Virus record (IMG/VR): IMGVR_UViG_3300027754_000045
Coordinates: 89,851 to 153,850 of that record
Reading direction: 5' to 3' (one strand)
DNA length: 64,000 nt
Origin: a virus
Every line of letters starts with the position of its first letter. Within the stretch, counting starts at the first letter, position 1. A program made the position numbers and the translations under genes. The notes beneath the pieces are model-generated. The model was not told where the DNA came from and made no database searches. It worked only from the letters and a program-made list of their open reading frames with translations. Positions 1 through 64,000 of the stretch are shown here, piece by piece.

Positions 1-2508
1 GGAACGTCATTTACTATAACAGGTACTAATCTTACTGGTACTTCTAGCGTAACTGTTGGCGGTGTTGCAGCAACCAGCGTTGCTGTTGTTTCTGGGACTT
101 CTGTTACGGCTGTTACTCCAGCAGGAACAGCAGGCGTAAAGAGTGTTGTTCTTACTACTCCTGGAGGAACAGCCACTGCATCAAGTGCATTTACCTATAT
201 TGGCGTACCTACAATAACAACAATAAATCCTAGTACTGGTGTATTAGCTGGAGGAACACCATTTACTATAGGAGGAACTAATTTATTAAATACTTCTAGT
301 GTAACTGTTGGCGGTGTTGCGGCAACCAGCGTTACTATTGTTTCTAGTACTTCTGTTACCGCTGTTACTCCAGTAGGAACAGCAGGCGTAAAGAATATTG
401 TTCTTACTACTCCAGGAGGAACAGTAACATTCTCAAGTGCTTTTGAATACACAGATATTGCTGTATTCCCTACAATAACAATTATTGCTCCAATTTCTGG
501 AGTATTAGCAGGAGGAACAACCTTTGGCATAACAGGAACTAATTTATCAGATACTTCTAGCGTAACTATTGGTGGTGTTACCGCTACTAGCCTTACTAAT
601 GTTTCTAGTGTTTTTGTTACTGCACGTACTCCAGCAGGAGCAACAATAGGCTTAAAGAATATTGCTTTAACAACTCCTATAGGAACAGCAATATCAGCAA
701 ATGCATTCACGTATATTGGCCTACCTACAATAACAAGTATTGCTCCAACTTCTGGTGTATTAGCAGGAGGAACAACCTTTGGTATAACAGGAACTAATTT
801 ATCAAATACTTCTAGCGTAACTGTTGGTGGTGTTACGGCTACTAGTCTTACTAATGTTTCTGATACTTCTGTTACTGCACGTACTCCAGCAGGAGTAACA
901 ACAGGATTAAAGAATATCACTTTAATAACTCCAGGAGGAACAACTACTGCACCAAATGCATTTACGTATATTGGCCTACCTACAATAACAGAAATTACTC
1001 CAAATTCTGGTCCAGTAAGCACCGAAACAACTGTAAATATAGATGGCACTAATTTATCAGGTACTTCTAGTGTAACTGTTGGCGGTGTTGCGGCAACTAA
1101 TTTAAATATATTTAGCCCATTTAGCGTAGGGTGTGATTTTCCAGTAGGAACAATAGGTGCAAAGAATGTTGTTCTTACTACTCCAGGAGGAATAACTACT
1201 GCACTAAATGCATTCACGTATATTGGCGTACCTACAATAACAAGTATTTCTCCTACTTCTGGTGTAGTAGCAGGAGGAACAACTATTACTATAACAGGTA
1301 CTAATTTATCAGATACTACTATCGTAACTATTGATGGTGTTGAGGTAACTAGCTTTACTAATGTTTCTAGTACTTCTGTCACGGTTGTTACTCCAGCAGG
1401 AGCAACAATAGGCGCAAAAAATATTGTTCTTACTAATTTCGGAGGAACAGTTACTGCACCAAACGTATTTACGTATATTGGGCTACCTACAATAACAAGT
1501 ATTGCTCCAGCTTCTGGCGTATTAGCAGGAGGAACGACTTTAGGAATAACAGGAACTAATTTATCAGGTACTTCTAGCGTAACTGTTGGTGGTGTTACGG
1601 CTACTAGTCTTACTAATGTTTCTAGTGTTTTTGTTACTGCACGTACTCCAACAGGAGCAATAATAGGAGTAAAGAATATTGTTCTTACTACTCCAGGAGG
1701 AATAACTACTGCACTAAACGCATTTACCTATATTGGCGTACCTACAATAACAACAATAAATCCTAATACTGGTATATTAGCTGGAGGAACATCATTTACT
1801 ATAGCAGGAACTAATTTATCAAATACTTCTAGCGTAACTGTTGGCGGTGTTGCGGCAACGAACGTTACTACTCTTTCTGGGACTTCTGTTACTGCAGTTA
1901 CTCCAGCAGGATCAGCAGGCCTAAAGAATATTGTTCTTACTAATCCAGGAGGAACAGTTACTGCATCAAATGCTTTTGAATACACAGATATTACTATAAT
2001 ACCTACAATAACAAGTATTTCTCCAACTTCTGGCGTATTAGCAGGAGGAACAACTTTAGGCATAACAGGAACTAATTTATCAAATACTACTAGCGTAAAG
2101 GTTGATGGTGTTACCGCTACTAGTCTTACTAATGTTTCTAGTGTTTTTGTTACTGCAGTAACTCCAGCAGGAGCAACAATAGGCCTAAAGAATATTACTC
2201 TAAATACTACTCTTGGAGGAGTAACATCAGTAAATGCATTTACTTATATTGGCCTACCTACAATAACAAGTATTGCTCCAATTTCTGGCGTATTAACAGG
2301 AGGAACAACCTTTGGCATAACAGGAACTAATTTATCAGATACTTCTAGCGTAACTGTTGGTGGTGTTACTGCTACTAGCCTTACTAATGTTTCTAGTGTT
2401 TTTGTTACTGCAGTAACTCCAGCAGGAGCAACAACAGGCGCAAAGAATATTGTTCTTACTACTCCAGGAGGAATAACTACTGCACTAAACGCATTTACTT
2501 ATACGGAT
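1..2508 (+). repeat. About ten tandem IPT/TIG-encoding repeats of 252-258 bp
   Basis: Conserved blocks such as tatattggcctacctacaat recur with ends near 210, 468, 720, 975, 1227, 1482, 1737, 1998, 2253 and 2508. Similarity is high at DNA level as well as protein level, suggesting recent expansion or recombination between units. Long open frames on the opposite strand are by-products of this biased repeat composition. Confidence 0.85.
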
Positions 2509-5500
2509 TTTAATCTTGATTTTGCAAGAATACAAGTATTAGCAGATACTCGTATAAGTGATTTGTGGGTATTAGATACTACAAAAGCAAAACCTGTTGG
2601 TGTTGTTGCTGGGAAGTTTTATGCTCAAAGTGGCATTGATCGTTCTCAAGGAGGTTACACATCTGCTCCTAATGGAAGATTGACAAAATGGGCACAACCA
2701 TTATTTTATACTCCCAGATCTATGGCAGATGTTATTAAAGGAACAACTGCAATTTCTGGCTTATGTGCAAGCCTAACTTATAATAAATTTGGCATTTTAA
2801 AAAATTTAAATTATTTTTATGGTGGACAGACCTCTGGTAGTGAAGGATCGGTTAATATGTCACGCCTATTGAGACTCAAAGAAGGAATAACTGGAGGAAA
2901 AAATGTAATCAAAAGACCGTATTCTTTTAATGATATTAAAACTTTTGGTTTAAGTGCAGGTCATACACTTTTTGGTAATATTAATAGTGATAAAACAGTA
3001 ACTGCTGTAGCAATAGCATACAATAATCCAAACTCTTGGTCTCTAAAAAGAAATATGTTACTAAGTAGTTTAAGTCAAATTGATGAATGGCAATCTTATA
3101 GAGTTTTAAATTATTTAACACCTCTTGCTATTTCCTGGAGATTTCAAAAAGAAATCAGACAAAATAGTATAGGATTTTCAAATAATGTTTCACAAATATC
3201 TGAATCAGAACTTAACGCAGTAAATACAGATACTCTAAATCATCTTAAAATATTATTAGACGAATATAAAGACCATTATCCGCTAGCAAGACCGAATAAC
3301 GGAGTGAATAATACTCTAGGTAGTAACCAAACTTGGCGTGGAGAGGCAACTAGTGGCTATCCTATGGGTCTGTGTGGTTCTTTTGGTGTTCGAACATCTC
3401 CATATCCGTTAGGAGCAACTCTTGATTTTATTCCTGCACTAGGAGTAAACGGAACAACCTTAGATACTTGGTCTCCTCAAGGATGGACAGCAGATACAGG
3501 AATGTATTTATTTGACGGTTGGGGTATGAGATATATTTTAGAAAATATGATATATTTGGACGGAGTAACATCAGTAATAGAACCAGTTACAACAACAACT
3601 CAACTTAAAGCAGATTCTTCGTGGAATAATATTCTTATAGAAGTAAAAAAATTAATGCTTAAAGAAATTTTTGATTATGTGATACACACAGAAGAAGGAA
3701 GAGCCTGGTATGCTAAAAGAAAGTATTGGCCAGACGGTTCAGAGCGAGACTCACTGATTTATGCAGACTCAAACCCAAATCGAATATGGACAGAACAAGC
3801 AACTGGTTTAACAGGAATTAAGTATTATTATAATCATTATTTTAATGGAACTGGTTATTGGTATCCAGAACCAGATAATAAAGGATATGTAGGAACCAAT
3901 CAAAATATTACTCCTATGGCATATCGTATGTTAGCCACAATGTATTTGTATCCTTATATGACACTAGACAAAGAAAGAACTGCTCTTTTATCTGCGTATA
4001 ATATGATGGCAGAAGAATGTGCTTCGGTGTTAGAACGATTTTTAATGGGAGTTACTTCTTCTCAAGAAAATAGTGCTGGATATTGGACGGAAGGTTGGGG
4101 ATATGCTGCACAATCTATGCCAGATTTTTTGAAAATATTAACCTCTATGAAAACTATGGGAGACAGGAGACTATGGGACAAAAAGTCAACTCCAGACTAT
4201 TTCAATAAAACAATACCAGGAATTTCTTATAGTTCTTGGACAAACAATACTTGGAAATGGATCGTTAGTAGAATAATGCCAAATAATTTAATTATTAATT
4301 CTGGATCATGCAATAGTTCTGGATGGGAAACTATAGGCAACTCTTATCAATTTACACCGTGGGGAGTGTATTTAACTGCTGTGAATGCAAGCGAAAGTCC
4401 TACTCCAGGAACCACGGGATCTGCAATTAGCGAACTTCATGATTGGTTTGATAATAACGCAGGATACGAAGAAGAAATTGAATATTTTTACAATGTTAGA
4501 AAATATCAAGAACGTAATACATATAACGAAAAAATTAACACTCCTTGGTTTTACTCTCCAGGGGACTGTATAGTTACTTGGAAGTCGGAACACGTAATAC
4601 CAAAATTTCAAAGTGATTGGACTTACGGAAATAATACAGAAAGACCTGATGGTAAACCAGGATACGTTGTTAATAATTTTAATAAACCTTTAATTTTTGG
4701 TCTTTGGGCTAAGGGCGTAGGAGTTAGTGACGAAAAAACTAATGTTGATTGCGGTCACATTTCTGCTTATTTGGGCGACGCTGCATTACTAATAGAGACT
4801 GGTGAACCTAGACAGTTACTGGAATTTGATAATGATAAAACAAATAACTATTTTTACGAAAGAGAAACTTTCAGGGTAAAAGGACATAATGTTATGCAAT
4901 TGGGAGAAAGACTTGATTACAAGAATCCCAAATATGCTCCTTGGACTGGAGTAACATTTACCGCAACTGGTGGTAGTGCATTTTTAAATGCAACTTCAAA
5001 TTATAATGTTAGACCATTAAAAATAAGTACTCCTCAACCATTGGGTGATAATCGACCTAATCCAAAAGATGGAGGTTTTCCAACATGGGCAGAAAGTGAT
5101 CCTGCCTGGGATAATGTATCTGACGGATTTTTATATCTTGCAGGAACAACACAAATAGCGAATACACGAGGAGGAGATACTGCACAATATTTGGCTCAAT
5201 CCAGTAATATTCTTGGTGGATCAGAAACTATAGACGGAAGAGCTGGTCAATACGTATTTGAGCCGTATCAATACCAAATAAAAACCTGCACAAGAGGTAT
5301 TACCTGGGAATATTCTGCTGGTGTTGCAAAAATTAGAATTCAGGATATTGTGGGAATAAGTGCATTCAACAACAATCCATCGTTCTGGTCAGCAACTGGT
5401 CCGTATGCAACAGGACCAGACACAAGAGTATATTATCGTTTTCATACTGGATATACTGGAGCAAACGATATAGCAGGAAATCCAAGTTCAACTAGTTGGC

Positions 5501-7344
5501 CATTCTTTACCACCACAGACGCAGGATTAACTTTCTTTTCAGTTTCTGGCACAAACAACAAGACTTGGCAAGCAGCGTGGACACAACCAATACCGTATAA
5601 TACAATGGCATATGATGGTGTTGTGAGCAGATTAGATTCTGTTGGTGTCACAATGACCTTTGTTGGAAGTCAGCCAATTAAATTAACAAAAGAATTATCA
5701 GTAAATCATTCTTTTAAATATTCTTCAGTAACTAAACCAGGAATAGGAATTACTGCTCCTAGTCGCCATTACGCAATTAATATTTTGTTAGGACTATCTG
5801 GTGGAGCGTTTCACGACGAGAAAAACCTTACTCTTAATACCACTATTGATGCGGCAGTTAAAAAGAGAGATAACTTTACTATATTATTTCAAGAGGACGT
5901 TACAGTACAACAAGAAAATAAATTTAATGCACTAGGAGCAAAGAAATATTACATAAACTCTAGAGGACTTTCTGCAGGTAGTTGGAATTTATCCCAATCA
6001 AACATAGATGCAGCTGTTGCATATTTAAAAGGAGATCTTAATGAACAAGGAAGTATGGTATTTGGTAGAGGCATAACTGCAACCAGTAAATCTTTTATAT
6101 TTTTAGATTTTGAATCAACGTATGATCCTATGACTAAATCAGGAGGACCTACTGTAGATGTCATGTTAGTTGATGGTCATACAGGACCAAATGGTTTTAC
6201 AGGACCAGACGATCTTAGTTTTGATCAAACTTTACTAGATGGTCGAATATTTGGTCAAACCTGTGCAAATAAATATTTTTATGAATGGATTGAAGGTGGA
6301 ACGTCAAATAACGGCACAACATTCCACGGATTACGACATTATTTTCCAGGATGCAGTTTTGGTAATTACGGACCACATTGGTGGTGGGGAAATAGCCAAT
6401 GGTTTGGAAAAACTGATGCACAAATTGACGCACAACTAGAAATAGCCGCAAATACTCTTGTGGCTGGTTGTTCTGCTGCTTTTAAGGCATTTGATATATT
6501 TTCTCCTAGTGTTTATTCTAATGTTAATACCAGAAAATTAACCAGATGGAATAATGCACAAAATGTAAGATTGTATAAAAAAATTAATACAATAATGGGT
6601 ACCAATAAACCAATTATGCCTTGGGTTACTCCAACGTATTGGCATAATGGTACTGGTACTCCTTATACCACAGGCAACGCACCAGATGGTTATACAGGTT
6701 TCGAAGCTCAATATACTCCACCATGGACAATACTTCTAGATACTGACATTGTTTATGAAAATGCAGAACCTCTGATAGCCGAAGGAGCCGATGGAGTAAT
6801 GATTTGGGGTAGTCCAGAATATAGAAGCATTCAAATACTTGGTCGTCCTGGTTGTTCGGATTGTAGTGAATTTTCGTTAATTGGTTTCGAGGGACGTACT
6901 GCGCAAGCTGTTGACGGAAAATATCAACAATGGCCATTAGATAAAGCAACAACTCCAGGTGCAAGTCCTACTGGAATAACATTAAACGAATGGTCTTTCT
7001 TTACAGGTCAACGCCAAGCAATTTCTGCTCACGAGAACTATATAAAAGGCAGAGATATGGGTGTTACTGGTAATCGTTGGTGGTGGAAAGAAATTTCAGG
7101 TTCTACAGCGTATACACCACCAGAATGGGGAAATTTAAACACCAATCTTCAATGGAATGATGCAAATATTACTACTGGTACTACTGGTGCAGAAATAATT
7201 ACAAGAACCTATAGAGATACTTTTTATAATATGGCAAAAGTAATTAAAGAATCATACGGAACAAAAGATCAATGGATCTCTGGAATGACTGGACCAATTA
7301 AAGGTCTTACTGGTAACAGAAGAGTTAATGGAGTACAACAATAA
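1..7344 (+). CDS. Giant tail/adhesin protein: IPT/TIG repeats, heparinase II/III-like and glycosidase-like regions (5' truncated)
   Basis: The frame is open from base 1 to the TAA at 7342-7344, so at least 2447 residues are present and the start lies outside the window. Visible residues 1 to about 836 are roughly ten Ig-like IPT/TIG repeats of 84-86 residues, each with a GTNL..TSSVTVGGV core and a TPGG...FTY end. Residues of about 860-1800 are Trp/Tyr/Gly rich and contain EGWGY, a GHISAYLGDAALLIETG segment and KGHNV, which recall heparinase II/III polysaccharide lyases. Residues of about 1980-2447 contain FLDFEST and GADGVMIWGS, resembling a TIM-barrel glycosidase of the hyaluronidase type. 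The likely role is a virion receptor-binding protein that cleaves surface polysaccharide. The IPT assignment is firm; both enzyme assignments are inference. A TTG at 2563 is internal, not the start. Confidence 0.8.
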   Translation, partial: GTSFTITGTNLTGTSSVTVGGVAATSVAVVSGTSVTAVTPAGTAGVKSVVLTTPGGTATASSAFTYIGVPTITTINPSTGVLAGGTPFTIGGTNLLNTSSVTVGGVAATSVTIVSSTSVTAVTPVGTAGVKNIVLTTPGGTVTFSSAFEYTDIAVFPTITIIAPISGVLAGGTTFGITGTNLSDTSSVTIGGVTATSLTNVSSVFVTARTPAGATIGLKNIALTTPIGTAISANAFTYIGLPTITSIAPTSGVLAGGTTFGITGTNLSNTSSVTVGGVTATSLTNVSDTSVTARTPAGVTTGLKNITLITPGGTTTAPNAFTYIGLPTITEITPNSGPVSTETTVNIDGTNLSGTSSVTVGGVAATNLNIFSPFSVGCDFPVGTIGAKNVVLTTPGGITTALNAFTYIGVPTITSISPTSGVVAGGTTITITGTNLSDTTIVTIDGVEVTSFTNVSSTSVTVVTPAGATIGAKNIVLTNFGGTVTAPNVFTYIGLPTITSIAPASGVLAGGTTLGITGTNLSGTSSVTVGGVTATSLTNVSSVFVTARTPTGAIIGVKNIVLTTPGGITTALNAFTYIGVPTITTINPNTGILAGGTSFTIAGTNLSNTSSVTVGGVAATNVTTLSGTSVTAVTPAGSAGLKNIVLTNPGGTVTASNAFEYTDITIIPTITSISPTSGVLAGGTTLGITGTNLSNTTSVKVDGVTATSLTNVSSVFVTAVTPAGATIGLKNITLNTTLGGVTSVNAFTYIGLPTITSIAPISGVLTGGTTFGITGTNLSDTSSVTVGGVTATSLTNVSSVFVTAVTPAGATTGAKNIVLTTPGGITTALNAFTYTDFNLDFARIQVLADTRISDLWVLDTTKAKPVGVVAGKFYAQSGIDRSQGGYTSAPNGRLTKWAQPLFYTPRSMADVIKGTTAISGLCASLTYNKFGILKNLNYFYGGQTSGSEGSVNMSRLLRLKEGITGGKNVIKRPYSFNDIKTFGLSAGHTLFGNINSDKTVTAVAIAYNNPNSWSLKRNMLLSSLSQIDEWQSYRVLNYLTPLAISWRFQKEIRQNSIGFSNNVSQISESELNAVNTDTLNHLKILLDEYKDHYPLARPNNGVNNTLGSNQTWRGEATSGYPMGLCGSFGVRTSPYPLGATLDFIPALGVNGTTLDTWSPQGWTADTGMYLFDGWGMRYILENMIYLDGVTSVIEPVTTTTQLKADSSWNNILIEVKKLMLKEIFDYVIHTEEGRAWYAKRKYWPDGSERDSLIYADSNPNRIWTEQATGLTGIKYYYNHYFNGTGYWYPEPDNKGYVGTNQNITPMAYRMLATMYLYPYMTLDKERTALLSAYNMMAEECASVLERFLMGVTSSQENSAGYWTEGWGYAAQSMPDFLKILTSMKTMGDRRLWDKKSTPDYFNKTIPGISYSSWTNNTWKWIVSRIMPNNLIINSGSCNSSGWETIGNSYQFTPWGVYLTAVNASESPTPGTTGSAISELHDWFDNNAGYEEEIEYFYNVRKYQERNTYNEKINTPWFYSPGDCIVTWKSEHVIPKFQSDWTYGNNTERPDGKPGYVVNNFNKPLIFGLWAKGVGVSDEKTNVDCGHISAYLGDAALLIETGEPRQLLEFDNDKTNNYFYERETFRVKGHNVMQLGERLDYKNPKYAPWTGVTFTATGGSAFLNATSNYNVRPLKISTPQPLGDNRPNPKDGGFPTWAESDPAWDNVSDGFLYLAGTTQIANTRGGDTAQYLAQSSNILGGSETIDGRAGQYVFEPYQYQIKTCTRGITWEYSAGVAKIRIQDIVGISAFNNNPSFWSATGPYATGPDTRVYYRFHTGYTGANDIAGNPSSTSWPFFTTTDAGLTFFSVSGTNNKTWQAAWTQPIPYNTMAYDGVVSRLDSVGVTMTFVGSQPIKLTKELSVNHSFKYSSVTKPGIGITAPSRHYAINILLGLSGGAFHDEKNLTLNTTIDAAVKKRDNFTILFQEDVTVQQENKFNALGAKKYYINSRGLSAGSWNLSQSNIDAAVAYLKGDLNEQGSMVFGRGITATSKSFIFLDFESTYDPMTKSGGPTVDVMLVDGHTGPNGFTGPDDLSFDQTLLDGRIFGQTCANKYFYEWIEGGTSNNGTTFHGLRHYFPGCSFGNYGPHWWWGNSQWFGKTDAQIDAQLEIAANTLVAGCSAAFKAFDIFSPSVYSNVNTRKLTRWNNAQNVRLYKKINTIMGTNKPIMPWVTPTYWHNGTGTPYTTGNAPDGYTGFEAQYTPPWTILLDTDIVYENAEPLIAEGADGVMIWGSPEYRSIQILGRPGCSDCSEFSLIGFEGRTAQAVDGKYQQWPLDKATTPGASPTGITLNEWSFFTGQRQAISAHENYIKGRDMGVTGNRWWWKEISGSTAYTPPEWGNLNTNLQWNDANITTGTTGAEIITRTYRDTFYNMAKVIKESYGTKDQWISGMTGPIKGLTGNRRVNGVQQ

Positions 7345-7345
7345 T

Positions 7346-7588
7346 ATGAAAGTTAAAATAAAAGAAAAATATGAAAATATATCATTTATTAATATAACTA
7401 ATGTATATAATTATTCTATACTAAAAATAACAGATAAATCTAAATATATTGTTTTAATTTCTGAAATAAAAGAACCTGTATTTTTTGAAGGAGAACCAGA
7501 GGCTAATTTTATTCCAGATATTCCAGGAGGACGAGAGGATACTGATAATGCATTTACAGACGCACCTTTTCCTGCAATATTATTATAA
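7346..7588 (+). CDS. Small hypothetical protein
   Basis: An 80-residue protein of unknown function, Lys- and Ile-rich at the N terminus and Asp/Pro-rich at the C terminus (PGGREDTDNAF). I chose the ATG one base after the stop of the giant tail gene; an in-frame ATG at 7328 would overlap that gene. No good ribosome-binding site precedes either, so translation is probably coupled to the upstream gene. Its place among fibre genes suggests a structural or fibre-associated role. No domain recognised. Confidence 0.6.
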   Translation: MKVKIKEKYENISFINITNVYNYSILKITDKSKYIVLISEIKEPVFFEGEPEANFIPDIPGGREDTDNAFTDAPFPAILL

Positions 7589-7591
7589 ATA
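7584..7591 (+). promoter_or_regulatory. T4-type late promoter octamer TATAAATA
   Basis: A perfect TATAAATA ends four bases before the ATG at 7596. T4 late transcription starts about 5-8 bases after this octamer, so the message would start at or next to the start codon. No Shine-Dalgarno sequence fits between. Confidence 0.6.
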
Positions 7592-7595
7592 TTAA

Positions 7596-8861
7596 ATGAA
7601 ACGTTTTTATAATTATTTTCAGTCTACTGAAACTCCTCCAGGATATGTGGAAGGACAGTATTCTTACGGATCTAGTTTTGTACTGAGTGAATCTTGGCAT
7701 GATTACGCTCAAGGATCCGAATTTACTCTAACAGACAATGATGTTCCTGATCGTGTTTATCGCCACGGAGTCGGTGTGGCTGCAGGACAGTTTCGTGACA
7801 GCAAAGGAAACGTGGTAGCGGTTACAGGAAACAGAAACGAATTACATAATTTGTTTCAGTATCGCCCTCAAGAACAAACCCAATACCCAGAACCACAAAC
7901 CAGAATAGAACGAGAGATTGTTCGAGAAACTGGTATTCCTGGACCCAAAGGAGAGAAGGGTGAAGACGGATGGGCTGGTCCCCAAGGAGAGCGAGGTCCT
8001 CGTGGAGATGATGGCCTTCAGGGTGTTCGGGGTCTACAGGGCATTCAGGGAGATCAGGGTCCTCAAGGGCTAGGCGGAGAACAGGGTGATATTGGTCCTC
8101 AAGGAATACAAGGCGACCAGGGTTCTCAAGGAATACAAGGACCACAGGGTGTTCAGGGAGATCAGGGTCCTCAGGGGCTGGGAGGAGAACAGGGTGCTAT
8201 TGGACCTCAAGGCGAACAGGGTACACAGGGAGAACGGGGTATTCCAGGCATTCAGGGCAAGGACGGCTCACAGGGCATTCAGGGGCTTCCTGGAGCCTCT
8301 GGCAAGGATGGTAAGGACGGCAAAACAGGTAAATCTGGACCTCGTGGAGCCCAAGGAACTCAAGGCAAGGCAGGTCCAAAAGGTGATCAGGGAGTAAAGG
8401 GAGATCAGGGTCCGATTGGTCCAGAAGGTGCTCAAGGAGCCATAGGAGAATCGCCAATATTAACTGCCCAGTATCCTTTGGTATTAGAGGATAATGAACT
8501 AACCTTTGATCCCAAGAAAATACAAGAATTTTTATCTGGTTTAATTAAGAGCAAAAGTGACGCTGATCGAGTCTCCCATAACATGGGACTGATGGCTAGT
8601 TCTGGTGGTGGTGCAGTCGGCATCTATAAGGATAAAGCCAGAATTATTAAATCAGTAAATGATATTAATTTTATTGGTAATAATATTGTGGTAACTCGCA
8701 AAGGCAAACAAGTTGATGTGAGTGTTACTGGAGGAGCAGCAGGAGGAGCATTCTACGAATCCGCTACTAGTCCTATAGCTACTTTAATAGACGGAGATCG
8801 TTGGTGGAATACTAATACAGGTAGACTATATACTTGGATTGGAATTTGGGTTGAAATTTAA
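7596..8861 (+). CDS. Collagen-like tail fibre protein
   Basis: 421 residues. Residues 1-112 form a non-repetitive head. Residues 113-284 are an uninterrupted Gly-X-Y run of about 57 triplets rich in GPQ, GDQ and GIQ, typical of phage collagen-like triple-helical stalks. Residues 285-421 form a globular tip that ends with a D-G-D-R-W-W-N-T-N-T-G pattern seen at the ends of other phage fibre proteins. It probably trimerises into a fibre. It lies between the giant tail protein and a second fibre, and a late octamer directly precedes its ATG. No ribosome-binding site is visible, so it may be read from a leaderless message. Confidence 0.85.
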   Translation: MKRFYNYFQSTETPPGYVEGQYSYGSSFVLSESWHDYAQGSEFTLTDNDVPDRVYRHGVGVAAGQFRDSKGNVVAVTGNRNELHNLFQYRPQEQTQYPEPQTRIEREIVRETGIPGPKGEKGEDGWAGPQGERGPRGDDGLQGVRGLQGIQGDQGPQGLGGEQGDIGPQGIQGDQGSQGIQGPQGVQGDQGPQGLGGEQGAIGPQGEQGTQGERGIPGIQGKDGSQGIQGLPGASGKDGKDGKTGKSGPRGAQGTQGKAGPKGDQGVKGDQGPIGPEGAQGAIGESPILTAQYPLVLEDNELTFDPKKIQEFLSGLIKSKSDADRVSHNMGLMASSGGGAVGIYKDKARIIKSVNDINFIGNNIVVTRKGKQVDVSVTGGAAGGAFYESATSPIATLIDGDRWWNTNTGRLYTWIGIWVEI

Positions 8862-8863
8862 CT

Positions 8864-8871
8864 TATAAATA
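8864..8871 (+). promoter_or_regulatory. T4-type late promoter octamer TATAAATA
   Basis: A perfect TATAAATA followed by CTGTA and the ATG at 8877. As at 7584, the predicted transcription start falls on the start codon. Confidence 0.6.
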
Positions 8872-8876
8872 CTGTA

Positions 8877-11800
8877 ATGCCAATAGAATTTACTCCTAAT
8901 CCTAACGAAGGCGACCTCTACAACTACCTTGATTCAACGTGGTTTTGGAACGGTGTTGCTTGGGATAAGGTAGATGCCACGATTACTGCGGGTGGTGCAA
9001 ATGTATTCACCGCACTCAACAGATTCAGTGCAGGTATCTCTGCTTCGGGTGCAACATTCTCAGGAAACATCTCAGCACCATGTTTCAAAACCTTCACATC
9101 GGGAGTTAATGTTGATTTGAATCTGAATGTACAAGATTTGGTTGGTCTTGAAGGCGCAAAGATATCCTTTTATGGAGTAGACAGTGGTGATCCTGGTGCT
9201 ACAGGGTATGGAGTTGTATTTGGTGCAAACGGAACATCGGCTATTCCATTTAGAATAACTGATTATATTGATGGCACTAATTATTTTCAGATTGATGCTA
9301 ACAAAATCATTACAATAGGAGATGTTGATGGTGTTTATGGTGGCACTAATTTATCAATAAATAATACGACTCAAACTATCGCCGTTACTGGTAGACTGAC
9401 TGCATCGGGTGCAACATTCTCAGGAAATATCTCTGCACCAAACATTGTAAACTCATGGAATGGTGCAACAGGTGCAGTGACATTCACCAACTATGTGACA
9501 TCATTCAACGGCAAGACAGGTGCGGTGAGTGGTGCATCTCTTGGCGCAAACACATTCACTGGACTCAACACATTCAATGCGGGTATTGGTGCATCAGGTG
9601 CTTCTTTTACTGGAACTGTTACTGTTCCTACACCAACCAATCTTACAGATGCAGCAAATAAAAGTTATGTGGATTCTCTAGCATCAGGAATTAATTGGCA
9701 TCAAGCAGTAACTGCATTGAGTGATGTTCAATCTGCAAGCACATATGTTGCAGGAACTGTGGGTTATGATGGAGGAACAGGTGTTGGTGCGTATATTGAA
9801 GCAAACGCAAACGGAGCATTGACTGCTGTGGATAGTGTGAATGTTGTAGTTGGCAATCGTCTTTTAATGATAGGCAGAACAAATACAATAGAAAATGGAA
9901 TCTACACAATTACAAGTGTAGGTAGTGTTGGAACTAAATGGAGAATTACTCGTGCCACCGATATGGATGGTCATGATGCTGCATCTGCAATTATTGCAGG
10001 TGATGCTGTGTATGTTACAAGCGGAACAGATCATGGTGGATTGGCATGGATTGAAACAGGCACAGGCACAGGCACAGGCGGTATTCACATCATTGGAACT
10101 GATGGAATTGTATGGACACAATTCACAGGAACAGCAACATTCACTGCGGGTGCGGGTCTCACCGCAAACGGCAGAATCATTGATGTGAATGTGGACAACT
10201 CAACCGTTGAAATTTCATCTGATATATTGCGAGTAAAAGACAGCGGAATAACAAACGCAAAACTTGCAAACTCTAATATCACAGTCACTGCAGGAAACGG
10301 ACTAGCAGGTGGCGGTTCGGTGGCATTAGGCAGTAGTGTGACCTTGACCAACGCAGGAGTCACTGCTGCTGTGGCAGGAACAGGTATTTCGGTTAGTGGA
10401 GCCACTGGTTCTGTTACAATTACGAACACAGGCGTTCAATCATTCAACGGCAGGACAGGTGCGGTTCAAGGCGTGTCTGCTGCTGTGGCAGGAACAGGGA
10501 TTTCTATCTCTGGTGCAACAGGCTCGGTTACAATTACAAACACAGGCGTTCAATCATTCAACGGTCTTACAGGTGCGGTGACAGGAGTAGCATCCGTGAA
10601 CGGCAGCACAGGCGCAGTGGTTACCTATGTGGGAACAACAGGCAATATTCCTTACCGATACGGCGCAGGAGTTGGAATCACTGCAAACAGTTACTTTACT
10701 CTACAGAATACTGATATTGGTATGCCCACAGACATATTGATTCTTTCTGGTGCAACAACTGATGGTATAGAATATAGTATAGCATATGGAAACCAAGAAG
10801 CGATGGGACTAGAATTTCATCGAGCATATGCTGGACTAGGACTAGACGAAAGCGGTGGAGCCGCCATTGTGGCAAAGGGTATCTTTAATGATGGTGGTCC
10901 ATTTAACTATGGAAGTAGTTTGTGGTTAGTGACTCCTTCTATTGGTGGTGGTACAATACGCCTTGCTCCTCAAGGATATGAAGTTGTTCAGGTTAGTGCG
11001 GGTAATATGAATATTAATGGATCATTAACCACCTCCTCAACAGCAACTATCGCAGACACACTCACGGTAAGCAGTGGTGGTGGTGGTGCAGTGTTGGAGT
11101 GGGACGGCAGTCTACCTATACCAACAGTTCTCACTGTTTACGACAGCGGAACCCCAGCAAACACCTTGACCTTGAAAGGTGATGGCACATTCTCCCAACT
11201 TACCACAAGCGGAACAATTAGTGGTGCAACAGGCGCATTCTCAAAACTGTTGACTTTGAGTGGCGGTCTTTCTGCTTCTGGCGCAACATTCGCTGGCGAT
11301 ATAGCCGTGAACGGTGTTCTTATTGGTCGTGGTGCAGGCAGTGTGACAACAAATACGGTTCTTGGCGCAGGTGCTGGAGCAGCCAATACGACTGGAGCAA
11401 ACAATATTTTTGTGGGATCTGCAGCAGGTGATGCGGTCACGACAGGCGCAAGAAATATTGCGATTGGATCTGATGCATTGGGTGCAGGTGTCACAACTGA
11501 TTCTTGCGTTGCGATTGGATACAATGCTCTTCTGTTAAACAGAGGCAATTATAATATTGCTATTGGTGATTCTGCATTAGATGCAAGCACCACGGGGTTT
11601 AGTAATCTTGCTATTGGAAATGATGCTTTGGGCTCATTAAACTCTGGTTCGTACAACATGTCACTTGGTTCTTCTTTACGAGCAGTAACAACTGGTCAAA
11701 ATAATGTTGCAGTAGGACAATCAGCAGCAGTAACTATAACAACTGGAGTTAACAACATTGCCATTGGAACATTTGCTTTATATCAAGCAAATACATCTTC

Positions 11801-12299
11801 GAGTAGTAATACTGCAATCGGAAATCAAGCAGGCGGCGCAGCAAATGCTTCTGCAACCGTTCAAAATAATAATACATTTATTGGTGCGTCATCAGCACGA
11901 AGCATTACAACAGGCAGTCAGAATGTTGGAATCGGAATGGAATCAATTTACGGTATTACTGGTTCTTCTAACAACACAGCACTTGGATATCAGGCTGGCA
12001 GATACACAGCCAATGGCACAACCGAACTGACCGTAACTGCTAACTCTCTATATCTTGGATACGGAGTTCGTGGATCTACTAATTCTGTAACCAACGAAAC
12101 GGCTATTGGTTATCAAGCCGTTGGTCTTGGATCCAACACCACGGTGATTGGAAACTCTAGCACAACAGCCACCACGATCTACGGAGTCTTGAATGCTCCT
12201 GGTGGTATCTCATTGTCTGCTGGTATCACATTCACAGACGGAACATATCAAACATCAAAAACACCAGACTTTTTACTTTTCAGTATGGGAATCATCTAA
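8877..12299 (+). CDS. Large tail fibre with YadA-like head repeats
   Basis: 1140 residues. The N terminus (PNEGDLYNYLDSTWFWNG) resembles fibre attachment regions. The middle carries Gly/Ala/Ser/Thr-rich repeats, including two near-identical copies of an AAVAGTGIS.SGATGSVTITNTG block and several SFNG.TGAV motifs. Residues of about 830-1080 carry N-x-A-I-G-x-x-A repeats, the signature of trimeric autotransporter (YadA-like) left-handed beta-roll heads. The C terminus (FTDGTYQTSK) resembles a fibre tip or chaperone junction; I see no S74 peptidase domain. It is likely a trimeric host-recognition fibre. Internal DNA repeats near 10380-10600 could recombine and vary the tip. Confidence 0.85.
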   Translation: MPIEFTPNPNEGDLYNYLDSTWFWNGVAWDKVDATITAGGANVFTALNRFSAGISASGATFSGNISAPCFKTFTSGVNVDLNLNVQDLVGLEGAKISFYGVDSGDPGATGYGVVFGANGTSAIPFRITDYIDGTNYFQIDANKIITIGDVDGVYGGTNLSINNTTQTIAVTGRLTASGATFSGNISAPNIVNSWNGATGAVTFTNYVTSFNGKTGAVSGASLGANTFTGLNTFNAGIGASGASFTGTVTVPTPTNLTDAANKSYVDSLASGINWHQAVTALSDVQSASTYVAGTVGYDGGTGVGAYIEANANGALTAVDSVNVVVGNRLLMIGRTNTIENGIYTITSVGSVGTKWRITRATDMDGHDAASAIIAGDAVYVTSGTDHGGLAWIETGTGTGTGGIHIIGTDGIVWTQFTGTATFTAGAGLTANGRIIDVNVDNSTVEISSDILRVKDSGITNAKLANSNITVTAGNGLAGGGSVALGSSVTLTNAGVTAAVAGTGISVSGATGSVTITNTGVQSFNGRTGAVQGVSAAVAGTGISISGATGSVTITNTGVQSFNGLTGAVTGVASVNGSTGAVVTYVGTTGNIPYRYGAGVGITANSYFTLQNTDIGMPTDILILSGATTDGIEYSIAYGNQEAMGLEFHRAYAGLGLDESGGAAIVAKGIFNDGGPFNYGSSLWLVTPSIGGGTIRLAPQGYEVVQVSAGNMNINGSLTTSSTATIADTLTVSSGGGGAVLEWDGSLPIPTVLTVYDSGTPANTLTLKGDGTFSQLTTSGTISGATGAFSKLLTLSGGLSASGATFAGDIAVNGVLIGRGAGSVTTNTVLGAGAGAANTTGANNIFVGSAAGDAVTTGARNIAIGSDALGAGVTTDSCVAIGYNALLLNRGNYNIAIGDSALDASTTGFSNLAIGNDALGSLNSGSYNMSLGSSLRAVTTGQNNVAVGQSAAVTITTGVNNIAIGTFALYQANTSSSSNTAIGNQAGGAANASATVQNNNTFIGASSARSITTGSQNVGIGMESIYGITGSSNNTALGYQAGRYTANGTTELTVTANSLYLGYGVRGSTNSVTNETAIGYQAVGLGSNTTVIGNSSTTATTIYGVLNAPGGISLSAGITFTDGTYQTSKTPDFLLFSMGII

Positions 12300-12323
12300 T
12301 AAATACAATAGGAGAATAACAAA

Positions 12324-12752
12324 ATGGCAACTTCAGCACAATATGTCACAACACCAGTTTTAGAAATCATGCAGGGTATAACCGCAGACACATCCAGAAC
12401 TGCACCTACTGCAGCAAACACTTACTTGGTTTGTCAGGGTCCAGCAACCGCTTCGGGTTCAGGTGTTGGAAAACGAATCACAAGAGTCACTGTTTCTGCC
12501 ACAGGAACCACCACTGCAGGCGTTATTCGGTTTTGGATCAGTGTGGACACAGGAACAACAAAGCGATTAATTCTAGAAAAAATTGTTGCCGCCAATACTC
12601 CAAGTACAAGCAATCCCGTTGTTCGTTTTGATGTACCTGAATTGGTTGGTCTTGTGCTTCCAGGAACAGTTGCTTCGGCGGTGACAAGTCTTTACGCAAC
12701 CACAAACAACACAGAAACATTCAACTTTTTAGTTGAAAGTGGAACTCTATGA
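12324..12752 (+). CDS. Hypothetical virion protein
   Basis: 142 residues, Thr/Ala/Ser-rich and predicted mostly beta, without signal peptide or membrane segment. GGAG about ten bases upstream supports the ATG, and an AATAAATA late-like octamer lies at 12298-12305. It ends in an ATGA overlap with the next gene, so the two are translationally coupled. Position after the fibre genes suggests a fibre- or baseplate-associated protein. No family recognised. Confidence 0.65.
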   Translation: MATSAQYVTTPVLEIMQGITADTSRTAPTAANTYLVCQGPATASGSGVGKRITRVTVSATGTTTAGVIRFWISVDTGTTKRLILEKIVAANTPSTSNPVVRFDVPELVGLVLPGTVASAVTSLYATTNNTETFNFLVESGTL

Positions 12753-13423
12753 ATCAAGGTATATTTGGATTACCTCCAAACAATAAGATTGGTTACGATA
12801 CTCCCGCTCTTTTGCATCCGTTAGCATATGTGGATGTTATGAATAGTTCTGCAAATGGAACAAGTCAGACTCTTTATTATATGCCGTATGGGTTTCAAGC
12901 AACAGGATCCACAGTAACTATTGCTGCAAATACCCTATATTTCAATGCATTTTGGATTGGTAAACCTGCCGTTGTAAAATATATTTCAATACGAAGTGCT
13001 GTCCCAACCGTCGCAGGTAACTTAAAATTTTCTTTTTATGATTCCGAGTCTACCACAGGACTACCAAACAAATTATTATTTTCCTCTGTTAGCGTTGCTC
13101 GTGCTGCTGGTTACGGATACACCACAGTATATACTGCTCATGTGTTAAAAATAGATAAGCCTGGATTTTATTGGACAGGTATTGTTTTTGATGCAGCAAT
13201 AGATAATTTGGAAAGATTCAGTGGAAGTGGAGCAAATCCATTCCCTTCATCAGGAACACTTGGAAATTATCAAGGCTACGGAGTGTCTACTCCTCTAACA
13301 TTTGGTGATCCTCCATCTTCTTGCGAAGGAGTAAAATTTAGTTTATTAGATAGTGGCTCAACACCATTGACTCAATTAGTCATGACCTCACAACTTCAAA
13401 ATATCACAGTTCTGAAAGGATAA
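12749..13423 (+). CDS. Hypothetical virion or receptor-associated protein
   Basis: 224 residues that start inside the ATGA overlap with the preceding gene. Rich in Gly, Ser, Thr and aromatic residues, with a beta-sandwich-like composition (for example KFSFYDSEST and KPGFYWTGIVF). This would fit a fibre-tip or carbohydrate-binding protein, but no catalytic motif is visible. It is followed three bases later by the next gene, in the same operon. Confidence 0.6.
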   Translation: MNQGIFGLPPNNKIGYDTPALLHPLAYVDVMNSSANGTSQTLYYMPYGFQATGSTVTIAANTLYFNAFWIGKPAVVKYISIRSAVPTVAGNLKFSFYDSESTTGLPNKLLFSSVSVARAAGYGYTTVYTAHVLKIDKPGFYWTGIVFDAAIDNLERFSGSGANPFPSSGTLGNYQGYGVSTPLTFGDPPSSCEGVKFSLLDSGSTPLTQLVMTSQLQNITVLKG

Positions 13424-13426
13424 TAT

Positions 13427-13759
13427 ATGAAATTTTCCACACAACACATTTATTATCCTGACGGAACTCTAGAAATCATTGATGATCGTGTTTTTGAAGA
13501 CTGCAAAACATTTCATCTGGAACGAATCAAAAAATCAGCCACGGAGCGAATACTTGAATTGGCACCTGAATATAAACAAAGAAACGCCGCTCTTGGTTTA
13601 CTAACGCAAGGAGAAACAGATGCCATAAAGTCCACAATTCAAACCATAAGGAATGCTGTAAACTCTGCAGAACAACAGATTCTTTCCGTGGTTTGGAATG
13701 GCACAGAACAAACTCGTGCTGCCGCCTGTGACGCTGTGCAGGCAGTTCGTTGCGAATAA
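13427..13759 (+). CDS. Possible tail fibre assembly protein
   Basis: 110 residues, mostly helical after the first 35. The pattern RIKKSATERILELAPEYKQRNAALG, followed by a helical tail, resembles the C-terminal part of phage tail fibre assembly chaperones, which carry a conserved P-x-x-K-Q-R-N-A. AAAGGATAATAT before the ATG provides a ribosome-binding site. The location immediately after fibre genes agrees. Assignment by motif only. Confidence 0.55.
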   Translation: MKFSTQHIYYPDGTLEIIDDRVFEDCKTFHLERIKKSATERILELAPEYKQRNAALGLLTQGETDAIKSTIQTIRNAVNSAEQQILSVVWNGTEQTRAAACDAVQAVRCE

Positions 13760-13776
13760 GTCTCCTATATACTACC

Positions 13777-14037
13777 ATGAGCACAGAATACACAGCAGAA
13801 GATACAGCAGGACACATTCAAGGATTACAGGATGTGGCGAATCTGATTCAGATCATTATTGCAGGAAACTATCCTGCGAATACTATTAATCCTGAATCGC
13901 CCACCACTCTTATGGGGCGACAGACTGGACATATTCGCATCATGCTTGCGATGCCCCATATTCAAGCATCGGGTGTGGATCTGAGCTCATTTGAAACCGC
14001 TGCCGATGACGGTGAAGCCTGGGCAAATTCTCAATAA
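13777..14037 (+). CDS. Small hypothetical protein
   Basis: 86 residues, unknown function, with predicted helices around residues 8-30 and 50-65. I take the ATG at 13777 rather than 13750, because the protein then starts after the previous stop. The ATG follows CTATATACTACC, which has no Shine-Dalgarno but resembles a -10 or late element, so this could be another leaderless start. Last gene before the replication operon promoter. Confidence 0.6.
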   Translation: MSTEYTAEDTAGHIQGLQDVANLIQIIIAGNYPANTINPESPTTLMGRQTGHIRIMLAMPHIQASGVDLSSFETAADDGEAWANSQ

Positions 14038-14044
14038 TTTTTAC

Positions 14045-14072
14045 TTGACTTTTCCTTTTCCTGGGGTATATT
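14045..14072 (+). promoter_or_regulatory. Sigma-70-like promoter of the replication operon
   Basis: TTGACT at 14045-14050 and TATATT at 14067-14072 are separated by 16 bp, each one mismatch from consensus. Predicted start is near 14079, giving a leader of about 39 nt that contains AAAGGAAAA before the ATG at 14118. It is the only strong plus-strand promoter seen before the replication genes. Confidence 0.65.
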
Positions 14073-14117
14073 TGATTTAGTGTTTGCTAGACATTAAACC
14101 AACCAAAGGAAAATACT

Positions 14118-14600
14118 ATGAATCGTGAAGATCTGCTCAATATCCATGAAACCCTTACTCGCCGTGCTCGTGAACTAATGGACAAGAAAAATCGTGACTA
14201 TGCAGGAAAAGGAGGAATTGAACCATTTGCTAATTTTACAAGAGTAGAATCGATGGGTATTTGTAGCACCGAACAAGGATTTCTTTGTAGACTTACTGAT
14301 AAGATGAGTCGTCTTTCTTCGTTTGCAGAAAGCGGTAAACTTGCAGTGGAAAATGAATCATTTGAGGACACAATTATTGATGTTATCAATTACATGGTTC
14401 TGTTCTATGCCTATCTTCAAGACAAGACAAGCAAGGGAAATTCTTCAGAATATAATCCTACACAATTAATTCCCCAACAACTATTAAACGAAGCAGTAAA
14501 GAAATTCAACCGAGAATACCAAATGGAAATTGAAAAAACTATTAATGATAATGCCGCTATGTTCGGAGATGTACGCCTTCCAACTACCAATCATAAATGA
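14118..14600 (+). CDS. DUF1599-like nucleotide modification-associated protein
   Basis: 160 residues. The pattern MDKKNRDYAG...EPFANF...STEQGFLCRLTDK.SRL...DTIIDVINY matches the DUF1599 family (nucleotide modification-associated domain 1), helical proteins common in phage genomes and linked by context to nucleotide metabolism. The exact reaction is not established. First gene of the replication operon, with a clear AAAGGA ribosome-binding site, and overlapping the polymerase start by ATGA. The last 50 residues extend past the conserved domain. Confidence 0.75.
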   Translation: MNREDLLNIHETLTRRARELMDKKNRDYAGKGGIEPFANFTRVESMGICSTEQGFLCRLTDKMSRLSSFAESGKLAVENESFEDTIIDVINYMVLFYAYLQDKTSKGNSSEYNPTQLIPQQLLNEAVKKFNREYQMEIEKTINDNAAMFGDVRLPTTNHK

Positions 14601-17170
14601 GTGAATTCTATACCTCGGTTCATCTTGTCGGAAACGACATTAAAGAAATCTATTACTGTAACGGAAAGCGAAGCACGAGAAGTATTCGATTCCAGCCCAC
14701 ACTATTCACTCCTTCCCTGAAGCGTGACGTAGAGTGGCATACACTAGAAGGAATTCCGCTTGAATCCTATAAACCTGGAGATGTGGCTGACTGTAGAGAG
14801 GTGTTTACCACATACGAGAATGTTGAAAACTTTCAGATATACGGCAACGAGGATTATGTTGCCCAGTATATTGCGGAACGATACTCTGGAGAAATTCCTT
14901 ATAATTATTCAGATCTGCGTGTTGCATTTCTAGACATTGAAACTGAGTGTGAAAACGGATTTCCTTCTCTAACCGAGTACAATGAGCGAGTGAGTGCTAT
15001 TACTGTGGAGATGGACGGTGTTCGCCATTCGTTTGCCATTCACGACTTCAGTATTCCTGATGTAGAATGTCATGTGTTTGGGGACGAACAAGATATGCTT
15101 GAAAGTTTTGTGGAGTACTGGGAACAGAATTATCCTGACATTGTGACTGGATGGAATATTCGATTCTTTGATATTCCGTATCTCTATGGTCGCATCGCCA
15201 AAATCATAGACCAAAAGACTGCGAAGCGATTGTCTCCGTTTCGTCAAGTGCGTGAGCGAATAATTAATCGCAAGGGCAAGGATCATAACGTATACGACTT
15301 GGTTGGTGTTGCCACCATGGATTACTATGAGTTGTACATTAAATTTACCTACACGAATCAAGAGTCGTACAGCCTGAATAATATTGCCAGCGTGGAACTG
15401 GGAGAAGCCAAGACCAATTACGAAGAGTATGATGGTATCAAGGATTTCTACACCAAGGATTGGCAGAAGTTCATGGAGTACAACAACCAAGACGTTGTGT
15501 TGGTGCAGCGACTGGACAAGAAATTAAAATTGATGGAACTGGTTGTGGCAATGGCATACAACGCCAAGGTTAATTTCATGGACATCTTTTCTCAGGTTAA
15601 GACTTGGGACTCTATTATCTACCACCATCTGAACGATAAAAAGATTGCGATTCCTCTAAAAGTTTCAGGAGAAGAACAAGACACGCAGTTTCAGGGAGCG
15701 TATGTTAAAGAACCTATAGTGGGTCTGCACGAATGGGTAGTGGCATTCGATTTGGATAGTCTGTATCCTCACTTAATTATTAATTATAATATGTCTCCAG
15801 AGACCAAGCACAAGATGGGTAAACGAAATACCCTGAAGCCTGAAGACATTCTACACCCAGAATCGTATGATGCCCAAACAAACTTTATTCGCCTAGAAGA
15901 TCACCAGAAGTTTGCCAAAGAAAATAACATTGCTATTACTTCTAACGGCATCTATTTCAAAAGAGAGAAGCAAGGCTTTCTTCCTGAACTGATGGAAACC
16001 ATGTATTCAGAGCGAAAGATGTACAAGGAAAAGATGTTGGACTGCAAGGCAGAACTTAAAAGTCTGCCTAGCACAGCAACTAAGAAGGAACGAGAACTTC
16101 TAGAGTACAAGATCTCCAAGTATAATAATTTTCAGTTGTGTCGCAAGATTCAACTTAACTCCGCTTACGGTGCTGTTGGAAACCGATGGTTTCGCTATTA
16201 CGATCTAGATATCGCAGAAGCAATCACCATTTCTGGGCAGTTAAGTATTCGTTGGATCGAGAAAGCCCTGAACGAGTTTGTCAACAAGATGGTTGGCACC
16301 ACAGGAAAAGACTACGTGGTAGCATCAGATACCGATTCCATCTATCTGTGTCTTGATAAGGTGGTGCAGAAAGTTTTTGCTGGCAAAAAACCATCCCAAG
16401 AACGAATTGCAGAAGTAATACAAAAGATTTGCGAAGACAAGATTGAGCCTTATATTGAAGCCAAATATCAAGAACTTGCCAATACCATGAATGCCTACAA
16501 GCAAAAGATGCACATGAAGCGAGAGTCTATCTCAACCAAGGGTATTTGGACTGCCAAGAAACGATACATGCTGAACAACATCATGGGCGAAGACGGAGTA
16601 TTATTAAAGATTTCTGAACTAAAGATGGTTGGTATCGAGACGGCAAGGAGTTCTACACCACTAATGGTGCGTACAGCACTGAAGACTGCTATTAGTATTA
16701 TTATGAACAAGACGGAATTAGATGTTCAGGAATTTGCAGAAGATTTCAGAAATAAATTTAATAAGGCTTCCATACAGGATATTGCGTTTCCTCGCAGCGT
16801 GTCTGGACTAGATCGATACGAATGTACTACCGCAGTATACAAGAAGGGAACTCCTATTGCGGTAAAGGCATCCCTGTTATTTAATGATTATTTGGAAAAG
16901 AATAATCTAGAGAAAAAATACAGAAAAATTGCGGAAGCAGATAAAATTAAATTTATCTACTTGAAGGAACCTAATCCGTTCTCTATAGTAAGCGGAAAAG
17001 AACAAGTAATTGCATTTATGCAGCATATTCCTAAGGAACTCCACCTAGATAAGTATGTGAATCGAGACCTACAATTCGAGAAATCTTTCAAAGATCCCTT
17101 GACAAGGATTCTAGATGTGATACAATGGAGTGTAGAGAAAATTAGTACCTTGGAGAGTTGTTTTGAATGA
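14597..17170 (+). CDS. Family B DNA polymerase (T4 gp43-like)
   Basis: 857 residues, close to T4 gp43 (898). The exonuclease domain shows DIETE at D113/E115, GWNIRFFDIPYL with an Asp near 192, and YNNQD with D299. The polymerase domain shows DLDSLYP with D385, the KIQLNSAYG finger motif, and ASDTDS with D578 and D580. All catalytic residues for 3'-5' proofreading and polymerisation are present, so it should be the replicative polymerase. The start overlaps the previous gene's stop and the end overlaps a tiny membrane-protein gene (ATGA). Confidence 0.97.
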   Translation: MSEFYTSVHLVGNDIKEIYYCNGKRSTRSIRFQPTLFTPSLKRDVEWHTLEGIPLESYKPGDVADCREVFTTYENVENFQIYGNEDYVAQYIAERYSGEIPYNYSDLRVAFLDIETECENGFPSLTEYNERVSAITVEMDGVRHSFAIHDFSIPDVECHVFGDEQDMLESFVEYWEQNYPDIVTGWNIRFFDIPYLYGRIAKIIDQKTAKRLSPFRQVRERIINRKGKDHNVYDLVGVATMDYYELYIKFTYTNQESYSLNNIASVELGEAKTNYEEYDGIKDFYTKDWQKFMEYNNQDVVLVQRLDKKLKLMELVVAMAYNAKVNFMDIFSQVKTWDSIIYHHLNDKKIAIPLKVSGEEQDTQFQGAYVKEPIVGLHEWVVAFDLDSLYPHLIINYNMSPETKHKMGKRNTLKPEDILHPESYDAQTNFIRLEDHQKFAKENNIAITSNGIYFKREKQGFLPELMETMYSERKMYKEKMLDCKAELKSLPSTATKKERELLEYKISKYNNFQLCRKIQLNSAYGAVGNRWFRYYDLDIAEAITISGQLSIRWIEKALNEFVNKMVGTTGKDYVVASDTDSIYLCLDKVVQKVFAGKKPSQERIAEVIQKICEDKIEPYIEAKYQELANTMNAYKQKMHMKRESISTKGIWTAKKRYMLNNIMGEDGVLLKISELKMVGIETARSSTPLMVRTALKTAISIIMNKTELDVQEFAEDFRNKFNKASIQDIAFPRSVSGLDRYECTTAVYKKGTPIAVKASLLFNDYLEKNNLEKKYRKIAEADKIKFIYLKEPNPFSIVSGKEQVIAFMQHIPKELHLDKYVNRDLQFEKSFKDPLTRILDVIQWSVEKISTLESCFE

Positions 17171-17286
17171 TAACAACAGAGTTTGTTTGTGCCACAATTA
17201 TTTTTGTTTTATTCTGTTGTTTGGCTATTATTGGATTTTGTGAAACGGTTGAAGAAATTAAAAGAGAAATAAAAGGAAAAAAATGA
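17167..17286 (+). CDS. Tiny single-pass membrane protein
   Basis: A 39-residue protein with one hydrophobic helix (residues about 8-26, [16 protein letters not shown]) and a charged C-terminal tail ([11 protein letters not shown]). It overlaps the polymerase stop and the recombinase start by ATGA at both ends, which argues that it is translated. Function unknown; it may tether or act at the membrane. It fills what would otherwise be a gap in a fully coupled operon. Confidence 0.7.
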
Positions 17287-18299
17287 GCTTTTTAAACGAT
17301 ATTATTAAAAATTCAGGTAATGAATACGCTTGCACGGTGGAAGACGGTATTGACGGCAGTGATGTTAAGGGTTTTATTGATACAGGCAGTTACGCATTTA
17401 ATGCTTTGGTGAGCGGTTCCCTATACGGAGGAATCCCAAACAATAAGATTATTGCTTTGGCTGGTGAGTCTGCCACAGGCAAGACCTACTTTGCTATTGG
17501 CATGGTGAAGCGATTCCTGGAAAATAATAAAGATGCTGTGGTTCTTTACTTTGATACGGAACAAGCCGTAACTTCAGACATGTTTATCAGTCGTGGTATT
17601 GATGCTAAGCGTGTGGCTATCTTTCCTGTAGCGACTGTGGAAGAGTTTCGCAAGCAACTTATCACTATTGCCGACAAGTACCTAGAGCAAGATATCGCCA
17701 AACGAAAGCCTATGATGGTTGTGTTAGACTCTCTGGGAATGTTGTCTACAAGCAAGGAAATCAACGACACAACAGAAGGCAAGGAAGTGCGAGATATGAC
17801 TCGTGCTCAAGTTATCAAGAGTACATTCCGTGTGCTTACCTTGAAACTGGGTAAGGCAGGAATTCCTCTTATCATGACTAATCACACCTACGATGTTATT
17901 GGATCTTATGTTCCAATGAAGGAAATGGGCGGAGGTTCAGGTCTCAAGTATGCTGCATCCACCATTGTATTCTTGTCAAAGAAGAAGGACAAGGATTCAG
18001 AAGGTCAGGTTATTGGCAACATTATTCACTGCAAGTTATACAAGAGTCGCCTAACCAAAGAGAATCAAATGATTGATGTTCGACTAAATTACGACAGCGG
18101 CTTAAATCTTTATTACGGATTACTTGACTTAGCTCTAAAGCATGGTATATTTAAGAAGGTCTCAACTCGCATTGAACTTCCTAACGGAGACAAGACTTTC
18201 GAGAAGACCATTAACGATGATCCAGAGAAGTTTTTTACCCCAGACGTAATGGCACAATTAGAACTTGCAGCAGCAAAAGAATTTAAATACGGTCAATAA
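17283..18299 (+). CDS. uvsX: RecA/UvsX-like recombinase
   Basis: 338 residues. Walker A is GESATGKT at 61-68, followed by a Walker B-like VVLDSLG near 148 and a loop region with [11 protein letters not shown]. This is the UvsX form of the RecA fold, the strand-exchange protein that drives recombination-dependent replication in T4-like phages. It lies between polymerase and helicase genes, as expected for partners of one replisome. Slightly shorter than T4 UvsX (391 residues), mainly at the C terminus. Confidence 0.93.
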
Positions 18300-18302
18300 A
18301 AT

Positions 18303-19706
18303 ATGAAAGATTTTGAGCATGTCCTTTTAGAAGGACTTCTCTTTCGAGAAGACTTCTACAAGAAAGTTATTCCATTCATTAGTTTGGAATACTTTCATCG
18401 AAACCCAGTGCAGATGTTGTACACCTGCATTCACGACTTTGTTATTCAGTATAACAGTTGTCCTTCAAAAGAGGCAATCAGTATCTGTCTAGAAAAGCAT
18501 AAGGGTATCAGTCAGGCAGACTATGATATCTGCATTGAGATGCTAGAGTCGTTTCAAAAAGAAGAAGCAGACAAACACAACATTGATTGGTTGGTGGAAG
18601 AAACCGAGAAGTTTTGTAAGGAGAAGGCTCTCTACAACGGCATCATGGAATCTATTCACATCATTGACGGCAAGAGCAAGGACAAGACCAAGACGGCTAT
18701 TCCTGACATCTTGAGCAAGGCTTTGTCTGTATCTTTTGACACACATATCGGACACGACTACCTAGAGGATACTGAACTTCGATACGATTTCTATCACAAG
18801 GTAGAGCAACGAGTTCCGTTTGATCTAGAGTACTTGAATACGATTACTGCGGGTGGAACACCAAACAAGACGCTTAATATTGTCATGGCTGGAACTGGTG
18901 TAGGTAAGTCTTTGTTCTTGTGTCATCATGCGGCTAACTGTATCTCGCAGGGCAAGAATGTTCTCTACATTACTTGTGAAATGGCAGAAGAAAGAATTGC
19001 AGAACGCATTGACGCAAATCTATTGGATACTACACTTGATTCCTTGCGTGATCTCAGCAAAGAGGTCTACGACAAAAGAATTGATAACATGAAGCAAACG
19101 GTCAAGGGTAAACTTATTATCAAAGAGTATCCTACTGCAAGTTCTAGTGTGAATCATTTTCGTGTCCTGTTGGATGAGTTGTGGCTGAAGAAGAAGTTTA
19201 AGCCTGATGTAATTTTTATAGATTATTTAAACATCTGTGCATCCTCTAGAATGAAGCAGGGCGCAAATGTAAACTCATACACCTACATCAAAGCCATTGC
19301 AGAAGAACTACGAGGATTAGCCACAGAACGAAACGTTCCTATCTGGTCAGCCACGCAGGTTAATCGTATTGGCTTTGGTAATTCAGATTTTGGTCTGGAA
19401 GACACCAGCGAATCGTTTGGTCTTCCTGCTACTGCTGACTTTATGATTGCCTTGATTGCCACAGAACGCCTAGATGAGATCAATCAAATTATGGTTAAAC
19501 AGTTAAAGAATCGATACAACGACACCGTGGCTAATCGTAAGTTTGTGCTTGGTATCAATCGATCCAAGATGAAGTTGTACGACATTCCAAAGTCGGAACA
19601 GCCTCAGTTATCGGACAGCAATCCACAAGATGCTCCTGATAATGATGAAGATCGATTTAACAGTAAGTTCAAGAAATCAAGTAAGTTTACAGGATGGAAA
19701 GTATGA
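18303..19706 (+). CDS. Replicative DNA helicase (DnaB/gp41-like)
   Basis: 467 residues. Walker A AGTGVGKS lies at about 197-204; Walker B (VIFIDYLN) and a Q-rich H3-like segment follow. The N-terminal 170 residues form a helical domain such as that which contacts primase in DnaB-type helicases. It should be the hexameric 5'-3' helicase of the fork. It starts three bases after uvsX and overlaps the primase by ATGA, matching physical interaction of the two products. Confidence 0.93.
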   Translation: MKDFEHVLLEGLLFREDFYKKVIPFISLEYFHRNPVQMLYTCIHDFVIQYNSCPSKEAISICLEKHKGISQADYDICIEMLESFQKEEADKHNIDWLVEETEKFCKEKALYNGIMESIHIIDGKSKDKTKTAIPDILSKALSVSFDTHIGHDYLEDTELRYDFYHKVEQRVPFDLEYLNTITAGGTPNKTLNIVMAGTGVGKSLFLCHHAANCISQGKNVLYITCEMAEERIAERIDANLLDTTLDSLRDLSKEVYDKRIDNMKQTVKGKLIIKEYPTASSSVNHFRVLLDELWLKKKFKPDVIFIDYLNICASSRMKQGANVNSYTYIKAIAEELRGLATERNVPIWSATQVNRIGFGNSDFGLEDTSESFGLPATADFMIALIATERLDEINQIMVKQLKNRYNDTVANRKFVLGINRSKMKLYDIPKSEQPQLSDSNPQDAPDNDEDRFNSKFKKSSKFTGWKV

Positions 19707-20734
19707 GTATATACATCGACAAAAAGTTTGTTAATTTTGTAGGAGCAAGCCTAGAAAAGTTTGCTTGGAAGAAGGATACTCTTGCTTCTTGTCGCTGTCC
19801 TATCTGCGGAGACTCCTCTAAAAATAAAAACAAAACTAGAGGATTCTTCTTTGTTAACAAGAATAAATACTTCTACAAGTGTCACAATTGTGGTGTTTCG
19901 TGTAACTTGTACGGATTCCTAGAGAAAGTTTCTCCTTCTTTGTGTAAGGAGTATTCGCTAGAAGTCTGGAAGGATGGAGACGGACTAAAACCAAAAAAGA
20001 AAACAGAACCAGTAGTGGCTATTAAAAAAATAAAGAAAAAGTATACAATAGAGTTGCCTTCAGTATCAGAACTTCCACCAAACCACCCATGCAGAACATT
20101 TGTGGAACTTAGAAAGATTCCTAGAACCGCATGGAAGTATCTGTACTATGCAGAAGACTTTGGAACATGGGCAAGAACAATTAACTCGGAATCTGCAGAG
20201 GCACTAGAGCAGAGTTCTCGTCTAGTTATTCCTATTGTGAACGAAAAGGGTGAAATGGTTGGAGCACAAGGCAGAGCCCTTAGTGTTACTGGTGATCGCA
20301 ATGCTCGTAAGACTGCTCGATACATCACCATCAAGACAGAAGGTCAGGAACACAAGGGATGGTTTGGTTTGGATCGTGTAGATACTGGAACCATCTATGT
20401 GGTAGAAGGTCCGCTGGATTCTCTATTCATTCCTAATTGTGTTGCAATGATTGGTCTTAGTGATGCCCTAAATGTTCCAAGTCATTTGAAATCTAGATCT
20501 CTTGTGTATCTTATAGATAATGAACCAAGGAACGAGGCAGTAGTGATAACGATAGGAAAACTATTAGATCAAGACAAGAAAGTTTGTATTTGGCCTGATC
20601 ATATCAAACATAAGGATTTAAATGATATGATCATGGCTGGTATGTCTGAAAAAGAATTAATAAAAACTATTAAGGAAAATACTGTGTCTGGTCTATCAGG
20701 AAAAATCAAATTCAACAACTGGAAAAAAATATGA
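19703..20734 (+). CDS. DNA primase (gp61-like)
   Basis: 343 residues. The N-terminal zinc ribbon has CPIC near residue 31 and CHNC near 59. The TOPRIM core has VVEGPLDSL with the catalytic Glu near 235 and a LIDNE acidic motif near 272. It makes RNA primers for lagging-strand synthesis together with the helicase. I chose the ATG in the ATGA overlap with the helicase stop; an ATG three codons upstream is possible but less well placed. It ends in another ATGA overlap. Confidence 0.93.
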   Translation: MSIYIDKKFVNFVGASLEKFAWKKDTLASCRCPICGDSSKNKNKTRGFFFVNKNKYFYKCHNCGVSCNLYGFLEKVSPSLCKEYSLEVWKDGDGLKPKKKTEPVVAIKKIKKKYTIELPSVSELPPNHPCRTFVELRKIPRTAWKYLYYAEDFGTWARTINSESAEALEQSSRLVIPIVNEKGEMVGAQGRALSVTGDRNARKTARYITIKTEGQEHKGWFGLDRVDTGTIYVVEGPLDSLFIPNCVAMIGLSDALNVPSHLKSRSLVYLIDNEPRNEAVVITIGKLLDQDKKVCIWPDHIKHKDLNDMIMAGMSEKELIKTIKENTVSGLSGKIKFNNWKKI

Positions 20735-20967
20735 AAGAAATAGATTTCGAATCAGAAGATGCTGCTTTAATTTTTTGTTTTCTTTTAATAGAATATGTAA
20801 AAGGAACTGACCCAGAATTATTTAAAAAAGCTCATGCCTATGCTAAAGATAATACTGGCATTGATATAACAAATTTTGAAATTGATCTTGATGATATTGA
20901 CGACGACGAAGACAACGACGACGATGAAGAAGAAGATTTTGAGGACGACGATGAAGAAGAAGATTAA
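20731..20967 (+). CDS. Small protein with polyacidic tail
   Basis: 78 residues. The N-terminal 45 are a helical region (LIFCFLLIEYVKG, HAYAKDN); the last 30 are almost all Asp and Glu. Such tails can mimic nucleic acid or recruit basic proteins, and its place between primase and thymidylate synthase suggests replisome association, but this is inference. The gene overlaps primase by ATGA and overlaps the start of thyX by 17 bases. Confidence 0.65.
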   Translation: MKEIDFESEDAALIFCFLLIEYVKGTDPELFKKAHAYAKDNTGIDITNFEIDLDDIDDDEDNDDDEEEDFEDDDEEED

Positions 20968-21685
20968 AGTTTTAGACTACGGACATGTTGAGTATGTCGA
21001 GCACATGGGAAGTGACCTTACTGTGGTTAATGCTGCTCGTGTATCATTCAACAAAGAAAGTGAATGGGACATAGACGAACAGGCAAAACAAAGGTTAACC
21101 GCTAGTGAATCCGCATACTATGAAAGCGATCTTCATGTTTTGTCTAGTAAAGATATAAAATTAATTAGTTACCTAGCAAAGCATCAACACTGGACACCAT
21201 TTGCTCATCCTCAAATCACACTAAGAGTCAAGGCACCTATCTTTATAAGAACACAATTGTTTAAGCATAAAGTAGGAATGGTAGAGAACGAAATGTCACG
21301 ACGATACGTTACAGATACACCAGAGTTCTATACTCCTACTTGGAGAAACGCTCCAATCAACGGAGCAAAGCAGGGAAGTTATGAGTTTGTTGATCCAGTA
21401 TTGAGTATGGAACTAGATCATATGAACGAACGTATCATTGAAAGTGCACTACACACATACAAATATTTACTGGAGAATGGTGTGGCACCAGAACAAGCAC
21501 GTGCCATTCTTCCACAAAGCACGTACACCGAATGGTGGTGGACTGGATCGCTGTCTGCATATGCTCGTATATTTAAACAACGATCAGATGCTCATTCGCA
21601 ATGGGAAGTTCAACAATATGCTTCTGCTATTGGAGAAATAATTGAACCATTGTTTACTAACTCTTGGAACGTTCTCACTAAATAA
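20951..21685 (+). CDS. thyX: Flavin-dependent thymidylate synthase ThyX
   Basis: 244 residues. The region KHKVGMVENEMSRRY corresponds to the ThyX signature; the Arg residues of the bacterial RHR motif are Lys here, in the form I recall from T4-like marine phages. Further conserved features are HWTPFAHPQ, ARAILPQS and TEWWWTGS. It methylates dUMP to dTMP using FAD, NADPH and methylene-tetrahydrofolate. The start is the ATG inside the end of the acidic gene, since the longer frame only reads that gene out of frame. Confidence 0.93.
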   Translation: MKKKIKVLDYGHVEYVEHMGSDLTVVNAARVSFNKESEWDIDEQAKQRLTASESAYYESDLHVLSSKDIKLISYLAKHQHWTPFAHPQITLRVKAPIFIRTQLFKHKVGMVENEMSRRYVTDTPEFYTPTWRNAPINGAKQGSYEFVDPVLSMELDHMNERIIESALHTYKYLLENGVAPEQARAILPQSTYTEWWWTGSLSAYARIFKQRSDAHSQWEVQQYASAIGEIIEPLFTNSWNVLTK

Positions 21686-21710
21686 TTTATAAATTAAAAG
21701 GAAACTTATC

Positions 21711-23636
21711 ATGCATTTACCAACACAATTTCAACAATTCATTCACCTTTCTCGCTACAGCCGCTGGCTAGAAGAGGAGAATCGTCGTGAAACCTGGGAA
21801 GAAACTGTGAATCGTTATTTTCATTTCTTTGACGGTCATCTGAAAGAAAATACTAAATGCAAGTTGGATAAAGCAACAAGAGAAGAGTTGCGCCAAGCAA
21901 TTCTTAATCTAGAGATCATGCCTTCCATGCGTTCTCTGATGACGGCAGGAGAAGCACTAGAGCGAGACCATACAGCAGGATACAATTGCTCGTATGTGGC
22001 AGTTAATCGAGTAAGAGCATTTGATGAAATTTTATATATTTTAATGTGTGGCACAGGAGTTGGATTCTCCGTAGAAAGGCAATACGTTGACAAATTACCA
22101 ACAATTGCAGAGCAATTTACTGATTCGGACACTACAATTATTGTACAGGATTCAAAGGCTGGTTGGGCTAAGGCTTACAAGGAATTGGTCTCCTTACTTA
22201 TTGGAGGTCAAGTTCCAAAATGGGATGTCTCTAAAGTACGGGCTTCTGGGGCGAGGCTTAAAACTTTCGGAGGTAGAGCCAGTGGACCTCAACCATTGGT
22301 TGATCTCTTTAGGTTCACTGTGGATACTTTTAAACGTTCCGCTGGACGCAAACTCACAAGTATCGAATGCCATGATATTGTCTGTAAGGTTGCAGAGGTT
22401 GTGGTGGTGGGAGGAGTGCGTCGATCTGCTCTTATCAGTCTATCGAACCTCACCGATGAACGTATGCGTGATGCAAAAACTGGAGCATGGTGGGAAGCCA
22501 ATCCACAACGGGCACTTGCGAATAATAGCGTAGTGTATAGCGAACGACCAGAGATTGGTACGTTTATGGAGGAATGGGTCTCTCTTTATAAATCAAAGAG
22601 TGGTGAGCGTGGTATTTTCAATCGTGCTGCCGCACAAAAACAAACAGCAACATTAGGTGATCGTCGTGATGCCACCTATCAGTTTGGAACAAATCCATGC
22701 AGTGAAATTATTCTTCGTGACCGACAATTCTGTAATCTTACAGAGGTGGTTGTTCGTGCAGATGATACTGTTGAAACATTGACACGCAAGTGTCGTCTTG
22801 CCGCTATTCTTGGTACATGGCAAGCGTCCCTGACTCACTTCCCATACTTGTCTAGCGAATTTACAAAAAATTGTGAAGAAGAAGCCTTGTTGGGAGTGTC
22901 TCTTACAGGTATTCTAGATAATCATATTATGCGTGGCGAGTCTCAAGATGATATTGCTGAATTGCTCGGAGACCTTAAGAAGATGGCAATAACAACAAAT
23001 GTGGAATGGGCAAAGAAGTTAGGTATCAATGCAGCGGCTGCTATTACTTGTGTGAAACCGAGTGGAACAGTATCACAACTAGTTGACGCAGCCAGTGGTA
23101 TTCATGCTCGTCACAACGAATATTATGTTCGTACTGTTCGTGCAGATCGCAAAGATCCTCTGTGCCAGATGATGACCGACAAGGGATTTCCTGCAGAGCC
23201 TGATGTAACCAAGCCTGATCATGTTATGGTGTTTTCGTTTCCCATGAAAGCAGAAGGATCAGTGACACGCAATGATATGTCTGCTCTAGATCATCTAGAG
23301 TTGTGGTTGACGTATCAAAAGTATTGGTGTGAACACAAGCCGTCTATCACAGTAACAGTTCGTGAAGAAGAGTGGATGGAAGTTGGTGCCTGGGTGTACA
23401 AGCACTTTGATGAAGTTAGTGGTATTAGTTTCTTGCCACACAGCGACCATTCATATCGTCAGGCACCATACCAAGACTGCACCAAGGAAGAGTACGAAGC
23501 TCTATTGCTAAAGATTCCTGGGAACGTGGACTGGTCAGAACTCAAGAACTACGAAAAGGTAGATACAACTACGGGCACACAAACATTTGCGTGTACTGGC
23601 GATAAGTGTGAAGTGGTAGATTTAATTACCAGTTAA
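21711..23636 (+). CDS. nrdJ: Class II (B12-dependent) ribonucleotide reductase NrdJ
   Basis: 641 residues, similar to the monomeric Lactobacillus-type ribonucleoside triphosphate reductase but shorter (about 740 there). It shows NCSYV with C93, NPCSE with C330 and E332, FCN with C341, a GVRRSALIS segment, and a C-terminal redox pair C628-x4-C633. It needs adenosylcobalamin and makes deoxynucleotides without oxygen. AAAAGGAAA precedes the ATG, and a TATAAATT lies at 21688-21695. It ends tail to tail with the convergent minus-strand gene, stops overlapping by four bases. Confidence 0.95.
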   Translation: MHLPTQFQQFIHLSRYSRWLEEENRRETWEETVNRYFHFFDGHLKENTKCKLDKATREELRQAILNLEIMPSMRSLMTAGEALERDHTAGYNCSYVAVNRVRAFDEILYILMCGTGVGFSVERQYVDKLPTIAEQFTDSDTTIIVQDSKAGWAKAYKELVSLLIGGQVPKWDVSKVRASGARLKTFGGRASGPQPLVDLFRFTVDTFKRSAGRKLTSIECHDIVCKVAEVVVVGGVRRSALISLSNLTDERMRDAKTGAWWEANPQRALANNSVVYSERPEIGTFMEEWVSLYKSKSGERGIFNRAAAQKQTATLGDRRDATYQFGTNPCSEIILRDRQFCNLTEVVVRADDTVETLTRKCRLAAILGTWQASLTHFPYLSSEFTKNCEEEALLGVSLTGILDNHIMRGESQDDIAELLGDLKKMAITTNVEWAKKLGINAAAAITCVKPSGTVSQLVDAASGIHARHNEYYVRTVRADRKDPLCQMMTDKGFPAEPDVTKPDHVMVFSFPMKAEGSVTRNDMSALDHLELWLTYQKYWCEHKPSITVTVREEEWMEVGAWVYKHFDEVSGISFLPHSDHSYRQAPYQDCTKEEYEALLLKIPGNVDWSELKNYEKVDTTTGTQTFACTGDKCEVVDLITS

Positions 23637-25987
23637 AATCTACTAATATTCTTAAGAAGAGTTGATGTATTATTTACAGGGGTTTCTACGTCTCTTGCAG
23701 AATTCTTTGCCAAATAATCCATATGTTGTTGTAGTCTAGTCTTTGTTGCGTCATCTACATGAGGAAGAAGAGCACTAAATGTTTGTGGTTCGTGTAATTT
23801 GACTTGACTCAATGCATTCAATGCTGGATGTCTTGGTTTTTGTAAGTAAGAATCTTTAAATGGCACTTTTGCTTTTCCCCAATTTGGAGCTAATTGCTGT
23901 GCTACTAATTGTGGCCAAGAAGTAGTAGTTGAAACACCAGTTCCTCCTGTAGATACTGGTTCAACAGGCAAGTTTTCTGATTTAGGAGTAGCAACGTCAG
24001 GAGCATGTTGTGCAAAAAGATCACTATAAATATTGTGCAATGCAGCATGACTTTTTCTTTGTTTTGCTGCTTTTGTGTCTATCTTTAATTGAGAAAGGGA
24101 CATGTTACTAGGAGGATTTTCTGCAGAAATAGGCGCAATATCTCCAACAGGACTGACACGAGAAGATGCTGGATATAATTTTTCTAATACTCCGTACTTT
24201 CTAGTTGGTGATGCATCTTCTCTTTTTGCGTGACTCGCAATGCTAGGTAATTTAGTATCAATTGCAGTATCGTCATCAATATCGTCACCTGCGTGTGATT
24301 TAGGTTCTTCTATAGAACCATGTGCTCTATCAAGTTCTCTTTCAAGATTAATACCTATTTGTGATTGTCTTGAACCTGAAATCTTAGGAAGATTTGGAAC
24401 TTCCACAGTCATATCAACACCTTCGGCATCAAATGTTTCTTTTGCTGCTTGAGTTGTTGGCTGTGCTCTTCTTGACTTCATTGCTATTAATTTCTTTTTT
24501 ATTTCAGTAGCAGCAATTCTATCAGATAATGGAAGAGGTGCTCCTATTTTTACTGTTTTTACTTTTTTATTTGAAGTACTTGATACATCTTTATCAGCAC
24601 CATCTGAATAATCATCAGAGGAATCAAGAACTTCCTTAGTTTCTCCTGCCAACCACTGTCCAGCAGCCTTCATTCTGCCTTCTAATCCCTGTAGCATACT
24701 AGACGGAATCAAAGGTTGTTGTATCTTTGGTCCTGACGGCGCAGAAGTTGCAGTTGCCATTCTACCTAATGTAAATTCGTTTCGTGTTACTGGATCATTT
24801 GGAAATTGAAAACGATCTTCTCTTTTTAGAGGCTCTGATTCAACTTTTTCCTTTTTATCTTTTACTGGCATATTTTTTACTGGATACTTATTTGGTTCCA
24901 TGGCTTTAAAAGGAAGTAATATATTAAATCTTTCGGATGCTTCAGCAGCTTCTACTTCTTGTCGTGTAGCTCCTGCTCTAGGTCCTCCAGTTGCTGGGTT
25001 GTAAGCCCAGAATGCAGCAGAAGCTTCTTCTAATCTCTGCGCTAATACTTGGCGATAATGTTCAGTAATTTCTTGTTGTTCGTTAACAGGAGAAACTCTG
25101 TTTGGGTTTGTAAAATAATTATAAGGAGTCCATTTACGTTGACCTGGATCTGGTGGAGCTTCAAATTGCAAACTAGTATCTGGTGTATCAGATTGTGTGG
25201 TAGTTGATGTAATCGATTTATTAGCTGGCATTTGTTGATTCATGCCAACTCCTCTACTACCTAAAATACCTAGACCTAACATACCAGCACCAAGAACGGT
25301 AGCTATTGTTTTTGGACTAGTAAGAGTATTTCTTAATCCTTGACCAAATTTATAAGATGTTGACGGTGTAGTAACTGGAGTAGGAATGGAGGCAGGAGCC
25401 GAAGCAGGAGCCGAGGCAGGAACTAATTCAGTTTCTGCTTTAGAAACCATACCATCATTGTTCAAATCCCCATATTTTGTGGTAGCAGTAGAAATTGTTG
25501 AACCAACAGGTTGTTGTCTATTAACAATATCACTTGCAGTCTGAACAGAACTTAATCGTTTTGGATTTATTCTGAAACCAGGATTAATTATCTCACCTGG
25601 TTCTCCGAGAGCTGGATTTGAAATAGAAGAAATGCCAGACGAAACAGGAGTTTTTGATTTACCAAAAATTGCAGTTCCTTGCTTTTTAGTTATAGGATCA
25701 ACATTTACACTTTGGGTAATAGTTGTTTCTGGTTCGGGTTTTGGTTCAGGTTTGGCTTTAACTACAGGTTTACTTTTAGTAGTCTTAGGTTTACCTTTAG
25801 TTTTTGTTGCTACGACAGGAGCAGCCACAGGAGCAGCCACAGGAGCAGCCACAGGAGCAGGAGCACCACTAAACAAATCAGGTTCTCTAGGAGCCAACTT
25901 CTTAGCCTTGGCTTCTAGCAATAAATCGTTACTTTTGGTATAAATCGCTCTAATCAAATCAATTTCACTATTTACTGGTTTTTGCAT
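23633..25987 (-). CDS. Large low-complexity internal head protein candidate with EF-hand-like motif
   Basis: 784 residues. The N terminus is a helix ending DLLLE|A at residues 21-26, matching a T4-type prohead protease site (L-x-E|A). Then follow Ala/Pro and Lys/Pro repeats (APVAAP, KPEPKP), a GDLNNDGMVSKAE calcium-loop-like motif near 180, a glycine-rich hydrophobic stretch near 230-250 (TVLGAGMLGLGILGS) and long polar, disordered regions. These fit a protein packed inside the head and possibly injected with DNA. It has an AAGGAA ribosome-binding site and a late CCTAAATA upstream. Function unknown. Confidence 0.7.
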   Translation of the reverse strand: MQKPVNSEIDLIRAIYTKSNDLLLEAKAKKLAPREPDLFSGAPAPVAAPVAAPVAAPVVATKTKGKPKTTKSKPVVKAKPEPKPEPETTITQSVNVDPITKKQGTAIFGKSKTPVSSGISSISNPALGEPGEIINPGFRINPKRLSSVQTASDIVNRQQPVGSTISTATTKYGDLNNDGMVSKAETELVPASAPASAPASIPTPVTTPSTSYKFGQGLRNTLTSPKTIATVLGAGMLGLGILGSRGVGMNQQMPANKSITSTTTQSDTPDTSLQFEAPPDPGQRKWTPYNYFTNPNRVSPVNEQQEITEHYRQVLAQRLEEASAAFWAYNPATGGPRAGATRQEVEAAEASERFNILLPFKAMEPNKYPVKNMPVKDKKEKVESEPLKREDRFQFPNDPVTRNEFTLGRMATATSAPSGPKIQQPLIPSSMLQGLEGRMKAAGQWLAGETKEVLDSSDDYSDGADKDVSSTSNKKVKTVKIGAPLPLSDRIAATEIKKKLIAMKSRRAQPTTQAAKETFDAEGVDMTVEVPNLPKISGSRQSQIGINLERELDRAHGSIEEPKSHAGDDIDDDTAIDTKLPSIASHAKREDASPTRKYGVLEKLYPASSRVSPVGDIAPISAENPPSNMSLSQLKIDTKAAKQRKSHAALHNIYSDLFAQHAPDVATPKSENLPVEPVSTGGTGVSTTTSWPQLVAQQLAPNWGKAKVPFKDSYLQKPRHPALNALSQVKLHEPQTFSALLPHVDDATKTRLQQHMDYLAKNSARDVETPVNNTSTLLKNISRF

Positions 25988-26008
25988 AAGGGGTTCCTTT
26001 TTCTACTT

Positions 26009-26016
26009 TATTTAGG
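26009..26016 (-). promoter_or_regulatory. Late promoter octamer CCTAAATA
   Basis: Minus-strand CCTAAATA about 21 bases before the ATG of the 784-residue gene, followed by AAAAAGGAACC. It keeps the TAAATA core of T4 late promoters. Confidence 0.5.
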
Positions 26017-26049
26017 CTTTTTATACTTTGTCTGTATACATACTAATGT

Positions 26050-26814
26050 ATGAAATACCTCAGGCTTGCTGCAATAAGTTTCGCAGTAGTCTTCGTGGTG
26101 CTCCTCTTGAGGCACAAAGAAGCAAAGCCTATACTACCTAAAATCAATCTTCCTGATCCAGCAACCATGATTGATGACATTCTAGAGATAGACAGTTATC
26201 CAGGTTTTACTGTGGTAACTGACGACTGTGCAGATACCTATAAATGTGTTGGAGAAATATTCACTGCTGATGGTCCGTTCATTGGTAGTGGAACATTGAT
26301 TGCTCCTAAAGTAGTGGTTACTGCGGCACACGTAATTAAAGGTTCCGATTTAGAATATTTCCGAACAAACAACAAGTGCTACAAGATTAAAAAATCTGTG
26401 GTACACCCAGATTATACAGAGGAAGGAAGTGGTAAAAATGATATCGGTTTACTTTTCTTAGAGGAAGCGTGTTTGGAAACTCCTGCAGTGTTACAGACAG
26501 ATCCCCAAGAACTAAAACGAGGAGAATTATTAACAACAGTTGGATTCTCTCATAAAATTAAAAAAATTAGTAATGAACACACCTTCTGGTATTACGGAAC
26601 CATTGTGGAGCAACCGACGTATATTCGTTTTCTTGCCTACAAAGGAAACATCTGGCTTGGTGATTCTGGAGGTGCCGTATTCGAGGACGGCGGTAAGCTG
26701 GCAGGAGTAATATCTGCGCTTATGATTATGGAGTATGATGTAGTGGATCAGATTGCTGCACGAGTAGACCTGTACGTTCCTTGGATCAGACAGATGGAGA
26801 AGATCAATGAGTAG
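26050..26814 (+). CDS. Trypsin-like serine protease, membrane-anchored or secreted
   Basis: 254 residues. Residues 1-20 form a hydrophobic signal or anchor. The chymotrypsin-fold triad is visible as TAAH with H94, NDIGLL with D131 and GDSGG with S206. It should cleave peptide bonds, probably in the periplasm or at the envelope. It is not the capsid maturation protease type. Substrate unknown: lysis, superinfection exclusion or virion processing are possible. Weak TATACT and TATACA elements precede the ATG, and no Shine-Dalgarno is evident. Confidence 0.88.
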   Translation: MKYLRLAAISFAVVFVVLLLRHKEAKPILPKINLPDPATMIDDILEIDSYPGFTVVTDDCADTYKCVGEIFTADGPFIGSGTLIAPKVVVTAAHVIKGSDLEYFRTNNKCYKIKKSVVHPDYTEEGSGKNDIGLLFLEEACLETPAVLQTDPQELKRGELLTTVGFSHKIKKISNEHTFWYYGTIVEQPTYIRFLAYKGNIWLGDSGGAVFEDGGKLAGVISALMIMEYDVVDQIAARVDLYVPWIRQMEKINE

Positions 26815-26887
26815 GGTTCAACGATGTTTAGTTGCAGCCTGTAGCTTTCTAGTCGGAATTATTCTGGCTAGACTGTTTGGGTTTTAA
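26807..26887 (+). CDS. Tiny membrane peptide
   Basis: 26 residues, [20 protein letters not shown] followed by ARLFGF, with one hydrophobic stretch and an Ala-Ala-Cys that could be a lipobox. It overlaps the protease stop by eight bases. No ribosome-binding site of its own, so coupling would be needed. Many comparable tiny membrane reading frames occur elsewhere in this genome, which raises its credibility slightly. Confidence 0.35.
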
Positions 26888-26888
26888 G

Positions 26889-26896
26889 CCTAAATA
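26889..26896 (+). promoter_or_regulatory. Late promoter-like octamer CCTAAATA
   Basis: CCTAAATA followed by CCTAT and a GTG at 26902, the same geometry as the leaderless late starts at 7596, 8877 and 38459. It may transcribe the GIY-YIG gene and the resolvase. Confidence 0.4.
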
Positions 26897-26931
26897 CCTA
26901 TGTGAATATCACAAAAAGCATAAATAAAAGT

Positions 26932-26961
26932 GGTCGAGTGAGGTTCGAAGCCTCCCCGACC
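26932..26961 (+). other. tRNA minihelix-like hairpin
   Basis: GGTCG pairs with CGACC, enclosing GAGG-TTCGAAG-CCTC, which is a T-arm with the universal TTCGA loop. This looks like an acceptor stem joined directly to a T-arm, without D- or anticodon arms. It sits just upstream of the homing endonuclease start and has no T-tract, so a terminator is unlikely. Confidence 0.4.
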
Positions 26962-26982
26962 TACACAGAAAGGTTAGTTTCC

Positions 26983-27675
26983 ATGCATTCTATTTATATT
27001 ATCTACCTTGTTCGACTTAACGGAAAACCTGTTTATGTTGGTTTTACTTCCAAAACATTAGAAGAGCGTTGGAATAAACATTGTACAGATGCAACAAAAT
27101 ATATGTCGCCATATGTTTTTCATAAAGCAATCCGCAAATATGGAATTGAATCCTTTTCAGTAGAAACTATTTATACAGGAGATGATTGGAAATATACTTT
27201 ACAAGTAATGGAGCCCCAGTTTATCACTGAATATAATACTTATATTCGTAATGAAGGTTATAACATGACTATGGGAGGAGAGGGAAGTGTTGGCTTCCGT
27301 CATAGCCTCGAAACTATAACGAAGATGTCAGAAGATAAGCAAGGAATGGGAAAGGGAAGAATCCACTCAGAAGAAACTAAAGAAAAGATACGGCAATCTC
27401 ATATGGGAAAGAAACGAAAGCCATTCTCCGAAGAGTGGCGACAAAATATGGGAAAAGCATCTAAGGGCAAGAAACGAAAGCCTTTTTCGGAAGAACATAA
27501 ACAAAAAATTTCACAGGCAAATAAGGGCAAGAAACGTGGACCTCCCTCTGAAGAAACACGCAAAAAATTATCAGAAGCAAATAAAGGTCAAAATAAAGGT
27601 ATTCCGTTATCTGCTGAAACCAAAGCAAAGATATCAGCCTCTCATCTTGCTCGTAAAGAAAGTAGGCTTGTATGA
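26983..27675 (+). CDS. GIY-YIG homing endonuclease with NUMOD3 repeats
   Basis: 231 residues from the ATG at 26983, preceded by AGAAAGG at good spacing. The N-terminal GIY-YIG nuclease core has IYIIY, VYVGFTS, RW..H and a Glu near residue 86. The C-terminal half has about five NUMOD3 DNA-binding repeats ([10 protein letters not shown]-type), as in T4 Seg and other free-standing homing enzymes. An in-frame GTG at 26902 would add 27 residues encoded by the hairpin region and is less likely. No intron is evident, so it is probably free-standing. It overlaps the resolvase gene by ATGA. Confidence 0.9.
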
Positions 27676-28229
27676 TCATTAGTGGCATAGACTACTCAAT
27701 GACTTCGCCTGCAATTTGCGTATTTAACTCCGCAGAACCTTTCAAGTTTCAGAGATGTTCGTTCTATTTTTTAACTGATGTGAAAAAATATCAAAAATTA
27801 TTCCTAACCAATATTCGTGGAGATCCATTCGACGACTGGAACTCTGATTTTGCCCGTTTTGAAAGCATATCAGACTGGGCACTACAGATGTGCATAGGAT
27901 GCGACCAGATAGCCCTGGAAGGGTATGCATACGGCGCAAAGGGTAAAGTGTTTCATATTGCAGAGAATACTGGCGTTCTCAAATATCGTCTGCACCAGCT
28001 GAGTATTCCAGTAGAAGTGATTCCTCCGAGTGCTGTGAAGAAGCAGGCTGCTGGCAAGGGCAACGCAAACAAAGAAGAGATGTATCAGGCATTTCTAATG
28101 GAGACTGGAATAGATCTTAAGGGAACTATTAGTCCAGATAAGAAAGATGTCGGAAACCCAGTTTCCGACATCGTGGATTCTTATTATATCTGTAAGAGTC
28201 TGTATACGAAACTTAAGAGTTTGGGTTAG
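27672..28229 (+). CDS. RuvC-like Holliday junction resolvase
   Basis: 185 residues with an RNase H fold pattern: GIDYS with D7, ALEGYAYG with Glu near 83, a Lys-rich GKGNANKE near 125, and SDIVDSY with Asp near 166-169. This is the acidic active-site arrangement of RuvC-type resolvases found in phages lacking T4 gp49. It should cut branched recombination intermediates before packaging. It begins in an ATGA overlap with the homing endonuclease gene and converges with the next minus-strand gene, overlapping by 17 bases. Confidence 0.85.
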
Positions 28230-28452
28230 TATTCTTTTTTCCTGAAATGTATTTTACAGCCATATCTACCCAACTATTCTTTTCATTTAATTGAGTTTCT
28301 ATAGGCTCTGCTTTTGATTCAATTGTTGTATCTTTTACAACATTTTGTTCGTATACTGGCAATCGATTACCGTTCACCCAAAGACCTGGGTTTTGTGCCC
28401 CTTGGCTCTTGGTTTGCATACTCTTTAAAAAAGATAGAAACATTGAGTTCAT
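28213..28452 (-). CDS. Small hypothetical protein
   Basis: 79 residues beginning with a short helix (MFLSFLKSMQ) and ending in a Lys/Asn-rich tail; no domain recognised. AAAGGAAT precedes the ATG, and an ACTAAATA late-like octamer lies at 28474-28481. It follows the DUF6321-like gene in a late minus-strand block, so a minor virion role is plausible. Confidence 0.6.
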   Translation of the reverse strand: MNSMFLSFLKSMQTKSQGAQNPGLWVNGNRLPVYEQNVVKDTTIESKAEPIETQLNEKNSWVDMAVKYISGKKNTNPNS

Positions 28453-28473
28453 TTTATTCCTTTGGTTATACTG

Positions 28474-28481
28474 TATTTAGT
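28474..28481 (-). promoter_or_regulatory. Late promoter-like octamer ACTAAATA
   Basis: Minus-strand ACTAAATA 22 bases before the ATG at 28452, followed by AAAGGAAT. It has the TAAATA core, but the first two bases differ from T4 consensus. Confidence 0.4.
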
Positions 28482-28484
28482 GTT

Positions 28485-28859
28485 TTAGCAATTCCACTTG
28501 CGAAGAGACAGGGCTTTACGAGTAGGCTCTCCATTTGGTTTTTTCATGGCTCCAGGCATTCCGCCCATTCTTGCACAAAAAGATTTTCTTCTCTTTGCTG
28601 CTTTAGAGCCAGGCTTTAGTTTAGAAGGAGGTGTTGTTACTGCGGTCTTTAATTTACTTCCAGGATGTTCCATTCTGTAAGAATCAATACCCGCTGCATT
28701 CAGACCACCTTCAGGATTCTTTCCCTCTTTGCGTGTCCATGCCGCAGTTTCGTTTACTGGTACACAGTTAGGAACTTGACGTTTACCTTTACGTTTTGTG
28801 CCTACAGCCTTGTATCCAGTCCAACAAGCTTCTTTTAAGTATTCTCGAAACGATTTCAT
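28485..28859 (-). CDS. DUF6321-like protein with capsid-targeting peptide
   Basis: 124 residues. MKSFREYLKE|A at 1-11 resembles the capsid-targeting peptides of T4 internal proteins (MKTYQEFIAE|A), ending in a prohead protease-like L-x-E|A. The rest matches DUF6321-type phage proteins: AAWTRKEGKNPEGGLN, HPGSKLK, and the C-terminal KRRKSFCARMGGM...PNGEPTRKALSLRKW. It is very basic and Cys-containing, suitable for packing with DNA. It is likely an internal head protein, possibly delivered to the host. It overlaps the upstream lipoprotein gene by ATGA. Confidence 0.75.
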   Translation of the reverse strand: MKSFREYLKEACWTGYKAVGTKRKGKRQVPNCVPVNETAAWTRKEGKNPEGGLNAAGIDSYRMEHPGSKLKTAVTTPPSKLKPGSKAAKRRKSFCARMGGMPGAMKKPNGEPTRKALSLRKWNC

Positions 28860-29098
28860 GATTCTGCATTAATCTTTTTTCGTTTAACCAGCACAGTCCA
28901 TCCCCACGCCACTGCCAAGAACAGCACAGGAAGATACCACAAAATCCATCCCCAACCGTTTCGTTGAGAAATATTATCTGCGTGTTGTGCCGCATTAGTA
29001 GAAGTATCAGGAATAATCATAGGGGTTGTGTTGCAAGCAGTAAAAAAACAAAAAATCGTCAACGCCAATACTAAACGAGCCTTTGTGATAAGTTTCAT
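28856..29098 (-). CDS. Small lipoprotein with C-terminal membrane segment (spanin-like candidate)
   Basis: 80 residues. A hydrophobic signal (residues about 8-20) ends in FFTAC, a lipobox with Cys near 22. A short periplasmic stretch follows, then a second hydrophobic segment (WILWYLPVLFLAVAWGWTVLV) and a KRKK tail. A lipid anchor plus a C-terminal membrane helix is the topology of unimolecular spanins, but the periplasmic part is shorter (about 28 residues) than in known ones. The neighbour upstream is a holin-like gene. AAGGAG precedes the ATG. Confidence 0.65.
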   Translation of the reverse strand: MKLITKARLVLALTIFCFFTACNTTPMIIPDTSTNAAQHADNISQRNGWGWILWYLPVLFLAVAWGWTVLVKRKKINAES

Positions 29099-29107
29099 AT
29101 AATCTCC

Positions 29108-29545
29108 TTAAGATTTATTGCTGGCTGCAGCTGATCCAAAATAGAATCCTACAATTGAAAGTAGAATCTGTCGGTTTTCACTAGTAAACAAGTACCCATT
29201 TATTTCCACAAAGAATTTTCTGGTAGAAGAAGGAATTAAACCAAACAGTCCCTCTGGTGTAGTTGCATCAACTTCCACAAATGTTGGTGTGCCAAAGAAC
29301 GGCAGTATGAATGGAGCAAGTAGTGTGGCAAACAGAACACCCAGCACAATAACTTGGCGCACAACACGTCCAGCATCCACTGAGACACGCTGCACGGCTT
29401 TATCTTGATTCTCGGTGGTCTGCTTGTTAGCAGCCATGAGTTGGTTAAACATCTCTTTTTGGTCCTGACTCTTCTGAGCCATGTAACGAAAAAGGAATCC
29501 AGTGAATCCGCCACCAATGAGTGAAATTAGTTCAGTTGGTATCAT
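29108..29545 (-). CDS. Holin-like membrane protein
   Basis: 145 residues with three hydrophobic segments: residues about 4-20 (LISLIGGGFTGFLF), about 64-86 (QVIVLGVLFATLLAPFILPFF) and about 125-140 (ILLSIVGFYFGSAA). A polar coiled region rich in Gln (SQDQKEMFNQLM) separates the first two. Size and topology fit phage holins or related small membrane proteins; no endolysin is adjacent, so the role is open. A late CCTAAATA octamer and CAGGAG precede the ATG, and the next gene is the spanin-like lipoprotein. Confidence 0.6.
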   Translation of the reverse strand: MIPTELISLIGGGFTGFLFRYMAQKSQDQKEMFNQLMAANKQTTENQDKAVQRVSVDAGRVVRQVIVLGVLFATLLAPFILPFFGTPTFVEVDATTPEGLFGLIPSSTRKFFVEINGYLFTSENRQILLSIVGFYFGSAAASNKS

Positions 29546-30095
29546 TTGATTCTCCTGTAATATTTAGGCTATTCTTCTTTCGACGTGCCATATACCGTCC
29601 TTTGCTCTGTTGTATACGTTTTTGAACTGAAACAGGCACTCCAATGTCATCAGGCTTCATTCCAGCTACGCCACCTGCTGCCACACTATTAGCAATAGGA
29701 GCAGCAACGGCAGCTTCTCCGTCTTCCTGTAAAACACCACAAGCCCGCAGTTCACGCATTGCTCCTTCTAGAAACAGTTTTCCATTACCTCCTGCTGCTT
29801 CACATTGTTCAGAAAACAAAGCAAGAGCTGCAGGAACATTAGTGAGATGAGCACGAACATAAGGATCAGGAACTTTCACAATAATTCTTTTCAAAGAAAC
29901 AATCATCTGATCAAATGGTGTAAACTGTTGTAGTTCTCTTTGTGATAATTTGCCAATATCTTTTAGTTGTCTGCCATTAGCATCAATAATACCTAGACTA
30001 TATGCGGCAAGTCTTGTGAATGGTGTAGTCAGGGCATCAATAAATTTATACATTGTAAAACTGGTAACAATTTGACTTAATGTATTTGCGTTCAT
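29532..30095 (-). CDS. Conserved T4-like phage hypothetical protein
   Basis: 187 residues. The region MYKFIDALTTPFTRLAAYSLGIIDANGRQLK...PFDQMIVSLKRIIVKVP recalls a family of conserved proteins in T4-like phages of aquatic bacteria that sit beside virion genes. The second half is Ala/Gly-rich, and the tail is basic (KGRYMARRKK). Function unknown. It overlaps the upstream DUF7207-like gene by ATGA and the downstream holin-like gene by 14 bases. Confidence 0.65.
   Translation of the reverse strand: MNANTLSQIVTSFTMYKFIDALTTPFTRLAAYSLGIIDANGRQLKDIGKLSQRELQQFTPFDQMIVSLKRIIVKVPDPYVRAHLTNVPAALALFSEQCEAAGGNGKLFLEGAMRELRACGVLQEDGEAAVAAPIANSVAAGGVAGMKPDDIGVPVSVQKRIQQSKGRYMARRKKNSLNITGESNDTN
29561..29568 (-). 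promoter_or_regulatory. Late promoter octamer CCTAAATA
   Basis: Minus-strand CCTAAATA 15 bases before the ATG of the holin-like gene, followed by CAGGAG. It lies within the end of the upstream gene. Confidence 0.5.
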
Positions 30096-30472
30096 GTGAT
30101 TTCTTTTAAAACTTTCATTATTCTGTGATCTAGTGGAATGTCGTCTATTTTAACTTCTGGTACTCTTTTAGGTAGTATTTGAAGAAAATACAAAAATGTT
30201 TTTAAATATGAGTGATATCTGGGTTCAGTCTTAAAGAATAGAATTCGTGAGCAAGCTTCAACCCCAAACACATTATTAAGTATTAATATGTGGTTGAGAA
30301 GTAAACGATCCTTTAGTGTCTTTTTTAAATCATACTTGTTAAACAACCTCTTAATGTACTTAATTCTGTTGAGATCGTCATAAAACTCTGAAATACCAAT
30401 ACAACTGGGATTATCATACATTTTAATCGAATACAACAGAAAATTGTCTTCACTTAGAGGTTCATAAAGCAT
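30092..30472 (-). CDS. DUF7207-like conserved phage protein
   Basis: 126 residues, helical. The pattern MYDNPSCIGISEFYDDLNR followed by YIKRLF, LLLNHILILNNVFG, ILFF and LKTFLYFLQILP matches a small family (DUF7207 as I recall it) widespread in T4-like phages near structural genes. Role unknown. It starts four bases after the stop of the 188-residue gene and couples by ATGA to the next gene. Confidence 0.75.
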   Translation of the reverse strand: MLYEPLSEDNFLLYSIKMYDNPSCIGISEFYDDLNRIKYIKRLFNKYDLKKTLKDRLLLNHILILNNVFGVEACSRILFFKTEPRYHSYLKTFLYFLQILPKRVPEVKIDDIPLDHRIMKVLKEIT

Positions 30473-30475
30473 AAT

Positions 30476-31042
30476 TTATTTTTGATTATTAAATCCAGAA
30501 CTATTCAAAGGAGTATCAATAGCAGCAGGAGTATGTTGACCTTGTTCTGGACTATCTCCAGAGTATCGCATAACACTAGCAGTCATTTTGTACAATCCAG
30601 ATGCTGCTTCTTCTACACCAAGAGCAATAGCCAAATGATCTCCGTCAAGAGTATCTTCTACGCCATCGGTTACTTTAAAACCATCCTTCATTAAATTATG
30701 CTCTGGAGTAGTACCAAAAGTACCACCAAAACGAGTAAGCTTCAGGTAATTTACAACACCAACATTAATCGGAGTCTTACCATTAAACTCAAAATCCAAA
30801 CCAGCCAAGTTAATCTTGACTCGCATCAAAGATAAAGCTGCACGAGGATCTAGGTACTCACGACCAGTGAATGCGCTCAGGAAAGCTTGAATTCTTTGTA
30901 CTTGTTCTGTGCTTTCGATACGGTGAATACCAAAGTCAGATGTTGCAGATCGAACATTCTGTGCTGGGTAACCACCAAGAGCTCCGCCTTCAGTATTTTC
31001 GGCTTCGTTTAATTGTAATCGTAAATCTTTGTACTTTTTCAT
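30476..31042 (-). CDS. Conserved virion protein candidate with prohead-protease-like site
   Basis: 188 residues. The N terminus has KDLRLQLNE|A with E13-A14, fitting a T4-type L-x-E|A cleavage site. A middle part (YLDPRAALSLMRVKINLAGLDFEFNG) and GGTFGTTPEHN follow; no enzyme motif is seen. A perfect late promoter and AAAGGAG precede the ATG. It leads a late operon with the DUF7207-like and holin-like genes. A head or neck protein is plausible. Confidence 0.65.
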   Translation of the reverse strand: MKKYKDLRLQLNEAENTEGGALGGYPAQNVRSATSDFGIHRIESTEQVQRIQAFLSAFTGREYLDPRAALSLMRVKINLAGLDFEFNGKTPINVGVVNYLKLTRFGGTFGTTPEHNLMKDGFKVTDGVEDTLDGDHLAIALGVEEAASGLYKMTASVMRYSGDSPEQGQHTPAAIDTPLNSSGFNNQK

Positions 31043-31056
31043 TTTTGTCTCCTTTG

Positions 31057-31064
31057 TATTTATA
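31057..31064 (-). promoter_or_regulatory. T4-type late promoter octamer TATAAATA
   Basis: Perfect minus-strand TATAAATA followed by CAAAGGAGACAAAA and the ATG at 31042, a conventional late promoter with a leader and ribosome-binding site. Confidence 0.65.
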
Positions 31065-31069
31065 TGAAA

Positions 31070-31957
31070 TTATTTGCCAGCAAAATATGGACTATTTTTG
31101 AGATTTGCAGCAAGTCGTCTCTTTCGATTTGCAGCCATGGTTAATCGATCCGAACCTTTAGCGTTGGCCCAGGTTTTTCGATCAGTAACTGTTTTTTTAC
31201 TAGCCTTTTGTCTTTCTGCTTTTTGACGATTCTTGGGAACATTCTTACTAGATCCAGAAAGACCTGTTGTTCGGTTAGTATTTGGAATTTTCTTTTGAGT
31301 AGACTTCAACAGTTTTTTATTATATTTCTTTTCACCATCATCGTCCATCGTTATGCGAGCATCATTTCGTTTTTGTTTTCTGGTTCGCTTAGGAGCACTA
31401 TCGTCTCTTCCGTGACTATACAATGAAGGTTCATAACCATGTTTATTTCTACCACCACCCATTACTTGAAAAGTAGCAATACGATGAGCAGCATTTTCCT
31501 TAGTATCTTTACCCTTTAATTTTGGTTTAAAATTAGGACTATTTAACATGGCATCTGCCATTCTGTCTCGTTTTGCTATTTCTGGATCAGTCATAGTAAA
31601 TTCATTTTCTGGATTCACTACTTCTTCTGAGATAACACCAAAGAATCTGGATTTTAAACGATCACGAAGCAAAACTTTAAAATTTTCGTGAATCAATTCA
31701 CCATCACTATTATCAACAATTGTGTGATCATGTTTTCTTTTTTTCTCAGGTTTATCAATTTTCTTTATATTAGTTTTAATATTTTCACACAATATACTAA
31801 TAACATTTTCTGGAATAATTATATTCTTAACATAATCTGCTTCATAAAGAGCCAACTTATTTTTAAATGTTCCTAATATACCAAAATACACACCATTTGT
31901 GGTTTCTACAAGAATACGTTTGTTCATAAAATCAGTTATATTTTTATTAATTGTCAT
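31070..31957 (-). CDS. Basic hypothetical protein, likely DNA- or capsid-associated
   Basis: 295 residues. The first 75 resemble a small beta-barrel (VETTNGVYFGILGTFKNKLALYEADYV), reminiscent of Sm-like or SH3-like folds. The remaining 200 are extremely Lys/Arg-rich (RTRKQKRNDAR, KKTVTDRKTW, NRKRRLAANLK). This composition suggests nucleic acid or condensed genome binding. It follows the sheath-like gene by nine bases and has no good ribosome-binding site. No family assigned. Confidence 0.6.
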   Translation of the reverse strand: MTINKNITDFMNKRILVETTNGVYFGILGTFKNKLALYEADYVKNIIIPENVISILCENIKTNIKKIDKPEKKRKHDHTIVDNSDGELIHENFKVLLRDRLKSRFFGVISEEVVNPENEFTMTDPEIAKRDRMADAMLNSPNFKPKLKGKDTKENAAHRIATFQVMGGGRNKHGYEPSLYSHGRDDSAPKRTRKQKRNDARITMDDDGEKKYNKKLLKSTQKKIPNTNRTTGLSGSSKNVPKNRQKAERQKASKKTVTDRKTWANAKGSDRLTMAANRKRRLAANLKNSPYFAGK

Positions 31958-31966
31958 ATGTTTGCT

Positions 31967-34900
31967 TTATATTGTTATTTCATTACCATCGATTATACAA
32001 TTTAATACTACATTATCTATAATACTTGGAATTTTTAGTGTTATGTCTATAAATAAGCTTCCTGTTTTTGTTTTCAAGGGAGTATTATTAGTTTCGTCAC
32101 AAACCACAGTATACGAAGAAATACCATTGTAAGATAAAATTATATTTAGTTCAGAAACAATGTTCAATTTCAATTTAGATCTAGTAATTTCGTTATTTAA
32201 TTCGAAAGCATAAGTTTTAAATATATTTTTTATAGTTTTTCTCAACAGGGTTAAAAAGTATACTTCGTTTATTTTATCGTAATTATCAAAAGAAAATAAG
32301 TGTGTAGCTAATTTATTTCCGTTTAAAAACACAACATCATTATTATTTTTTGTTTTGTTGTATACTGCACTTAAATAGTTTTCGTCGTCATTACTAGAAA
32401 ATTCATTAATAGGAGTAGGTAGAGTATTTAATAAAGACCCACGAGAAATACCTGAAAATGGTCTCCATCTATCCTTTGTTGTTGATAATCGAGCAATACA
32501 TCCTGCAGCATCGGTATTTGTTGATATATTTACTATAGTATTTGTCCAAGGACTAATAATTTGTTTTTTATCTGAAAAAAAACAAAGATTATTATCGTTT
32601 GTATAATAATTACTGCCTTCTGTGGTACTATAATCAGGTTTATTCACAAATCTATAGTCTTGATTATTTAGAAAATTTTTATAATAATCAAGTATTCTAA
32701 ATTTATCATTTTTGGTTGTGGCTATTATATAATGACTATGAGCATAAACTTTATCAAAAGATAAGTAATTTTCATTTTCTAGTTTTAAATAATTGTCTGT
32801 AGAATAAAGAACTTCTATATCACCCTTCATATTTACAGCGAAAGGTCCATCAAAATTCGTGCTTACGGAGGTATACGGACCAGGATAATGCAAATAATTA
32901 TCATTACCATTAGACATTAACCAAGATACTACACTTCCGTCTGTTTTAAGAGCAACATATCTGGTGTCTATTGCTGTACTAATTTCTGGATCGGTGCAAA
33001 TATGGTTATCTATAAGATTTACTGCACTCTCTAAATATACAACACTATTATTTGCAATTTGTGGAATATTTTTATTACTACTATTTCCCCAATGTACCAC
33101 ACTTCCGTCTGTTTTAAGAGCTAATATTTGATTCTGTATTACGATTTGAGAAGTACTATTAAGGGTAGTTAGAAGACCACAACAAGTTTGTGTTACGTCA
33201 CTAAGTGTTTGTCCTAAAATTTTTATAACACTACCATAAGTAGTACCACCAGAAAGTGTAATTCCGTTTCCGTTAGAATTTGTTCCTAAATATTGATTAT
33301 GAAATTCAGTTTCACCAACATTATTCACGTCTGTGTATGAATTTAAATCATTACTATTACCAATAGAGGATCTATAAACCGCACCAGACGGTATAACTAC
33401 AACATTTCTGTTTTTTAGAATTGCCACTATAAAGGTAAAATAGTTATAGTTGTCGGCAGCTCCGCCAGAGTTCTCACAGTTTAGTCGAACCATACTGTAA
33501 CTTGTTTTTGCATCAATAACATTTGTTAGTGTGGTTCCTAATGGCCACTGAATTGGTTCGTACCATTTTTGTTGTTGATTTATTACAATATCCGCCATAG
33601 TATTTGTATAATAAATTTTATTATCTGATATTGCAATAAATGAATGATCACTAGTGTAAACGTTAGTATAGGTTAATCCTCCACTATTCGTTTGATTATT
33701 ATATACATTAAAATCTAAAGTAGCTCCCCCAACATGTAAAAATTTATTTTGTAGACCTTTTTGAACTATAAAGTTGTTGGTTGAAGAACACAACCCCGCT
33801 AGTGATCCAAAAGCATCAATACGCCCATTATTATATAAAGAAATACCACCTTTATAATAAGACACATAATTCTCCCCAGGTAAACTATTCTTAACGCTTT
33901 TGTCTATAACTATTTTGTCTATAATATTACTGTGTAAATTTTTTATAGATTTTACTTTTTTATCTTTAAACACCATCATATAATCTTCATAAAATTTCCA
34001 ATCCTGCGTAATTCCTGTATTTTTTGAAGATGTTGTGTTGGAAAGGTTTATATAATCAATATCATTATTGTCTAAACCAGGTATGTTGTTTAATGGTGTT
34101 ATGCTGTTCGATAGACTATGTGCTGGTGTTTTTTGAAAAGAAGGATATGCTGTTTTATAGTTATTTACATAACTAGTCAAATAAGAACTTTGATAAGTAG
34201 CAGAACCTTGGGAATATATGGTTATTGGAAAATTTAAATTTTCGCCAATTCCCCATCCATAATATGTTCCTCCAGCACTAATAGCAAAATTTGAAAATCC
34301 AGATCGACCTAATTTGATTCCATCAAAATTATAACTTGTGGGACAAAATACCTGAATAATATCAGTAAGAGTAATGCCATTTATTCGAACAGGAACTAAA
34401 GGTGGAGGAATATTTGTGGTAGTATTATTGTTATTTCCTGCATTAGTTAGAGATATACCATAAGGAGTATCAAGTGCTGTTAAAGGATGGGATTGTGGAG
34501 TTCCTGTTCCGTATATTAAACCTATGGGCACAGAACTACAAACTCCTGAGATATTATACCCAGTTTGAGAATATGCTTTATTTCTATCTTCCTGGCCCCA
34601 ACACACCACATTTCCTCCAGCTGTTACAACACAAGTATGATGGTATCCTACTGCTACAGATTTAATTCCAGTTAAACCTGAAGGAGGAGTTGTTCGAAAT
34701 TTGGTTTCTGTATTAAAAGAGGATTCAAAAGCAGTATATCCGCCTGTAGAAGTTACTACCGCTATATGATTTGGTCCAATACTTATATTTCCTGCACTAA
34801 TTCCAGTTACCCCGCTCAAAACATTTTTAGAAAATCCCTTTTTTACTAGAGAAGGATTTATAATAAATCCTTTTGTGTCTGAATTATAGTAAATTTCTGT

Positions 34901-35530
34901 TTTATTATGTTTTGATCTGTCTAACCAGTCTGAAGACGTAGAATAATCTAAAAAAGGCACTAAATATGAAATTTCTGTTTCAGGAAGATATGCGTCTTTT
35001 TTGTCGCCTGCTAAATTTGCACTTGATTGTATGCTAGAACGTCCATTAGTGCCTATTGGTGTGGTTAATACTATGTCATCTGTTCTTGTGACATCAGTAA
35101 AATCTTTAAATTTTACTGATTTATTGTAAATATTTGTTGTGAATGATTTTAGATTTTTTTGAGTTCCTAAAAAACCTAAACAATCTTTTCTTGTTTTAGT
35201 TAACTCTATAGTATCCAAAAACATAGTATCACTTAAACCATCATTAAAAATAATATCTAAATCAACTAAATTATTGTTTCCGAGCGATCCAGTACTTCCA
35301 ACAACGCAAATACCTCCATATTGAAGGTAATTGTAGATACTCCACCACTCTCCAGCCCAAGCACCAGTAGGACCAGAGGTTTTATACGAACTATCGTTTA
35401 GTCTACCCAACCAACTATTATAAGAAGGAATCGTCATAAGACCTATTTCTTTTTCAGAAACAGTACCAAACAAATTCAATAAAGTAGGTGATGGTATTCC
35501 AGCAATAATTATGTCATCTATAGTTGGCAT
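31967..35530 (-). CDS. Tail sheath protein with RCC1-like beta-propeller insertion
   Basis: 1187 residues, far longer than T4 gp18 (659). Residues 1 to about 235 resemble a sheath N terminus (SYNSWLGRLND..., GAWAGEWWSIYNYLQYGGICVVG). The last 215 match the sheath C-terminal domain: RWRPFSGISRGSL, then NYDKINEVYFLTLLRKTIKNI, YAFELNNEITRSKL and YTVVCDETNNTP. Between about 240 and 960 lie RCC1/BLIP-II-like repeats (HTCVVTAGGNVVCWG, ILALKTDGSVVHWG, YVALKTDGSVVSW). The sheath part should form the contractile tube; the propeller would decorate its outside and may bind host surface. A conventional late promoter and AAAAGGAAC precede the ATG. Confidence 0.8.
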   Translation of the reverse strand: MPTIDDIIIAGIPSPTLLNLFGTVSEKEIGLMTIPSYNSWLGRLNDSSYKTSGPTGAWAGEWWSIYNYLQYGGICVVGSTGSLGNNNLVDLDIIFNDGLSDTMFLDTIELTKTRKDCLGFLGTQKNLKSFTTNIYNKSVKFKDFTDVTRTDDIVLTTPIGTNGRSSIQSSANLAGDKKDAYLPETEISYLVPFLDYSTSSDWLDRSKHNKTEIYYNSDTKGFIINPSLVKKGFSKNVLSGVTGISAGNISIGPNHIAVVTSTGGYTAFESSFNTETKFRTTPPSGLTGIKSVAVGYHHTCVVTAGGNVVCWGQEDRNKAYSQTGYNISGVCSSVPIGLIYGTGTPQSHPLTALDTPYGISLTNAGNNNNTTTNIPPPLVPVRINGITLTDIIQVFCPTSYNFDGIKLGRSGFSNFAISAGGTYYGWGIGENLNFPITIYSQGSATYQSSYLTSYVNNYKTAYPSFQKTPAHSLSNSITPLNNIPGLDNNDIDYINLSNTTSSKNTGITQDWKFYEDYMMVFKDKKVKSIKNLHSNIIDKIVIDKSVKNSLPGENYVSYYKGGISLYNNGRIDAFGSLAGLCSSTNNFIVQKGLQNKFLHVGGATLDFNVYNNQTNSGGLTYTNVYTSDHSFIAISDNKIYYTNTMADIVINQQQKWYEPIQWPLGTTLTNVIDAKTSYSMVRLNCENSGGAADNYNYFTFIVAILKNRNVVVIPSGAVYRSSIGNSNDLNSYTDVNNVGETEFHNQYLGTNSNGNGITLSGGTTYGSVIKILGQTLSDVTQTCCGLLTTLNSTSQIVIQNQILALKTDGSVVHWGNSSNKNIPQIANNSVVYLESAVNLIDNHICTDPEISTAIDTRYVALKTDGSVVSWLMSNGNDNYLHYPGPYTSVSTNFDGPFAVNMKGDIEVLYSTDNYLKLENENYLSFDKVYAHSHYIIATTKNDKFRILDYYKNFLNNQDYRFVNKPDYSTTEGSNYYTNDNNLCFFSDKKQIISPWTNTIVNISTNTDAAGCIARLSTTKDRWRPFSGISRGSLLNTLPTPINEFSSNDDENYLSAVYNKTKNNNDVVFLNGNKLATHLFSFDNYDKINEVYFLTLLRKTIKNIFKTYAFELNNEITRSKLKLNIVSELNIILSYNGISSYTVVCDETNNTPLKTKTGSLFIDITLKIPSIIDNVVLNCIIDGNEITI

Positions 35531-35550
35531 TAGTTTTTGTTCCTTTTACA

Positions 35551-35558
35551 TATTTATA
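35551..35558 (-). promoter_or_regulatory. T4-type late promoter octamer TATAAATA
   Basis: Perfect minus-strand TATAAATA 20 bases before the ATG of the sheath gene, followed by AAAAGGAACA. Confidence 0.65.
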
Positions 35559-35576
35559 AATAAAAATTATATGTTT

Positions 35577-36203
35577 TTATTTTGACTGTAATCCTAGTTG
35601 TATGGCAACAGAATTACGAATTTTTGTAATTTCATGAACAGCTAAAGTTTTATCCACAATCTCAGCTTTTACCGAACTACACCACTGAATCATTAAAAAA
35701 CCAGTTATTTCGTTTTGTATCCAAATAGGAATTACTGAAAATGCTTCAACATTCCTAGATTCTAAATATTGCTTAAAATAACTATCTTTAAGGTCCTGAG
35801 AATAGTGTAATTTTGCGTTATCTTCTACCACAAGATTTAATAGAGGAATAAACATTGAACACAAAAAACCACGTATTCTTGAGCCATCAGAAGCAATACC
35901 TTTTTCAAGAGATTCGTGGGTAAGACTAAATTTCCTCATTGATACACCATCCATAAAATATTCGCCATTATGGAGTTGTATGATTTGAGCACGAGCAGAA
36001 TCTGTTACTAATCTGAGTTCTGTGAGAAGTTCATGTATTTCACTGTGAACTATGAAAAAGTTGTCCATTTTCAGGTAACTCTTCAATTTAGACCAACTTT
36101 TCATGAAACCTATTATTACACCAATAAAAATTGCTGTATAAATTGCCCAATCCTCGAAAACTCTAACAAAATCTTGAGAAATATTAAAAATTCCATTAGG
36201 CAT
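35577..36203 (-). CDS. Membrane-anchored GAF-like domain protein
   Basis: 208 residues. One transmembrane helix lies at residues about 18-36 (WAIYTAIFIGVIIGFM). A cytosolic-like domain follows with LRLVTDSARAQIIQLHNGEYFMDGVSMRKFSLTHE and VIPIWIQNEITGFLMIQW, which resembles the GAF/PAS-like sensor fold of small phage proteins with an HNG motif. Ligand and role unknown; host signalling or membrane attachment during assembly are possibilities. It starts three bases after the stop of the HNH-bearing gene. Confidence 0.6.
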   Translation of the reverse strand: MPNGIFNISQDFVRVFEDWAIYTAIFIGVIIGFMKSWSKLKSYLKMDNFFIVHSEIHELLTELRLVTDSARAQIIQLHNGEYFMDGVSMRKFSLTHESLEKGIASDGSRIRGFLCSMFIPLLNLVVEDNAKLHYSQDLKDSYFKQYLESRNVEAFSVIPIWIQNEITGFLMIQWCSSVKAEIVDKTLAVHEITKIRNSVAIQLGLQSK

Positions 36204-36206
36204 ATT

Positions 36207-38459
36207 TTATTTCTTTTTCTTCTTTCGTATTTCCAAATATGTTTTACATCCTTCACACCTTTGTGATGGATTTTTTGAAAATGGCGTATCGTTACTCAAT
36301 CTATCGGTTAATTCTGGAGTTCCTTCGAAACCAGCACCATGATCTTCGTGCATAGCTCTATTTTTATGAGCAGACATAGGCTCTAGGTTGTTTGTGTTAT
36401 TATTTTGTGGGTTTCCGTCTTTATGATTCACATCTATGCCGTCACCCTTTTTAACTTTGCCTAATTTTATCATTTTTCTTCGAGCAAGAACTCGTTTGCT
36501 TCTATTTTTTCTTTGTTTTGCTGATCCCTGATAATTATCATATTCTCTGCGATAATTTCTCTCGTTGAGTTCAGAAATAGAAAATTGCTCGTTAAGAATT
36601 TTAACGGCATCAAAACTAGTCATACAACCACTATTAACTTGTTGTGCGAAATAATCATTACAAAATAAATATGATTCCATAAGAGCATCTGCTCCACGTT
36701 GTATTAAATCTTCCGAATTTCCTTCTGGATCAAAAATCATTTTGACTGGAATATTAATTATTTGTTCTGATGGTGTTCCAGAATTAATAGTAATAGTATT
36801 TTCTGTATCAGAGTCTCCTGAATAAAAATCAGAATACGATAAAGGCTTGACGAATACTGCGTCTATTAATTCTAGTTCGAATATTTCTAAAAAACTTAAA
36901 GGCATACTAATATAATCTTTAATTTTTTCAATATCCATTACTACATCCAATGAACTTTCGTTGATTTGTGACATTTTTTGAAATAATGATTGTAGAAACC
37001 CATTACTAGCATTTTCTTTTTTTGAAAATTTCAAATGCAAATCTGTATCTTTTGATTTTGAAAAATCATTAACAAACTCTGCATTTAATGGAATAATTTT
37101 AGCATCAGTTCCGTCTTTATTTGCAGTCAACATAGCTTGAGCAGATCCTGGATTTCCTTCAAACTTTCCGTTTCCAGTTAAAAGTTCTTGTAAAAACATA
37201 GACTTTATGTTTATATTTTCGTTAATGTATTGTTCAAATAAATTAGCAGATGTATTTAAAAGTTGTTGCTGGCGATTACTAATAAAATCATTTTTCATTC
37301 TTTGTTTGTTTAACAACAAAGATCCTTGTTGAATTGTTGTGGATTGAGTTGGTTCTATAAAATTTTTAGAAAAATCAGAACGAAGATTTTCTACAAAATC
37401 TTTAATCATTAAACTAAAAGATTCAAACATTTCTCTAGGATCTATTAGAGACAGAGAAGTTGTTAGTGCAAACCCAGCTTCTCCTTTTATTCCTGGTCTC
37501 ATTTGTTCACCAATTTTAACAGAAATTCCTAAAGAATCTTCTTTTGACACACCAATAAGATTAATATTTCCTACAGATTCTGGAATATTCATACTATTCC
37601 ATAATTTACCAGTAGGATATGATGGTTCTGCTAAACTAAATTTCATATTAGCAGCTTCTGGGAATGTTTTAGAAATTTCCTTTACTATTCTTTCTATACA
37701 ACTACCTAAAGTTCTATTAGAATCAATTTCTTGTTGAAATTCGGTTGGTAGTTTCTTACCAGATAAATTATTCAAGGCATCAGGTAATAAAGAATTTATT
37801 TGATTGTAATCATGATCCCAATCAGGATATGTAGAAAATTCATCAGTAATTTCTTTTCCATTCTTTGGGGCACGAATATTTGGCGGAGGTGGCACAGATG
37901 CAGAAGATTCACTAGAAGATTTATCAGAAGATTTATCAGAAGATTTATCAGAAGAATCATCTTTTTTATTTTTTTCTATTTTGCCTAATATTTTTATAGA
38001 AGTTTTAGTATTAACAAAATTTTCCATACCAGAGTAATACGTTAGATCTCTTTTAGTAATATCGCCCTTGTCTACTTTTCCTATACGCCCTTTGATTACA
38101 GTATGAAGAGATTTATCAAAATCAGATTTTAAAATAATTTCTACTTTGTTGCTGTTATTGTTTTTTACAACAATAATTTGACTCATAATGTCTGTTTGTT
38201 TGTCTTGGCGACGACTTTCTTTTTTACGATTTCTTTCACGCTTAGCAGGATCAACTTCTGGTCTCATTCGTTGTTTTTCTGCTTTTAACGGAGTTCGTTT
38301 AGACTCTGCAGTTTCGTGTAAAGCCTTGAAGAAAGCTTCTTGTAATTTGTCTTGCGATTTAGTTGTTTTTGATTTATCGGGGAAAAGAATAGAAGATTCA
38401 GTTAAAAATTTAGAATATTCTTTAAAATTAAACCAAGATGGAAGATTATTTTTTAGCAC
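36207..38459 (-). CDS. Virion protein candidate with capsid-targeting N terminus and C-terminal HNH motif
   Basis: 750 residues from a GTG. FKEYSKFLTE|S at 12-22 fits a capsid-targeting and prohead protease site. A Ser/Asp/Lys-rich stretch with SSDKSSDKS repeats lies near 165-190; the middle is acidic and helical. Residues of about 635-720 contain YRREYDNYQGS followed by basic residues and D-V-N-H-K-D-G-N-P-Q-N-N, an HNH-type His-Me finger, then a CEGC pair near the end. A packaged nuclease or structural DNA-binding protein is inferred. A late CCTAAATA ends five bases before the GTG, so the message may be leaderless. Confidence 0.75.
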   Translation of the reverse strand: MLKNNLPSWFNFKEYSKFLTESSILFPDKSKTTKSQDKLQEAFFKALHETAESKRTPLKAEKQRMRPEVDPAKRERNRKKESRRQDKQTDIMSQIIVVKNNNSNKVEIILKSDFDKSLHTVIKGRIGKVDKGDITKRDLTYYSGMENFVNTKTSIKILGKIEKNKKDDSSDKSSDKSSDKSSSESSASVPPPPNIRAPKNGKEITDEFSTYPDWDHDYNQINSLLPDALNNLSGKKLPTEFQQEIDSNRTLGSCIERIVKEISKTFPEAANMKFSLAEPSYPTGKLWNSMNIPESVGNINLIGVSKEDSLGISVKIGEQMRPGIKGEAGFALTTSLSLIDPREMFESFSLMIKDFVENLRSDFSKNFIEPTQSTTIQQGSLLLNKQRMKNDFISNRQQQLLNTSANLFEQYINENINIKSMFLQELLTGNGKFEGNPGSAQAMLTANKDGTDAKIIPLNAEFVNDFSKSKDTDLHLKFSKKENASNGFLQSLFQKMSQINESSLDVVMDIEKIKDYISMPLSFLEIFELELIDAVFVKPLSYSDFYSGDSDTENTITINSGTPSEQIINIPVKMIFDPEGNSEDLIQRGADALMESYLFCNDYFAQQVNSGCMTSFDAVKILNEQFSISELNERNYRREYDNYQGSAKQRKNRSKRVLARRKMIKLGKVKKGDGIDVNHKDGNPQNNNTNNLEPMSAHKNRAMHEDHGAGFEGTPELTDRLSNDTPFSKNPSQRCEGCKTYLEIRKKKKK

Positions 38460-38464
38460 TAATC

Positions 38465-38472
38465 TATTTAGG
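38465..38472 (-). promoter_or_regulatory. Late promoter octamer CCTAAATA at a leaderless start
   Basis: Minus-strand CCTAAATA, then GATTA and the GTG at 38459. The octamer overlaps the stop codon of the upstream gene. No Shine-Dalgarno separates it from the GTG. Confidence 0.5.
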
Positions 38473-38857
38473 GTTTTTTTGGTTTGTCTTCAGAACCCAG
38501 GGACTCTATAGTAAACCCCTTAAACTGCTTTCTTTTGCCAGAAGAAACCTCCCACATAGCAGAACTATTTAGATTGTGCTGAGTACAAAACCTTTCAAAA
38601 TTATCAGTAATATATTTAATGCCTTCTTTGTCGGTAAAAACGTAAATTTTTCTTGGTTTTTGTCGGTCCGTCTCTTTTCTGTGGAAAAATTGAATATTAA
38701 TATTCACCATAGAGTTCCAAAACCAATGCTTTCCACGAGTTTCCCATCTTCCGCCGTGCTTGGCAAGAAGTTTTGCTCGGTTCTGAGCACCTTTAGAATT
38801 TCCATTAAACATGGCCCATTCTCGTGAATTTTGTTTATTTATGTTGTCCAAATTCAT
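38468..38857 (-). CDS. DNA-binding protein with NUMOD1-like module
   Basis: 129 residues. The C-terminal half reads ITDNFERFCTQHNLNSSAMWEVSSGKRKQFKGFTIE, the helix-turn-helix arrangement of NUMOD1-type modules attached to homing endonucleases. The N-terminal half (NSREWAMFNGNSKGAQN) may be a second module. No nuclease core is visible, so it could be a remnant or a regulator. AAGGAA precedes the ATG. It overlaps the PD-(D/E)XK gene by 23 bases. Confidence 0.65.
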   Translation of the reverse strand: MNLDNINKQNSREWAMFNGNSKGAQNRAKLLAKHGGRWETRGKHWFWNSMVNINIQFFHRKETDRQKPRKIYVFTDKEGIKYITDNFERFCTQHNLNSSAMWEVSSGKRKQFKGFTIESLGSEDKPKKP

Positions 38858-39482
38858 AATGTTCCTTCCATTCTACAATAGCAGCCTTTAGTGTGTCTTT
38901 ATAATCATTAATGTTCTTTTTGAATACTTGAACTTCGCCTTCGTCACAAGAGATAAGAATAACAAGCTGGTCAACTTTCTGACCAGTCATTTCTTCCCAC
39001 ATGATTGCGTATGCTGTTCCTTGAAGAAAATAATTTTCAATATCTTTTTCTTGCTTTGGTCTGGTGCTGCCTTTGAAGTCTATAATACTCAAGACTCCAT
39101 CATACTCTGCCACACAGTCTGTTCGACCAGCCAAACCTAATGATTTGCTCCACAAAAAAGATTCCACACCACGAATATTATCAATCTTGTCTATTTCTGG
39201 CTGAATCTGGTAGAACAAGTCAAGAGTGTAAGGATCAACAGACTTGGTGCATTCTGGAGTATTGAGCACATAAGACTCTAGCAGAGAATGCAGACGCACA
39301 CCACGATTAACTGTTCGTCGAGCCTCTTTCGGATTGTTCTTTCTCCATTGTGCAAAGAACTGAGTTTTTTTCCAGCCAACCACGCTGGTCACACTGGGAA
39401 ATGTGCCGTCTGGTGTCTGATAAAAGCCGTCTATTCTTTCGCCTGTCGGTAGAGTCACTAGATCATGATTAAAATGTTTCAT
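38835..39482 (-). CDS. PD-(D/E)XK exonuclease (Cas4/RecB/MGME1-like)
   Basis: 215 residues. The active-site pattern is visible as a His in RLHSLLE, GLAGRTDCV with the motif II Asp near 119, IIDFKGS with Asp-x-Lys near 134-136, and QGTAYAIMWEE near 150. Such single-domain RecB-family nucleases act on DNA ends in recombination or repair. No Cys cluster is present, so it is not an iron-sulphur Cas4. The ATG at 39482 lacks a nearby Shine-Dalgarno (AAAGG is 13 bases upstream). Confidence 0.85.
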   Translation of the reverse strand: MKHFNHDLVTLPTGERIDGFYQTPDGTFPSVTSVVGWKKTQFFAQWRKNNPKEARRTVNRGVRLHSLLESYVLNTPECTKSVDPYTLDLFYQIQPEIDKIDNIRGVESFLWSKSLGLAGRTDCVAEYDGVLSIIDFKGSTRPKQEKDIENYFLQGTAYAIMWEEMTGQKVDQLVILISCDEGEVQVFKKNINDYKDTLKAAIVEWKEHYEFGQHK

Positions 39483-39498
39483 AATATAAAATTAACCT

Positions 39499-39810
39499 TT
39501 AGTTTAAGCCTTGAATCCAGAGACCAGTTGTGACACCAGTAAGATTATAACTCTTTATAATTGACGGAAATAACGTTTGACTAGTTGCAGGAAAATTACA
39601 AAATGCACTTACTCCGTCCATACCAGTAAAGGTAAGAGTAATACCACCAATAGTACTAATATTCAATCCTCTGTGTTGTGGCATGAATGGCTGCATGGTA
39701 ACACCGCCTCTTGTGGTGTATGTGCCTCCAGGAGTGAATCCTGCTGCGTGTGTATTACCATTATAGATGTTAAATATGTTTGAGTAACTTGGTTGTGAAA
39801 TTGGTTTCAT
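39499..39810 (-). CDS. Small structural-like hypothetical protein
   Basis: 103 residues rich in Gly, Thr, Asn and aromatic residues, with GGTYTTRGGVTMQPFMPQHRG and a C-terminal GLWIQGLN. Composition fits a beta-rich virion decoration or fibre-related protein. AAAGGAC precedes the ATG, and a late CATAAATA octamer lies upstream. No family recognised. Confidence 0.6.
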   Translation of the reverse strand: MKPISQPSYSNIFNIYNGNTHAAGFTPGGTYTTRGGVTMQPFMPQHRGLNISTIGGITLTFTGMDGVSAFCNFPATSQTLFPSIIKSYNLTGVTTGLWIQGLN

Positions 39811-39825
39811 TGTTGTCCTTTAGTG

Positions 39826-39833
39826 TATTTATG
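39826..39833 (-). promoter_or_regulatory. Late promoter octamer CATAAATA
   Basis: Minus-strand CATAAATA 15 bases before the ATG at 39810, with AAAGGAC in the leader. Confidence 0.5.
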
Positions 39834-42303
39834 TAGATTTTTTGCCAGCCATTAAGCGTTTAAAATAATTTGTTATATCCGAACCTTTACCGTCATATAC
39901 TCGAAAATTCTTTTTTCCGAATACTGCTCGTCGAATTCCTTGGATGCTTTTTGCAAATATTTCTAGTTTCTTGCCGTCTTGCACTACAACAACTTTATAC
40001 TGTTGTTTCTTAGCACGATTTTGAACTGCAGTCTTAGTATTTAAAGTACCTGAACGAGATTCGTTTACATTAAGAATATAATCATTGTATTTTAAGTTAT
40101 TTTGTTGATCATAAAAAGGATTAGCACGAGCAACAGAAGCTCCATATCGTTCTGTTGGTGCATAACTATCGGAAGACGGAGCATCTGGCAATACGCTACC
40201 ATCAGCCCATTGAAACTTTGATTTAGTTTTTTCGTCAGGTTTTGCCAAAATCTTTTCGTCAGTTTTTGTTGTAGTTTTTGCTGGAATCTTTTTGTCAGTC
40301 TTTGTTTCAGTCTTTGTTTCAACCTTTGCTAATGCTCCAGTCTTTGCTTTTGGTGCAGTCTTTGTTGCTAAATCAGTAATAGTCTTTGCTGCTAAATCAG
40401 TATTAGTTGGTGGAGCTGTGGTAGTCGTTGGTAAAGTAATTGGTGCAGGTTTTAAAGGAATAGTAGGAACTACACGAGTTGGTGGAGTTGTTGGTAAAGT
40501 AATTGGATCTAAAGGACTCTTCGTTATAGGATATACGGTAGGAGTTGTTGGTGTTTCAAATTTATTTGGTTCCATTTCTTTTACTGGACGACTAGTTGGT
40601 TCTGCCTGTTTTGGTAATTTTTTATCTAACCAAAGAAAAATATCTTTAAGTGGATTAGATTTTAATTTTTCTTTTTCTAATACTGTGCTACCACTTTTAA
40701 CAACTTCCTTGTCTACTGCTTTTAAAAATGAATTTAAAAACTGTTCTTGAATAGTTTGTAATTCTGGTTTCAACATTCTTATTCTTTGTTTTTCGTCTTC
40801 GGATTTTTCGGGTACTTGCATATTAGAAGGAACTAATTTTTGTAATCCAGATGTAGCTGCTTTACCTATATTTTGCGGAGTAGGAATACTTTTTGCTGCT
40901 TTTTTCTTTAGTTCTTCTCTATCTTCTGGAGACATATCATGGTAAGCACTGGCTGCGTCTAGTGCTACACCAATAGGCAGTCCTACTACAGGAATTGGAG
41001 AAATAACAGAAGATGCTGCATCTAATCCTGCTCCATAAGGATCTCCTGCTAGAGCTTTTTGGCCAGCACCGTATAATCCTCCTACTATAAGACCTGCTCC
41101 TACCACAGGAGCAAATTTTCCAATTTTAGCACCGATTTGACCAGCAACTTTCATTGCATTCGGAGCAACTTTAGTTGCAACTTTAGAAACAAGTGGCGAA
41201 ACAACTTTAGTTGCGGCTAATTCTCCTCCATACATCGCCGCCATATCAACACCCATTTTTGGTAATGTGTCCATATCTTTTGTAAAAGGTTCAGCAAGAT
41301 GAAGACCACCAACCCAACCAAGTGTACGAGCTAATGTTGGGTTATGCCTTAATTCATACCCTCTATTTCGTGTTAAAGCAGCACCTTCTGGTGCCCAAGG
41401 CATTATATTTTTCATCATCCCCAAACTCACAGTTCCTGCTTTTCCACCAACCAATGCTCCCGCAACTTCTCCTGGAATTTCAGTTGTTAAACCAGGTCCA
41501 AAATATTCTTTTGCCAGATCTCTGCCTATTTGTGAGCCAATAATTGCAGGAGCTGAATTTATAAGACCTTTTCCTAAAGTATAAGGAGATTTTACTACAG
41601 CTTTAACTACAGTACCAGCAGAAGGCATATTCCAAGAAGGAGTAGTAATTTTTTCTCCAACAGGCTTTACAGATTCTGGTGGTACTTGTGTCTTTTGTGC
41701 TTCAGGTCTAACTCTTTCTCGTTTATTTGCTTCTTGCCAATCTGCGGCTTTTTGTTGTTCTGCAGCTTTTGCTGCTTGTGCTTGTCTAATTCTTTCTTGT
41801 CTAGATGCTTCTTGTTGAGCAGAATTTCTTTTTCCTGCTTCTTGTTGAGCAGTTTTCATTTTTTCTGCAGTAGAAGCGTTTTGTGCTGCTTCTGCGGCTG
41901 TTCGCTCTGCGTTTGCTCGTTCTCCCTTTTTTCCAGCAGCATTATCCTTTTTTGCTGCTTGTGCCCTAGCATATCGGTCTCGTATTTTATCTGCATTGCC
42001 TGGAGCACCCTTTATTAATTCTTCAATATCTTTGGGAGAAGCATTATTAAAATAAGCATCTCCAGCATCTTGTTCATTAATAATCTTTTTAGACAACCAA
42101 GTAATATCATTACTAGTAATTAAACGATTTTCGATTAGTATGTCTGAAATATTAAGCAATACTATATCATTTTCATTAATTAAATTAATAAATTCACCGA
42201 TAGTAGGATAACAGCCATACGACTGTTTCCAGTTGTTGGCTGCTTCATTCAAAATTGATTTAATTTTCCAGGTTTGTTTTATCTGATTATACTTATCGCT
42301 CAT
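39829..42303 (-). CDS. Large internal virion protein candidate with glycine-rich hydrophobic core
   Basis: 824 residues. WKIKSILNE|A at 12-21 fits a prohead protease-type targeting peptide. An Ala/Lys/Gln/Arg-rich coiled region spans about 95-210. Residues of about 230-450 form a Gly/Ala-rich, alternately hydrophobic region (for example GKFAPVVGAGLIVGGLYGAG) that could insert in membranes. A Pro/Thr/Lys repeat linker (ITLPTT, TKTETKT) and a basic C-terminal domain follow. The pattern suits a head protein ejected with DNA that helps it cross the envelope; this is inference. A perfect TATAAATA ends six bases before the ATG. Confidence 0.7.
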   Translation of the reverse strand: MSDKYNQIKQTWKIKSILNEAANNWKQSYGCYPTIGEFINLINENDIVLLNISDILIENRLITSNDITWLSKKIINEQDAGDAYFNNASPKDIEELIKGAPGNADKIRDRYARAQAAKKDNAAGKKGERANAERTAAEAAQNASTAEKMKTAQQEAGKRNSAQQEASRQERIRQAQAAKAAEQQKAADWQEANKRERVRPEAQKTQVPPESVKPVGEKITTPSWNMPSAGTVVKAVVKSPYTLGKGLINSAPAIIGSQIGRDLAKEYFGPGLTTEIPGEVAGALVGGKAGTVSLGMMKNIMPWAPEGAALTRNRGYELRHNPTLARTLGWVGGLHLAEPFTKDMDTLPKMGVDMAAMYGGELAATKVVSPLVSKVATKVAPNAMKVAGQIGAKIGKFAPVVGAGLIVGGLYGAGQKALAGDPYGAGLDAASSVISPIPVVGLPIGVALDAASAYHDMSPEDREELKKKAAKSIPTPQNIGKAATSGLQKLVPSNMQVPEKSEDEKQRIRMLKPELQTIQEQFLNSFLKAVDKEVVKSGSTVLEKEKLKSNPLKDIFLWLDKKLPKQAEPTSRPVKEMEPNKFETPTTPTVYPITKSPLDPITLPTTPPTRVVPTIPLKPAPITLPTTTTAPPTNTDLAAKTITDLATKTAPKAKTGALAKVETKTETKTDKKIPAKTTTKTDEKILAKPDEKTKSKFQWADGSVLPDAPSSDSYAPTERYGASVARANPFYDQQNNLKYNDYILNVNESRSGTLNTKTAVQNRAKKQQYKVVVVQDGKKLEIFAKSIQGIRRAVFGKKNFRVYDGKGSDITNYFKRLMAGKKST

Positions 42304-42309
42304 AATAAG

Positions 42310-42317
42310 TATTTATA
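42310..42317 (-). promoter_or_regulatory. T4-type late promoter octamer TATAAATA at a leaderless start
   Basis: Perfect minus-strand TATAAATA, then CTTATT and the ATG at 42303. Transcription should begin on the start codon. Confidence 0.6.
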
Positions 42318-42322
42318 ATAGA

Positions 42323-42892
42323 TTACTTTGCAGGTAATACAAACCGAACACTCCAATACCACATCGGGTTTCCGTTACCAAACAGCATCCAATCCTCGAT
42401 TTTCAGGGGATCGTAACTGCGCCAAATGCCTGTTCGCATATCCACAGTAAACACTTTGCCTGTGCCGCCAAGTTTATGCCAGACAGCCAGACTTTGAGGT
42501 GTTTGTTGTGCGTCGCTCAATACTGTAACCCCCTGTTGCGACATCCAATTATACAGATTAGGGGCAATGTCGTGACCAATCCAGTCACCATGCACTCGAA
42601 TCATGTCTACCGCATACACACGGCGACTCCAAGGCAACACAATAGGTGCGCTAACAAACTTGGCGTATGCCACCGTCTTGCCGTTCACCGAGCATTTGAC
42701 AATCATGCCGTTACCTTGCTCTGTGGCAATCTTCTTGGTGCTGACCTCTACTGGAAAATTAGCAGCGTCAGGCAGGCGACTATTTGTCCAAAATGCTTTT
42801 TGGCACTTCCTGTCCCATGTATGCCCCTTCACGGCATTTTCAAGTTTTGTATTGTGGTCCGAGTTAATAACGATATGCGGTGTTAAAATCAT
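42323..42892 (-). CDS. GNAT-like acetyltransferase fold protein
   Basis: 189 residues. The segment VYAVDMIRVHGDWIGHDIAPNLYNWM followed by VTVLSDAQQTPQSLAVWHKLG matches the acetyl-CoA binding and following motifs of GNAT-type phage proteins, though the usual pyrophosphate loop Gly pattern is weak. Substrate unknown; T4-like phages use such proteins to modify host factors. It is transcribed from a consensus sigma-70 promoter placed so that the start codon is the predicted first transcribed base. Confidence 0.6.
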   Translation of the reverse strand: MILTPHIVINSDHNTKLENAVKGHTWDRKCQKAFWTNSRLPDAANFPVEVSTKKIATEQGNGMIVKCSVNGKTVAYAKFVSAPIVLPWSRRVYAVDMIRVHGDWIGHDIAPNLYNWMSQQGVTVLSDAQQTPQSLAVWHKLGGTGKVFTVDMRTGIWRSYDPLKIEDWMLFGNGNPMWYWSVRFVLPAK

Positions 42893-42898
42893 ACTGTA

Positions 42899-42926
42899 AT
42901 TATACCTTATAATTGTGGAATGTCAA
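42899..42926 (-). promoter_or_regulatory. Perfect sigma-70 promoter (TTGACA-16-TATAAT), leaderless geometry
   Basis: TTGACA at 42926-42921 and TATAAT at 42904-42899 on the minus strand are both perfect. The A of the ATG (42892) lies seven bases after the -10, the normal distance to the transcription start. The -35 lies inside the end of the upstream gene. Confidence 0.8.
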
Positions 42927-43581
42927 ATAGATTAGGTGAAGAATTTTGAATATTGTTTATTTGTTCTTGCATTTCATTTATTTCTCTATTTAATGCAATT
43001 ACTGCTCTAACATCCAATTCAGGATAAGAAATAATACCATACTCAACAGCCTCTATTTTTTTTTCTAAAGCACATATACAGGCTTCTTTAAAAGATGAAA
43101 ATGTTTTAGAATATTCTTTATTGGGTGTAATGGTTACTCTAACTCTATATTTTCCATTATAAGTTGAACCGACACCTTCTGGTAGGTGTAAATTAGATTT
43201 TTTCTTACATCCATGACCAAAAATACTATTAATAGCCTGTGGTATAAAACAACAGGTATTGGGACCGTAAATCTTATTACCCTTAACCAACAAATCTTTA
43301 TCTAATTCTAATCCTTCCCACTTTTGATTCTCCATCCAAAGGCGAAATTTAGAAAAATAACGCCATTCTGGACATACAGAACATCCAATATAAGTTGGTC
43401 TTGTTTTATGATAACGAGATGAATAACATCTTTTTAACATACCTTCCCATTTTGCATAAAATTGACATCTCCAAATAATTTTATTATTTCTTTTTGTTAT
43501 AGTATTATAATCGGAATCATTAAGCCCAACACCATAAACTAAGGATCTCCTACTCAAAGAACTTTTACTTGCAAGTTTCAT
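42907..43581 (-). CDS. HNH/AP2-like homing endonuclease family protein
   Basis: 224 residues. W..MLKRCYSSRYHKTRPTYIGCSVCPEW, then LDKDLLVKGNKIYGPNTCCFIPQAIN, resemble the N-terminal and His-Me finger parts of phage HNH-type proteins. A following GVGSTYNGKYRVRVTITPNKEYSKTF resembles an AP2-like three-stranded DNA-binding domain. A canonical HNH triad is not obvious, so catalysis is unproven. TAGGAAA precedes the ATG. One copy of the TTACGATSATCGTAA palindrome lies 18 bases upstream, suggesting regulation. Confidence 0.7.
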   Translation of the reverse strand: MKLASKSSLSRRSLVYGVGLNDSDYNTITKRNNKIIWRCQFYAKWEGMLKRCYSSRYHKTRPTYIGCSVCPEWRYFSKFRLWMENQKWEGLELDKDLLVKGNKIYGPNTCCFIPQAINSIFGHGCKKKSNLHLPEGVGSTYNGKYRVRVTITPNKEYSKTFSSFKEACICALEKKIEAVEYGIISYPELDVRAVIALNREINEMQEQINNIQNSSPNLFDIPQL

Positions 43582-43598
43582 CTATATTTCCTATTCAT

Positions 43599-43613
43599 TT
43601 ACGATGATCGTAA
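43599..43613. promoter_or_regulatory. Isolated palindromic operator TTACGATGATCGTAA
   Basis: A 15-bp palindrome identical in its arms to those of the tandem array downstream. It sits between the -10-like AT-rich sequence and the ribosome-binding site of the HNH/AP2-like gene, where a bound dimer would block transcription. Confidence 0.7.
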
Positions 43614-43626
43614 TATAATTATATTA

Positions 43627-43800
43627 TTAAAAATTATTTTTACGCTTCCTGTCATACCTGTTATTTTTTTCAGCAGGAGTCAATTTAGCAAGTTCACTTC
43701 CGTACCATCGGAAAAACCATAATCTTTCTTTTTGTTTATTTGAAAGTTTTTTTACTGGAGGCTTTTTACCCATATTTTTGAGTTGTTTATTTGGTTCCAT
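43627..43800 (-). CDS. Small basic protein
   Basis: 57 residues, strongly Lys/Arg-rich (KKPPVKKLSNKQKERLWFF, KNNRYDRKRKN). AAGGA seven bases before the ATG at 43800 decides the start; an upstream in-frame ATG at 43830 would fall inside the first palindrome of the array. It lies directly downstream of six operator copies, so it could be the regulator or the regulated product. Function unknown. Confidence 0.55.
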   Translation of the reverse strand: MEPNKQLKNMGKKPPVKKLSNKQKERLWFFRWYGSELAKLTPAEKNNRYDRKRKNNF

Positions 43801-43820
43801 AATCAAATCCTTGTATTCAT

Positions 43821-43976
43821 TTACGATCATCGTAATATAATCAAACCCTTACGATCATCGTAATATAATCAAACTCTTTACGATCATCGTAATATAATCA
43901 TACCCTTACGACCATCGTAATATAATCATACCCTTACGACCATCGTAATATAATCATACCCTTACGACCATCGTAA
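43821..43976. repeat. Six-copy 28-bp tandem palindrome array (operator or iteron-like)
   Basis: TTACGAYCATCGTAA starts at 43821, 43849, 43878, 43906, 43934 and 43962, so the period is 28 bp, once 29. Each pair is joined by TATAATCAAACCC or TATAATCATACCC. The spacers are repeats themselves, so this is not a CRISPR array. A seventh copy lies at 43599-43613. Candidate functions are a multi-operator control region or a replication origin with iterons. Confidence 0.9.
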
Positions 43977-43980
43977 ACCA

Positions 43981-44280
43981 TTAGTGCCACTTACGACCCT
44001 TCATACCATTATAACGGTCAAACTTATGGTGGCTGCTCTCAGGCGTAGCCGCCTTCATACGAGTCATAAGTTCACTCCACCGCCCACCAGTCATCTTGTC
44101 GGGTGTCAGGTTATGATCTGCCCCTAGTTGTGGCGTACAATCAGCCCAAGACTTGTGGACGCATTTCCTAGCCTTACATTTTGGGCAGGGTTGTTTCAGC
44201 GGTAATTCAGAGTTTGCCATCGTCTGGAAATCTTCCCAAATATGTTGGCATTTACGGCATTCATAATTATAATTCGGCAT
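43981..44280 (-). CDS. FmdB-type zinc ribbon protein
   Basis: 99 residues. MPNYNYECRKCQHIWEDFQ and CPKCKARKC form the two-Cys-pair zinc ribbon of the FmdB family, usually about 70-110 residues and suspected of regulatory or nucleic acid-binding roles. The remaining 45 residues are polar (KMTGGRWSELM). A TATATAC element lies just before the ATG, with no Shine-Dalgarno. The gene ends four bases from the tandem palindrome array. Confidence 0.8.
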   Translation of the reverse strand: MPNYNYECRKCQHIWEDFQTMANSELPLKQPCPKCKARKCVHKSWADCTPQLGADHNLTPDKMTGGRWSELMTRMKAATPESSHHKFDRYNGMKGRKWH

Positions 44281-44590
44281 GATGTATATATCTGTTCTTG
44301 TGGGAAATCTTTAGAGAACTAAGACCCATAACAAACATACATCCGATAACGCAAAAGTCAAGGGGAACTAACCACGAATTTTATGGGACGCTGCGTCAAC
44401 TATCAACAATCGCCGACCCCAGAGCGCAGCCGTCTGGACGCAGGGCAAGCAGAACCAAGTTATATTAATATATCCAACAGCACCCCCCTGAAGCCTTCGA
44501 GCCATAGTAAACTCTAATTTTGAAGGAACTGGGAACTATATTAATATAGTTCAAATCTGTCCGTGAAATCTACCAGCAAGCCCGTGAAAA
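44281..44590. other. 310-bp intergenic region with TATATTAATATA palindromes
   Basis: No convincing gene on either strand. It holds TATATTAATATA at 44461-44472 and an 18-bp palindrome centred on the same sequence at 44534-44551. A further copy of the 12-mer lies at 47671-47682. CAACTATCAACAATCG near 44397 resembles the GACTATCAAC element of the right-end intergenic modules. Confidence 0.5.
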
Positions 44591-45217
44591 TTATTTCACA
44601 GAATAATACTTAGACAAGGCTTTGTAGACTGTGCGTGGAATGGTCAGGTCGGCACGGCGGCTGAAGTCTGTCGGCATAATGCGGTAGATGGATTCAGACA
44701 GGTAGGGATTTCCCACCGTGTTCCAGTTGCCGCTGTCACGCATCAGGTGGTGCGAGTAAATGTATAGGTTTGCATACTTGGCGTACACCTTCGGATTAAT
44801 TGGCAGATCGTATTGTCTTGCGATCCTGACTGCCCGAATCTCGGCATCCCTCTCATACGCCATGACTCGTCGGAACGCCTTGTGGACGATTGTAGGGCTT
44901 GTCTTTTCTTTGCCGCCACCATGCAGCCAACGGCTGACGATCACATTAGCGTGGCAGTCTGCATTATAAACATTGGCAGGGGTTTCTAGCCATTGCTTGA
45001 AGTGAGCATACTCATGGACGAGGACTTGCAGCCAGTCAGGTCTGCCCCCTGCCACCTTGATCACTCGCTTGTCCTCGTCAAAGAACCCCGACGATCTCCA
45101 ACCTTCACCCGAATTAAGTTGCTGTCCCTTACCAATTAAAAAACGGAAACCATAAGAATGGAGTTCCGCTTTAATAGAATCTAAGAATTTAATAGTTTGG
45201 GGGTTTCTATGCTGCAC
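44591..45217 (-). CDS. HExxH zinc metallopeptidase-like protein
   Basis: 208 residues from a GTG preceded by AGGTGG. VLVHEYAHFKQW near residues 64-75 is a zincin HExxH motif, and YERDAEIRAVRIA near 130 could supply the third ligand and framework. This SprT-like arrangement suggests a metalloprotease acting in the host cytoplasm, but the substrate is unknown. It lies downstream of the VWA gene, which also carries an HExxH motif, so the two may act together. The stop lies in a GTGAAA-TAAT-TTTCAC hairpin. Confidence 0.75.
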   Translation of the reverse strand: MQHRNPQTIKFLDSIKAELHSYGFRFLIGKGQQLNSGEGWRSSGFFDEDKRVIKVAGGRPDWLQVLVHEYAHFKQWLETPANVYNADCHANVIVSRWLHGGGKEKTSPTIVHKAFRRVMAYERDAEIRAVRIARQYDLPINPKVYAKYANLYIYSHHLMRDSGNWNTVGNPYLSESIYRIMPTDFSRRADLTIPRTVYKALSKYYSVK

Positions 45218-45240
45218 GATACCACCTACCTTCTTACTCC

Positions 45241-47559
45241 TTATATATGAGCCGACATACTTGAAACGAGCCGATTTACCAAAGTCCTTGAAACAATCTT
45301 TTTCTGCAAGGATCGAATGAAATTGCTCTTTAACTTGGCGTAAGTGGCATTTCCCATATTAATATCTTCGTAGGCATCAACCGTTTCCTTGCGAGTGCAT
45401 CTAATAATAAACACTTGATTGAAACTTTGTTGTGATTTTTCATTTAGAGGCGTAGTATCTTCAGAATCATAATACATTCTTTGAGAACGATCAGAACACA
45501 CAGCCAGTAGATAATTCTCATTGTTCCATTGGGCAGTAAATTCCGTAGTATCTTGATTGTATGAAGCAGGACTCAACTCAATAATTTTATTATTCTTTCC
45601 CATCATGGCAACATTGTGGGAAGGAATACGAATGCCCTTGACTGATGTAGAAGTATCCAAGAACAGAAGAATTGCATTGCATCCAGTATTATCACGAAGG
45701 TACTCCACACAAACATTTGTGGTCAATCGCTCGTGCATCGAGTATGAAGCACCAGTCCGTTTATTAATAATACGAGTCGGTCTGCGTACACCAATATCAT
45801 CATCATCCCCATAATAATTCCTTGAGATTGGACTTCCCGAAGTCGAGCCGTCTGAAATTACTACGCAGTTCAATATCTCGATTTTATTCTTTTTACGGAA
45901 ATTAATCAAGATTTGATTTGCTGCAATAATCGCATCATCTAGCGGAGTATCACTCAATCGCAAGCACCACGGAGTGTTGGGGCAATCTCCACCAAACTTG
46001 TAGCCGTACCCGCCAAGCACCGCACCCAAGAAGAACAGGTGTCGCATTGCATTCATGTGTTCAGTCTTACGCATCTTGCTAGATGCGAAGTTGTAGAGAT
46101 GGAATGGTTGGGCTGTAACAACACCAGTCTGACCGTAATTGCTTTGAATGTCTTTAACAGAAAACATATTTTTCTGCAATTCTTCTGCCGCTTCACTATA
46201 ATCGCTATATGATTTGTTATCATCTTTATCGTAATTTCCAGTCAAGACTGGGGTGTTTGTACTGAACGCATACACTTCGTATGGCACACCGATGCGGCGA
46301 AAGAAAGATGTAAGAATATACATTTGCTTCACAACATCTTGGACAAGAGGTTGCATCGAGCCACTCCAGTCGAGGAACACCACGAAGCCGTGATTCTTGC
46401 CGTTAGGCTTCACGGTGAAGTGCTTGAAGATGTCCTCGCTCCATTTGTATTGTGTGAGCAAGTTCATATCCAATACGCCAGTCTTGGCAGTCTGATTACG
46501 ATGGTGCTGTTGAGCCGCCTTCTTGGTCAGGAACACCTTGACCATTGCATCGACTGTTGCGTTGGCTTCATTGGTGAACGCATTGTATGAGGTCATAATT
46601 TCTTCTGTTGCCGCTTTCATGCCTTTCGACTTGGAGTTGGATAAAGAGTTTTCTATAGCATTCATAATGTCAACATAAGGAACGATAATTTTCTCAAGAT
46701 TGTATTCGGGAAGATACGCAGGAGCATCTTTATCAGAATAATAATTATCTTTGACCTTGCTGTCTAGCCATTGCTTTTGTGCATTAGCCGTGAATGATTC
46801 GGGTGCAATGTTGTGACGCTGCTCGGATTGCTCTCCCTCTCTTGATTTAGGATCGCCATCACCATTAGTTTCGTATTCGCCATCTTGCCCATCGCCACCC
46901 TTTGTTGGCTTGCCCTGTGGTCGATCACTCGTTTCAGGCTCTTGGTTGGCTTCCTTCTTGGCTTCGTCCCACAAGCGACGAGTCACCGCACACACTTCCT
47001 CAAAAGTCTGTGCCGCCTCAACATCATTGATGATGGCTTGCTCGTCGGCACTAAATGGAATCTGTGTTCCTAGATGCTTGCCAATCTTAAAGTGCAAGTT
47101 GGTACGATCAATGATTCGCATCTTGGTATAGTCTGCGGCACTCAAGTCACCAAACATTTGATTCTCGGCAAGCCACTTGTATCCCTTGTAGTAATCACTA
47201 CGCAATCCTGCATACTTCTCTTTGATGAGTCGTTCAATGCGAGCATCTTCCACGATGTTAAGATACATGGCAGCACGGCTCTTGTCATCATTGCTTGCTG
47301 TCTTACCAACAACAGAGTCAATGAACTGCTCCATGCCTTCAGGTGGCGTGTGGAGTGCGTGGCTGACTTCGTGTGACAGGAACAAGTCATACGCCTCTTG
47401 CGTCATGTCTGACCAGTCAGGCACGGTCAGGACACGACTCTTAACATCCATTGATGCCGTCTTTGCCTTTGAGTCAAAGATCACCGAAAGGTTTTCTGTT
47501 GACATTAGTTTTGCGAAAGTGCTATGACTGCCGTGTGATTGTTGTGAGATTGATTTCAT
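45241..47559 (-). CDS. CobT-like VWA protein with HExxH motif
   Basis: 772 residues. LSHEVSHALH near 67-76 is a zincin-like motif, followed by NIVEDARIERLIKEKY, seen in phage peptidase-like proteins. The middle is acidic (residues about 200-260). A C-terminal VWA domain has the MIDAS motif DWSGS near 395. This is the CobT-like partner of the MoxR/CobS-type ATPase encoded just upstream. In cobaltochelatase such pairs insert cobalt; in phages the substrate is unknown. Transcribed from its own sigma-70 promoter with leaderless geometry. Confidence 0.8.
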   Translation of the reverse strand: MKSISQQSHGSHSTFAKLMSTENLSVIFDSKAKTASMDVKSRVLTVPDWSDMTQEAYDLFLSHEVSHALHTPPEGMEQFIDSVVGKTASNDDKSRAAMYLNIVEDARIERLIKEKYAGLRSDYYKGYKWLAENQMFGDLSAADYTKMRIIDRTNLHFKIGKHLGTQIPFSADEQAIINDVEAAQTFEEVCAVTRRLWDEAKKEANQEPETSDRPQGKPTKGGDGQDGEYETNGDGDPKSREGEQSEQRHNIAPESFTANAQKQWLDSKVKDNYYSDKDAPAYLPEYNLEKIIVPYVDIMNAIENSLSNSKSKGMKAATEEIMTSYNAFTNEANATVDAMVKVFLTKKAAQQHHRNQTAKTGVLDMNLLTQYKWSEDIFKHFTVKPNGKNHGFVVFLDWSGSMQPLVQDVVKQMYILTSFFRRIGVPYEVYAFSTNTPVLTGNYDKDDNKSYSDYSEAAEELQKNMFSVKDIQSNYGQTGVVTAQPFHLYNFASSKMRKTEHMNAMRHLFFLGAVLGGYGYKFGGDCPNTPWCLRLSDTPLDDAIIAANQILINFRKKNKIEILNCVVISDGSTSGSPISRNYYGDDDDIGVRRPTRIINKRTGASYSMHERLTTNVCVEYLRDNTGCNAILLFLDTSTSVKGIRIPSHNVAMMGKNNKIIELSPASYNQDTTEFTAQWNNENYLLAVCSDRSQRMYYDSEDTTPLNEKSQQSFNQVFIIRCTRKETVDAYEDINMGNATYAKLKSNFIRSLQKKIVSRTLVNRLVSSMSAHI

Positions 47560-47565
47560 GTCAGT

Positions 47566-47593
47566 ATTGTACCAAAGTTTTGAGTGGTGTCAA
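47566..47593 (-). promoter_or_regulatory. Sigma-70 promoter TTGACA-16-TACAAT, leaderless geometry
   Basis: Minus-strand TTGACA (47593-47588) and TACAAT (47571-47566). The A of the ATG at 47559 lies seven bases after the -10, so the message should begin with AUG. TTTGG before the -10 gives an extended TGn-like element. Confidence 0.8.
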
Positions 47594-47619
47594 GTAGGTT
47601 TGAAAGATTTTTGAAAGAT

Positions 47620-47663
47620 TTCTAAAATAAAATTTCCCCGCCCATTTTCACGGACGAGGAAAT
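47620..47663 (-). terminator. Strong rho-independent terminator
   Basis: On the minus strand ATTTCCTCGTCC and GGGCGGGGAAAT form a 12-bp stem (two G-T pairs) with an 8-base loop, followed by TTTATTTTA. It ends the CobS-like operon just upstream of the next promoter. Confidence 0.8.
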
Positions 47664-47674
47664 ATGAAAATATA

Positions 47675-47980
47675 TTAATATACTGGATTTCCCTGTTTTG
47701 TGATAATATAATTCGACCACTCAACAATTTCAGGGATTAGATAAACTCCGTACTCAACCGACTTTCGTGCTTTGTCTTGCACAATCCAAGTTGGTGCAGA
47801 CTTGAATCCAAACTGGATTCCCATCTCATTCAACTTGTCACGCTTCACTTCTGCATAGGCAATTCCTTGATCGACTAGAAACATTACAAACTTCTTTTGT
47901 CGTGTTTTTAATGCAAGAAAATTTGGTGCTATCTCTTTAACTTTTTCGTAATCACTCGGAACATTAATACTTATATTCAT
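47675..47980 (-). CDS. Small hypothetical protein
   Basis: 101 residues: an N-terminal beta-alpha segment (ISINVPSDYEKVKEIAPNF), a basic helix and a C-terminal aromatic part (YGVYLIPEIVEWSNYI). No family recognised. It overlaps the preceding 43-residue gene by ATGA and is last before the terminator, so it is co-expressed with the CobS-like ATPase. Confidence 0.65.
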   Translation of the reverse strand: MNISINVPSDYEKVKEIAPNFLALKTRQKKFVMFLVDQGIAYAEVKRDKLNEMGIQFGFKSAPTWIVQDKARKSVEYGVYLIPEIVEWSNYIITKQGNPVY

Positions 47981-48108
47981 TTCACAATCTCCTTTGTTGT
48001 TGGTTTAACATCAGTCCATTCATCATCGTCGTAGGTTACATCATCTTCGTCGGTGTCAGGGGGGTCGGGAAATGACCCCCCTGCCTGTTGCGAGAACGAA
48101 TTACGCAT
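47977..48108 (-). CDS. Tiny acidic protein
   Basis: 43 residues, disordered and acidic (DPPDTDEDDVTYDDDEWTDV). It starts at an ATG overlapping the stop of the CobS-like gene and ends in ATGA with the next gene. A longer frame begins at 48219 inside the ATPase gene, but its extra residues only shadow that gene. Function unknown; coupling suggests a small partner of the ATPase. Confidence 0.6.
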   Translation of the reverse strand: MRNSFSQQAGGSFPDPPDTDEDDVTYDDDEWTDVKPTTKEIVK

Positions 48109-49315
48109 TGTCGGCTTCCTGTGGCTCGCTGCCGATGCTGTTGGGTTGAACAGGTGGTTTCCCAGTAAAAGGATCAATACCATGATTAACCTCAACACCA
48201 CCATTGATCGTAGGATCAATCTTTGTGTAGAAGTTCATGAATGCCGTCTTGGTTTCAGTATCGAAACGGCTCAATGCTCGCTCAATGCTGACCATGCGAA
48301 CTTCCAAGACTGCATACAACTTTGCAATGGCTTCCAGTCGGCGAGTGGAAATAATCTCGCTGACTGCACCTTCATAGAACGCCTTGCGAATGGTTTCCGA
48401 CCATCGTGTCAAAGCATCGGCAAAGTCATTGTCACGCTTGCCAAACGCTTCCATCTTCTTGATGAGAATACGCTTCTCTGTGCCACGAGGAGCATACTCT
48501 TGCTCGTAAGTGAAGTCGAAGCGATCCAAGAACGCCTCGTTCAAGATGTTAGTTCCCACAAAGCGTCCATCGTCGCTGCCCTTGCCTTTGGTATTGGCTG
48601 TGGCAAGAATGGTGAAGCCCTCAACAGGACGAATCCACTTGTTGATCTTCTTCAAGAACACGCCCTTGCCCTCAAGCACAGGCTGCAAGCACATAATCTT
48701 ATGTGATCCCAAGTCCACTTCGTCGAGGAGAAGAACGCCGCCGCACTCCATCGCCTTCACGACTGCACCATCTTGCCAAACAGTATTACCGTTGACAAGT
48801 CGCATACCGCCCAACAAATCATCCTCGTCAGTCAACTCGGTAATGTTCACACGAAACAGTTGACGCTTTTGCTTGGCACAAATCTGCTCGATCATGGTTG
48901 TCTTGCCATTGCCTGACAAGCCAGTCACGAACACAGGTGCAAACTTCTTGGACGAGATAATCTTTGCAATCTCGTCGTAGTGTCCCCACGGAATGTATGT
49001 TGCATTGACATCAGGAATCAACTGCTCATGGGATTGCGAGTTGGTCATAACGGCTTGCATTGTAGTATCATTCATATTAGAGTCCAGTAAGTTCTGCTCA
49101 GGTTGAGCGATTGGTGGAAGTAAAGTTTCAGTATCAAGTTCAGGGACATTGAATAGTCCACGACTGACTCGATTTTCGGGAGTGACTGCCCAAAGTGGTG
49201 TGACTCCAAGTCCCACGCCTTTTGCAGCCACAAGAATCTGTTCACGGCTCAACGGATTAGTGTAACCTAGTCGTTGCATTTCTTTAATTACGAGTAATTT
49301 TTTTGAGTGTTTCAT
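48101..49315 (-). CDS. cobS: MoxR/CobS-like AAA+ ATPase
   Basis: 404 residues. Walker A GLSGNGKTT lies near 130-138 and Walker B GVLLLDEVD near 193, followed by ILATANTKGKG (sensor 1) and an Arg-containing AFLDRFDFTYEQEY segment. The N-terminal 60 residues (EMQRLGYTNPLSREQIL) form a small helical module. This matches the CobS subunit-like proteins of T4-like marine phages. With the VWA protein it should form a chaperone-like remodelling complex. Whether it serves cobalamin metabolism is unproven, although the genome also encodes B12-dependent NrdJ. Confidence 0.88.
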   Translation of the reverse strand: MKHSKKLLVIKEMQRLGYTNPLSREQILVAAKGVGLGVTPLWAVTPENRVSRGLFNVPELDTETLLPPIAQPEQNLLDSNMNDTTMQAVMTNSQSHEQLIPDVNATYIPWGHYDEIAKIISSKKFAPVFVTGLSGNGKTTMIEQICAKQKRQLFRVNITELTDEDDLLGGMRLVNGNTVWQDGAVVKAMECGGVLLLDEVDLGSHKIMCLQPVLEGKGVFLKKINKWIRPVEGFTILATANTKGKGSDDGRFVGTNILNEAFLDRFDFTYEQEYAPRGTEKRILIKKMEAFGKRDNDFADALTRWSETIRKAFYEGAVSEIISTRRLEAIAKLYAVLEVRMVSIERALSRFDTETKTAFMNFYTKIDPTINGGVEVNHGIDPFTGKPPVQPNSIGSEPQEADNA

Positions 49316-49323
49316 ATATGTTC

Positions 49324-49352
49324 ATTCTAGTCTAAGTTGTTTGGTTTGTCAA
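49324..49352 (-). promoter_or_regulatory. Sigma-70 promoter TTGACA-17-TAGAAT
   Basis: Minus-strand TTGACA (49352-49347) and TAGAAT (49329-49324). The ATG A at 49315 is nine bases after the -10, so any leader would be about 0-2 nt. Confidence 0.7.
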
Positions 49353-49376
49353 GTGGTAAATCAAATAATTTTAAAA

Positions 49377-49715
49377 TTATTTTTTATCTCCGTAGATTAC
49401 AGGTTGTTGGCAAGCGTTCTCGGCTTGCAACAGAATGTTCTCGTTTACTACATTATCCAAGACTAAACAAGCACCATGAATCCTGCCATACAAAGCACCG
49501 ACCATTAACATGGAAGTTTCGATAAACTCCCGCACATCATCGTTATCTTCGTTTGCCGCCTTCAAAGTTTCTCCGCAATTCATCAGCGTAAAGATGGCTA
49601 GTGTCATGCCGATTGACTCGTCATTGGTCATCACTCCCTTAGCAAACATTTGCTTTACATGGTCAGGGCAAATAGCGTGTGAATCTTCAAATCGTTTCCA
49701 TTGATCTTTTGTCAT
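49377..49715 (-). CDS. Hypothetical protein
   Basis: 112 residues, helical, with two Cys-containing regions (AICPDHVKQM, LMNCGETL) and a hydrophobic helix around MLMVGALYGRIHGACLVL. No membrane signal or catalytic motif is clear. Last gene of the operon starting at 50333. Function unknown. Confidence 0.6.
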   Translation of the reverse strand: MTKDQWKRFEDSHAICPDHVKQMFAKGVMTNDESIGMTLAIFTLMNCGETLKAANEDNDDVREFIETSMLMVGALYGRIHGACLVLDNVVNENILLQAENACQQPVIYGDKK

Positions 49716-49735
49716 TGTATTAGTTTCTTTCTTGT

Positions 49736-50002
49736 TTAATAATTGTCTGCGTCATTGTATCCATCATACTCTAGTGGAATCGGTTCAGGATCATACTGAT
49801 CTTCGTCATCAGCATCTAAACTCTTATCTTCATCGTCTGATTCTTTATCTTCCGAATCAACAACATCCATTTCGTTAGTCTGTGATCCATCATCTATTTC
49901 AACATTTTCATTCTCAAGATCATCTAAATCAATATCATCATCCAAGACAAAATCATCAGAATCTCTGTCAAATTGTTCACGATAAAATTCTTCGTAGTTC
50001 AT
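49736..50002 (-). CDS. Highly acidic small protein
   Basis: 88 residues, more than 40 percent Asp plus Glu and almost no basic residues after position 12. Such proteins can mimic DNA and block host nucleic acid-binding enzymes, as phage Ocr does, but no specific family is recognised. It starts in a TAATG overlap with the upstream gene. Confidence 0.65.
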   Translation of the reverse strand: MNYEEFYREQFDRDSDDFVLDDDIDLDDLENENVEIDDGSQTNEMDVVDSEDKESDDEDKSLDADDEDQYDPEPIPLEYDGYNDADNY

Positions 50003-50316
50003 TATTTTGTACCTTTCTTTTTAATAACTTTCTTTTTAGTCTTTGTTTTCTTAAACTGGTTTATAGTCATCGTTGGCTTAAAGTCATCCACGAATTGTTG
50101 TAGGCTTTCGTTTACTGATTCGAATATCTGATCCATACAATTCATATCACAAAATTTTTCCAAGATCATTTCACATTCTGCGTCAGTTAAAGACTGAGAA
50201 CCATCACACATTCTTACATCTTCAATTTCCCAGTATGTTGCAATTATTTTTGGATCATGACCATCAGCCATGCTTTTCATAAATGCGATCTCGTCACTCA
50301 TTTTTCTCAATCTCAT
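50002..50316 (-). CDS. Hypothetical protein
   Basis: 104 residues. Acidic N-terminal two thirds (DVRMCDGSQSLTDAECEMILEKFCDMNC) and a Lys-rich tail (KKTKTKKKVIKKKGTK). The ATG lies in an ATGA overlap with a six-codon leader peptide that itself starts at the predicted transcription start. Function unknown. Confidence 0.6.
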   Translation of the reverse strand: MRLRKMSDEIAFMKSMADGHDPKIIATYWEIEDVRMCDGSQSLTDAECEMILEKFCDMNCMDQIFESVNESLQQFVDDFKPTMTINQFKKTKTKKKVIKKKGTK

Positions 50317-50333
50317 TGTGTTTCTTCTTTCAT
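50313..50333 (-). CDS. Six-codon leader peptide MKEETQ
   Basis: ATG AAA GAA GAA ACA CAA TGA, with the ATG seven bases after the -10 of the promoter at 50340 and the TGA overlapping the ATG of the next gene. The same ATG position heads full genes behind the sister promoters, so this mini-frame probably loads ribosomes onto a leaderless message and hands them to the real gene. Confidence 0.5.
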   Translation of the reverse strand: MKEETQ

Positions 50334-50339
50334 GTCAGT

Positions 50340-50367
50340 ATTGTAGCAAAGTTTCGGTTAGTGTCAA
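50340..50367 (-). promoter_or_regulatory. Sigma-70 promoter TTGACA-16-TACAAT, leaderless geometry
   Basis: Minus-strand TTGACA (50367-50362) and TACAAT (50345-50340), with GCTACAAT at the -10. An ATG begins seven bases downstream at 50333. Confidence 0.8.
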
Positions 50368-50392
50368 GTGGTAAATCAAATAATTATTAAAT

Positions 50393-50743
50393 TTATTCAA
50401 CTTCATCCAAGTCGTAACGATCACTCTTGGCGTTCTCCATTGCATACTCGTAGCACTCATAGAATACATCGGATGCCTCTGTGTTCTCGTCTGTGGTTGG
50501 TTTGCTGTTGGGGTAATAGAAAGTCTTGTGACTGCTCATATCCTCGGCAAACATGACGATCTCGTAAATGAGAACATCTTCGCAGATTAGATCAGAACCA
50601 TCTTGCGGCTCTGTATTATCTAATTCCCATTGCTCTAATGCCGTGAATGTAAACACTCTTGGAGTTCCAGTATCTACTGGAATATCTCCGTAAGTAAGTT
50701 CTACTCCATCATATTCGACTGTCTTTTCTAGTTTCTTAATCAT
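50393..50743 (-). CDS. Hypothetical protein
   Basis: 116 residues, acidic, with mixed beta and helix (YGDIPVDTGTPRVFTFTALEQWELDN). C terminus ...YECYEYAMENAKSDRYDLDEVE. ATG in an ATGA-type overlap with the upstream gene. No recognised domain; last gene of the operon that starts at 51431. Confidence 0.6.
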   Translation of the reverse strand: MIKKLEKTVEYDGVELTYGDIPVDTGTPRVFTFTALEQWELDNTEPQDGSDLICEDVLIYEIVMFAEDMSSHKTFYYPNSKPTTDENTEASDVFYECYEYAMENAKSDRYDLDEVE

Positions 50744-50934
50744 TGTGTAATCTCCTCTTGTTCGGGTGAAATTGTAACTGAAATCATATCATGTGTCAAC
50801 GCATCAAATCCATTTTCTTCTAATTTATTTTGAATTACTTGTTGCAGTTCATTTGTAATATATTGAACTATAAGATAATTTGATTGAACAATAAATTCTA
50901 CATTAACCATAAAATTTTTCTTATTATTCGTCAT
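50740..50934 (-). CDS. Small hypothetical protein
   Basis: 64 residues with a VEFIVQSNYLIVQYITNELQQVIQNKLEENGFDAL region, a beta-strand plus amphipathic helix. The ATG at 50934 overlaps the preceding stop; a second Met at codon 9 is an alternative. Function unknown. Confidence 0.55.
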   Translation of the reverse strand: MTNNKKNFMVNVEFIVQSNYLIVQYITNELQQVIQNKLEENGFDALTHDMISVTISPEQEEITQ

Positions 50935-51157
50935 ATTGTTTGTTGTCCTCTACATAAATGTCATCAATGTCTATTGTGTAAGGTGGTGAAATAAACCACA
51001 TTTCGTCTAATTCAGTATCATATTTTTCCATTGCTTCCATGTAAGATACTGATTTGTCTATTGTGATTGGTGACTCACTTTCAAATTCCACAGCAAACGG
51101 AACGCACTCGTAGAATTTAATCACCGCAAATTGTGAATATAGTTTATTTTTTCTCAA
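50924..51157 (-). CDS. Small hypothetical protein
   Basis: 77 residues, beta-rich N terminus (FAVIKFYECVPFAVEF) and acidic C terminus (DIDDIYVEDNKQYDE). The TTG at 51157 is the farthest start and overlaps the previous gene by 14 bases; a GTG at 51124 is an alternative. The start is therefore uncertain. Function unknown. Confidence 0.5.
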   Translation of the reverse strand: MRKNKLYSQFAVIKFYECVPFAVEFESESPITIDKSVSYMEAMEKYDTELDEMWFISPPYTIDIDDIYVEDNKQYDE

Positions 51158-51431
51158 CGAAACACCACACTTTCTCGCCTTTGATCTTACGCAATTTGAA
51201 ATACTTTGAATAATCTAAGACTGGACTTTGAAATGCTTTCTTGCGATTATTCAATTCTCTACCTAATTCTGCAATATCATTGCCCACTAAAGTCTGTGTA
51301 TCATGAATGTACACGATCTTCTTGCCTTCGTAGTGGACTTCGTGAATACCAAATCCATCGCCCATTAAAGGGGGATATTTTAATACACGAAAGTTGAACG
51401 AGAAATCATATTTATATGTTTTTGTTTTCAT
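51144..51431 (-). CDS. Hypothetical protein from a leaderless message
   Basis: 95 residues beginning MKTKTYKYDFSFNFRVL. Contains a beta segment GDGFGIHEVHYEGKKIVYIHDTQTLV and a basic helix (ELGRELNNRKKAFQ). I chose the ATG at 51431 because it lies exactly at the predicted transcription start of the promoter at 51438; the frame is open further upstream but would not be transcribed from it. No family recognised. Confidence 0.65.
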   Translation of the reverse strand: MKTKTYKYDFSFNFRVLKYPPLMGDGFGIHEVHYEGKKIVYIHDTQTLVGNDIAELGRELNNRKKAFQSPVLDYSKYFKLRKIKGEKVWCFVEKK

Positions 51432-51437
51432 TTTTTT

Positions 51438-51466
51438 ATTGTAGCAAGAAAGGTTTGTTGTGTCAA
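51438..51466 (-). promoter_or_regulatory. Sigma-70 promoter TTGACA-17-TACAAT, leaderless geometry
   Basis: Minus-strand TTGACA (51466-51461) and TACAAT (51443-51438). ATG starts seven bases downstream at 51431. Confidence 0.8.
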
Positions 51467-51495
51467 GTGTTTTTAGAATTAATTTTAATTTTTTT

Positions 51496-51750
51496 TCATC
51501 GTCTGCGTTCATTGATTGCCGTTGCCCTTCGTATGTTTTCCTTGTCTGCTGAATTGATCAATACAAGTTCGGGTGCTGTTTTATGTGACCAGTCCATGAA
51601 GCCAACATATCCTGTAGCCTTAGAACATTTCACACAAGTGTCTGTGTCAGGCAGACACTCTAATCGAGATTCTCCAATATCATTTCCGCATTCTATACAA
51701 TGTTTCAACAATGCCATCCTTTCGTGAATGATTGCTTGATTGTTTTGCAT
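51496..51750 (-). CDS. DksA/TraR-like zinc finger protein
   Basis: 84 residues. HCIECGNDIGESRLECLPDTDTCVKCS has the C-x2-C-x16-20-C-x2-C spacing of the DksA/TraR zinc finger, which binds RNA polymerase through its secondary channel. The preceding coiled-coil is short (TraR-like), as in phage homologues. It may adjust host transcription. The ATG at 51750 overlaps the upstream gene by 46 bases; an internal ATG at 51717 is possible. Confidence 0.75.
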   Translation of the reverse strand: MQNNQAIIHERMALLKHCIECGNDIGESRLECLPDTDTCVKCSKATGYVGFMDWSHKTAPELVLINSADKENIRRATAINERRR

Positions 51751-51905
51751 TCAACAAACTTGTCGGCTGCGTGGTGCATCTTACGCATCTTGATTGTTCC
51801 CCTGCCAACAGCACAAGGTTTCGCTGTGTGCAGGGCAGGGGAACGCAGAGCCAGTCCCTCTCTTTCGGCTTCAAGATCGAATCTGTCAAGTTGTCGCTTG
51901 CTCAT
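51705..51905 (-). CDS. Small hypothetical basic protein
   Basis: 66 residues beginning MSKRQLDRFDLEAEREGL, with Lys/Arg/His-rich remainder and two Cys. It overlaps the upstream gene by 20 bases and the zinc-finger gene by 46 bases. The alternative start at 51923 adds only shadow residues. Of the competing frames here this is preferred for its junctions with the neighbours. Function unknown. Confidence 0.5.
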   Translation of the reverse strand: MSKRQLDRFDLEAEREGLALRSPALHTAKPCAVGRGTIKMRKMHHAADKFVECKTIKQSFTKGWHC

Positions 51906-52128
51906 CATCATCTCCACTTCCAAAGATAAATTTATCCATCATGGTATCTTCCATTGTAATGTGTTTTGCGATTCTGACTTCATCCTTAAAATCCATACTG
52001 TTAAAATCACAGTAATGAATAATATCTGCGATCATGTCGCTTGGATTCTCGTACTCGTAGCCCCACTCTTTCATGGCAAACTTCATGAGAGATTGGATTC
52101 TTCGTGCTGCATTCTGTTCAACGCTCAT
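51886..52128 (-). CDS. Small hypothetical protein
   Basis: 80 residues, helical with an acidic middle (NPSDMIADIIHYCDFNSMDFKDEVRIAKHI). AAGGACAAC upstream supports the ATG at 52128, which lies inside the end of a tiny membrane-protein gene. Function unknown. Confidence 0.65.
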   Translation of the reverse strand: MSVEQNAARRIQSLMKFAMKEWGYEYENPSDMIADIIHYCDFNSMDFKDEVRIAKHITMEDTMMDKFIFGSGDDDEQATT

Positions 52129-52249
52129 TTGTTTTGTTGTCCTTATTTAATTCGTTTTCTTCCATGACCAGTCCAACATACCAATACAACAAATATCCCA
52201 ATACAGGTAATGTAAAGCCTACTGCAATACCACTAATCAGTATTATCAT
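52118..52249 (-). CDS. Tiny single-pass membrane protein
   Basis: 43 residues: a hydrophobic helix (MIILISGIAVGFTLPVLGYL...) and a polar tail (MEENELNKDNKTNER). The start is one base after the stop of the upstream gene, and the stop lies inside the next gene, which fits the tightly coupled layout. Function unknown; one of several comparable tiny membrane proteins here. Confidence 0.6.
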   Translation of the reverse strand: MIILISGIAVGFTLPVLGYLLYWYVGLVMEENELNKDNKTNER

Positions 52250-52250
52250 A

Positions 52251-52469
52251 TTAGTCAATGTCTACCGCCTTTGTTGCATACCATTCTTCGTGGCTCTCAT
52301 CTTTAGAAAACTCTTTCAGGAAATTTTCTTCTGATCCTTCATAATAATAAAACATTTCATCCTCATCTTCGTGATCCATGTCAAGAGTTCCTATCTTGGC
52401 ATAGAAATCTGAATCTACATCTTTATAATGAATCATTACAACAAACCATGTTCCGTTTTCTTTGTTCAT
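52251..52469 (-). CDS. Small acidic hypothetical protein
   Basis: 72 residues, with a beta-rich start (TWFVVMIHYKDVDSDFYAKIGTL) and an acidic region (DHEDEDEMFYYYEGSEENF). GGAATTGAG lies before the ATG. No family recognised. Confidence 0.6.
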   Translation of the reverse strand: MNKENGTWFVVMIHYKDVDSDFYAKIGTLDMDHEDEDEMFYYYEGSEENFLKEFSKDESHEEWYATKAVDID

Positions 52470-52471
52470 GT

Positions 52472-52750
52472 TTACTCAATTCCTTGAATTACATGAATCT
52501 CTACGATAGAATCATTACGGAATGAACGCCACTCCTCAATATCCAAGTCAAAGATTGCTGTAGTATTATCTTGTTTCTTATGATTATACTTACGATCACG
52601 CCATTCTTTCGGCATCAACTCAAGGTTCATTGTGCCACGCAACTTGCGTAACGATCCGTCTGCCTTTACAAAGGTTACTCGCAGGTAACCTTTGAATTGC
52701 TTTAGATTCTCAAGTGCTTCCGTACTCCATGCTTGTGTAAGCGTACTCAT
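52472..52750 (-). CDS. SH3-fold phage accessory protein
   Basis: 92 residues. LRVTFVKADGSLRKLRGTMNLELMP...IFDLDIEEWRSFRNDSIVEI is the pattern of a small beta-barrel family common in T4-like and other phages, typically described as SH3 beta-barrel fold proteins. Probably binds nucleic acid or protein, but function is not established. ATGA overlap with the upstream gene. Confidence 0.75.
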   Translation of the reverse strand: MSTLTQAWSTEALENLKQFKGYLRVTFVKADGSLRKLRGTMNLELMPKEWRDRKYNHKKQDNTTAIFDLDIEEWRSFRNDSIVEIHVIQGIE

Positions 52751-53130
52751 TGCATATCTCCTTCGGTTTGGGGTTTAGTGTCCAGTTCTCCACATTGCGC
52801 CAATTCAAGTTTCAGCATCATATTTTGATTCTCGGCTTCACGCAACTGCTGATTCAATCCAATGATTCTGCCTAGTGTGATGCCAAGATACTCGGTAGTC
52901 TTTTCACACAACTGTGTGAAATTATTGACTGGCTCAGGCTCTACATTTTCTGAAATGCTGTCAATAAACTCAAGAGAGTCTGACATCTTATCAACAATAT
53001 CTTTCACATCACGACACAGGTCAACAACTTCGCCAATGTCCATTGCTTTATCATAATTAAATCCCAAAGCAACTTCGTCGGGAGCATTTTCAACAACATG
53101 GCTGATAAACTGGTCATAGGTAGGTTTCAT
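52747..53130 (-). CDS. Helical hypothetical protein
   Basis: 127 residues, acidic. The N-terminal half is helical (VVDLCRDVKDIVDKMSDSLEFIDSI); the C-terminal part (IIGLNQQLREAENQNMMLKLEL) is a coiled-coil. ATGA overlap with the 39-residue gene upstream. Function unknown. Confidence 0.65.
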   Translation of the reverse strand: MKPTYDQFISHVVENAPDEVALGFNYDKAMDIGEVVDLCRDVKDIVDKMSDSLEFIDSISENVEPEPVNNFTQLCEKTTEYLGITLGRIIGLNQQLREAENQNMMLKLELAQCGELDTKPQTEGDMQ

Positions 53131-53246
53131 CGGTAATCCTCTCGGTAATCGGTTGTGTCCATTTGAAAGTCATAATCTACATCATCAAGTACATACTCTT
53201 GGTAGAGTTCATTCATGTATTCATTGTATTCAGGTTCGTCGTTCAT
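53127..53246 (-). CDS. 39-residue acidic protein at a leaderless start
   Basis: MNDEPEYNEYMNELYQEYVL followed by 19 mostly acidic and tyrosine-containing residues. The ATG is seven bases after the -10 at 53253, and the TGA overlaps the next ATG (ATGA). It contains seven tyrosines. It may act both as a product and as a translation starter for the operon. Confidence 0.65.
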   Translation of the reverse strand: MNDEPEYNEYMNELYQEYVLDDVDYDFQMDTTDYREDYR

Positions 53247-53252
53247 GTGTGT

Positions 53253-53280
53253 ATTGTAGCAAAGTTTTATGGTATGTCAA
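53253..53280 (-). promoter_or_regulatory. Sigma-70 promoter TTGACA-16-TACAAT, leaderless geometry
   Basis: Minus-strand TTGACA (53280-53275) and GCTACAAT with TACAAT at 53258-53253. The ATG at 53246 is the predicted first transcribed base. Confidence 0.8.
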
Positions 53281-53296
53281 GTAGGTAATCAAATAA

Positions 53297-53485
53297 TTAT
53301 AAAATTTCTTCAACTTCGTCTAGCCAACATTCGTTGTTAAATGACAGATTAGAAGTTAATTGTTTTGTCTGATCTGTTACTTCCGCAACGATCCATTCGT
53401 TGTCATCCTCATTGTTTGCATCACACTCAATAATGATATGAAGTCTGATTTTCTTTGGTATATTATTATTTGGTGTATCGTTCAT
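53297..53485 (-). CDS. Small hypothetical protein
   Basis: 62 residues with a beta-strand IRLHIIIECDANNEDDNEWIVAEV and an acidic tail. The ATG at 53485 forms an ATGA overlap with the HicA-like gene and has GGAG upstream; the longer start at 53509 is less well placed. Function unknown; proximity to a HicA-like protein is notable, but no HicB pattern is seen. Confidence 0.55.
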   Translation of the reverse strand: MNDTPNNNIPKKIRLHIIIECDANNEDDNEWIVAEVTDQTKQLTSNLSFNNECWLDEVEEIL

Positions 53486-53715
53486 ATTGTTCTCCACGGA
53501 TATGCCCATTCTTGCAGTTCGATTTGTTCAGCCACAAACAGTTTAAGTTTGCGTGTGCTTGCCAAGAATGTGCCTCGGCTGTGATGAGTGAGTTTATACA
53601 TCCTTGTTTTTTTGCCATTCGGCGTTGAGAATATAATAACAGATTTTATTTTCAAGAATTTCCATCCTTGCTGTTCAAGCAATTTCCTACATTCTTTCAC
53701 ACTAAGTTTAGTCAT
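53482..53715 (-). CDS. HicA-like small protein
   Basis: 77 residues. KECRKLLEQQGWKFLKIKSVIIFSTPNGKKTRMYKLTHHS has the helix-strand-strand order of HicA toxins (a double-stranded RNA-binding fold), but the catalytic His pattern is only loosely kept. It may be a non-toxic relative. It overlaps the upstream HNH gene by eight bases and the next gene by ATGA. Confidence 0.45.
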   Translation of the reverse strand: MTKLSVKECRKLLEQQGWKFLKIKSVIIFSTPNGKKTRMYKLTHHSRGTFLASTRKLKLFVAEQIELQEWAYPWRTI

Positions 53716-54325
53716 GTTCTAGACTCCGAAGAAAGTCATTGAACTCCATATCAGACTCCATCTTGTCGAAGTGTTCTTTGTGCGAGTCTGCGAAATTAGT
53801 TGCGGCATCAACACCTAGTCTGTCAAGGTAAACTTCCAATAGTTTGGGCAACAACTTGATTCCCTGATCTGTCATCTTGCTACCTTTACGGCAATTCTCG
53901 GCTTCTGAAATAACCTGCCAGTTTACAGGATGATCCAAGCCACCCAATACAATAGGAACAATATGATCTATATGGTATTGGATTCCAAGTTCTTTCTCCA
54001 GTCTGACACACTCTGAAATTAGTTTACCACGCACAATCATTTCATCGTCTGTTAATTTAATATAAATTTGTTTCATTCGTGATCTCCTCTTGAAGTTCGC
54101 ATTTATCATGTTAATACGACTACGGACTGGGTTGTTTAATCTTGCTTTACGCTGTCGATCTCTGTTTTCTTGTGTGTGAGTAGCATTGTATTTTGTGCGA
54201 TAGGCTTTGATTTCTGCTGATTTGATTGCTCGATACTCTGCTCTACGCAATAATATCTTTGCACGATTTGCCACATAGTGTCTGCGTGAACACGCCGCTT
54301 GATCTTTTGGATTAGAGTATGTCAT
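53708..54325 (-). CDS. HNH endonuclease
   Basis: 205 residues. The nuclease core is YHIDHIVPIVLGGLDHPVNWQVISEAENCRKGSK near 115-150, a standard HNH motif. The N-terminal part is Arg-rich and probably binds DNA. Likely a free-standing homing or host-DNA-degrading nuclease. It overlaps its neighbours on both sides (ATGA upstream), so if it arrived by homing it is now integrated in the operon's coupling. Confidence 0.85.
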   Translation of the reverse strand: MTYSNPKDQAACSRRHYVANRAKILLRRAEYRAIKSAEIKAYRTKYNATHTQENRDRQRKARLNNPVRSRINMINANFKRRSRMKQIYIKLTDDEMIVRGKLISECVRLEKELGIQYHIDHIVPIVLGGLDHPVNWQVISEAENCRKGSKMTDQGIKLLPKLLEVYLDRLGVDAATNFADSHKEHFDKMESDMEFNDFLRSLEHD

Positions 54326-54546
54326 GGTGTCATGTTCTCCGCTTTGTATACAATACCAACCAAGAACTTAGCCGCATCACAGGCAGCAATGAATTGCAGT
54401 TGATTGTACTCTTTAAGATTCCGTGCATTATCCTTCGCTTGGGCAATAGCCGCCGACTCTTGTGATTCAATGATTGCAAGAGTCTTGTTGCGAGCATTAC
54501 GCAATTTGGTGAATTGATCATCCAAAACGCCATCATACTCTTTCAT
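54322..54546 (-). CDS. Small helical hypothetical protein
   Basis: 74 residues, predicted long helix (QFTKLRNARNKTLAIIESQESAAIAQAKDNARNLKEYN) then a hydrophobic segment. AAGGAAATAT precedes the ATG, which lies inside the end of the upstream gene. Function unknown. Confidence 0.6.
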   Translation of the reverse strand: MKEYDGVLDDQFTKLRNARNKTLAIIESQESAAIAQAKDNARNLKEYNQLQFIAACDAAKFLVGIVYKAENMTP

Positions 54547-54757
54547 TGGTATATTTCCTTTCGTTTGCTTCGCATTGACCGTTCATCCATGCAGACTCGT
54601 TTGCTTCGCATTGACCACTCATCCATGCAGACTCAATTAAATTTTTAAATGTTTCAATGGTGATATGAACATGATTCGTATGTTCGGGTGGAGTGAGTGC
54701 GAGTGCGATTTTAAGGAAATACTCTTTATTGATTTCCTGTTGTGTCATCTTCTCCAT
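54533..54757 (-). CDS. Small protein paralogous to the next upstream gene, with internal duplication
   Basis: 74 residues. LTPPEHT.HV.ITIETFKNLI.SAWMSGQCE aligns with the neighbouring 66-residue protein. Near the C terminus ESAWMSGQCEAN is repeated as ESAWMNGQCEAN, encoded by a 36-bp direct duplication. TAATG overlap with the upstream gene. Function unknown; no metal-site pattern beyond single Cys. Confidence 0.65.
   Translation of the reverse strand: MEKMTQQEINKEYFLKIALALTPPEHTNHVHITIETFKNLIESAWMSGQCEANESAWMNGQCEANERKYTNERV
54561..54632. repeat. 36-bp tandem duplication
   Basis: Two 36-bp units, 54561-54596 and 54597-54632, differ at two adjacent bases. The duplication is in frame and doubles a 12-residue block in the 74-residue protein. 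Confidence 0.95.
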
Positions 54758-54957
54758 TATGATGCAATCTCCTGCAATTCTTTGTTTGTTATCTCTAGTT
54801 GTTCACACTTGCCACCGATCCACGCCATGCCGATCAGGTTCTTGAATGCTTCAACGCTGATGTCAACACGATCCTTCGTGTGTTCGGGTGGAGTGAGTAC
54901 AATGCCGATGTTTACGATAAAATCCTCAGACATGGTTGTTTTTTGTGTGTCGCTCAT
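54757..54957 (-). CDS. Small protein, paralogue of its downstream neighbour
   Basis: 66 residues. LTPPEHTKDRVDISVEAFKNLIGMAW.GGKCE matches the protein encoded next downstream, indicating a tandem gene duplication. ATGA overlap with the upstream gene. Function unknown. Confidence 0.65.
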   Translation of the reverse strand: MSDTQKTTMSEDFIVNIGIVLTPPEHTKDRVDISVEAFKNLIGMAWIGGKCEQLEITNKELQEIAS

Positions 54958-55304
54958 GATTTGATTATAACCTCGATTTGTTGCGGTGTCAAGCGATAAA
55001 ACGAATCTTTCTTAGAATTAACAGAATATATTTGCACAGTAGATGGTACTTTATCACGCACCACTTCTGCGGAGAATACCGTTTCATTACAGATTGTATC
55101 ATAAATGTTGGCTTCACCTGTTGGCAAGCCGTTGCGTAACATATTGACTGCCATCTTGGTTGCCCACGACTCTGCGGCTGCTCGTGTGGCAAAGGTTTCG
55201 TGTGCTTCCAATTCTTCAGCGTCATCGCTGAATGGATTGCAGTATGTTCCTTCGTAGCGTGTGGGTGCGACTGGGTTTCGACGATTTTGTGTTTGATTGC
55301 TCAT
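54954..55304 (-). CDS. Hypothetical protein
   Basis: 116 residues. An Ala-rich helix ETFATRAAAESWATKMAVNMLRNGLPTG follows a polar N terminus; the C terminus is beta-rich (TVQIYSVNSKKDSFYRL). I chose the ATG at 55304, next to a class-2 promoter-like element, instead of the longer frame from 55343. Function unknown. Confidence 0.6.
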   Translation of the reverse strand: MSNQTQNRRNPVAPTRYEGTYCNPFSDDAEELEAHETFATRAAAESWATKMAVNMLRNGLPTGEANIYDTICNETVFSAEVVRDKVPSTVQIYSVNSKKDSFYRLTPQQIEVIIKS

Positions 55305-55307
55305 ACT

Positions 55308-55337
55308 AGTTAAACGCTTGAGTTTGGAGTTTGTGAC
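55308..55337 (-). promoter_or_regulatory. Class-2 promoter-like element (weak -10)
   Basis: Minus-strand GTCACA (55337-55332), 14 bases, then GCGTT with TTAACT around the -10. It keeps the GTCACA-N14-GCGTT spacing of the other class-2 elements, but the -10 is poor. ATG lies four bases beyond. Confidence 0.4.
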
Positions 55338-55717
55338 ACCCATTTTCTATAATTTGTGTAATTTGGAAATCTCGTAAGAATGTTGAAAGAATTTTTTTGT
55401 GTTTTACAGTATTGTGTGAAATGCTGAATACCATCCGTACTGTAGAGTTTAAGTTTAAGTTTCTTGTAATCTTCCCACGATATGATCCAGTATTTTCCTT
55501 TATGGTGTTGCATGATTCCCTTAAATACAGTTTCGTGAGTTAAGAAGTATTTGTGAGTGTCAGGTTTTTGTTTGGTGTGAACAATAACCCAACGCACACA
55601 TTTACCATCACGCCTGACAAGTTGACGAAGGAATACTTTATGTTTTCCGTGTTCAAATTTTCCTGTCATCAAACATATTAAAGAGCCAAATTGTTCGTAT
55701 ATCTTAGGAGATTTCAT
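55310..55717 (-). CDS. Hypothetical protein, possibly of the W-x-W paralogue group
   Basis: 135 residues, basic. HGKHKVFLRQLVRRDGKCVRWVIVHTK resembles the strand-rich start of the downstream-operon family, but with fewer shared residues. The ATG at 55717 with GGAAG upstream is preferred over the TTG at 55729. Last gene in the operon begun at 57061. Confidence 0.55.
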   Translation of the reverse strand: MKSPKIYEQFGSLICLMTGKFEHGKHKVFLRQLVRRDGKCVRWVIVHTKQKPDTHKYFLTHETVFKGIMQHHKGKYWIISWEDYKKLKLKLYSTDGIQHFTQYCKTQKNSFNILTRFPNYTNYRKWVSQTPNSSV

Positions 55718-56045
55718 AATTTCTTCCAAAAATTTTATTGATAAGTTCGGCTCGTTTTAGGATTTCATGAGTTTCTATCATGCTAAAATACTGACGCACA
55801 CATTCTGTTTGATTCTTGCCAATGGCAATTCCAAGATACAATCCGTCATGTTTATCATCGTAAACTACAGGAATACGATATTTGCCTCGTGACTTATACA
55901 TAAGGTTTTTGCAGGGAAGTGCTGAATTATTATGTGATGTTACGATTCTCCATTGCCACATCGTAGCAGATTCTTTAAGAGTTTCTAACCACTTGATCAA
56001 AAAGAATGGGGACTCTCCTTCTAATAGTGTTCTACGCCATTTCAT
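55704..56045 (-). CDS. W-x-W family small protein
   Basis: 113 residues. TMWQWRIVTSHN and a later HDGLYLGIAIGKNQTECVRQYFSMIETHEIL follow the layout of the neighbouring paralogues: an aromatic W-Q-W strand, a Gly-rich turn region, then an amphipathic C-terminal helix. ATGA overlap with the gene upstream. Function unknown. Confidence 0.6.
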   Translation of the reverse strand: MKWRRTLLEGESPFFLIKWLETLKESATMWQWRIVTSHNNSALPCKNLMYKSRGKYRIPVVYDDKHDGLYLGIAIGKNQTECVRQYFSMIETHEILKRAELINKIFGRNYEIS

Positions 56046-56377
56046 AGTGTAACTTTTTCCTGTTGTTTATAGTATTCAACCACTCGCATCACAGTATCGT
56101 GTATCGTCTTGCCGCCGATTGGTTCTTGTCTTGTATCATGTCCAAAAGTATTCCACAGATTAGGAATTGATACTATATACGAACACTTCAAAGCATTTGG
56201 TTTGGGGCATTTCACCATTGTGCCGCTGTATGTGCATGATCTCTCAGTTTCGCCACATCCGTATTCATCATAAATCCACTCCCATTCTGTTGGGGATAAC
56301 TTGCAAATTGATATGAAGTATACGCCACCGTATATGCTACTAGTCGAATACTTTTTTTGTTTCCATTTCATTTTCAT
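56042..56377 (-). CDS. W-x-W family small protein
   Basis: 111 residues, clearly paralogous to the next upstream gene: GVYFISICKLSPTEWEWIYDEYG, SGTMVKCP, IVSIPNLWNTFGHDT, GGKTIHDTVMRVVEYYKQQEK. Beta-rich with a C-terminal helix. ATGA overlaps on both sides. Function unknown. Confidence 0.65.
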   Translation of the reverse strand: MKMKWKQKKYSTSSIYGGVYFISICKLSPTEWEWIYDEYGCGETERSCTYSGTMVKCPKPNALKCSYIVSIPNLWNTFGHDTRQEPIGGKTIHDTVMRVVEYYKQQEKVTL

Positions 56378-56712
56378 AGTTTTGCTTTCTCCTCTTGCTT
56401 TTGCCAGTTTACAAGTCGCATCACAGTTTCGTGTATCGTCATACCCCCGAACATAAGGTCGGGTGTATCCTCTCCGAAAGTTTTCACAGGATTAGGAATT
56501 GTGATTACATGAGTGACACAATCAGATACTCTCGGATATTTCTTGATTGTGCCGTGTGCAGAAAATGTGCCACCTTCAGAATCGTACTCGTTATATGCCC
56601 AGTCCCATTCTTGTGGACTAGAGTTGAAGATACTCTTTGGTGGTAACTTGCGAATTGATACAAAGTATACGCCAGTATCAGTACAATGTTTTTTTGCTTT
56701 CCAATTATTCAT
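56374..56712 (-). CDS. W-x-W family small protein
   Basis: 112 residues from the ATG at 56712, which overlaps the stop of a tiny membrane gene (ATGA). GVYFVSIRKLPPK, QEWDWAYNEYDS, GTIKKYP, VITIPNPVKTFGEDT and GGMTIHETVMRLVNWQKQEEK align with the downstream paralogue. The upstream in-frame extension only shadows the membrane gene. Function unknown. Confidence 0.65.
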   Translation of the reverse strand: MNNWKAKKHCTDTGVYFVSIRKLPPKSIFNSSPQEWDWAYNEYDSEGGTFSAHGTIKKYPRVSDCVTHVITIPNPVKTFGEDTPDLMFGGMTIHETVMRLVNWQKQEEKAKL

Positions 56713-56810
56713 TTGATGCAGTTCCTTATAATGTACAACCAAAAACAAAATCCTAGACTCCAAACAATTACTCTGCCAACTACCACAATCCAGTCGTACT
56801 TGTCTTTCAT
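56709..56810 (-). CDS. Tiny single-pass membrane protein
   Basis: 33 residues, MKDKYDWIVVVGRVIVWSLG then FCFWLYIIRNCIK, with one long hydrophobic helix. ATGA overlaps at both ends make it part of the coupled chain. Function unknown. Confidence 0.65.
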   Translation of the reverse strand: MKDKYDWIVVVGRVIVWSLGFCFWLYIIRNCIK

Positions 56811-57061
56811 ATTTCTATCCCATATCGTAAATCCATGAAACGCTGAACCACACGGAACTGCGTTTCCTCTAAGACAGTTCCAAACCCAAAGTTTGGACTG
56901 CGACTGTGTATCTCGTAGCAGCGTGGACTGGACTGTTCCATTGTGTTGGCATGAAACACATTGTTGTCGAGGAACACAGTCCATTGCCAACTTGTCCTGC
57001 TGATCTTCACAATCCGCAGAGTGCCGCCTTTTACTTTAAGTTCTCGTGAGTATTGTTTCAT
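56807..57061 (-). CDS. W-x-W family protein from a leaderless message
   Basis: 84 residues from the ATG at 57061, exactly at the predicted transcription start; the longer frame upstream is not transcribed from this promoter. KGGTLRIVKISRTSWQWTVFLDNNVFHANTM and a C-terminal FGFGTVLEETQFRVVQRFMD follow the W-x-W family layout. Function unknown. Confidence 0.65.
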   Translation of the reverse strand: MKQYSRELKVKGGTLRIVKISRTSWQWTVFLDNNVFHANTMEQSSPRCYEIHSRSPNFGFGTVLEETQFRVVQRFMDLRYGIEI

Positions 57062-57067
57062 AGTGTG

Positions 57068-57096
57068 ATTGTACCAAAGGTTGTGGGGTGTGTCAA
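57068..57096 (-). promoter_or_regulatory. Sigma-70 promoter TTGACA-17-TACAAT, leaderless geometry
   Basis: Minus-strand TTGACA (57096-57091) and TACAAT (57073-57068); ATG starts seven bases after the -10. Confidence 0.8.
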
Positions 57097-57123
57097 GTGG
57101 AAAACCAAATAAATTTAATAATT

Positions 57124-57207
57124 TTAATCTAATAGTTCGGGTGCAATAATCATCATTCCGACCAACAGAATGATACAGACTACGACAATGGCGGCAATCA
57201 ATATCAT
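57124..57207 (-). CDS. Tiny membrane peptide
   Basis: 27 residues, almost entirely hydrophobic (MILIAAIVVVCIILLVGMMI then IAPELLD). The ATG overlaps the stop of the preceding tiny membrane gene (ATGA). Last gene before the promoter at 57068-57096. Function unknown. Confidence 0.55.
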   Translation of the reverse strand: MILIAAIVVVCIILLVGMMIIAPELLD

Positions 57208-57311
57208 GTGCCGTCCTCGTAGAAGATGGCATTCAAGACAAACGACAGGCATCCCAAAGCAAGGTAACCAACCACAACCCAACACATAAACTTGTACGCT
57301 AACTCTAACAT
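57204..57311 (-). CDS. Tiny single-pass membrane protein
   Basis: 35 residues, MLELAYKFMCWVVVGYLALG then CLSFVLNAIFYEDGT. AGGAG precedes the ATG, which overlaps the stop of the 140-residue gene. It is followed by an ATGA overlap with a second tiny membrane gene. Function unknown. Confidence 0.6.
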   Translation of the reverse strand: MLELAYKFMCWVVVGYLALGCLSFVLNAIFYEDGT

Positions 57312-57727
57312 AATACTTTCTCCTGTAATCCTAAACCTATTTTCTGATTCAATACATTCTGTTTCATCCAACGACTCCTAACAATGAACCGAATCACGGC
57401 AGGAACTAGACGCTTGCCCTTTGTGCCGCACTCTGTGTCAAGCATGATCCAGTCCCTTTCCTTGCCAATACAGCCCCACAATTCTTTGATGGTGTAGCGA
57501 TTAGTATAGAATCTGCCTTCTTCTGCCATGTCCATGATGTCAACATACCAAACGCCACCTTGCAGAATGGCATGACCACGATAGAAGGTGTAGTCCCATA
57601 CGCCATACTCATCAGGTTGCTCTGCCCTTTTCTGATAAGTCCATTGCCATAGATCATCATGTTGTTTTACACGATTGGCTTGAAATTCATCGCCACACTT
57701 CAGAGTCTTTATGATACGGTCTTTCAT
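57305..57727 (-). CDS. W-x-W family hypothetical protein
   Basis: 140 residues. HDDLWQWTYQKRAEQPDEYG, FYRGHAILQGGVWYVDIMDM and a C-terminal helix resemble the W-x-W paralogues of the next operon. ATGA overlap with the upstream gene. Function unknown. Confidence 0.65.
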   Translation of the reverse strand: MKDRIIKTLKCGDEFQANRVKQHDDLWQWTYQKRAEQPDEYGVWDYTFYRGHAILQGGVWYVDIMDMAEEGRFYTNRYTIKELWGCIGKERDWIMLDTECGTKGKRLVPAVIRFIVRSRWMKQNVLNQKIGLGLQEKVLC

Positions 57728-58104
57728 GTTGGCTCTTTGTAGTCTGTTATGATGTCTGATATGCTACATTGTCGGATTATATCTTCCACGGCTTGGGTTG
57801 GAGTCGTGCCGTGTCCCACTATGCCTTTGAATGTGTCTTTCAAACACGCATCACGCTTACGCTTCGCAATGTAGGAAACACTCTCTTGTATACGCATAAA
57901 CATCATAAATTCCGTATTCTGTCCTGTGCTTTCAGAGATAAGCCACTCAAGATGGTTCACCGCACTTTCTTTGGTTGTACCATGTCCGACTAGATCATCG
58001 TGCTGTAGCGACAGGGCAAGGAATGTGGTAACCTTTACGATATCAAAACCGTAGGTGGCACTATAAACATTGTCATCAGGATATGGGTAGGATTTGTCGA
58101 TCAT
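57724..58104 (-). CDS. Protein with two HicB-like G-x-G-x-T repeats
   Basis: 126 residues from the ATG at 58104 (ATGA overlap). Two segments, DDLVGHGTTKESAVNHLEWLI and KGIVGHGTTPTQAVEDII, repeat the turn-and-helix signature seen in HicB-type antitoxin folds. The next upstream larger gene has the same repeats, so they are related. Function unknown. Confidence 0.6.
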   Translation of the reverse strand: MIDKSYPYPDDNVYSATYGFDIVKVTTFLALSLQHDDLVGHGTTKESAVNHLEWLISESTGQNTEFMMFMRIQESVSYIAKRKRDACLKDTFKGIVGHGTTPTQAVEDIIRQCSISDIITDYKEPT

Positions 58105-58268
58105 TTGAACGCCTCTTGCAACTGAATGTACTTCCATTCTTCGCCGCCCAGTCTGTCATGCCAACACACTTCTTCTACGGCTTCCTGCGTAGGGTAGGCA
58201 GAGTGGGGTTGCCATTCTCCCCAAATACGGCTCTGCTCGTCTAGTCTGCGAACTAATAATAAAAACAT
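58101..58268 (-). CDS. Small hypothetical protein
   Basis: 55 residues, MFLLLVRRLDEQSRIWGEWQ continuing to EEWKYIQLQEAFK. TAATG overlap upstream and ATGA overlap downstream make it part of the coupled chain. Contains a YPTQEAVEEV helix reminiscent of the neighbouring repeats. Function unknown. Confidence 0.65.
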   Translation of the reverse strand: MFLLLVRRLDEQSRIWGEWQPHSAYPTQEAVEEVCWHDRLGGEEWKYIQLQEAFK

Positions 58269-58570
58269 TATTTGCCACCTTTCTTGTTAAGTTGTTGGTC
58301 TAGATCATGTAGTGCGCCTTCACGAGTATCGCCACGACCTACGCAGTCGTTTTCACCGTCTTGAAATGCCACCCACCAACGAGATTCCGACAAGCGTATC
58401 TTGCAGTCTTGCCATACGATCTCGTCCATTGAGTTGCGATTGTACTCCCTGACGGCTTGGCGCAGATTGGCTTCGGCTTCCGACGAAGTGCCGCCTGTGC
58501 CAACCAAGCCATCTTCCTGTCGTGCTTCGAATACAATGTGTTCTAGAATGTGTTTTTGTGCAGTTGTCAT
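58268..58570 (-). CDS. Protein with two HicB-like repeats
   Basis: 100 residues. DGLVGTGGTSSEAEANLRQAV and DCVGRGDTREGALHDLDQQL are two copies of the G-x-G-x-T...A...L element, each preceded by strands (HIVFEAR, WWVAFQDGE). First gene of its operon, with a class-2 promoter directly upstream. Function unknown; HicB-fold similarity is inference. Confidence 0.65.
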   Translation of the reverse strand: MTTAQKHILEHIVFEARQEDGLVGTGGTSSEAEANLRQAVREYNRNSMDEIVWQDCKIRLSESRWWVAFQDGENDCVGRGDTREGALHDLDQQLNKKGGK

Positions 58571-58573
58571 ATT

Positions 58574-58603
58574 AGTGTAACGCTTTCTTTGTTGGAGTGT
58601 GAC
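58574..58603 (-). promoter_or_regulatory. Class-2 promoter element GTCACA-N14-GCGTT-ACACT
   Basis: Minus-strand GTCACA (58603-58598), 14 bases, GCGTTACACT. The ATG at 58570 begins four bases after the -10 hexamer TACACT. Confidence 0.55.
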
Positions 58604-58618
58604 AGAATAAAATTAAAA

Positions 58619-59068
58619 TTATCCGTTTTGCTCATAAGAGTTGTGGTGAAGGTGAAGTTCGGTGCGCCAATCGTAGGTGGCAGGGTCGTTACCGTCCCAA
58701 TGACCGTCATTAACAGTAACACCACAGCGACGATCCATGAGTTGGGCTTCCTGTTGGGCTTCAGAGCCATCATAGGGATTAACAGAATAAAAGTCTGCGA
58801 GTCGGCGTGTGGACTCCTCTTGATTCAGGATCATGGTGTCACCTTCTACCTCTGCCACCGCAGTCCACATGAGGCGGCAACAAGCCATGTCTAACTCGTC
58901 GGTAAACCAATAGAGTACATCACGAAACAGGCGATCTGTGCCGAATCGAAATACCGCTTTGCAGTATCCGTCACCATCATGTCCTGCTGAGTGCAGGGGA
59001 CGAAGGCGAGCATTGCGTGAGGCAAAGGTCTGGGCGAAGTCAGAGTATTGTGAGAGTGTTGGAGTCAT
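58619..59068 (-). CDS. Hypothetical protein
   Basis: 149 residues from the ATG at 59068, chosen for AAGGAAC five bases upstream; the frame is open to 59104. Contains a Cys/Trp-rich region (ELDMACCRLMWTAVAEVEGDTM) and a C-terminal TYDWRTELHLHHN. No family recognised. Probably transcribed from a weak sigma-70-like element at 59119-59147. Confidence 0.6.
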   Translation of the reverse strand: MTPTLSQYSDFAQTFASRNARLRPLHSAGHDGDGYCKAVFRFGTDRLFRDVLYWFTDELDMACCRLMWTAVAEVEGDTMILNQEESTRRLADFYSVNPYDGSEAQQEAQLMDRRCGVTVNDGHWDGNDPATYDWRTELHLHHNSYEQNG

Positions 59069-59118
59069 TGTGTTCCTTGAGTGGGGTGCGATTTTGGCGA
59101 ACATTCGCCGTTTTGAGC

Positions 59119-59147
59119 ATCTTAACCGCAGTTTGCCCCTTTGTCAA
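59119..59147 (-). promoter_or_regulatory. Sigma-70-like promoter TTGACA-17-TAAGAT
   Basis: Minus-strand perfect -35 (59147-59142) with the TTTACCACTTGACAA context shared with the other promoters. The -10 TAAGAT (59124-59119) matches four of six. Leader about 44 nt to the ATG at 59068. Confidence 0.5.
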
Positions 59148-59452
59148 GTGGTAAATGAAGATTTTTAAAAGATTTTTAAGGTGTCAGACTGTATAAAGTG
59201 GGGCAGTATGGGGCGAAGTGGGGGTGTGGGATAATATGTGGAGTTTTAGCCGAAAATAGGGGTAAGAGTCTGAGGGTCAACTCGCAGCCCCTAGCAGCCC
59301 TCTCAGAGGCTCTCAGATGCCCTCAGAAGCGTCCGTAGCCTTTTTCCCGCCCTCAGCACCCCTCAGCCCTGCAACGCCGCCCTGCGGCTTTAGATACGCT
59401 CTGCCACGATCTGAGGAATCTGAGAAATCTGCGAAATTATTTAAAATTTCTC

Positions 59453-59480
59453 TTGACTTCCCCAAATTCCGCTGTATACT
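59453..59480 (+). promoter_or_regulatory. Plus-strand sigma-70-like promoter without a clear gene
   Basis: TTGACT (59453-59458), 16 bp, TATACT (59475-59480), five of six matches in each. Predicted start near 59487. Downstream there is only a 15-bp inverted repeat at 59523-59582 and no persuasive reading frame, so it may drive a small RNA opposite to the minus-strand genes. Confidence 0.5.
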
Positions 59481-59524
59481 GTGAGCAGACGCAGAAGTGC
59501 TACGGCTGTCCTCTGAGCGCACCG

Positions 59525-59580
59525 AGTTATCGGACTCCGTGGCGGCAGGGGGCGACTATCAACATTCGAGTCCGATAACT
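59525..59580. repeat. Intergenic module copy 1 (AGTCCGATAACT pair)
   Basis: AGTTATCGGACT at 59525-59536 and AGTCCGATAACT at 59569-59580 form part of a 15-bp perfect inverted repeat (59523-59537 with 59568-59582). GACTATCAAC lies between at 59554-59563. Other modules carry the 12-mer as direct repeats. Confidence 0.75.
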
Positions 59581-59582
59581 CG

Positions 59583-59643
59583 AATAATAATAAAATAAAA
59601 AAGCCTCATCTCGGTGGCTCTAAGTCAGAGTCGGATGAGGCTT
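59583..59643 (-). terminator. Rho-independent terminator
   Basis: Minus-strand AAGCCTCATC...GATGAGGCTT stem followed by TTTTTTATTTTATTATTATT. It serves the zinc-motif gene that ends at 59818. Confidence 0.75.
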
Positions 59644-59817
59644 GGGCAGGTGTGGCAGACACTCGCCTGAACTGGGATTTATACCCCGCCTGACGATTTT
59701 CCCCCTGTTGAGGGTACTTGGCGAAACAACGCAGGGTGAACAGGTGTTGCTGACACCCATGACAGAGCAGATAGGTGTTGTTTATAAGCACTCACCTACA
59801 AGGTTTTTGTATTCGTG

Positions 59818-60141
59818 TCATTTGCCGACCCTCACAGTATAGTATCCCACAGGATAATTCTTCTTTGCACAGGCTGTTCCGATATAGAACCAACCCTGAT
59901 CCCATGAATCAGACTCCTCAGCCAATACCGCATCGGCTGGCATGATCTCCTGATTCACCGTCATGTGAACCATCATAGCCGTCTTGAGGGACTTGTCCGA
60001 GATAGGCTTGCCACAGCAATGGCATTGCTGCTTCGTGACCCTCTTATGAACAGCGTACTCCTGCGCTCTAGAAGGACGCTTGGCAGGGACGCAGACGATA
60101 AGGTTTCCGTTGATGTCTTTGAGTGTTGGGTGAGTTTGCAT
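59818..60141 (-). CDS. Small zinc-motif protein
   Basis: 107 residues. CHCCGKPISDKSL near 37-49 and a later YIGTACAKK suggest a zinc site, although the second pair is incomplete. The N terminus (NGNLIVCVPAKRPSRAQEYAVHKR) is basic. Two promoter candidates lie upstream, at 60145-60174 (class 2) and 60227-60255 (sigma-70). Function unknown. Confidence 0.65.
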   Translation of the reverse strand: MQTHPTLKDINGNLIVCVPAKRPSRAQEYAVHKRVTKQQCHCCGKPISDKSLKTAMMVHMTVNQEIMPADAVLAEESDSWDQGWFYIGTACAKKNYPVGYYTVRVGK

Positions 60142-60144
60142 ACT

Positions 60145-60174
60145 GTTAGAACGCTTTCGTTAGAGGATTGTGAC
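60145..60174 (-). promoter_or_regulatory. Class-2 promoter-like element (weak -10)
   Basis: Minus-strand GTCACA (60174-60169), 14 bases, GCGTT, then TCTAAC at the -10 position. The ATG at 60141 starts four bases later, as at 58570 and 55304. Confidence 0.45.
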
Positions 60175-60226
60175 AGCAATTCCGAAACATTTCCAAAGGG
60201 GCTGGCAAACGCTGCCATCCCCCAGT

Positions 60227-60255
60227 AGTATACACCATGTTCAGGTGGTTGTCAA
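60227..60255 (-). promoter_or_regulatory. Sigma-70 promoter TTGACA-17-TATACT
   Basis: Minus-strand TTGACA (60255-60250) and TATACT (60232-60227). An ATG lies two bases from the predicted start (60218), but its 81-codon frame overlaps the zinc-motif gene out of frame. The true product is probably the gene at 60141 with a long leader. Confidence 0.6.
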
Positions 60256-60281
60256 GTGAGAAATTAAATTATTATTGTAGC

Positions 60282-60350
60282 GTCTGATAACTTCAGCCGT
60301 CCCATAACTCCCCTGCGACTATCAACTTTTCGCCGCCGAGTCCGATAACT
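60282..60350. repeat. Intergenic module copy 2
   Basis: Direct copies related to AGTCCGATAACT at 60282 (GTCTGATAACT), 60298 (CGTCCCATAACT) and 60339 (exact), with GACTATCAAC at 60317-60326. The spacing follows that of module copy 3. Confidence 0.75.
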
Positions 60351-60361
60351 CTGGCGAAATA

Positions 60362-60404
60362 ATAATAAATAAAAAACCCCCCTGCTGTTTTACGAGCAGG
60401 GGGG
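60362..60404 (-). terminator. Rho-independent terminator
   Basis: CCCCCCTGCT and AGCAGGGGGG form a 10-bp stem around an 8-base loop; the minus strand continues with TTTTTTATTTATTATTATT. It ends the DUF932 gene transcript. Confidence 0.85.
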
Positions 60405-60431
60405 TCAGACCTTTTAAAGATCGTCGAGGGG

Positions 60432-61403
60432 TCAGGCGTTCACCGCCATCCACGCTTCAGCCTGAGCGTAGGCTTTCTGCTTGATGTTCGAGCCTACCCC
60501 GAACAGGTTAGACTCCATGCGAAGGCTGTCATTGCTGTCCTCGCCCTTCACAGTACGCTCATGGTCGCACCATTGCGTCACCGCATTCACCGCTGCCCAA
60601 AGTGAACCCGCAGACTTCACGCTTGTCTGCTTGGTGTCCACCCAAAGGTTGGTACGCCACGCATCGAGAACCTGCTCGTAGCGTGTATTGCCACGACCCT
60701 GTGCCTTTGGCGTTCCGTTCATGCTGTTGTACACTTCTTGGAAGAAGGTATCAGCACTAGCCGTAGTCACTTCACGCTGTGCCAAACTGTTGCAGAACGA
60801 ATTGAAAGATGCTGCCTGACCCATTCCTGCTTCCACCCATTGCTGAATCATGGCAAACCTTGCTTTGCTGCCTGATCCGTGGCGAATTGATGCAGTATCA
60901 ATGCTGCCCTTCATACCCGCCAACGCCATCATGTAGGTGTTTTGGCAGATAATACGAACCGAGTTCAAGCCACCTGTGGTAGCCTGTGTGCAGTCATGGC
61001 TAGTGCCAAGAAAGAACCGATTCGATACGGTGTCACGCTCATCGCCGCCGATGTTGCACTCGCCAAGATCAACCTGAAAGAACACACGCTTGCCGCCATT
61101 GAGTGAACCAACCTGAACGCAACTAGTACCACTAAAGTTAGTGATTTCATAGCACAATTCGGCAAGTTCATGGTTTTGGATGCTAGTGTAGCCATCCTTA
61201 GCCACCGCAAACACCGAGCCTGTGTCCTCACGAACGATGGCACGATAATCGCCACCGCTGAACGCAGCACCATCCGCACCACACGCCACGATGGGAAGAG
61301 TAGCCACAGTCCAATCCAAACCCGCCTTCTTCATGATTGAGATGGGGTCAGCGGTGAGGGTGGAACGGTCAGCATCAGTAACATTGTAAAGTTGAATCGA
61401 CAT
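60432..61403 (-). CDS. DUF932 family protein
   Basis: 323 residues. The layout ADGAAFSGGDYRAIVREDTGSVFAVAKDGYTSIQNHELAELC followed by FFQVDLGE, LGTSHDCTQATTGG, RIICQNT and KARFAMIQ is that of DUF932, a phage- and plasmid-encoded family of unknown biochemical function. CAGGAG precedes the ATG. A monocistronic unit with its own class-2 promoter upstream, a 54-nt leader and a strong terminator. Confidence 0.88.
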   Translation of the reverse strand: MSIQLYNVTDADRSTLTADPISIMKKAGLDWTVATLPIVACGADGAAFSGGDYRAIVREDTGSVFAVAKDGYTSIQNHELAELCYEITNFSGTSCVQVGSLNGGKRVFFQVDLGECNIGGDERDTVSNRFFLGTSHDCTQATTGGLNSVRIICQNTYMMALAGMKGSIDTASIRHGSGSKARFAMIQQWVEAGMGQAASFNSFCNSLAQREVTTASADTFFQEVYNSMNGTPKAQGRGNTRYEQVLDAWRTNLWVDTKQTSVKSAGSLWAAVNAVTQWCDHERTVKGEDSNDSLRMESNLFGVGSNIKQKAYAQAEAWMAVNA

Positions 61404-61463
61404 TAGTATCTCCTGAAAGAGTTGAGTGAGAAGTGTCAGAAGGAACTTCCTGCTGACTCACAC

Positions 61464-61493
61464 AGTATAACGCATTCGGGGATTGAATGTGAC
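61464..61493 (-). promoter_or_regulatory. Class-2 promoter GTCACA-N14-GCGTT-ATACT
   Basis: Minus-strand GTCACA (61493-61488), TTCAATCCCCGAAT, GCGTTATACT with -10 TATACT at 61469-61464. Leader of about 54 nt to the DUF932 gene. Confidence 0.65.
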
Positions 61494-61547
61494 TGTGTGT
61501 GAGATTATTTTTTATTTTTTCTTGTCTATTATTATACAGGAACATCT

Positions 61548-61617
61548 AGTCCGATAACTTGTGCCGAGTCCGATAACCCCTGTGACTATCAACACACCGC
61601 TCCTGAGTCCGATAACT
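61548..61617. repeat. Intergenic module copy 3
   Basis: AGTCCGATAACT at 61548-61559, AGTCCGATAACC at 61567-61578, GACTATCAAC at 61584-61593 and AGTCCGATAACT at 61606-61617: three near-perfect direct repeats and the half-related element. The best copy of the module. Confidence 0.85.
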
Positions 61618-61635
61618 CGGTCTTGGGCGGGGCAG

Positions 61636-61670
61636 CAAAAAACCCCCCTGCCCTGTTGGGGGCAGAGGGG
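61636..61670 (-). terminator. Rho-independent terminator
   Basis: Minus-strand CCCCTCTGCCCCC pairs with GGGCAGGGGGG, followed by TTTTTTGC. It ends the transcript of the 157-residue gene. Confidence 0.75.
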
Positions 61671-61705
61671 TGGTCACACCCGTGATCTTTTCCGATCCTC
61701 CTAGT

Positions 61706-62179
61706 TTACTTCTTGATGTACTCCGTGATGTACCCGCTGATTGTGCCGTCACCGTTCACAATGCCCTTGCCATAGGCTTCGATCAGCCAAGCCATTGCTT
61801 CTCCGATCTTGTTCAACTGCTCCACATTGAGCGTGTTCATGAACTCCTTTGCCGCCCATGCCGTCATCTCATCACCGCTGTGGCTGAACACAACCAATTT
61901 CATTCCAATATGGGAACTATAGAACTCAGGGAAAATCTCCATCGAGATGTTCTCAGGTGAACCGTCGAATGTCTTACCAAACAACTCATTCTCAGGATCA
62001 CAGGCAAATTTGAACCCATCCTGATTAGCGTTATCCTTCAACAGCAACTCATCGCCTACTTCGTGATCCGAACCATCCAAGAAGAATGGAGATTCGAGCA
62101 GGTTGACCACATGGTTGTACATTCGTGAAGCGATTGACTTCTTGTTTGCCATAGTATTGATGTCTGTGAGAGAGAACAT
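61706..62179 (-). CDS. Hypothetical protein
   Basis: 157 residues from the ATG at 62179, chosen for AGAAAGG upstream and because the leader resembles that of the DUF932 gene (CTTTCAG...CTACTAATG). An in-frame ATG at 62152 (MANKKS) is an alternative. The C-terminal region AAKEFMNTLNVEQLNKIGEAMAWLIEAYG is helical; the middle is acidic. No family recognised. Confidence 0.65.
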   Translation of the reverse strand: MFSLTDINTMANKKSIASRMYNHVVNLLESPFFLDGSDHEVGDELLLKDNANQDGFKFACDPENELFGKTFDGSPENISMEIFPEFYSSHIGMKLVVFSHSGDEMTAWAAKEFMNTLNVEQLNKIGEAMAWLIEAYGKGIVNGDGTISGYITEYIKK

Positions 62180-62231
62180 TAGTAGCCTTTCTGAAAGAGG
62201 AAGTGAGCGGCAACACCTTGTTGCCTTCATC

Positions 62232-62261
62232 AGTATAACGATTATGGGGATTGAATGTGAC
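62232..62261 (-). promoter_or_regulatory. Class-2 promoter GTCACA-N14-TCGTT-ATACT
   Basis: Minus-strand GTCACA (62261-62256), TTCAATCCCCATAA, TCGTTATACT with -10 at 62237-62232. Leader about 46 nt. Confidence 0.65.
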
Positions 62262-62293
62262 ACCGCATATAAAAAAAAATAAAATTATTATCG

Positions 62294-62339
62294 AGTCCTA
62301 TAACTTCCAGAGTCCGATAACCCCATGGTGACTATCAAC
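62294..62339. repeat. Intergenic module copy 4
   Basis: AGTCCTATAACT at 62294-62305, AGTCCGATAACC at 62311-62322 and GACTATCAAC at 62330-62339. It sits between a terminator and the AT-rich region upstream of the class-2 promoter. Confidence 0.8.
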
Positions 62340-62344
62340 AAGCC

Positions 62345-62374
62345 AAAAAAATGTCCCCCCCCGAAGGGAGGGAC
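62345..62374 (-). terminator. Rho-independent terminator
   Basis: Minus-strand GTCCCTCC, CTTC loop, GGGGGGGGAC, then ATTTTTTTGG. It ends the transcript of the 109-residue gene. Confidence 0.75.
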
Positions 62375-62394
62375 GAGGCGAACCTCTTTGTTGC

Positions 62395-62724
62395 TTATTG
62401 CACACAGTCTTCATCATCCAAGTCCTCGACGGCTTCGTCGAGTTCTCCAAGCACCTTTGTTGCAGGTTCGACACTCCAACGGCTTGGTCGCTCTGCACGG
62501 TACTTGATTCGCTCAATCATCATTTTCGCCTTCTCAATCTGACACTCCAACAGGTCAATCTTGTCCTGCTGCTGACGCAGCACCACCCAAGCGTGAGCCT
62601 TCGCATTCTCGTGACGCTTGATCTTGTCCTCCATCTCCTCCTGTGTGGAGGAATCGGTGAAGAACGGAACGATTACGACAGGCTCGACGGTGGTGACGGT
62701 TGTGATTTGAATGTAGTCTTGCAT
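62395..62724 (-). CDS. Hypothetical coiled-coil protein
   Basis: 109 residues: a beta-rich start (YIQITTVTTVEPVVIVPFF), a long charged coiled-coil (about 28-75) and an acidic tail (DEAVEDLDDED). AAAGGAAACC precedes the ATG. A GGCGGAG...CTCCGCC hairpin at about 62744-62780 separates it from the upstream gene and may attenuate or process the transcript. Function unknown. Confidence 0.65.
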   Translation of the reverse strand: MQDYIQITTVTTVEPVVIVPFFTDSSTQEEMEDKIKRHENAKAHAWVVLRQQQDKIDLLECQIEKAKMMIERIKYRAERPSRWSVEPATKVLGELDEAVEDLDDEDCVQ

Positions 62725-62785
62725 TTTGGTTTCCTTTATGGAAGAAGTGGCGGAGCAGCCCCGTGGCTTACTCCGCCCACCCTCT

Positions 62786-63040
62786 TTAGTCCTTTTCCTT
62801 GAATGTGTTGTTCGCCATGAACACCTGAAGTGATGGCAACGCCTGAATCAAACGCTCCCATTGTCCCTTGTACAGCGTGACAGGGAAACGACCCAAGCCG
62901 TAGACGCTTAAAGCACCCTTCTCAGACACCTTGAAGCCGATTGGCTTGAAGTTTGTTGCCGCCTTGAGAGCAGCGTTCTCCACCGCCGCTGCCTTGAGAG
63001 CAGCGTTCTCCGCCATTAACTGTTGTAATTGATCAGACAT
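62786..63040 (-). CDS. Small protein with repeated ENAALKAA helix
   Basis: 84 residues. The start contains AENAALKAAAVENAALKAAT, an 11-residue duplicated coiled-coil unit, followed by a compact domain (FKVSEKGALSVYGLGRFPVTLYKGQWERLIQALP). GAAAGG precedes the ATG. A class-2 promoter lies upstream with a leader of about 47 nt. Function unknown. Confidence 0.7.
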   Translation of the reverse strand: MSDQLQQLMAENAALKAAAVENAALKAATNFKPIGFKVSEKGALSVYGLGRFPVTLYKGQWERLIQALPSLQVFMANNTFKEKD

Positions 63041-63093
63041 TTGTAACCTTTCATAAAGAGTTGAGTGAGGGTCAGCACCTTGCTGACTTCATC

Positions 63094-63123
63094 AGTATAA
63101 CGACTTCGGGGATTGCGTGTGAC
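63094..63123 (-). promoter_or_regulatory. Class-2 promoter GTCACA-N14-TCGTT-ATACT
   Basis: Minus-strand GTCACA (63123-63118), CGCAATCCCCGAAG, TCGTTATACT with -10 at 63099-63094. Confidence 0.65.
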
Positions 63124-63156
63124 ACCGTGCCTGTAAAAAAAATAAAATTATTATCC

Positions 63157-63201
63157 AGTCCTATAACTTCCAGCGTCCCATAACTCGTGGTGACTATCAA
63201 C
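63157..63201. repeat. Intergenic module copy 5
   Basis: AGTCCTATAACT at 63157-63168, CGTCCCATAACT at 63174-63185 and GACTATCAAC at 63192-63201, closely matching module copy 4 over its whole length. Confidence 0.8.
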
Positions 63202-63205
63202 ATCC

Positions 63206-63244
63206 CAAAAAAAATCCCCCCCGCCAACATACGGCGGGAGGGAT
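63206..63244 (-). terminator. Rho-independent terminator
   Basis: Minus-strand ATCCCTCCCGCC, loop, GGCGGGGGGGAT, then TTTTTTTGGG. It ends the transcript of the gene stopping at 63308. Confidence 0.85.
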
Positions 63245-63307
63245 CAGGGGGTTGTCGGTGGGGGGAGGGGGGGCGGCTACGATGCCGTGCCCCCCTGCCT
63301 GACACCA

Positions 63308-63691
63308 TTAGGCGATGGTTCGCAGACCCTGTGACCAAGCCACCAAGCGGCGGCTTGAGCCGTTCTCGACACGCAAGTGTCGTCGCTTCATGCGACTTAG
63401 TGGGTCGCTCTGCGGTGCGCCTACGAGCAGGTCAATACCTGCCCACTCGCTTCTATAGCGAGAGCCAAATTGGGTGCGAGCAGCCGCCTTGAGAGCGGAT
63501 CGGAAGATGTTGCCTCGTTGAGCAACCATTGTGCAAGCCCATGCGAGGCTGTTTGCCTCGTCTGAATCCAACTTTCTTGGCTGAACAACAATGTGAGCGG
63601 CAAATTCGCCCACAAGAGTGAGGCGGTGAAACGCCTCTTGGTTAGGGGTGCGGAAGGGGTTCGGACGGTTGTTGAGATTGAGTAGTGTCAT
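63308..63691 (-). CDS. Hypothetical protein from a leaderless message
   Basis: 127 residues from the ATG at 63691, seven bases after a TACAAT -10; the frame extends to 63709, but that part lies in the promoter. Helical, with RNGNIFRSALKAAART-like and RMKRRHLRVEN basic segments (residues read QRGNIFRSALKAAART). Local codon use is more GC-rich than in the structural genes. No family recognised. Confidence 0.6.
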   Translation of the reverse strand: MTLLNLNNRPNPFRTPNQEAFHRLTLVGEFAAHIVVQPRKLDSDEANSLAWACTMVAQRGNIFRSALKAAARTQFGSRYRSEWAGIDLLVGAPQSDPLSRMKRRHLRVENGSSRRLVAWSQGLRTIA

Positions 63692-63697
63692 GTCACC

Positions 63698-63727
63698 ATT
63701 GTAACGCAATTGGGGATTGAATGTGAC
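63698..63727 (-). promoter_or_regulatory. Class-2 promoter GTCACA-N14-GCGTT-ACAAT, leaderless geometry
   Basis: Minus-strand GTCACA (63727-63722), TTCAATCCCCAATT, GCGTTACAAT with -10 TACAAT at 63703-63698. The ATG at 63691 is seven bases after the -10. Confidence 0.65.
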
Positions 63728-63923
63728 GCAGGGTCAAATAAAAAAAATAATAATGGGGGGTGTCCTGTCCGAACAGTAAAATGGGTTATGGGACTCCCAA
63801 CGAGCCTCTGGGGCTAGCACACAGACTCGCAAGTGGCAAAGGACGGCAAACCACGCAGACCCCCCATCCCCATACCCCCCTATTTGATTTTCATGGATCC
63901 CCCTCTGGAAATTTTTTTTTTTT

Positions 63924-63931
63924 TATAAATA
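63924..63931 (+). promoter_or_regulatory. T4-type late promoter octamer TATAAATA at a leaderless start
   Basis: Perfect TATAAATA after a 12-base T run, followed by TATC and a GTG at 63936. It is the same arrangement as at 7584 and 8864, with an upstream T-tract that could act as an UP-like element. Confidence 0.6.
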
Positions 63932-63935
63932 TATC

Positions 63936-64000
63936 GTGCTATCCTTTATCCAATACCTCGCAGAAGCTAAAACTGCAATGGAGCGCATAGAGAGTCGTGC
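63936..64000 (+). CDS. Start of a late virion gene with capsid-targeting peptide (3' truncated)
   Basis: GTG opens a frame to the window edge reading MLSFIQYLAEAKTAMERIES and one further Arg. FIQYLAE|A closely matches the targeting peptide of T4 internal head proteins (YQEFIAE|A). Together with the late octamer four bases upstream this supports a late-expressed capsid-internal or virion gene on the plus strand. Only 21 codons are visible, so no further identity can be given. Confidence 0.5.
   Translation, partial: MLSFIQYLAEAKTAMERIESR

Follow-up and report, generated by a model that had tools for sequence, protein, structure and literature searches.

The ORF at positions 31967-35530 raised the question of whether the contractile tail sheath of this phage is built from a protein split by a large RCC1-like domain, or whether the protein has another place in or beside the tail. 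The ORF lies in a window of 64,000 nucleotides, which corresponds to bases 89851-153850 of the record IMGVR_UViG_3300027754_000045 (153,850 bases). The features of the locus and of the related loci are listed in Table 1.

At the C-terminal end of the 1187-aa protein, Phage_sheath_1C (PF17482) matched residues 1083-1174 (3.6e-7; 30.6 bits, above the curated cut-off of 26.9), PHROG 23 'tail sheath' matched residues 977-1181 (4e-16), and T4 gp18 in the PDB matched residues 972-1165 (7e-16). At the N-terminal end, residues 8-125 showed 65% identity to the phage's own main sheath. The two sheath halves were aligned separately, as controlled fragments, to 18 conventional sheaths; this fragment set was used because a one-step MAFFT alignment misplaced the C-terminal halves. 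Residues 1-126 and 977-1187 cover residues 1-150 and 170-379 of the main sheath, and both terminal arms of the sheath core are retained in the alignment. Near-invariant sheath columns are kept in both parts (43 of 56 in the N part, 25 of 43 in the C part). Judged by these matches, both ends of the protein are those of a T4-type tail sheath. The codon-position composition was uniform, with a GC3 of 0.16-0.20 in all parts of the ORF, and the recent arrival of an RCC1 gene from elsewhere was dropped as an explanation. The first-pass annotation had described a single protein with sheath sequence at both ends and RCC1-like repeats between them, and this combination was confirmed by the Pfam, PHROG 23, PDB and RCC1_2 matches; when the ends and the middle were checked separately, the C end matched sheath families and the middle matched RCC1_2. 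Its assignment of the last ~215 residues to the sheath also held, with the boundary now at residues 977-1187. Its assignment of the first ~235 residues was right for the N terminus but too long, since the sheath part ends at ~126.

Table 1. Coordinates of the sheath paralogue, its parts and neighbours (window positions), and of related loci (contig positions).
Feature	Position	Strand	Basis or remark
Sheath paralogue gene with RCC1-like insert	31967..35530	-	1187 aa; profile and PDB matches
N-terminal sheath part, residues 1-126	35153..35530	-	Alignment to own main sheath
Start of insert, residues 127-238	34817..35152	-	No recognised family
RCC1-like repeat region, residues 239-965 (probable beta-propeller)	32636..34816	-	RCC1_2 and blade model
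Best RCC1_2 repeat, residues 289-314	34589..34666	-	Pfam
Further RCC1-like blade, residues 800-819, NQILALKTDGSVVHWGNSSN	33074..33133	-	Blade model
C-terminal sheath part, residues 977-1187	31970..32602	-	Pfam, PHROG, PDB matches
TATAAATA, T4-type late-promoter motif (core)	35551..35558	-	28 nt upstream of paralogue ATG
AAAAGGA, probable ribosome-binding site	35541..35547	-	Read from sequence
Upstream neighbour, weak GAF-like	35577..36203	-	Followed directly by next neighbour in L137
Downstream neighbour, 295 aa	31070..31957	-	401 aa in L137, 5' end longer there
Conventional main sheath, 379 aa	G000:C1:53471-54610		Between terminase and tube/portal
Baseplate wedge gp53 fused to RCC1 repeats, 619 aa	G000:C1:27388-29247 (L020:7388-9247)		
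gp53-RCC1 fusion, 1349 aa, of another related phage (G007, L141)	L141:5209-9255		
Three tandem sheath genes, 1460, 377 and 470 aa, then two tube genes	L023:516-13153 (and L024)		

The middle of the protein was matched by RCC1_2 (6e-11; 42.2 bits, above the curated cut-off of 22). WD40_RLD gave 35 bits, below its cut-off of 150, and PF00415 had no match anywhere in the phage genome. A blade model was trained solely on other RCC1 proteins of the phage group, with 20 shuffles as the control. Residues 239-264, 283-316, 610-647 and 800-819 outscored the best of the 20 shuffles, while pairwise phmmer searches (E up to 1) gave no match between the middle and the other RCC1 proteins compared. Full-length AlphaFold modelling with 21 aligned rows gave a pLDDT of 28, and the C-terminal 100 residues were modelled well. 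On these scores the RCC1-like repeats in the middle exceed chance, with only a few of the possible blades clear. The repeat region is a probable beta-propeller. The earlier proposal of a ~720-residue RCC1/BLIP-II-like propeller is supported as to the RCC1 repeats, which lie above the cut-off; the insert as a whole has ~850 residues.

Residues 127-976 (~850) of the paralogue replace a 19-residue crossover, residues 151-169 of the phage's own main sheath. In the main-sheath model, the insert site falls where the chain crosses over from strand 142-146 to strand 175-179, and by profile alignment it corresponds to about residues 412-445 of T4 gp18, inside domain III. In T4 gp18, domain III comprises residues 24-87 and 346-510, and domains I/II comprise residues 88-345 (PMC3004832). 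The 379-aa main sheath has no counterpart of the outer domains I and II (88-345). Alignment and model together show ~850 residues with RCC1-like repeats where domain III otherwise has a short crossover from one strand to the next. The first-pass annotation had expected an insertion at an outer loop; the site found is not the usual outer-domain site (T4 domains I/II) but a second place, in domain III (T4 ~412-445).

The same genome encodes a second, conventional sheath of 379 aa. The gene order around it is terminase-sheath-tube-portal, as in T4, and its AlphaFold model (pLDDT 90.5) has fold matches to T4 gp18 and to the sheaths of Afp/PVC. Other annotated T4-type tail parts in the genome include tubes, wedges, gp53, a tube cap and a gp26-type protein. 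The gene of the 1187-aa protein is not in the terminase-sheath-tube-portal cluster, where its place is occupied by the 379-aa sheath. Because a complete sheath is found in the normal gene order, the 1187-aa protein is a paralogue and not the main sheath. The first-pass annotation had taken it for the phage's sheath and had named a second, conventional sheath gene whose product is the one in virions as evidence to the contrary. The genomic half of this holds, with such a gene at G000:C1:53471-54610. A dense array of binding domains along the tail, which the annotation had foreseen, is therefore no longer the default expectation.

The two paralogues have diverged unevenly. Their C-terminal domains are 36% identical in amino acids and 50% in nucleotides, whereas over residues 26-82 their DNA agrees at 90% of positions (81% of third positions), a closeness equal to that between the main sheath and the sheath of the relative L005. 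Codons were shared at 82% of identical residues in the N part vs 51% in the C part (p = 0.0002). In the tree, the C domain of the paralogue falls in the same sheath clade as the main sheath (support 80/90), on a very long branch of 2.5. Judged by this placement, the two sheath paralogues of this genome arose by duplication, and the simplest reading of the uneven divergence would be that the duplicate is old and that a patch at its 5' end was renewed recently by recombination or gene conversion. The diverged C domain, with its signature kept and the frame open, indicates long selection at the protein level.

The motif TATAAATA upstream of the paralogue occurs 27 times in the genome, and 12 of these 27 occurrences lie 9-65 nt upstream of ORF starts. 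This fraction is the highest among 56 anagrams, for which the mean was 7%. The motif is also present upstream of the main sheath gene, the portal gene and the gene of a large fibre-like protein. As it stands upstream of the paralogue and is enriched near ORF starts, the paralogue is likely expressed late, with other virion proteins.

The genes flanking the paralogue are colinear with L137 and L140. In the near relative L137, in which the neighbouring gene is 93% identical, the paralogue is absent from the same site and its neighbours adjoin; L140 likewise has no paralogue. The gap between the two neighbours in L137 is 8 nt only, so the late-promoter motif seems to be part of the inserted piece. 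Since both L137 and L140 have no such gene, the paralogue is accessory and, going by its empty site, dispensable at least in L137. A 750-aa protein with a C-terminal HNH domain (window 36207-38459, - strand) adjoins the neighbour of the sheath paralogue, and at the corresponding place L140 encodes a 526-aa protein ending in similar HNH-like sequence. Elsewhere in the window are a trypsin-like serine protease that has a hydrophobic segment at its N terminus (26050-26814, + strand; Pfam Trypsin 4e-13), a GIY-YIG homing endonuclease with NUMOD3 motifs (26902-27675, + strand), a large ORF of 1593 aa without a Pfam match (2563-7344, + strand) and another, of 784 aa, matched by neither Pfam nor PHROG (23633-25987, - strand). 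From the closest relatives and from RCC1-bearing cyanophages of lakes and reservoirs, we infer a freshwater origin of the phage. No psbA was found in this genome, so that gene gives no sign of a cyanobacterial host.

The queries against the viral_contigs collection were the full-length protein, its C-terminal part and its middle taken separately, and aligned conventional sheaths. Where they gave hits, these were conventional sheaths or sheath paralogues that lack RCC1, and no second RCC1-sheath was found. A search of genome_contigs with the alignment of conventional sheaths found nothing. Most of the 50 related records searched had one sheath of 380-450 aa; many of these records are fragments found via the terminase, from which the paralogue lies far away, so absence from them is weak evidence. 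The exceptions were G002 and G003 (contigs L023 and L024), with three sheath genes in tandem. Their 1460-aa sheath was considered as a second example and rejected, since its extra part is N-terminal and has no RCC1 match. Upstream of the tandem sheaths in L023 is a gp15 sheath stabiliser with ~1130 extra C-terminal residues. In another contig (L060:5923-7065), two adjacent tail tube paralogues follow a single sheath gene.

RCC1 repeats were not confined to the sheath paralogue. RCC1_2 matched four ORFs of the genome, namely the sheath paralogue and ORFs of 619, 803 and 2214 aa. The first 94 residues of the 619-aa protein are the baseplate wedge gp53, and the 803-aa and 2214-aa ORFs encode two very large fibre-like proteins. 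A gp53-RCC1 fusion was also identified in a second related phage, in which the gene of another RCC1 protein follows it (L141). In the annotated freshwater cyanophage S-SRM01 (L143), RCC1 genes adjoin tail-fibre and baseplate-wedge genes. RCC1/BNR genes beside tail-fibre genes were seen in the freshwater cyanophages S-SRM01 and BUCT-ZZ01 (L144). RCC1/BLIP-II proteins are numerous in jumbo phages (PMC5259590, PMC7247149), and one of them, GAP_001 of phage GAP32, was detected in virions by mass spectrometry (PMC5259590). Its occurrence on gp53, on fibre-like proteins and in phage virions indicates that the module goes with tails, and from these fusions the RCC1 module is seen to be a mobile decoration of tail proteins. 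Its presence on gp53 and two fibre-like proteins points to a shared role in adhesion or decoration at the tail surface.

We give about an even chance to the reading that the paralogue is a minority sheath subunit displaying its RCC1-like domain outwards, beside the main sheath. The gene is an accessory copy, by duplication, of this phage's contractile sheath gene, and its product would be made late, with the other virion proteins. With its conserved N-terminal arm, both core halves and the C-terminal strand, it would probably slot into the sheath lattice and sit beside the 379-aa sheath, either as one special ring at the tail end or scattered. The insert would be too big for the space between sheath and tube and would have to face out; this direction is drawn from the size of the insert and from the rule that the extra domains of multidomain sheaths lie away from the tube (PMC9230969). 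The outward domain would most likely bind cell-surface material, weakly or as a secondary contact, and so help the phage to stick before the fibres engage. Against this reading, the near relative L137 has no such gene, no homologue of the same architecture was found in viral_contigs, and the C domain is so changed (branch 2.5) that lattice contacts may be lost. More tentatively, RCC1-like propellers may form a mobile display module carried by three or more types of tail protein (gp53, the large proteins that resemble fibres, and the duplicated sheath), with the duplicated sheath as a dedicated carrier that dots the sheath and leaves the essential gene untouched; we regard this as possible but somewhat doubtful. 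A spare sheath with a large RCC1-like domain would join two ideas, the duplication of a lattice protein and the decoration of the copy. If a mixed sheath forms, it would be a natural model for the display of large domains on a contractile tube.

The decorated subunit could instead be abundant along the whole sheath, mixed with the main one or replacing it, to give a propeller-coated tail. The N-terminal patch is nearly identical to the main sheath, as if fitting the same lattice, and the upstream late-promoter motif and the description of the PaBG sheath as two-component (PMC7412058) also point this way. We nevertheless consider it unlikely, because a complete main sheath is present, the C domain is strongly diverged (18 of 43 near-invariant columns lost), and a domain of >700 residues per subunit would crowd the ring, above all after contraction; a T4-type sheath ring is ~40 A thick (PMC3004832). 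The gene is remote from the tail cluster, beside genes of unknown function, and the branch of its C domain is long. Both facts would suit a role outside the tail, in which the sheath parts merely carry or anchor the RCC1-like domain, and the protein acts, for example, as an unattached assembly factor or on a host partner inside the cell. Such a role has a small but real chance. Selection has kept the sheath core in its two halves and at its two ends, the late-promoter motif precedes the gene, and the other RCC1 domains of the phage sit on tail proteins, all of which argue against it.

A selfish or decaying duplicate, that is, a functionless sheath copy that took in a domain, would be consistent with the empty site in L137 and with the lack of another copy of the architecture in viral_contigs. 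It is quite improbable, however, for an ORF with no stop in 1187 codons (~97 expected from composition), with its own promoter motif and ribosome-binding site, and with an old, diverged C domain in which signature residues are kept. That an assembly artefact joined sheath and RCC1 sequences of different phages is scarcely credible: the architecture comes from a single metagenomic record, but codon-position composition is uniform in all parts, the flanking genes are colinear with two relatives, and the middle copies none of the other RCC1 genes compared, which a chimera with a co-assembled gene might do. The minority subunit remains the reading we prefer.

Two-component, multi-paralogue and multidomain sheaths are already known. 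The RCC1-like insert in a sheath appears to be new; no description of one was found in the open-access literature, in agreement with the first-pass annotation, which knew of no example. Uptake of Ig-like domains by sheaths is known, and a few phages have two sheath proteins. For the Pseudomonas jumbo phage PaBG, the structural-proteome table lists both members of a pair of paralogous sheath proteins; PaBG and its kin, like the phage studied here, carry two sheath paralogues by duplication in one myovirus, and the divergence is of the same order (38% identity in PaBG, 36% in the C domain here). The PaBG sheaths are of equal size (~58 kDa) without a large insert, whereas the paralogue described here has 1187 aa (PMC7412058). 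In Afp2/3/4 and Pvc2/3/4, likewise, one contractile tube uses several sheath paralogues that differ in their peripheral domains, but these have no RCC1-like insert and are encoded by neighbouring genes in an injection-system operon (PMC8894135, PMC8894136). L023 and L024 represent T4-like relatives with sheath paralogues, one with ~1100 extra residues; unlike here, these residues extend the N terminus and give no RCC1 match, and the sheath genes are adjacent. In type 3 multidomain sheaths, as in the paralogue, an N- and C-terminal core is interrupted by extra domains, for which a role in adhesion or stability has been proposed. Ig-like or helical folds prevail among these domains, a propeller is not mentioned, and they sit on the main sheath, whereas here an RCC1-like domain sits on a paralogue, in another loop than T4's domains I/II (PMC9230969).

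Rak2-like jumbo phages (GAP32, phAPEC6, 121Q) resemble this phage in the many RCC1-like proteins encoded per genome, some of which were found in virions, and the sheath of phAPEC6 bears hair-like fibres at three annular positions (PMC5259590, PMC7247149). The RCC1-like proteins of these phages are separate and have been read as possible DNA-organising proteins (PMC5259590, PMC7247149). Here, in contrast, the repeats are built into tail proteins; such proteins of large phages were guessed to condense DNA, and their place on tail proteins in this phage favours a role at the surface.

Follow-up and report, generated by a model that had tools for sequence, protein, structure and literature searches.

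A six-codon, predicted leaderless frame overlapping the start of a 104-codon gene in a marine T4-like phage

Introduction

Several mRNAs of E. coli carry an AUG at their very 5' end, upstream of the true start codon, among them those of ptrB, rcnR and others (PMC4965119). By analogy, ptrB is the closest precedent for the locus described below. Changing its 5' AUG to AUC left less than 8% of the expression, an early stop kept 40%, and the leader measures 26 nt, as described in the available text of the same article. The cI mRNA of phage lambda is a leaderless phage mRNA (PMC4965119, PMC9031893). In phage AR9 the leaders range from 26 to 491 nt, and the authors of that paper remark, as an aside, that leaderless transcripts are frequent in phages (PMC5312081). 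Promoters were predicted in a marine methylophage paper, in the available portion of which a leaderless result was not found (PMC9004378). Among overlapping gene pairs of the ATGA or TGATG type, 13 of the 14 tested in H. volcanii and E. coli were strictly coupled, and removal of the Shine-Dalgarno sequence cut restarting by 60–90% or abolished it in four of five E. coli pairs (Huber et al., PMC6728339, available text).

The window analysed here is a 64,000-nucleotide stretch corresponding to bases 89,851–153,850 of a 153,850-base T4-like virus record (marine phage). On its minus strand a frame of six codons, MKEETQ, stands between a promoter and an open reading frame (ORF) of 104 codons. Like the E. 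coli mRNAs described in the accessible text of PMC4965119, the predicted transcript has an AUG at its 5' end with a possible role in ribosome loading, and the distance to the real start is short, 17 nt compared with 26 nt in ptrB. Unlike them, it has a weak Shine-Dalgarno sequence before the real start, the mini-frame ends exactly on the start codon, and the gene belongs to a phage and not to the host. The ATGA stop/start overlap is that of the termination-reinitiation pairs in the available text of PMC6728339, whereas here the first frame has six codons, is predicted to be leaderless and has no clear internal Shine-Dalgarno sequence. As in lambda cI, the mRNA is predicted to begin with AUG, but in cI, as far as the sources above describe it, the AUG opens the gene itself, and here it opens a mini-frame before the gene. 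Leaderless and coupled translation are both known, and the layout looks like a small variation on them.

Results

Layout of the locus

The features are listed in Table 1. The initial annotation had described MKEETQ as encoded from the predicted first transcribed base, with its TGA overlapping the next ATG, and the minus-strand sequence confirmed this, the transcription start being a prediction. The six nucleotides ACTGAC separate TACAAT from ATGAAAGAAGAAACACAATGA, which encodes MKEETQ; the seventh base after the -10 hexamer is the usual sigma-70 transcription start. Four bases, ATGA (50316–50313), are common to the TGA of the mini-frame (50315–50313) and the ATG of the 104-codon ORF (50316), which is the stop/start overlap (ATGA or TGATG) that characterises overlapping gene pairs. 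One mark of a leaderless mRNA, a strong promoter directly 5' of the ATG in an arrangement that recurs in the genome, was also found.

Table 1. Coordinates of the mini-frame, its promoter, the neighbouring genes and two sister promoters in the window.
Feature	Position	Strand	Remarks
-35 hexamer TTGACA	50362..50367	(-)	6/6 consensus
-10 hexamer TACAAT	50340..50345	(-)	5/6 consensus; spacer 16; TG one base upstream of hexamer
Predicted first transcribed base	50333	(-)	A of leader ATG; 7th base after -10; prediction
Six-codon frame MKEETQ*, predicted leaderless	50313..50333	(-)	ATG AAA GAA GAA ACA CAA TGA
104-codon ORF	50002..50316	(-)	ATG overlaps mini-frame TGA (ATGA)
Alternative later start ATG (MSDEIAF...) of 104-codon ORF	50301	(-)	within predicted weak hairpin
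88-codon ORF	49736..50002	(-)	start overlaps 104-codon ORF stop (TAATG)
CobS-like gene	48101-49315	(-)	
CobT-like gene, 772 codons	45241-47559	(-)	
Sister promoter+ATG of CobT-like gene	47557..47593	(-)	35/40 bases identical to mini-frame promoter+ATG+AAA
Sister promoter with predicted leaderless frame of 39 codons (53246-53127) and ORF of 127 codons (53130-52747)	52747..53280	(-)	ATGA overlap of frame and ORF

The 104-codon ORF had a codon-use score of 0.203 in its own frame, the best of the six frames (next best 0.071), with the record's own ORFs of at least 250 codons, CobS included, as the training set. Its C-terminal part gave a weak PHROG match (phrog_16717, E 0.0037), and no relatives of the protein were found in the phages, viral_contigs and genome_contigs collections. 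The CobS-like protein matched 499 phage records, mostly of cyanophages, the best being Pelagibacter phage HTVC008M (46.9%). The PHROG matches were consistent with the CobS-like and CobT-like assignments; CobT as a single query against viral_contigs returned no relatives.

Initiation signals

The hybrid with the anti-Shine-Dalgarno sequence at 50316 had a free energy of -1.8 kcal/mol, the median for random 20-mers being -1.45, and the canonical Shine-Dalgarno sequence of the downstream start in ptrB-type mRNAs was absent. Nearby, six starts reached -5.8, -7.4, -9.1, -5.8, -6.6 and -8.8 kcal/mol, and others were weaker (-4.0, -3.9, -3.7, -2.7 and -0.9 kcal/mol). Among 24 other starts standing behind 5' frames, a single one (in locus L130, -0.2) had a weaker Shine-Dalgarno sequence, and 56 of 137 crude, uncurated starts of this record were at -1.8 or weaker. 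The first 32 nt of the mRNA were unpaired in the predicted fold. No hairpin beyond chance was present in the first 70 nt of the predicted transcript (z -0.38), and no terminator-like site was listed between 49000 and 50980. The predicted leader of 17 nt (50333 to 50316) would be short but allowed, since the leaders not found in Lactococcus cremoris, according to the available part of PMC10986495, are those of 4–14 nt.

Recurrence of the promoter with an ATG at six nucleotides

The pattern TTGACA-N15-18-TANAAT-N6-ATG occurred seven times in the window and never in 100 shuffles; as a unit of promoter and ATG, the site is not due to chance. The whole 153,850-base record contained nine such sites, compared with none for the reversed pattern: seven opened frames of 39–772 codons, and the other two were the mini-frame and a tRNA-Ile promoter. 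Apart from the mini-frame, the window sites opened frames of 772, 189, 95, 84, 66 and 39 codons, those of 84 and 66 codons ending in ATGA and TAATG overlaps, respectively. When up to one mismatch in 12 was allowed, 26 promoter-like sites were found in the whole record, ten of them with an ATG at exactly 6 nt (the tRNA-Ile promoter, the mini-frame and eight frames of at least 39 codons). The exact cassette AACTTTGSTACAATACNNACATGAA had no match in viral_contigs. Because this geometry recurs and opens frames of at least 39 codons, this phage very likely makes a habit of leaderless starts; and because it opens seven other frames (39–772 codons), the 5' AUG of the mini-frame is probably used. The initial statement that no other such operon has a mini-frame is true of the window only if very short frames are meant: the frame of 39 codons at 53246 has the same ATGA overlap with the 127-codon ORF.

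Some further observations were made in this record. Site 8444, considered as a second mini-frame, was rejected, as it corresponds to the tRNA-Ile promoter and its ATG is incidental. The tRNA-Ile (8452–8525) and tRNA-Leu (5575–5647) genes (locus L010) start 7–8 nt after the predicted -10, and their transcripts are predicted to begin almost at the mature 5' end. At position 83328 (+) of the record (locus L014) a promoter precedes ATGTTATGA, where a frame of two codons stands behind a AGAAAGAAG stretch and overlaps the start ATG of a long ORF. The adjoining ORFs of 66 and 74 codons at 54533–54957 of the window resemble diverged duplicates, with a common ...LTPPEHT... stretch.

Predicted leaderless starts in related T4-like contigs

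The search for the promoter+N6+ATG unit in relatives took in 47 of 82 loci, and 12 sites were found in nine of these 47 records (approximately 2.07 Mb, sum of the listed lengths), with none for the reversed pattern; the density in the present phage was about ten times higher. The contig with the best CobS match (G001, 53%) had three sites in 30 kb, and none was found in HTVC008M and ACG-2014j. A set of 93 loci (1.14 Mb, some overlapping, with the sites made unique) gave 771 promoter-like sites matching at least 10 of 12 positions. An ATG stood at offset 6 in 46 of the 771, the average for the remaining 45 offsets being 18.3. Frames of 40 or more codons numbered 27 at offset 6 (6.6 on average at the remaining 45), short frames 19 (average 11.6), and short frames whose end falls on the start of an ORF with at least 50 codons three (average 1.4). 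On these counts predicted leaderless starts are clear in the relatives, and the excess of short 5' frames is mild. Several genes begin 6 nt behind a good -10 and so look leaderless, for example CobT in L017, L030, L041, L044 and L060, and gp43 (DNA polymerase) in L061, L063, L064 and L077; no such start was seen directly before gp44, an internal gene.

Comparable short frames upstream of gp55 and CobS

A similar arrangement was found before gp55 in locus L111, where TATAAT-N6-ATG opens the frame MFAKRLK*, which has an ATGA overlap with the gp55 start. For CobS, 80 loci were found, of which 56 were taken (the other 24 were cut or had no clear start). The leaders of 47 were usable; nine (L017, L018, L021, L039, L046, L052, L053, L056 and L068) were left out for lack of a leader, a misplaced or weak -10, or duplication. 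An ATG was located 4–12 nt after the -10 in 23 of the 47 leaders (2000 shuffles gave 9.0, sd 2.7, largest 19), and 13–21 nt after it in 9 of 43. Nine of these 23 frames were in frame with CobS, eight (L019, L022, L031, L032, L041, L047, L048 and L084) ended between -2 and +4 relative to the CobS start, and six did neither. The counts for frames 0, 1 and 2 were 11, 2 and 10, so that frames 0 and 2 made up 21 of 23 (p 0.007, uncorrected for relatedness). Grouping by similarity gave 16 clusters, seven of frame 0, seven of frame 2, one of frame 1 and one mixed, the last with all three frames among similar leaders. In one cluster of similar leaders, L025, L034, L038 and L070 were in frame and L032 and L077 out of frame. 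The mixed cluster is the best sign that the 5' AUG may be kept in CobS leaders while its frame drifts.

The mini-frame resembles these short frames of IMG/VR T4-like contigs (gp55 in L111; CobS in, e.g., L031, L041, L048 and L084) in the succession of a promoter, 6–9 nt, an ATG, and a frame ending on or beside the ATG of the gene. It differs in that their gene starts have a Shine-Dalgarno sequence and their promoters are farther from consensus. All eight coupled CobS leaders had one (-4.3 to -7.3), as do most CobS leaders of the relatives, so that the 5' AUG may be dispensable there. An attenuator-like arrangement lies approximately 70 nt before CobS in L066, where the 5' frame MMREGFSLSIF* extends across a GAGAGGGATTTTCCCTCTC hairpin and TATTTTTT comes next.

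Chance level of the overlap

Perfect promoters (TTGACA, TATAAT) in IMG/VR served as a control, in two scans of at least 120 stretches each, which are neither random nor complete samples. Among the matches listed, an ATG at offset 6 opened a long or unfinished frame in 74 of 121 cases, and at offset 13 in 26 of 119. Short frames had their end at the start codon of a longer ORF in 14 of 47 cases at offset 6 and in 26 of 93 at offset 13, again among the matches listed. Since the overlap is equally frequent at both offsets, that of MKEETQ is, taken alone, at chance level, a coincidence of about one in three. The coupling frame was taken by 11 of 22 at offset 6 (11 to 11) and by 23 of 51 at offset 13 (23 to 28), among the matches listed. 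A frame bias as a general sign of coupling was rejected, being present in the CobS leaders and absent from this sample.

Discussion

We propose, tentatively and rating it a little short of probable, that the 5' AUG is where ribosomes load, and that after terminating at the TGA they reinitiate on the overlapping AUG. In this model, a host sigma-70 promoter would fire at 50333, the position inferred from the hexamers, to give an mRNA that begins with AUG. Ribosomes would bind this terminal AUG without a leader, as expected for the sister genes of the phage, read six codons, stop at the UGA and presumably restart to make the 104-residue protein, the MKEETQ peptide itself being of no importance. 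Read-through RNA from upstream would have no terminal AUG, so the 104-codon gene would be made mainly from its own promoter. The recurrence of the N6 spacing, the enrichment of offset 6 in relatives, the weak Shine-Dalgarno sequence at 50316, the unpaired first 32 nt and the strict coupling of 13 of 14 overlapping pairs (PMC6728339) all point in this direction. Against it, the overlap is at chance level, weak Shine-Dalgarno sequences are common in this phage, and the 104-codon gene has no relatives in the collections searched. The mild excess of short frames at offset 6 in relatives could be produced by a purine preference at +1. The restart step is weakened because, according to the available text of PMC6728339, restarting strongly needs a Shine-Dalgarno sequence in four of five E. 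coli pairs. The initial annotation had taken loading at a 5' AUG as the selected trait. The seven sister frames make use of the AUG probable, and the 23 of 47 CobS leaders lend support from relatives, but selection for loading at the MKEETQ site finds no support: relatives are absent from the three collections, the overlap is equal at offsets 13 and 6, and the coupling frame stands at 11 to 11 among the matches listed.

It is possible, if somewhat unlikely, that the 5' ATG is incidental and was carried along with a promoter cassette (promoter+ATG+AAA), in which case translation would start directly at 50316, 17 nt from the 5' end, the leader being unstructured, rich in A and poor in its Shine-Dalgarno sequence (AAAGAAGA). 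In favour of this, the promoter of CobT and that of the mini-frame share 35 of 40 bases between the -35 and codon 2, and the overlap is at chance level in the broad IMG/VR sample; the leader is unpaired in the predicted fold, and weak starts are common here. However, the hybrid at 50316 is near random and only that of L130 is weaker among the 24 starts compared, and if the host uses 5' AUGs, the leader AUG would divert ribosomes from the second one.

A one-base insertion or deletion, in the phage or in the assembly, may have broken a leaderless gene. We consider this improbable. The MKEETQ and 104-codon frames differ by one base, and a single extra base would join MKEETQ and the 104-codon ORF into one continuous frame, like those behind the sister promoters, where the seven other sites of the record open frames of at least 39 codons. 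The ORF nevertheless has its own ATG exactly on the mini-frame stop, and no relative or second copy for comparison was found in the three collections.

Distinctly improbable in our view is that the 5' AUG would only hold the ribosome on the mRNA until it shifts to the nearby AUG without restarting, as proposed for ptrB, whose expression levels quoted above (PMC4965119) speak for such a role. The relatives that keep the 5' ATG while the frame varies among similar CobS leaders (one cluster) would fit such a standby role, yet most of these leaders have a Shine-Dalgarno sequence, and the excess of frames 0 and 2, uncorrected for relatedness, hints that the frame matters. A regulatory leader peptide, attenuating or stalling, is suggested by the position of a short frame directly 5' of a gene and is very improbable: an attenuator was rejected after the fold of the first 70 nt, neither alternative hairpins nor a terminator-like site were found, and the peptide MKEETQ lacks a run of any single regulatory codon.

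In the portion of the literature available, no report of leaderless starts in T4-like marine phages was found. If our reading of these starts is true, it is a warning that the starts assigned by gene callers are wrong in marine T4-like phages, as leaderless starts 6 nt after the -10 look common in them. A broader and rather speculative view, which we hold to be unlikely, is that the promoter of this marine T4-like lineage comes with a 5'-terminal AUG of its own, a built-in ribosome-loading site, and that the two together can be placed before any ORF. A fitting frame would then become the gene start, a short one would otherwise pass the ribosome to the next AUG, and the gene would be translated only from the transcript of its own promoter and not from read-through RNA. 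Loading at the 5' AUG followed by a restart, if right, would make this locus a natural and very small test of the 5'-terminal AUG as the ribosome entry for a gene almost without a Shine-Dalgarno sequence.
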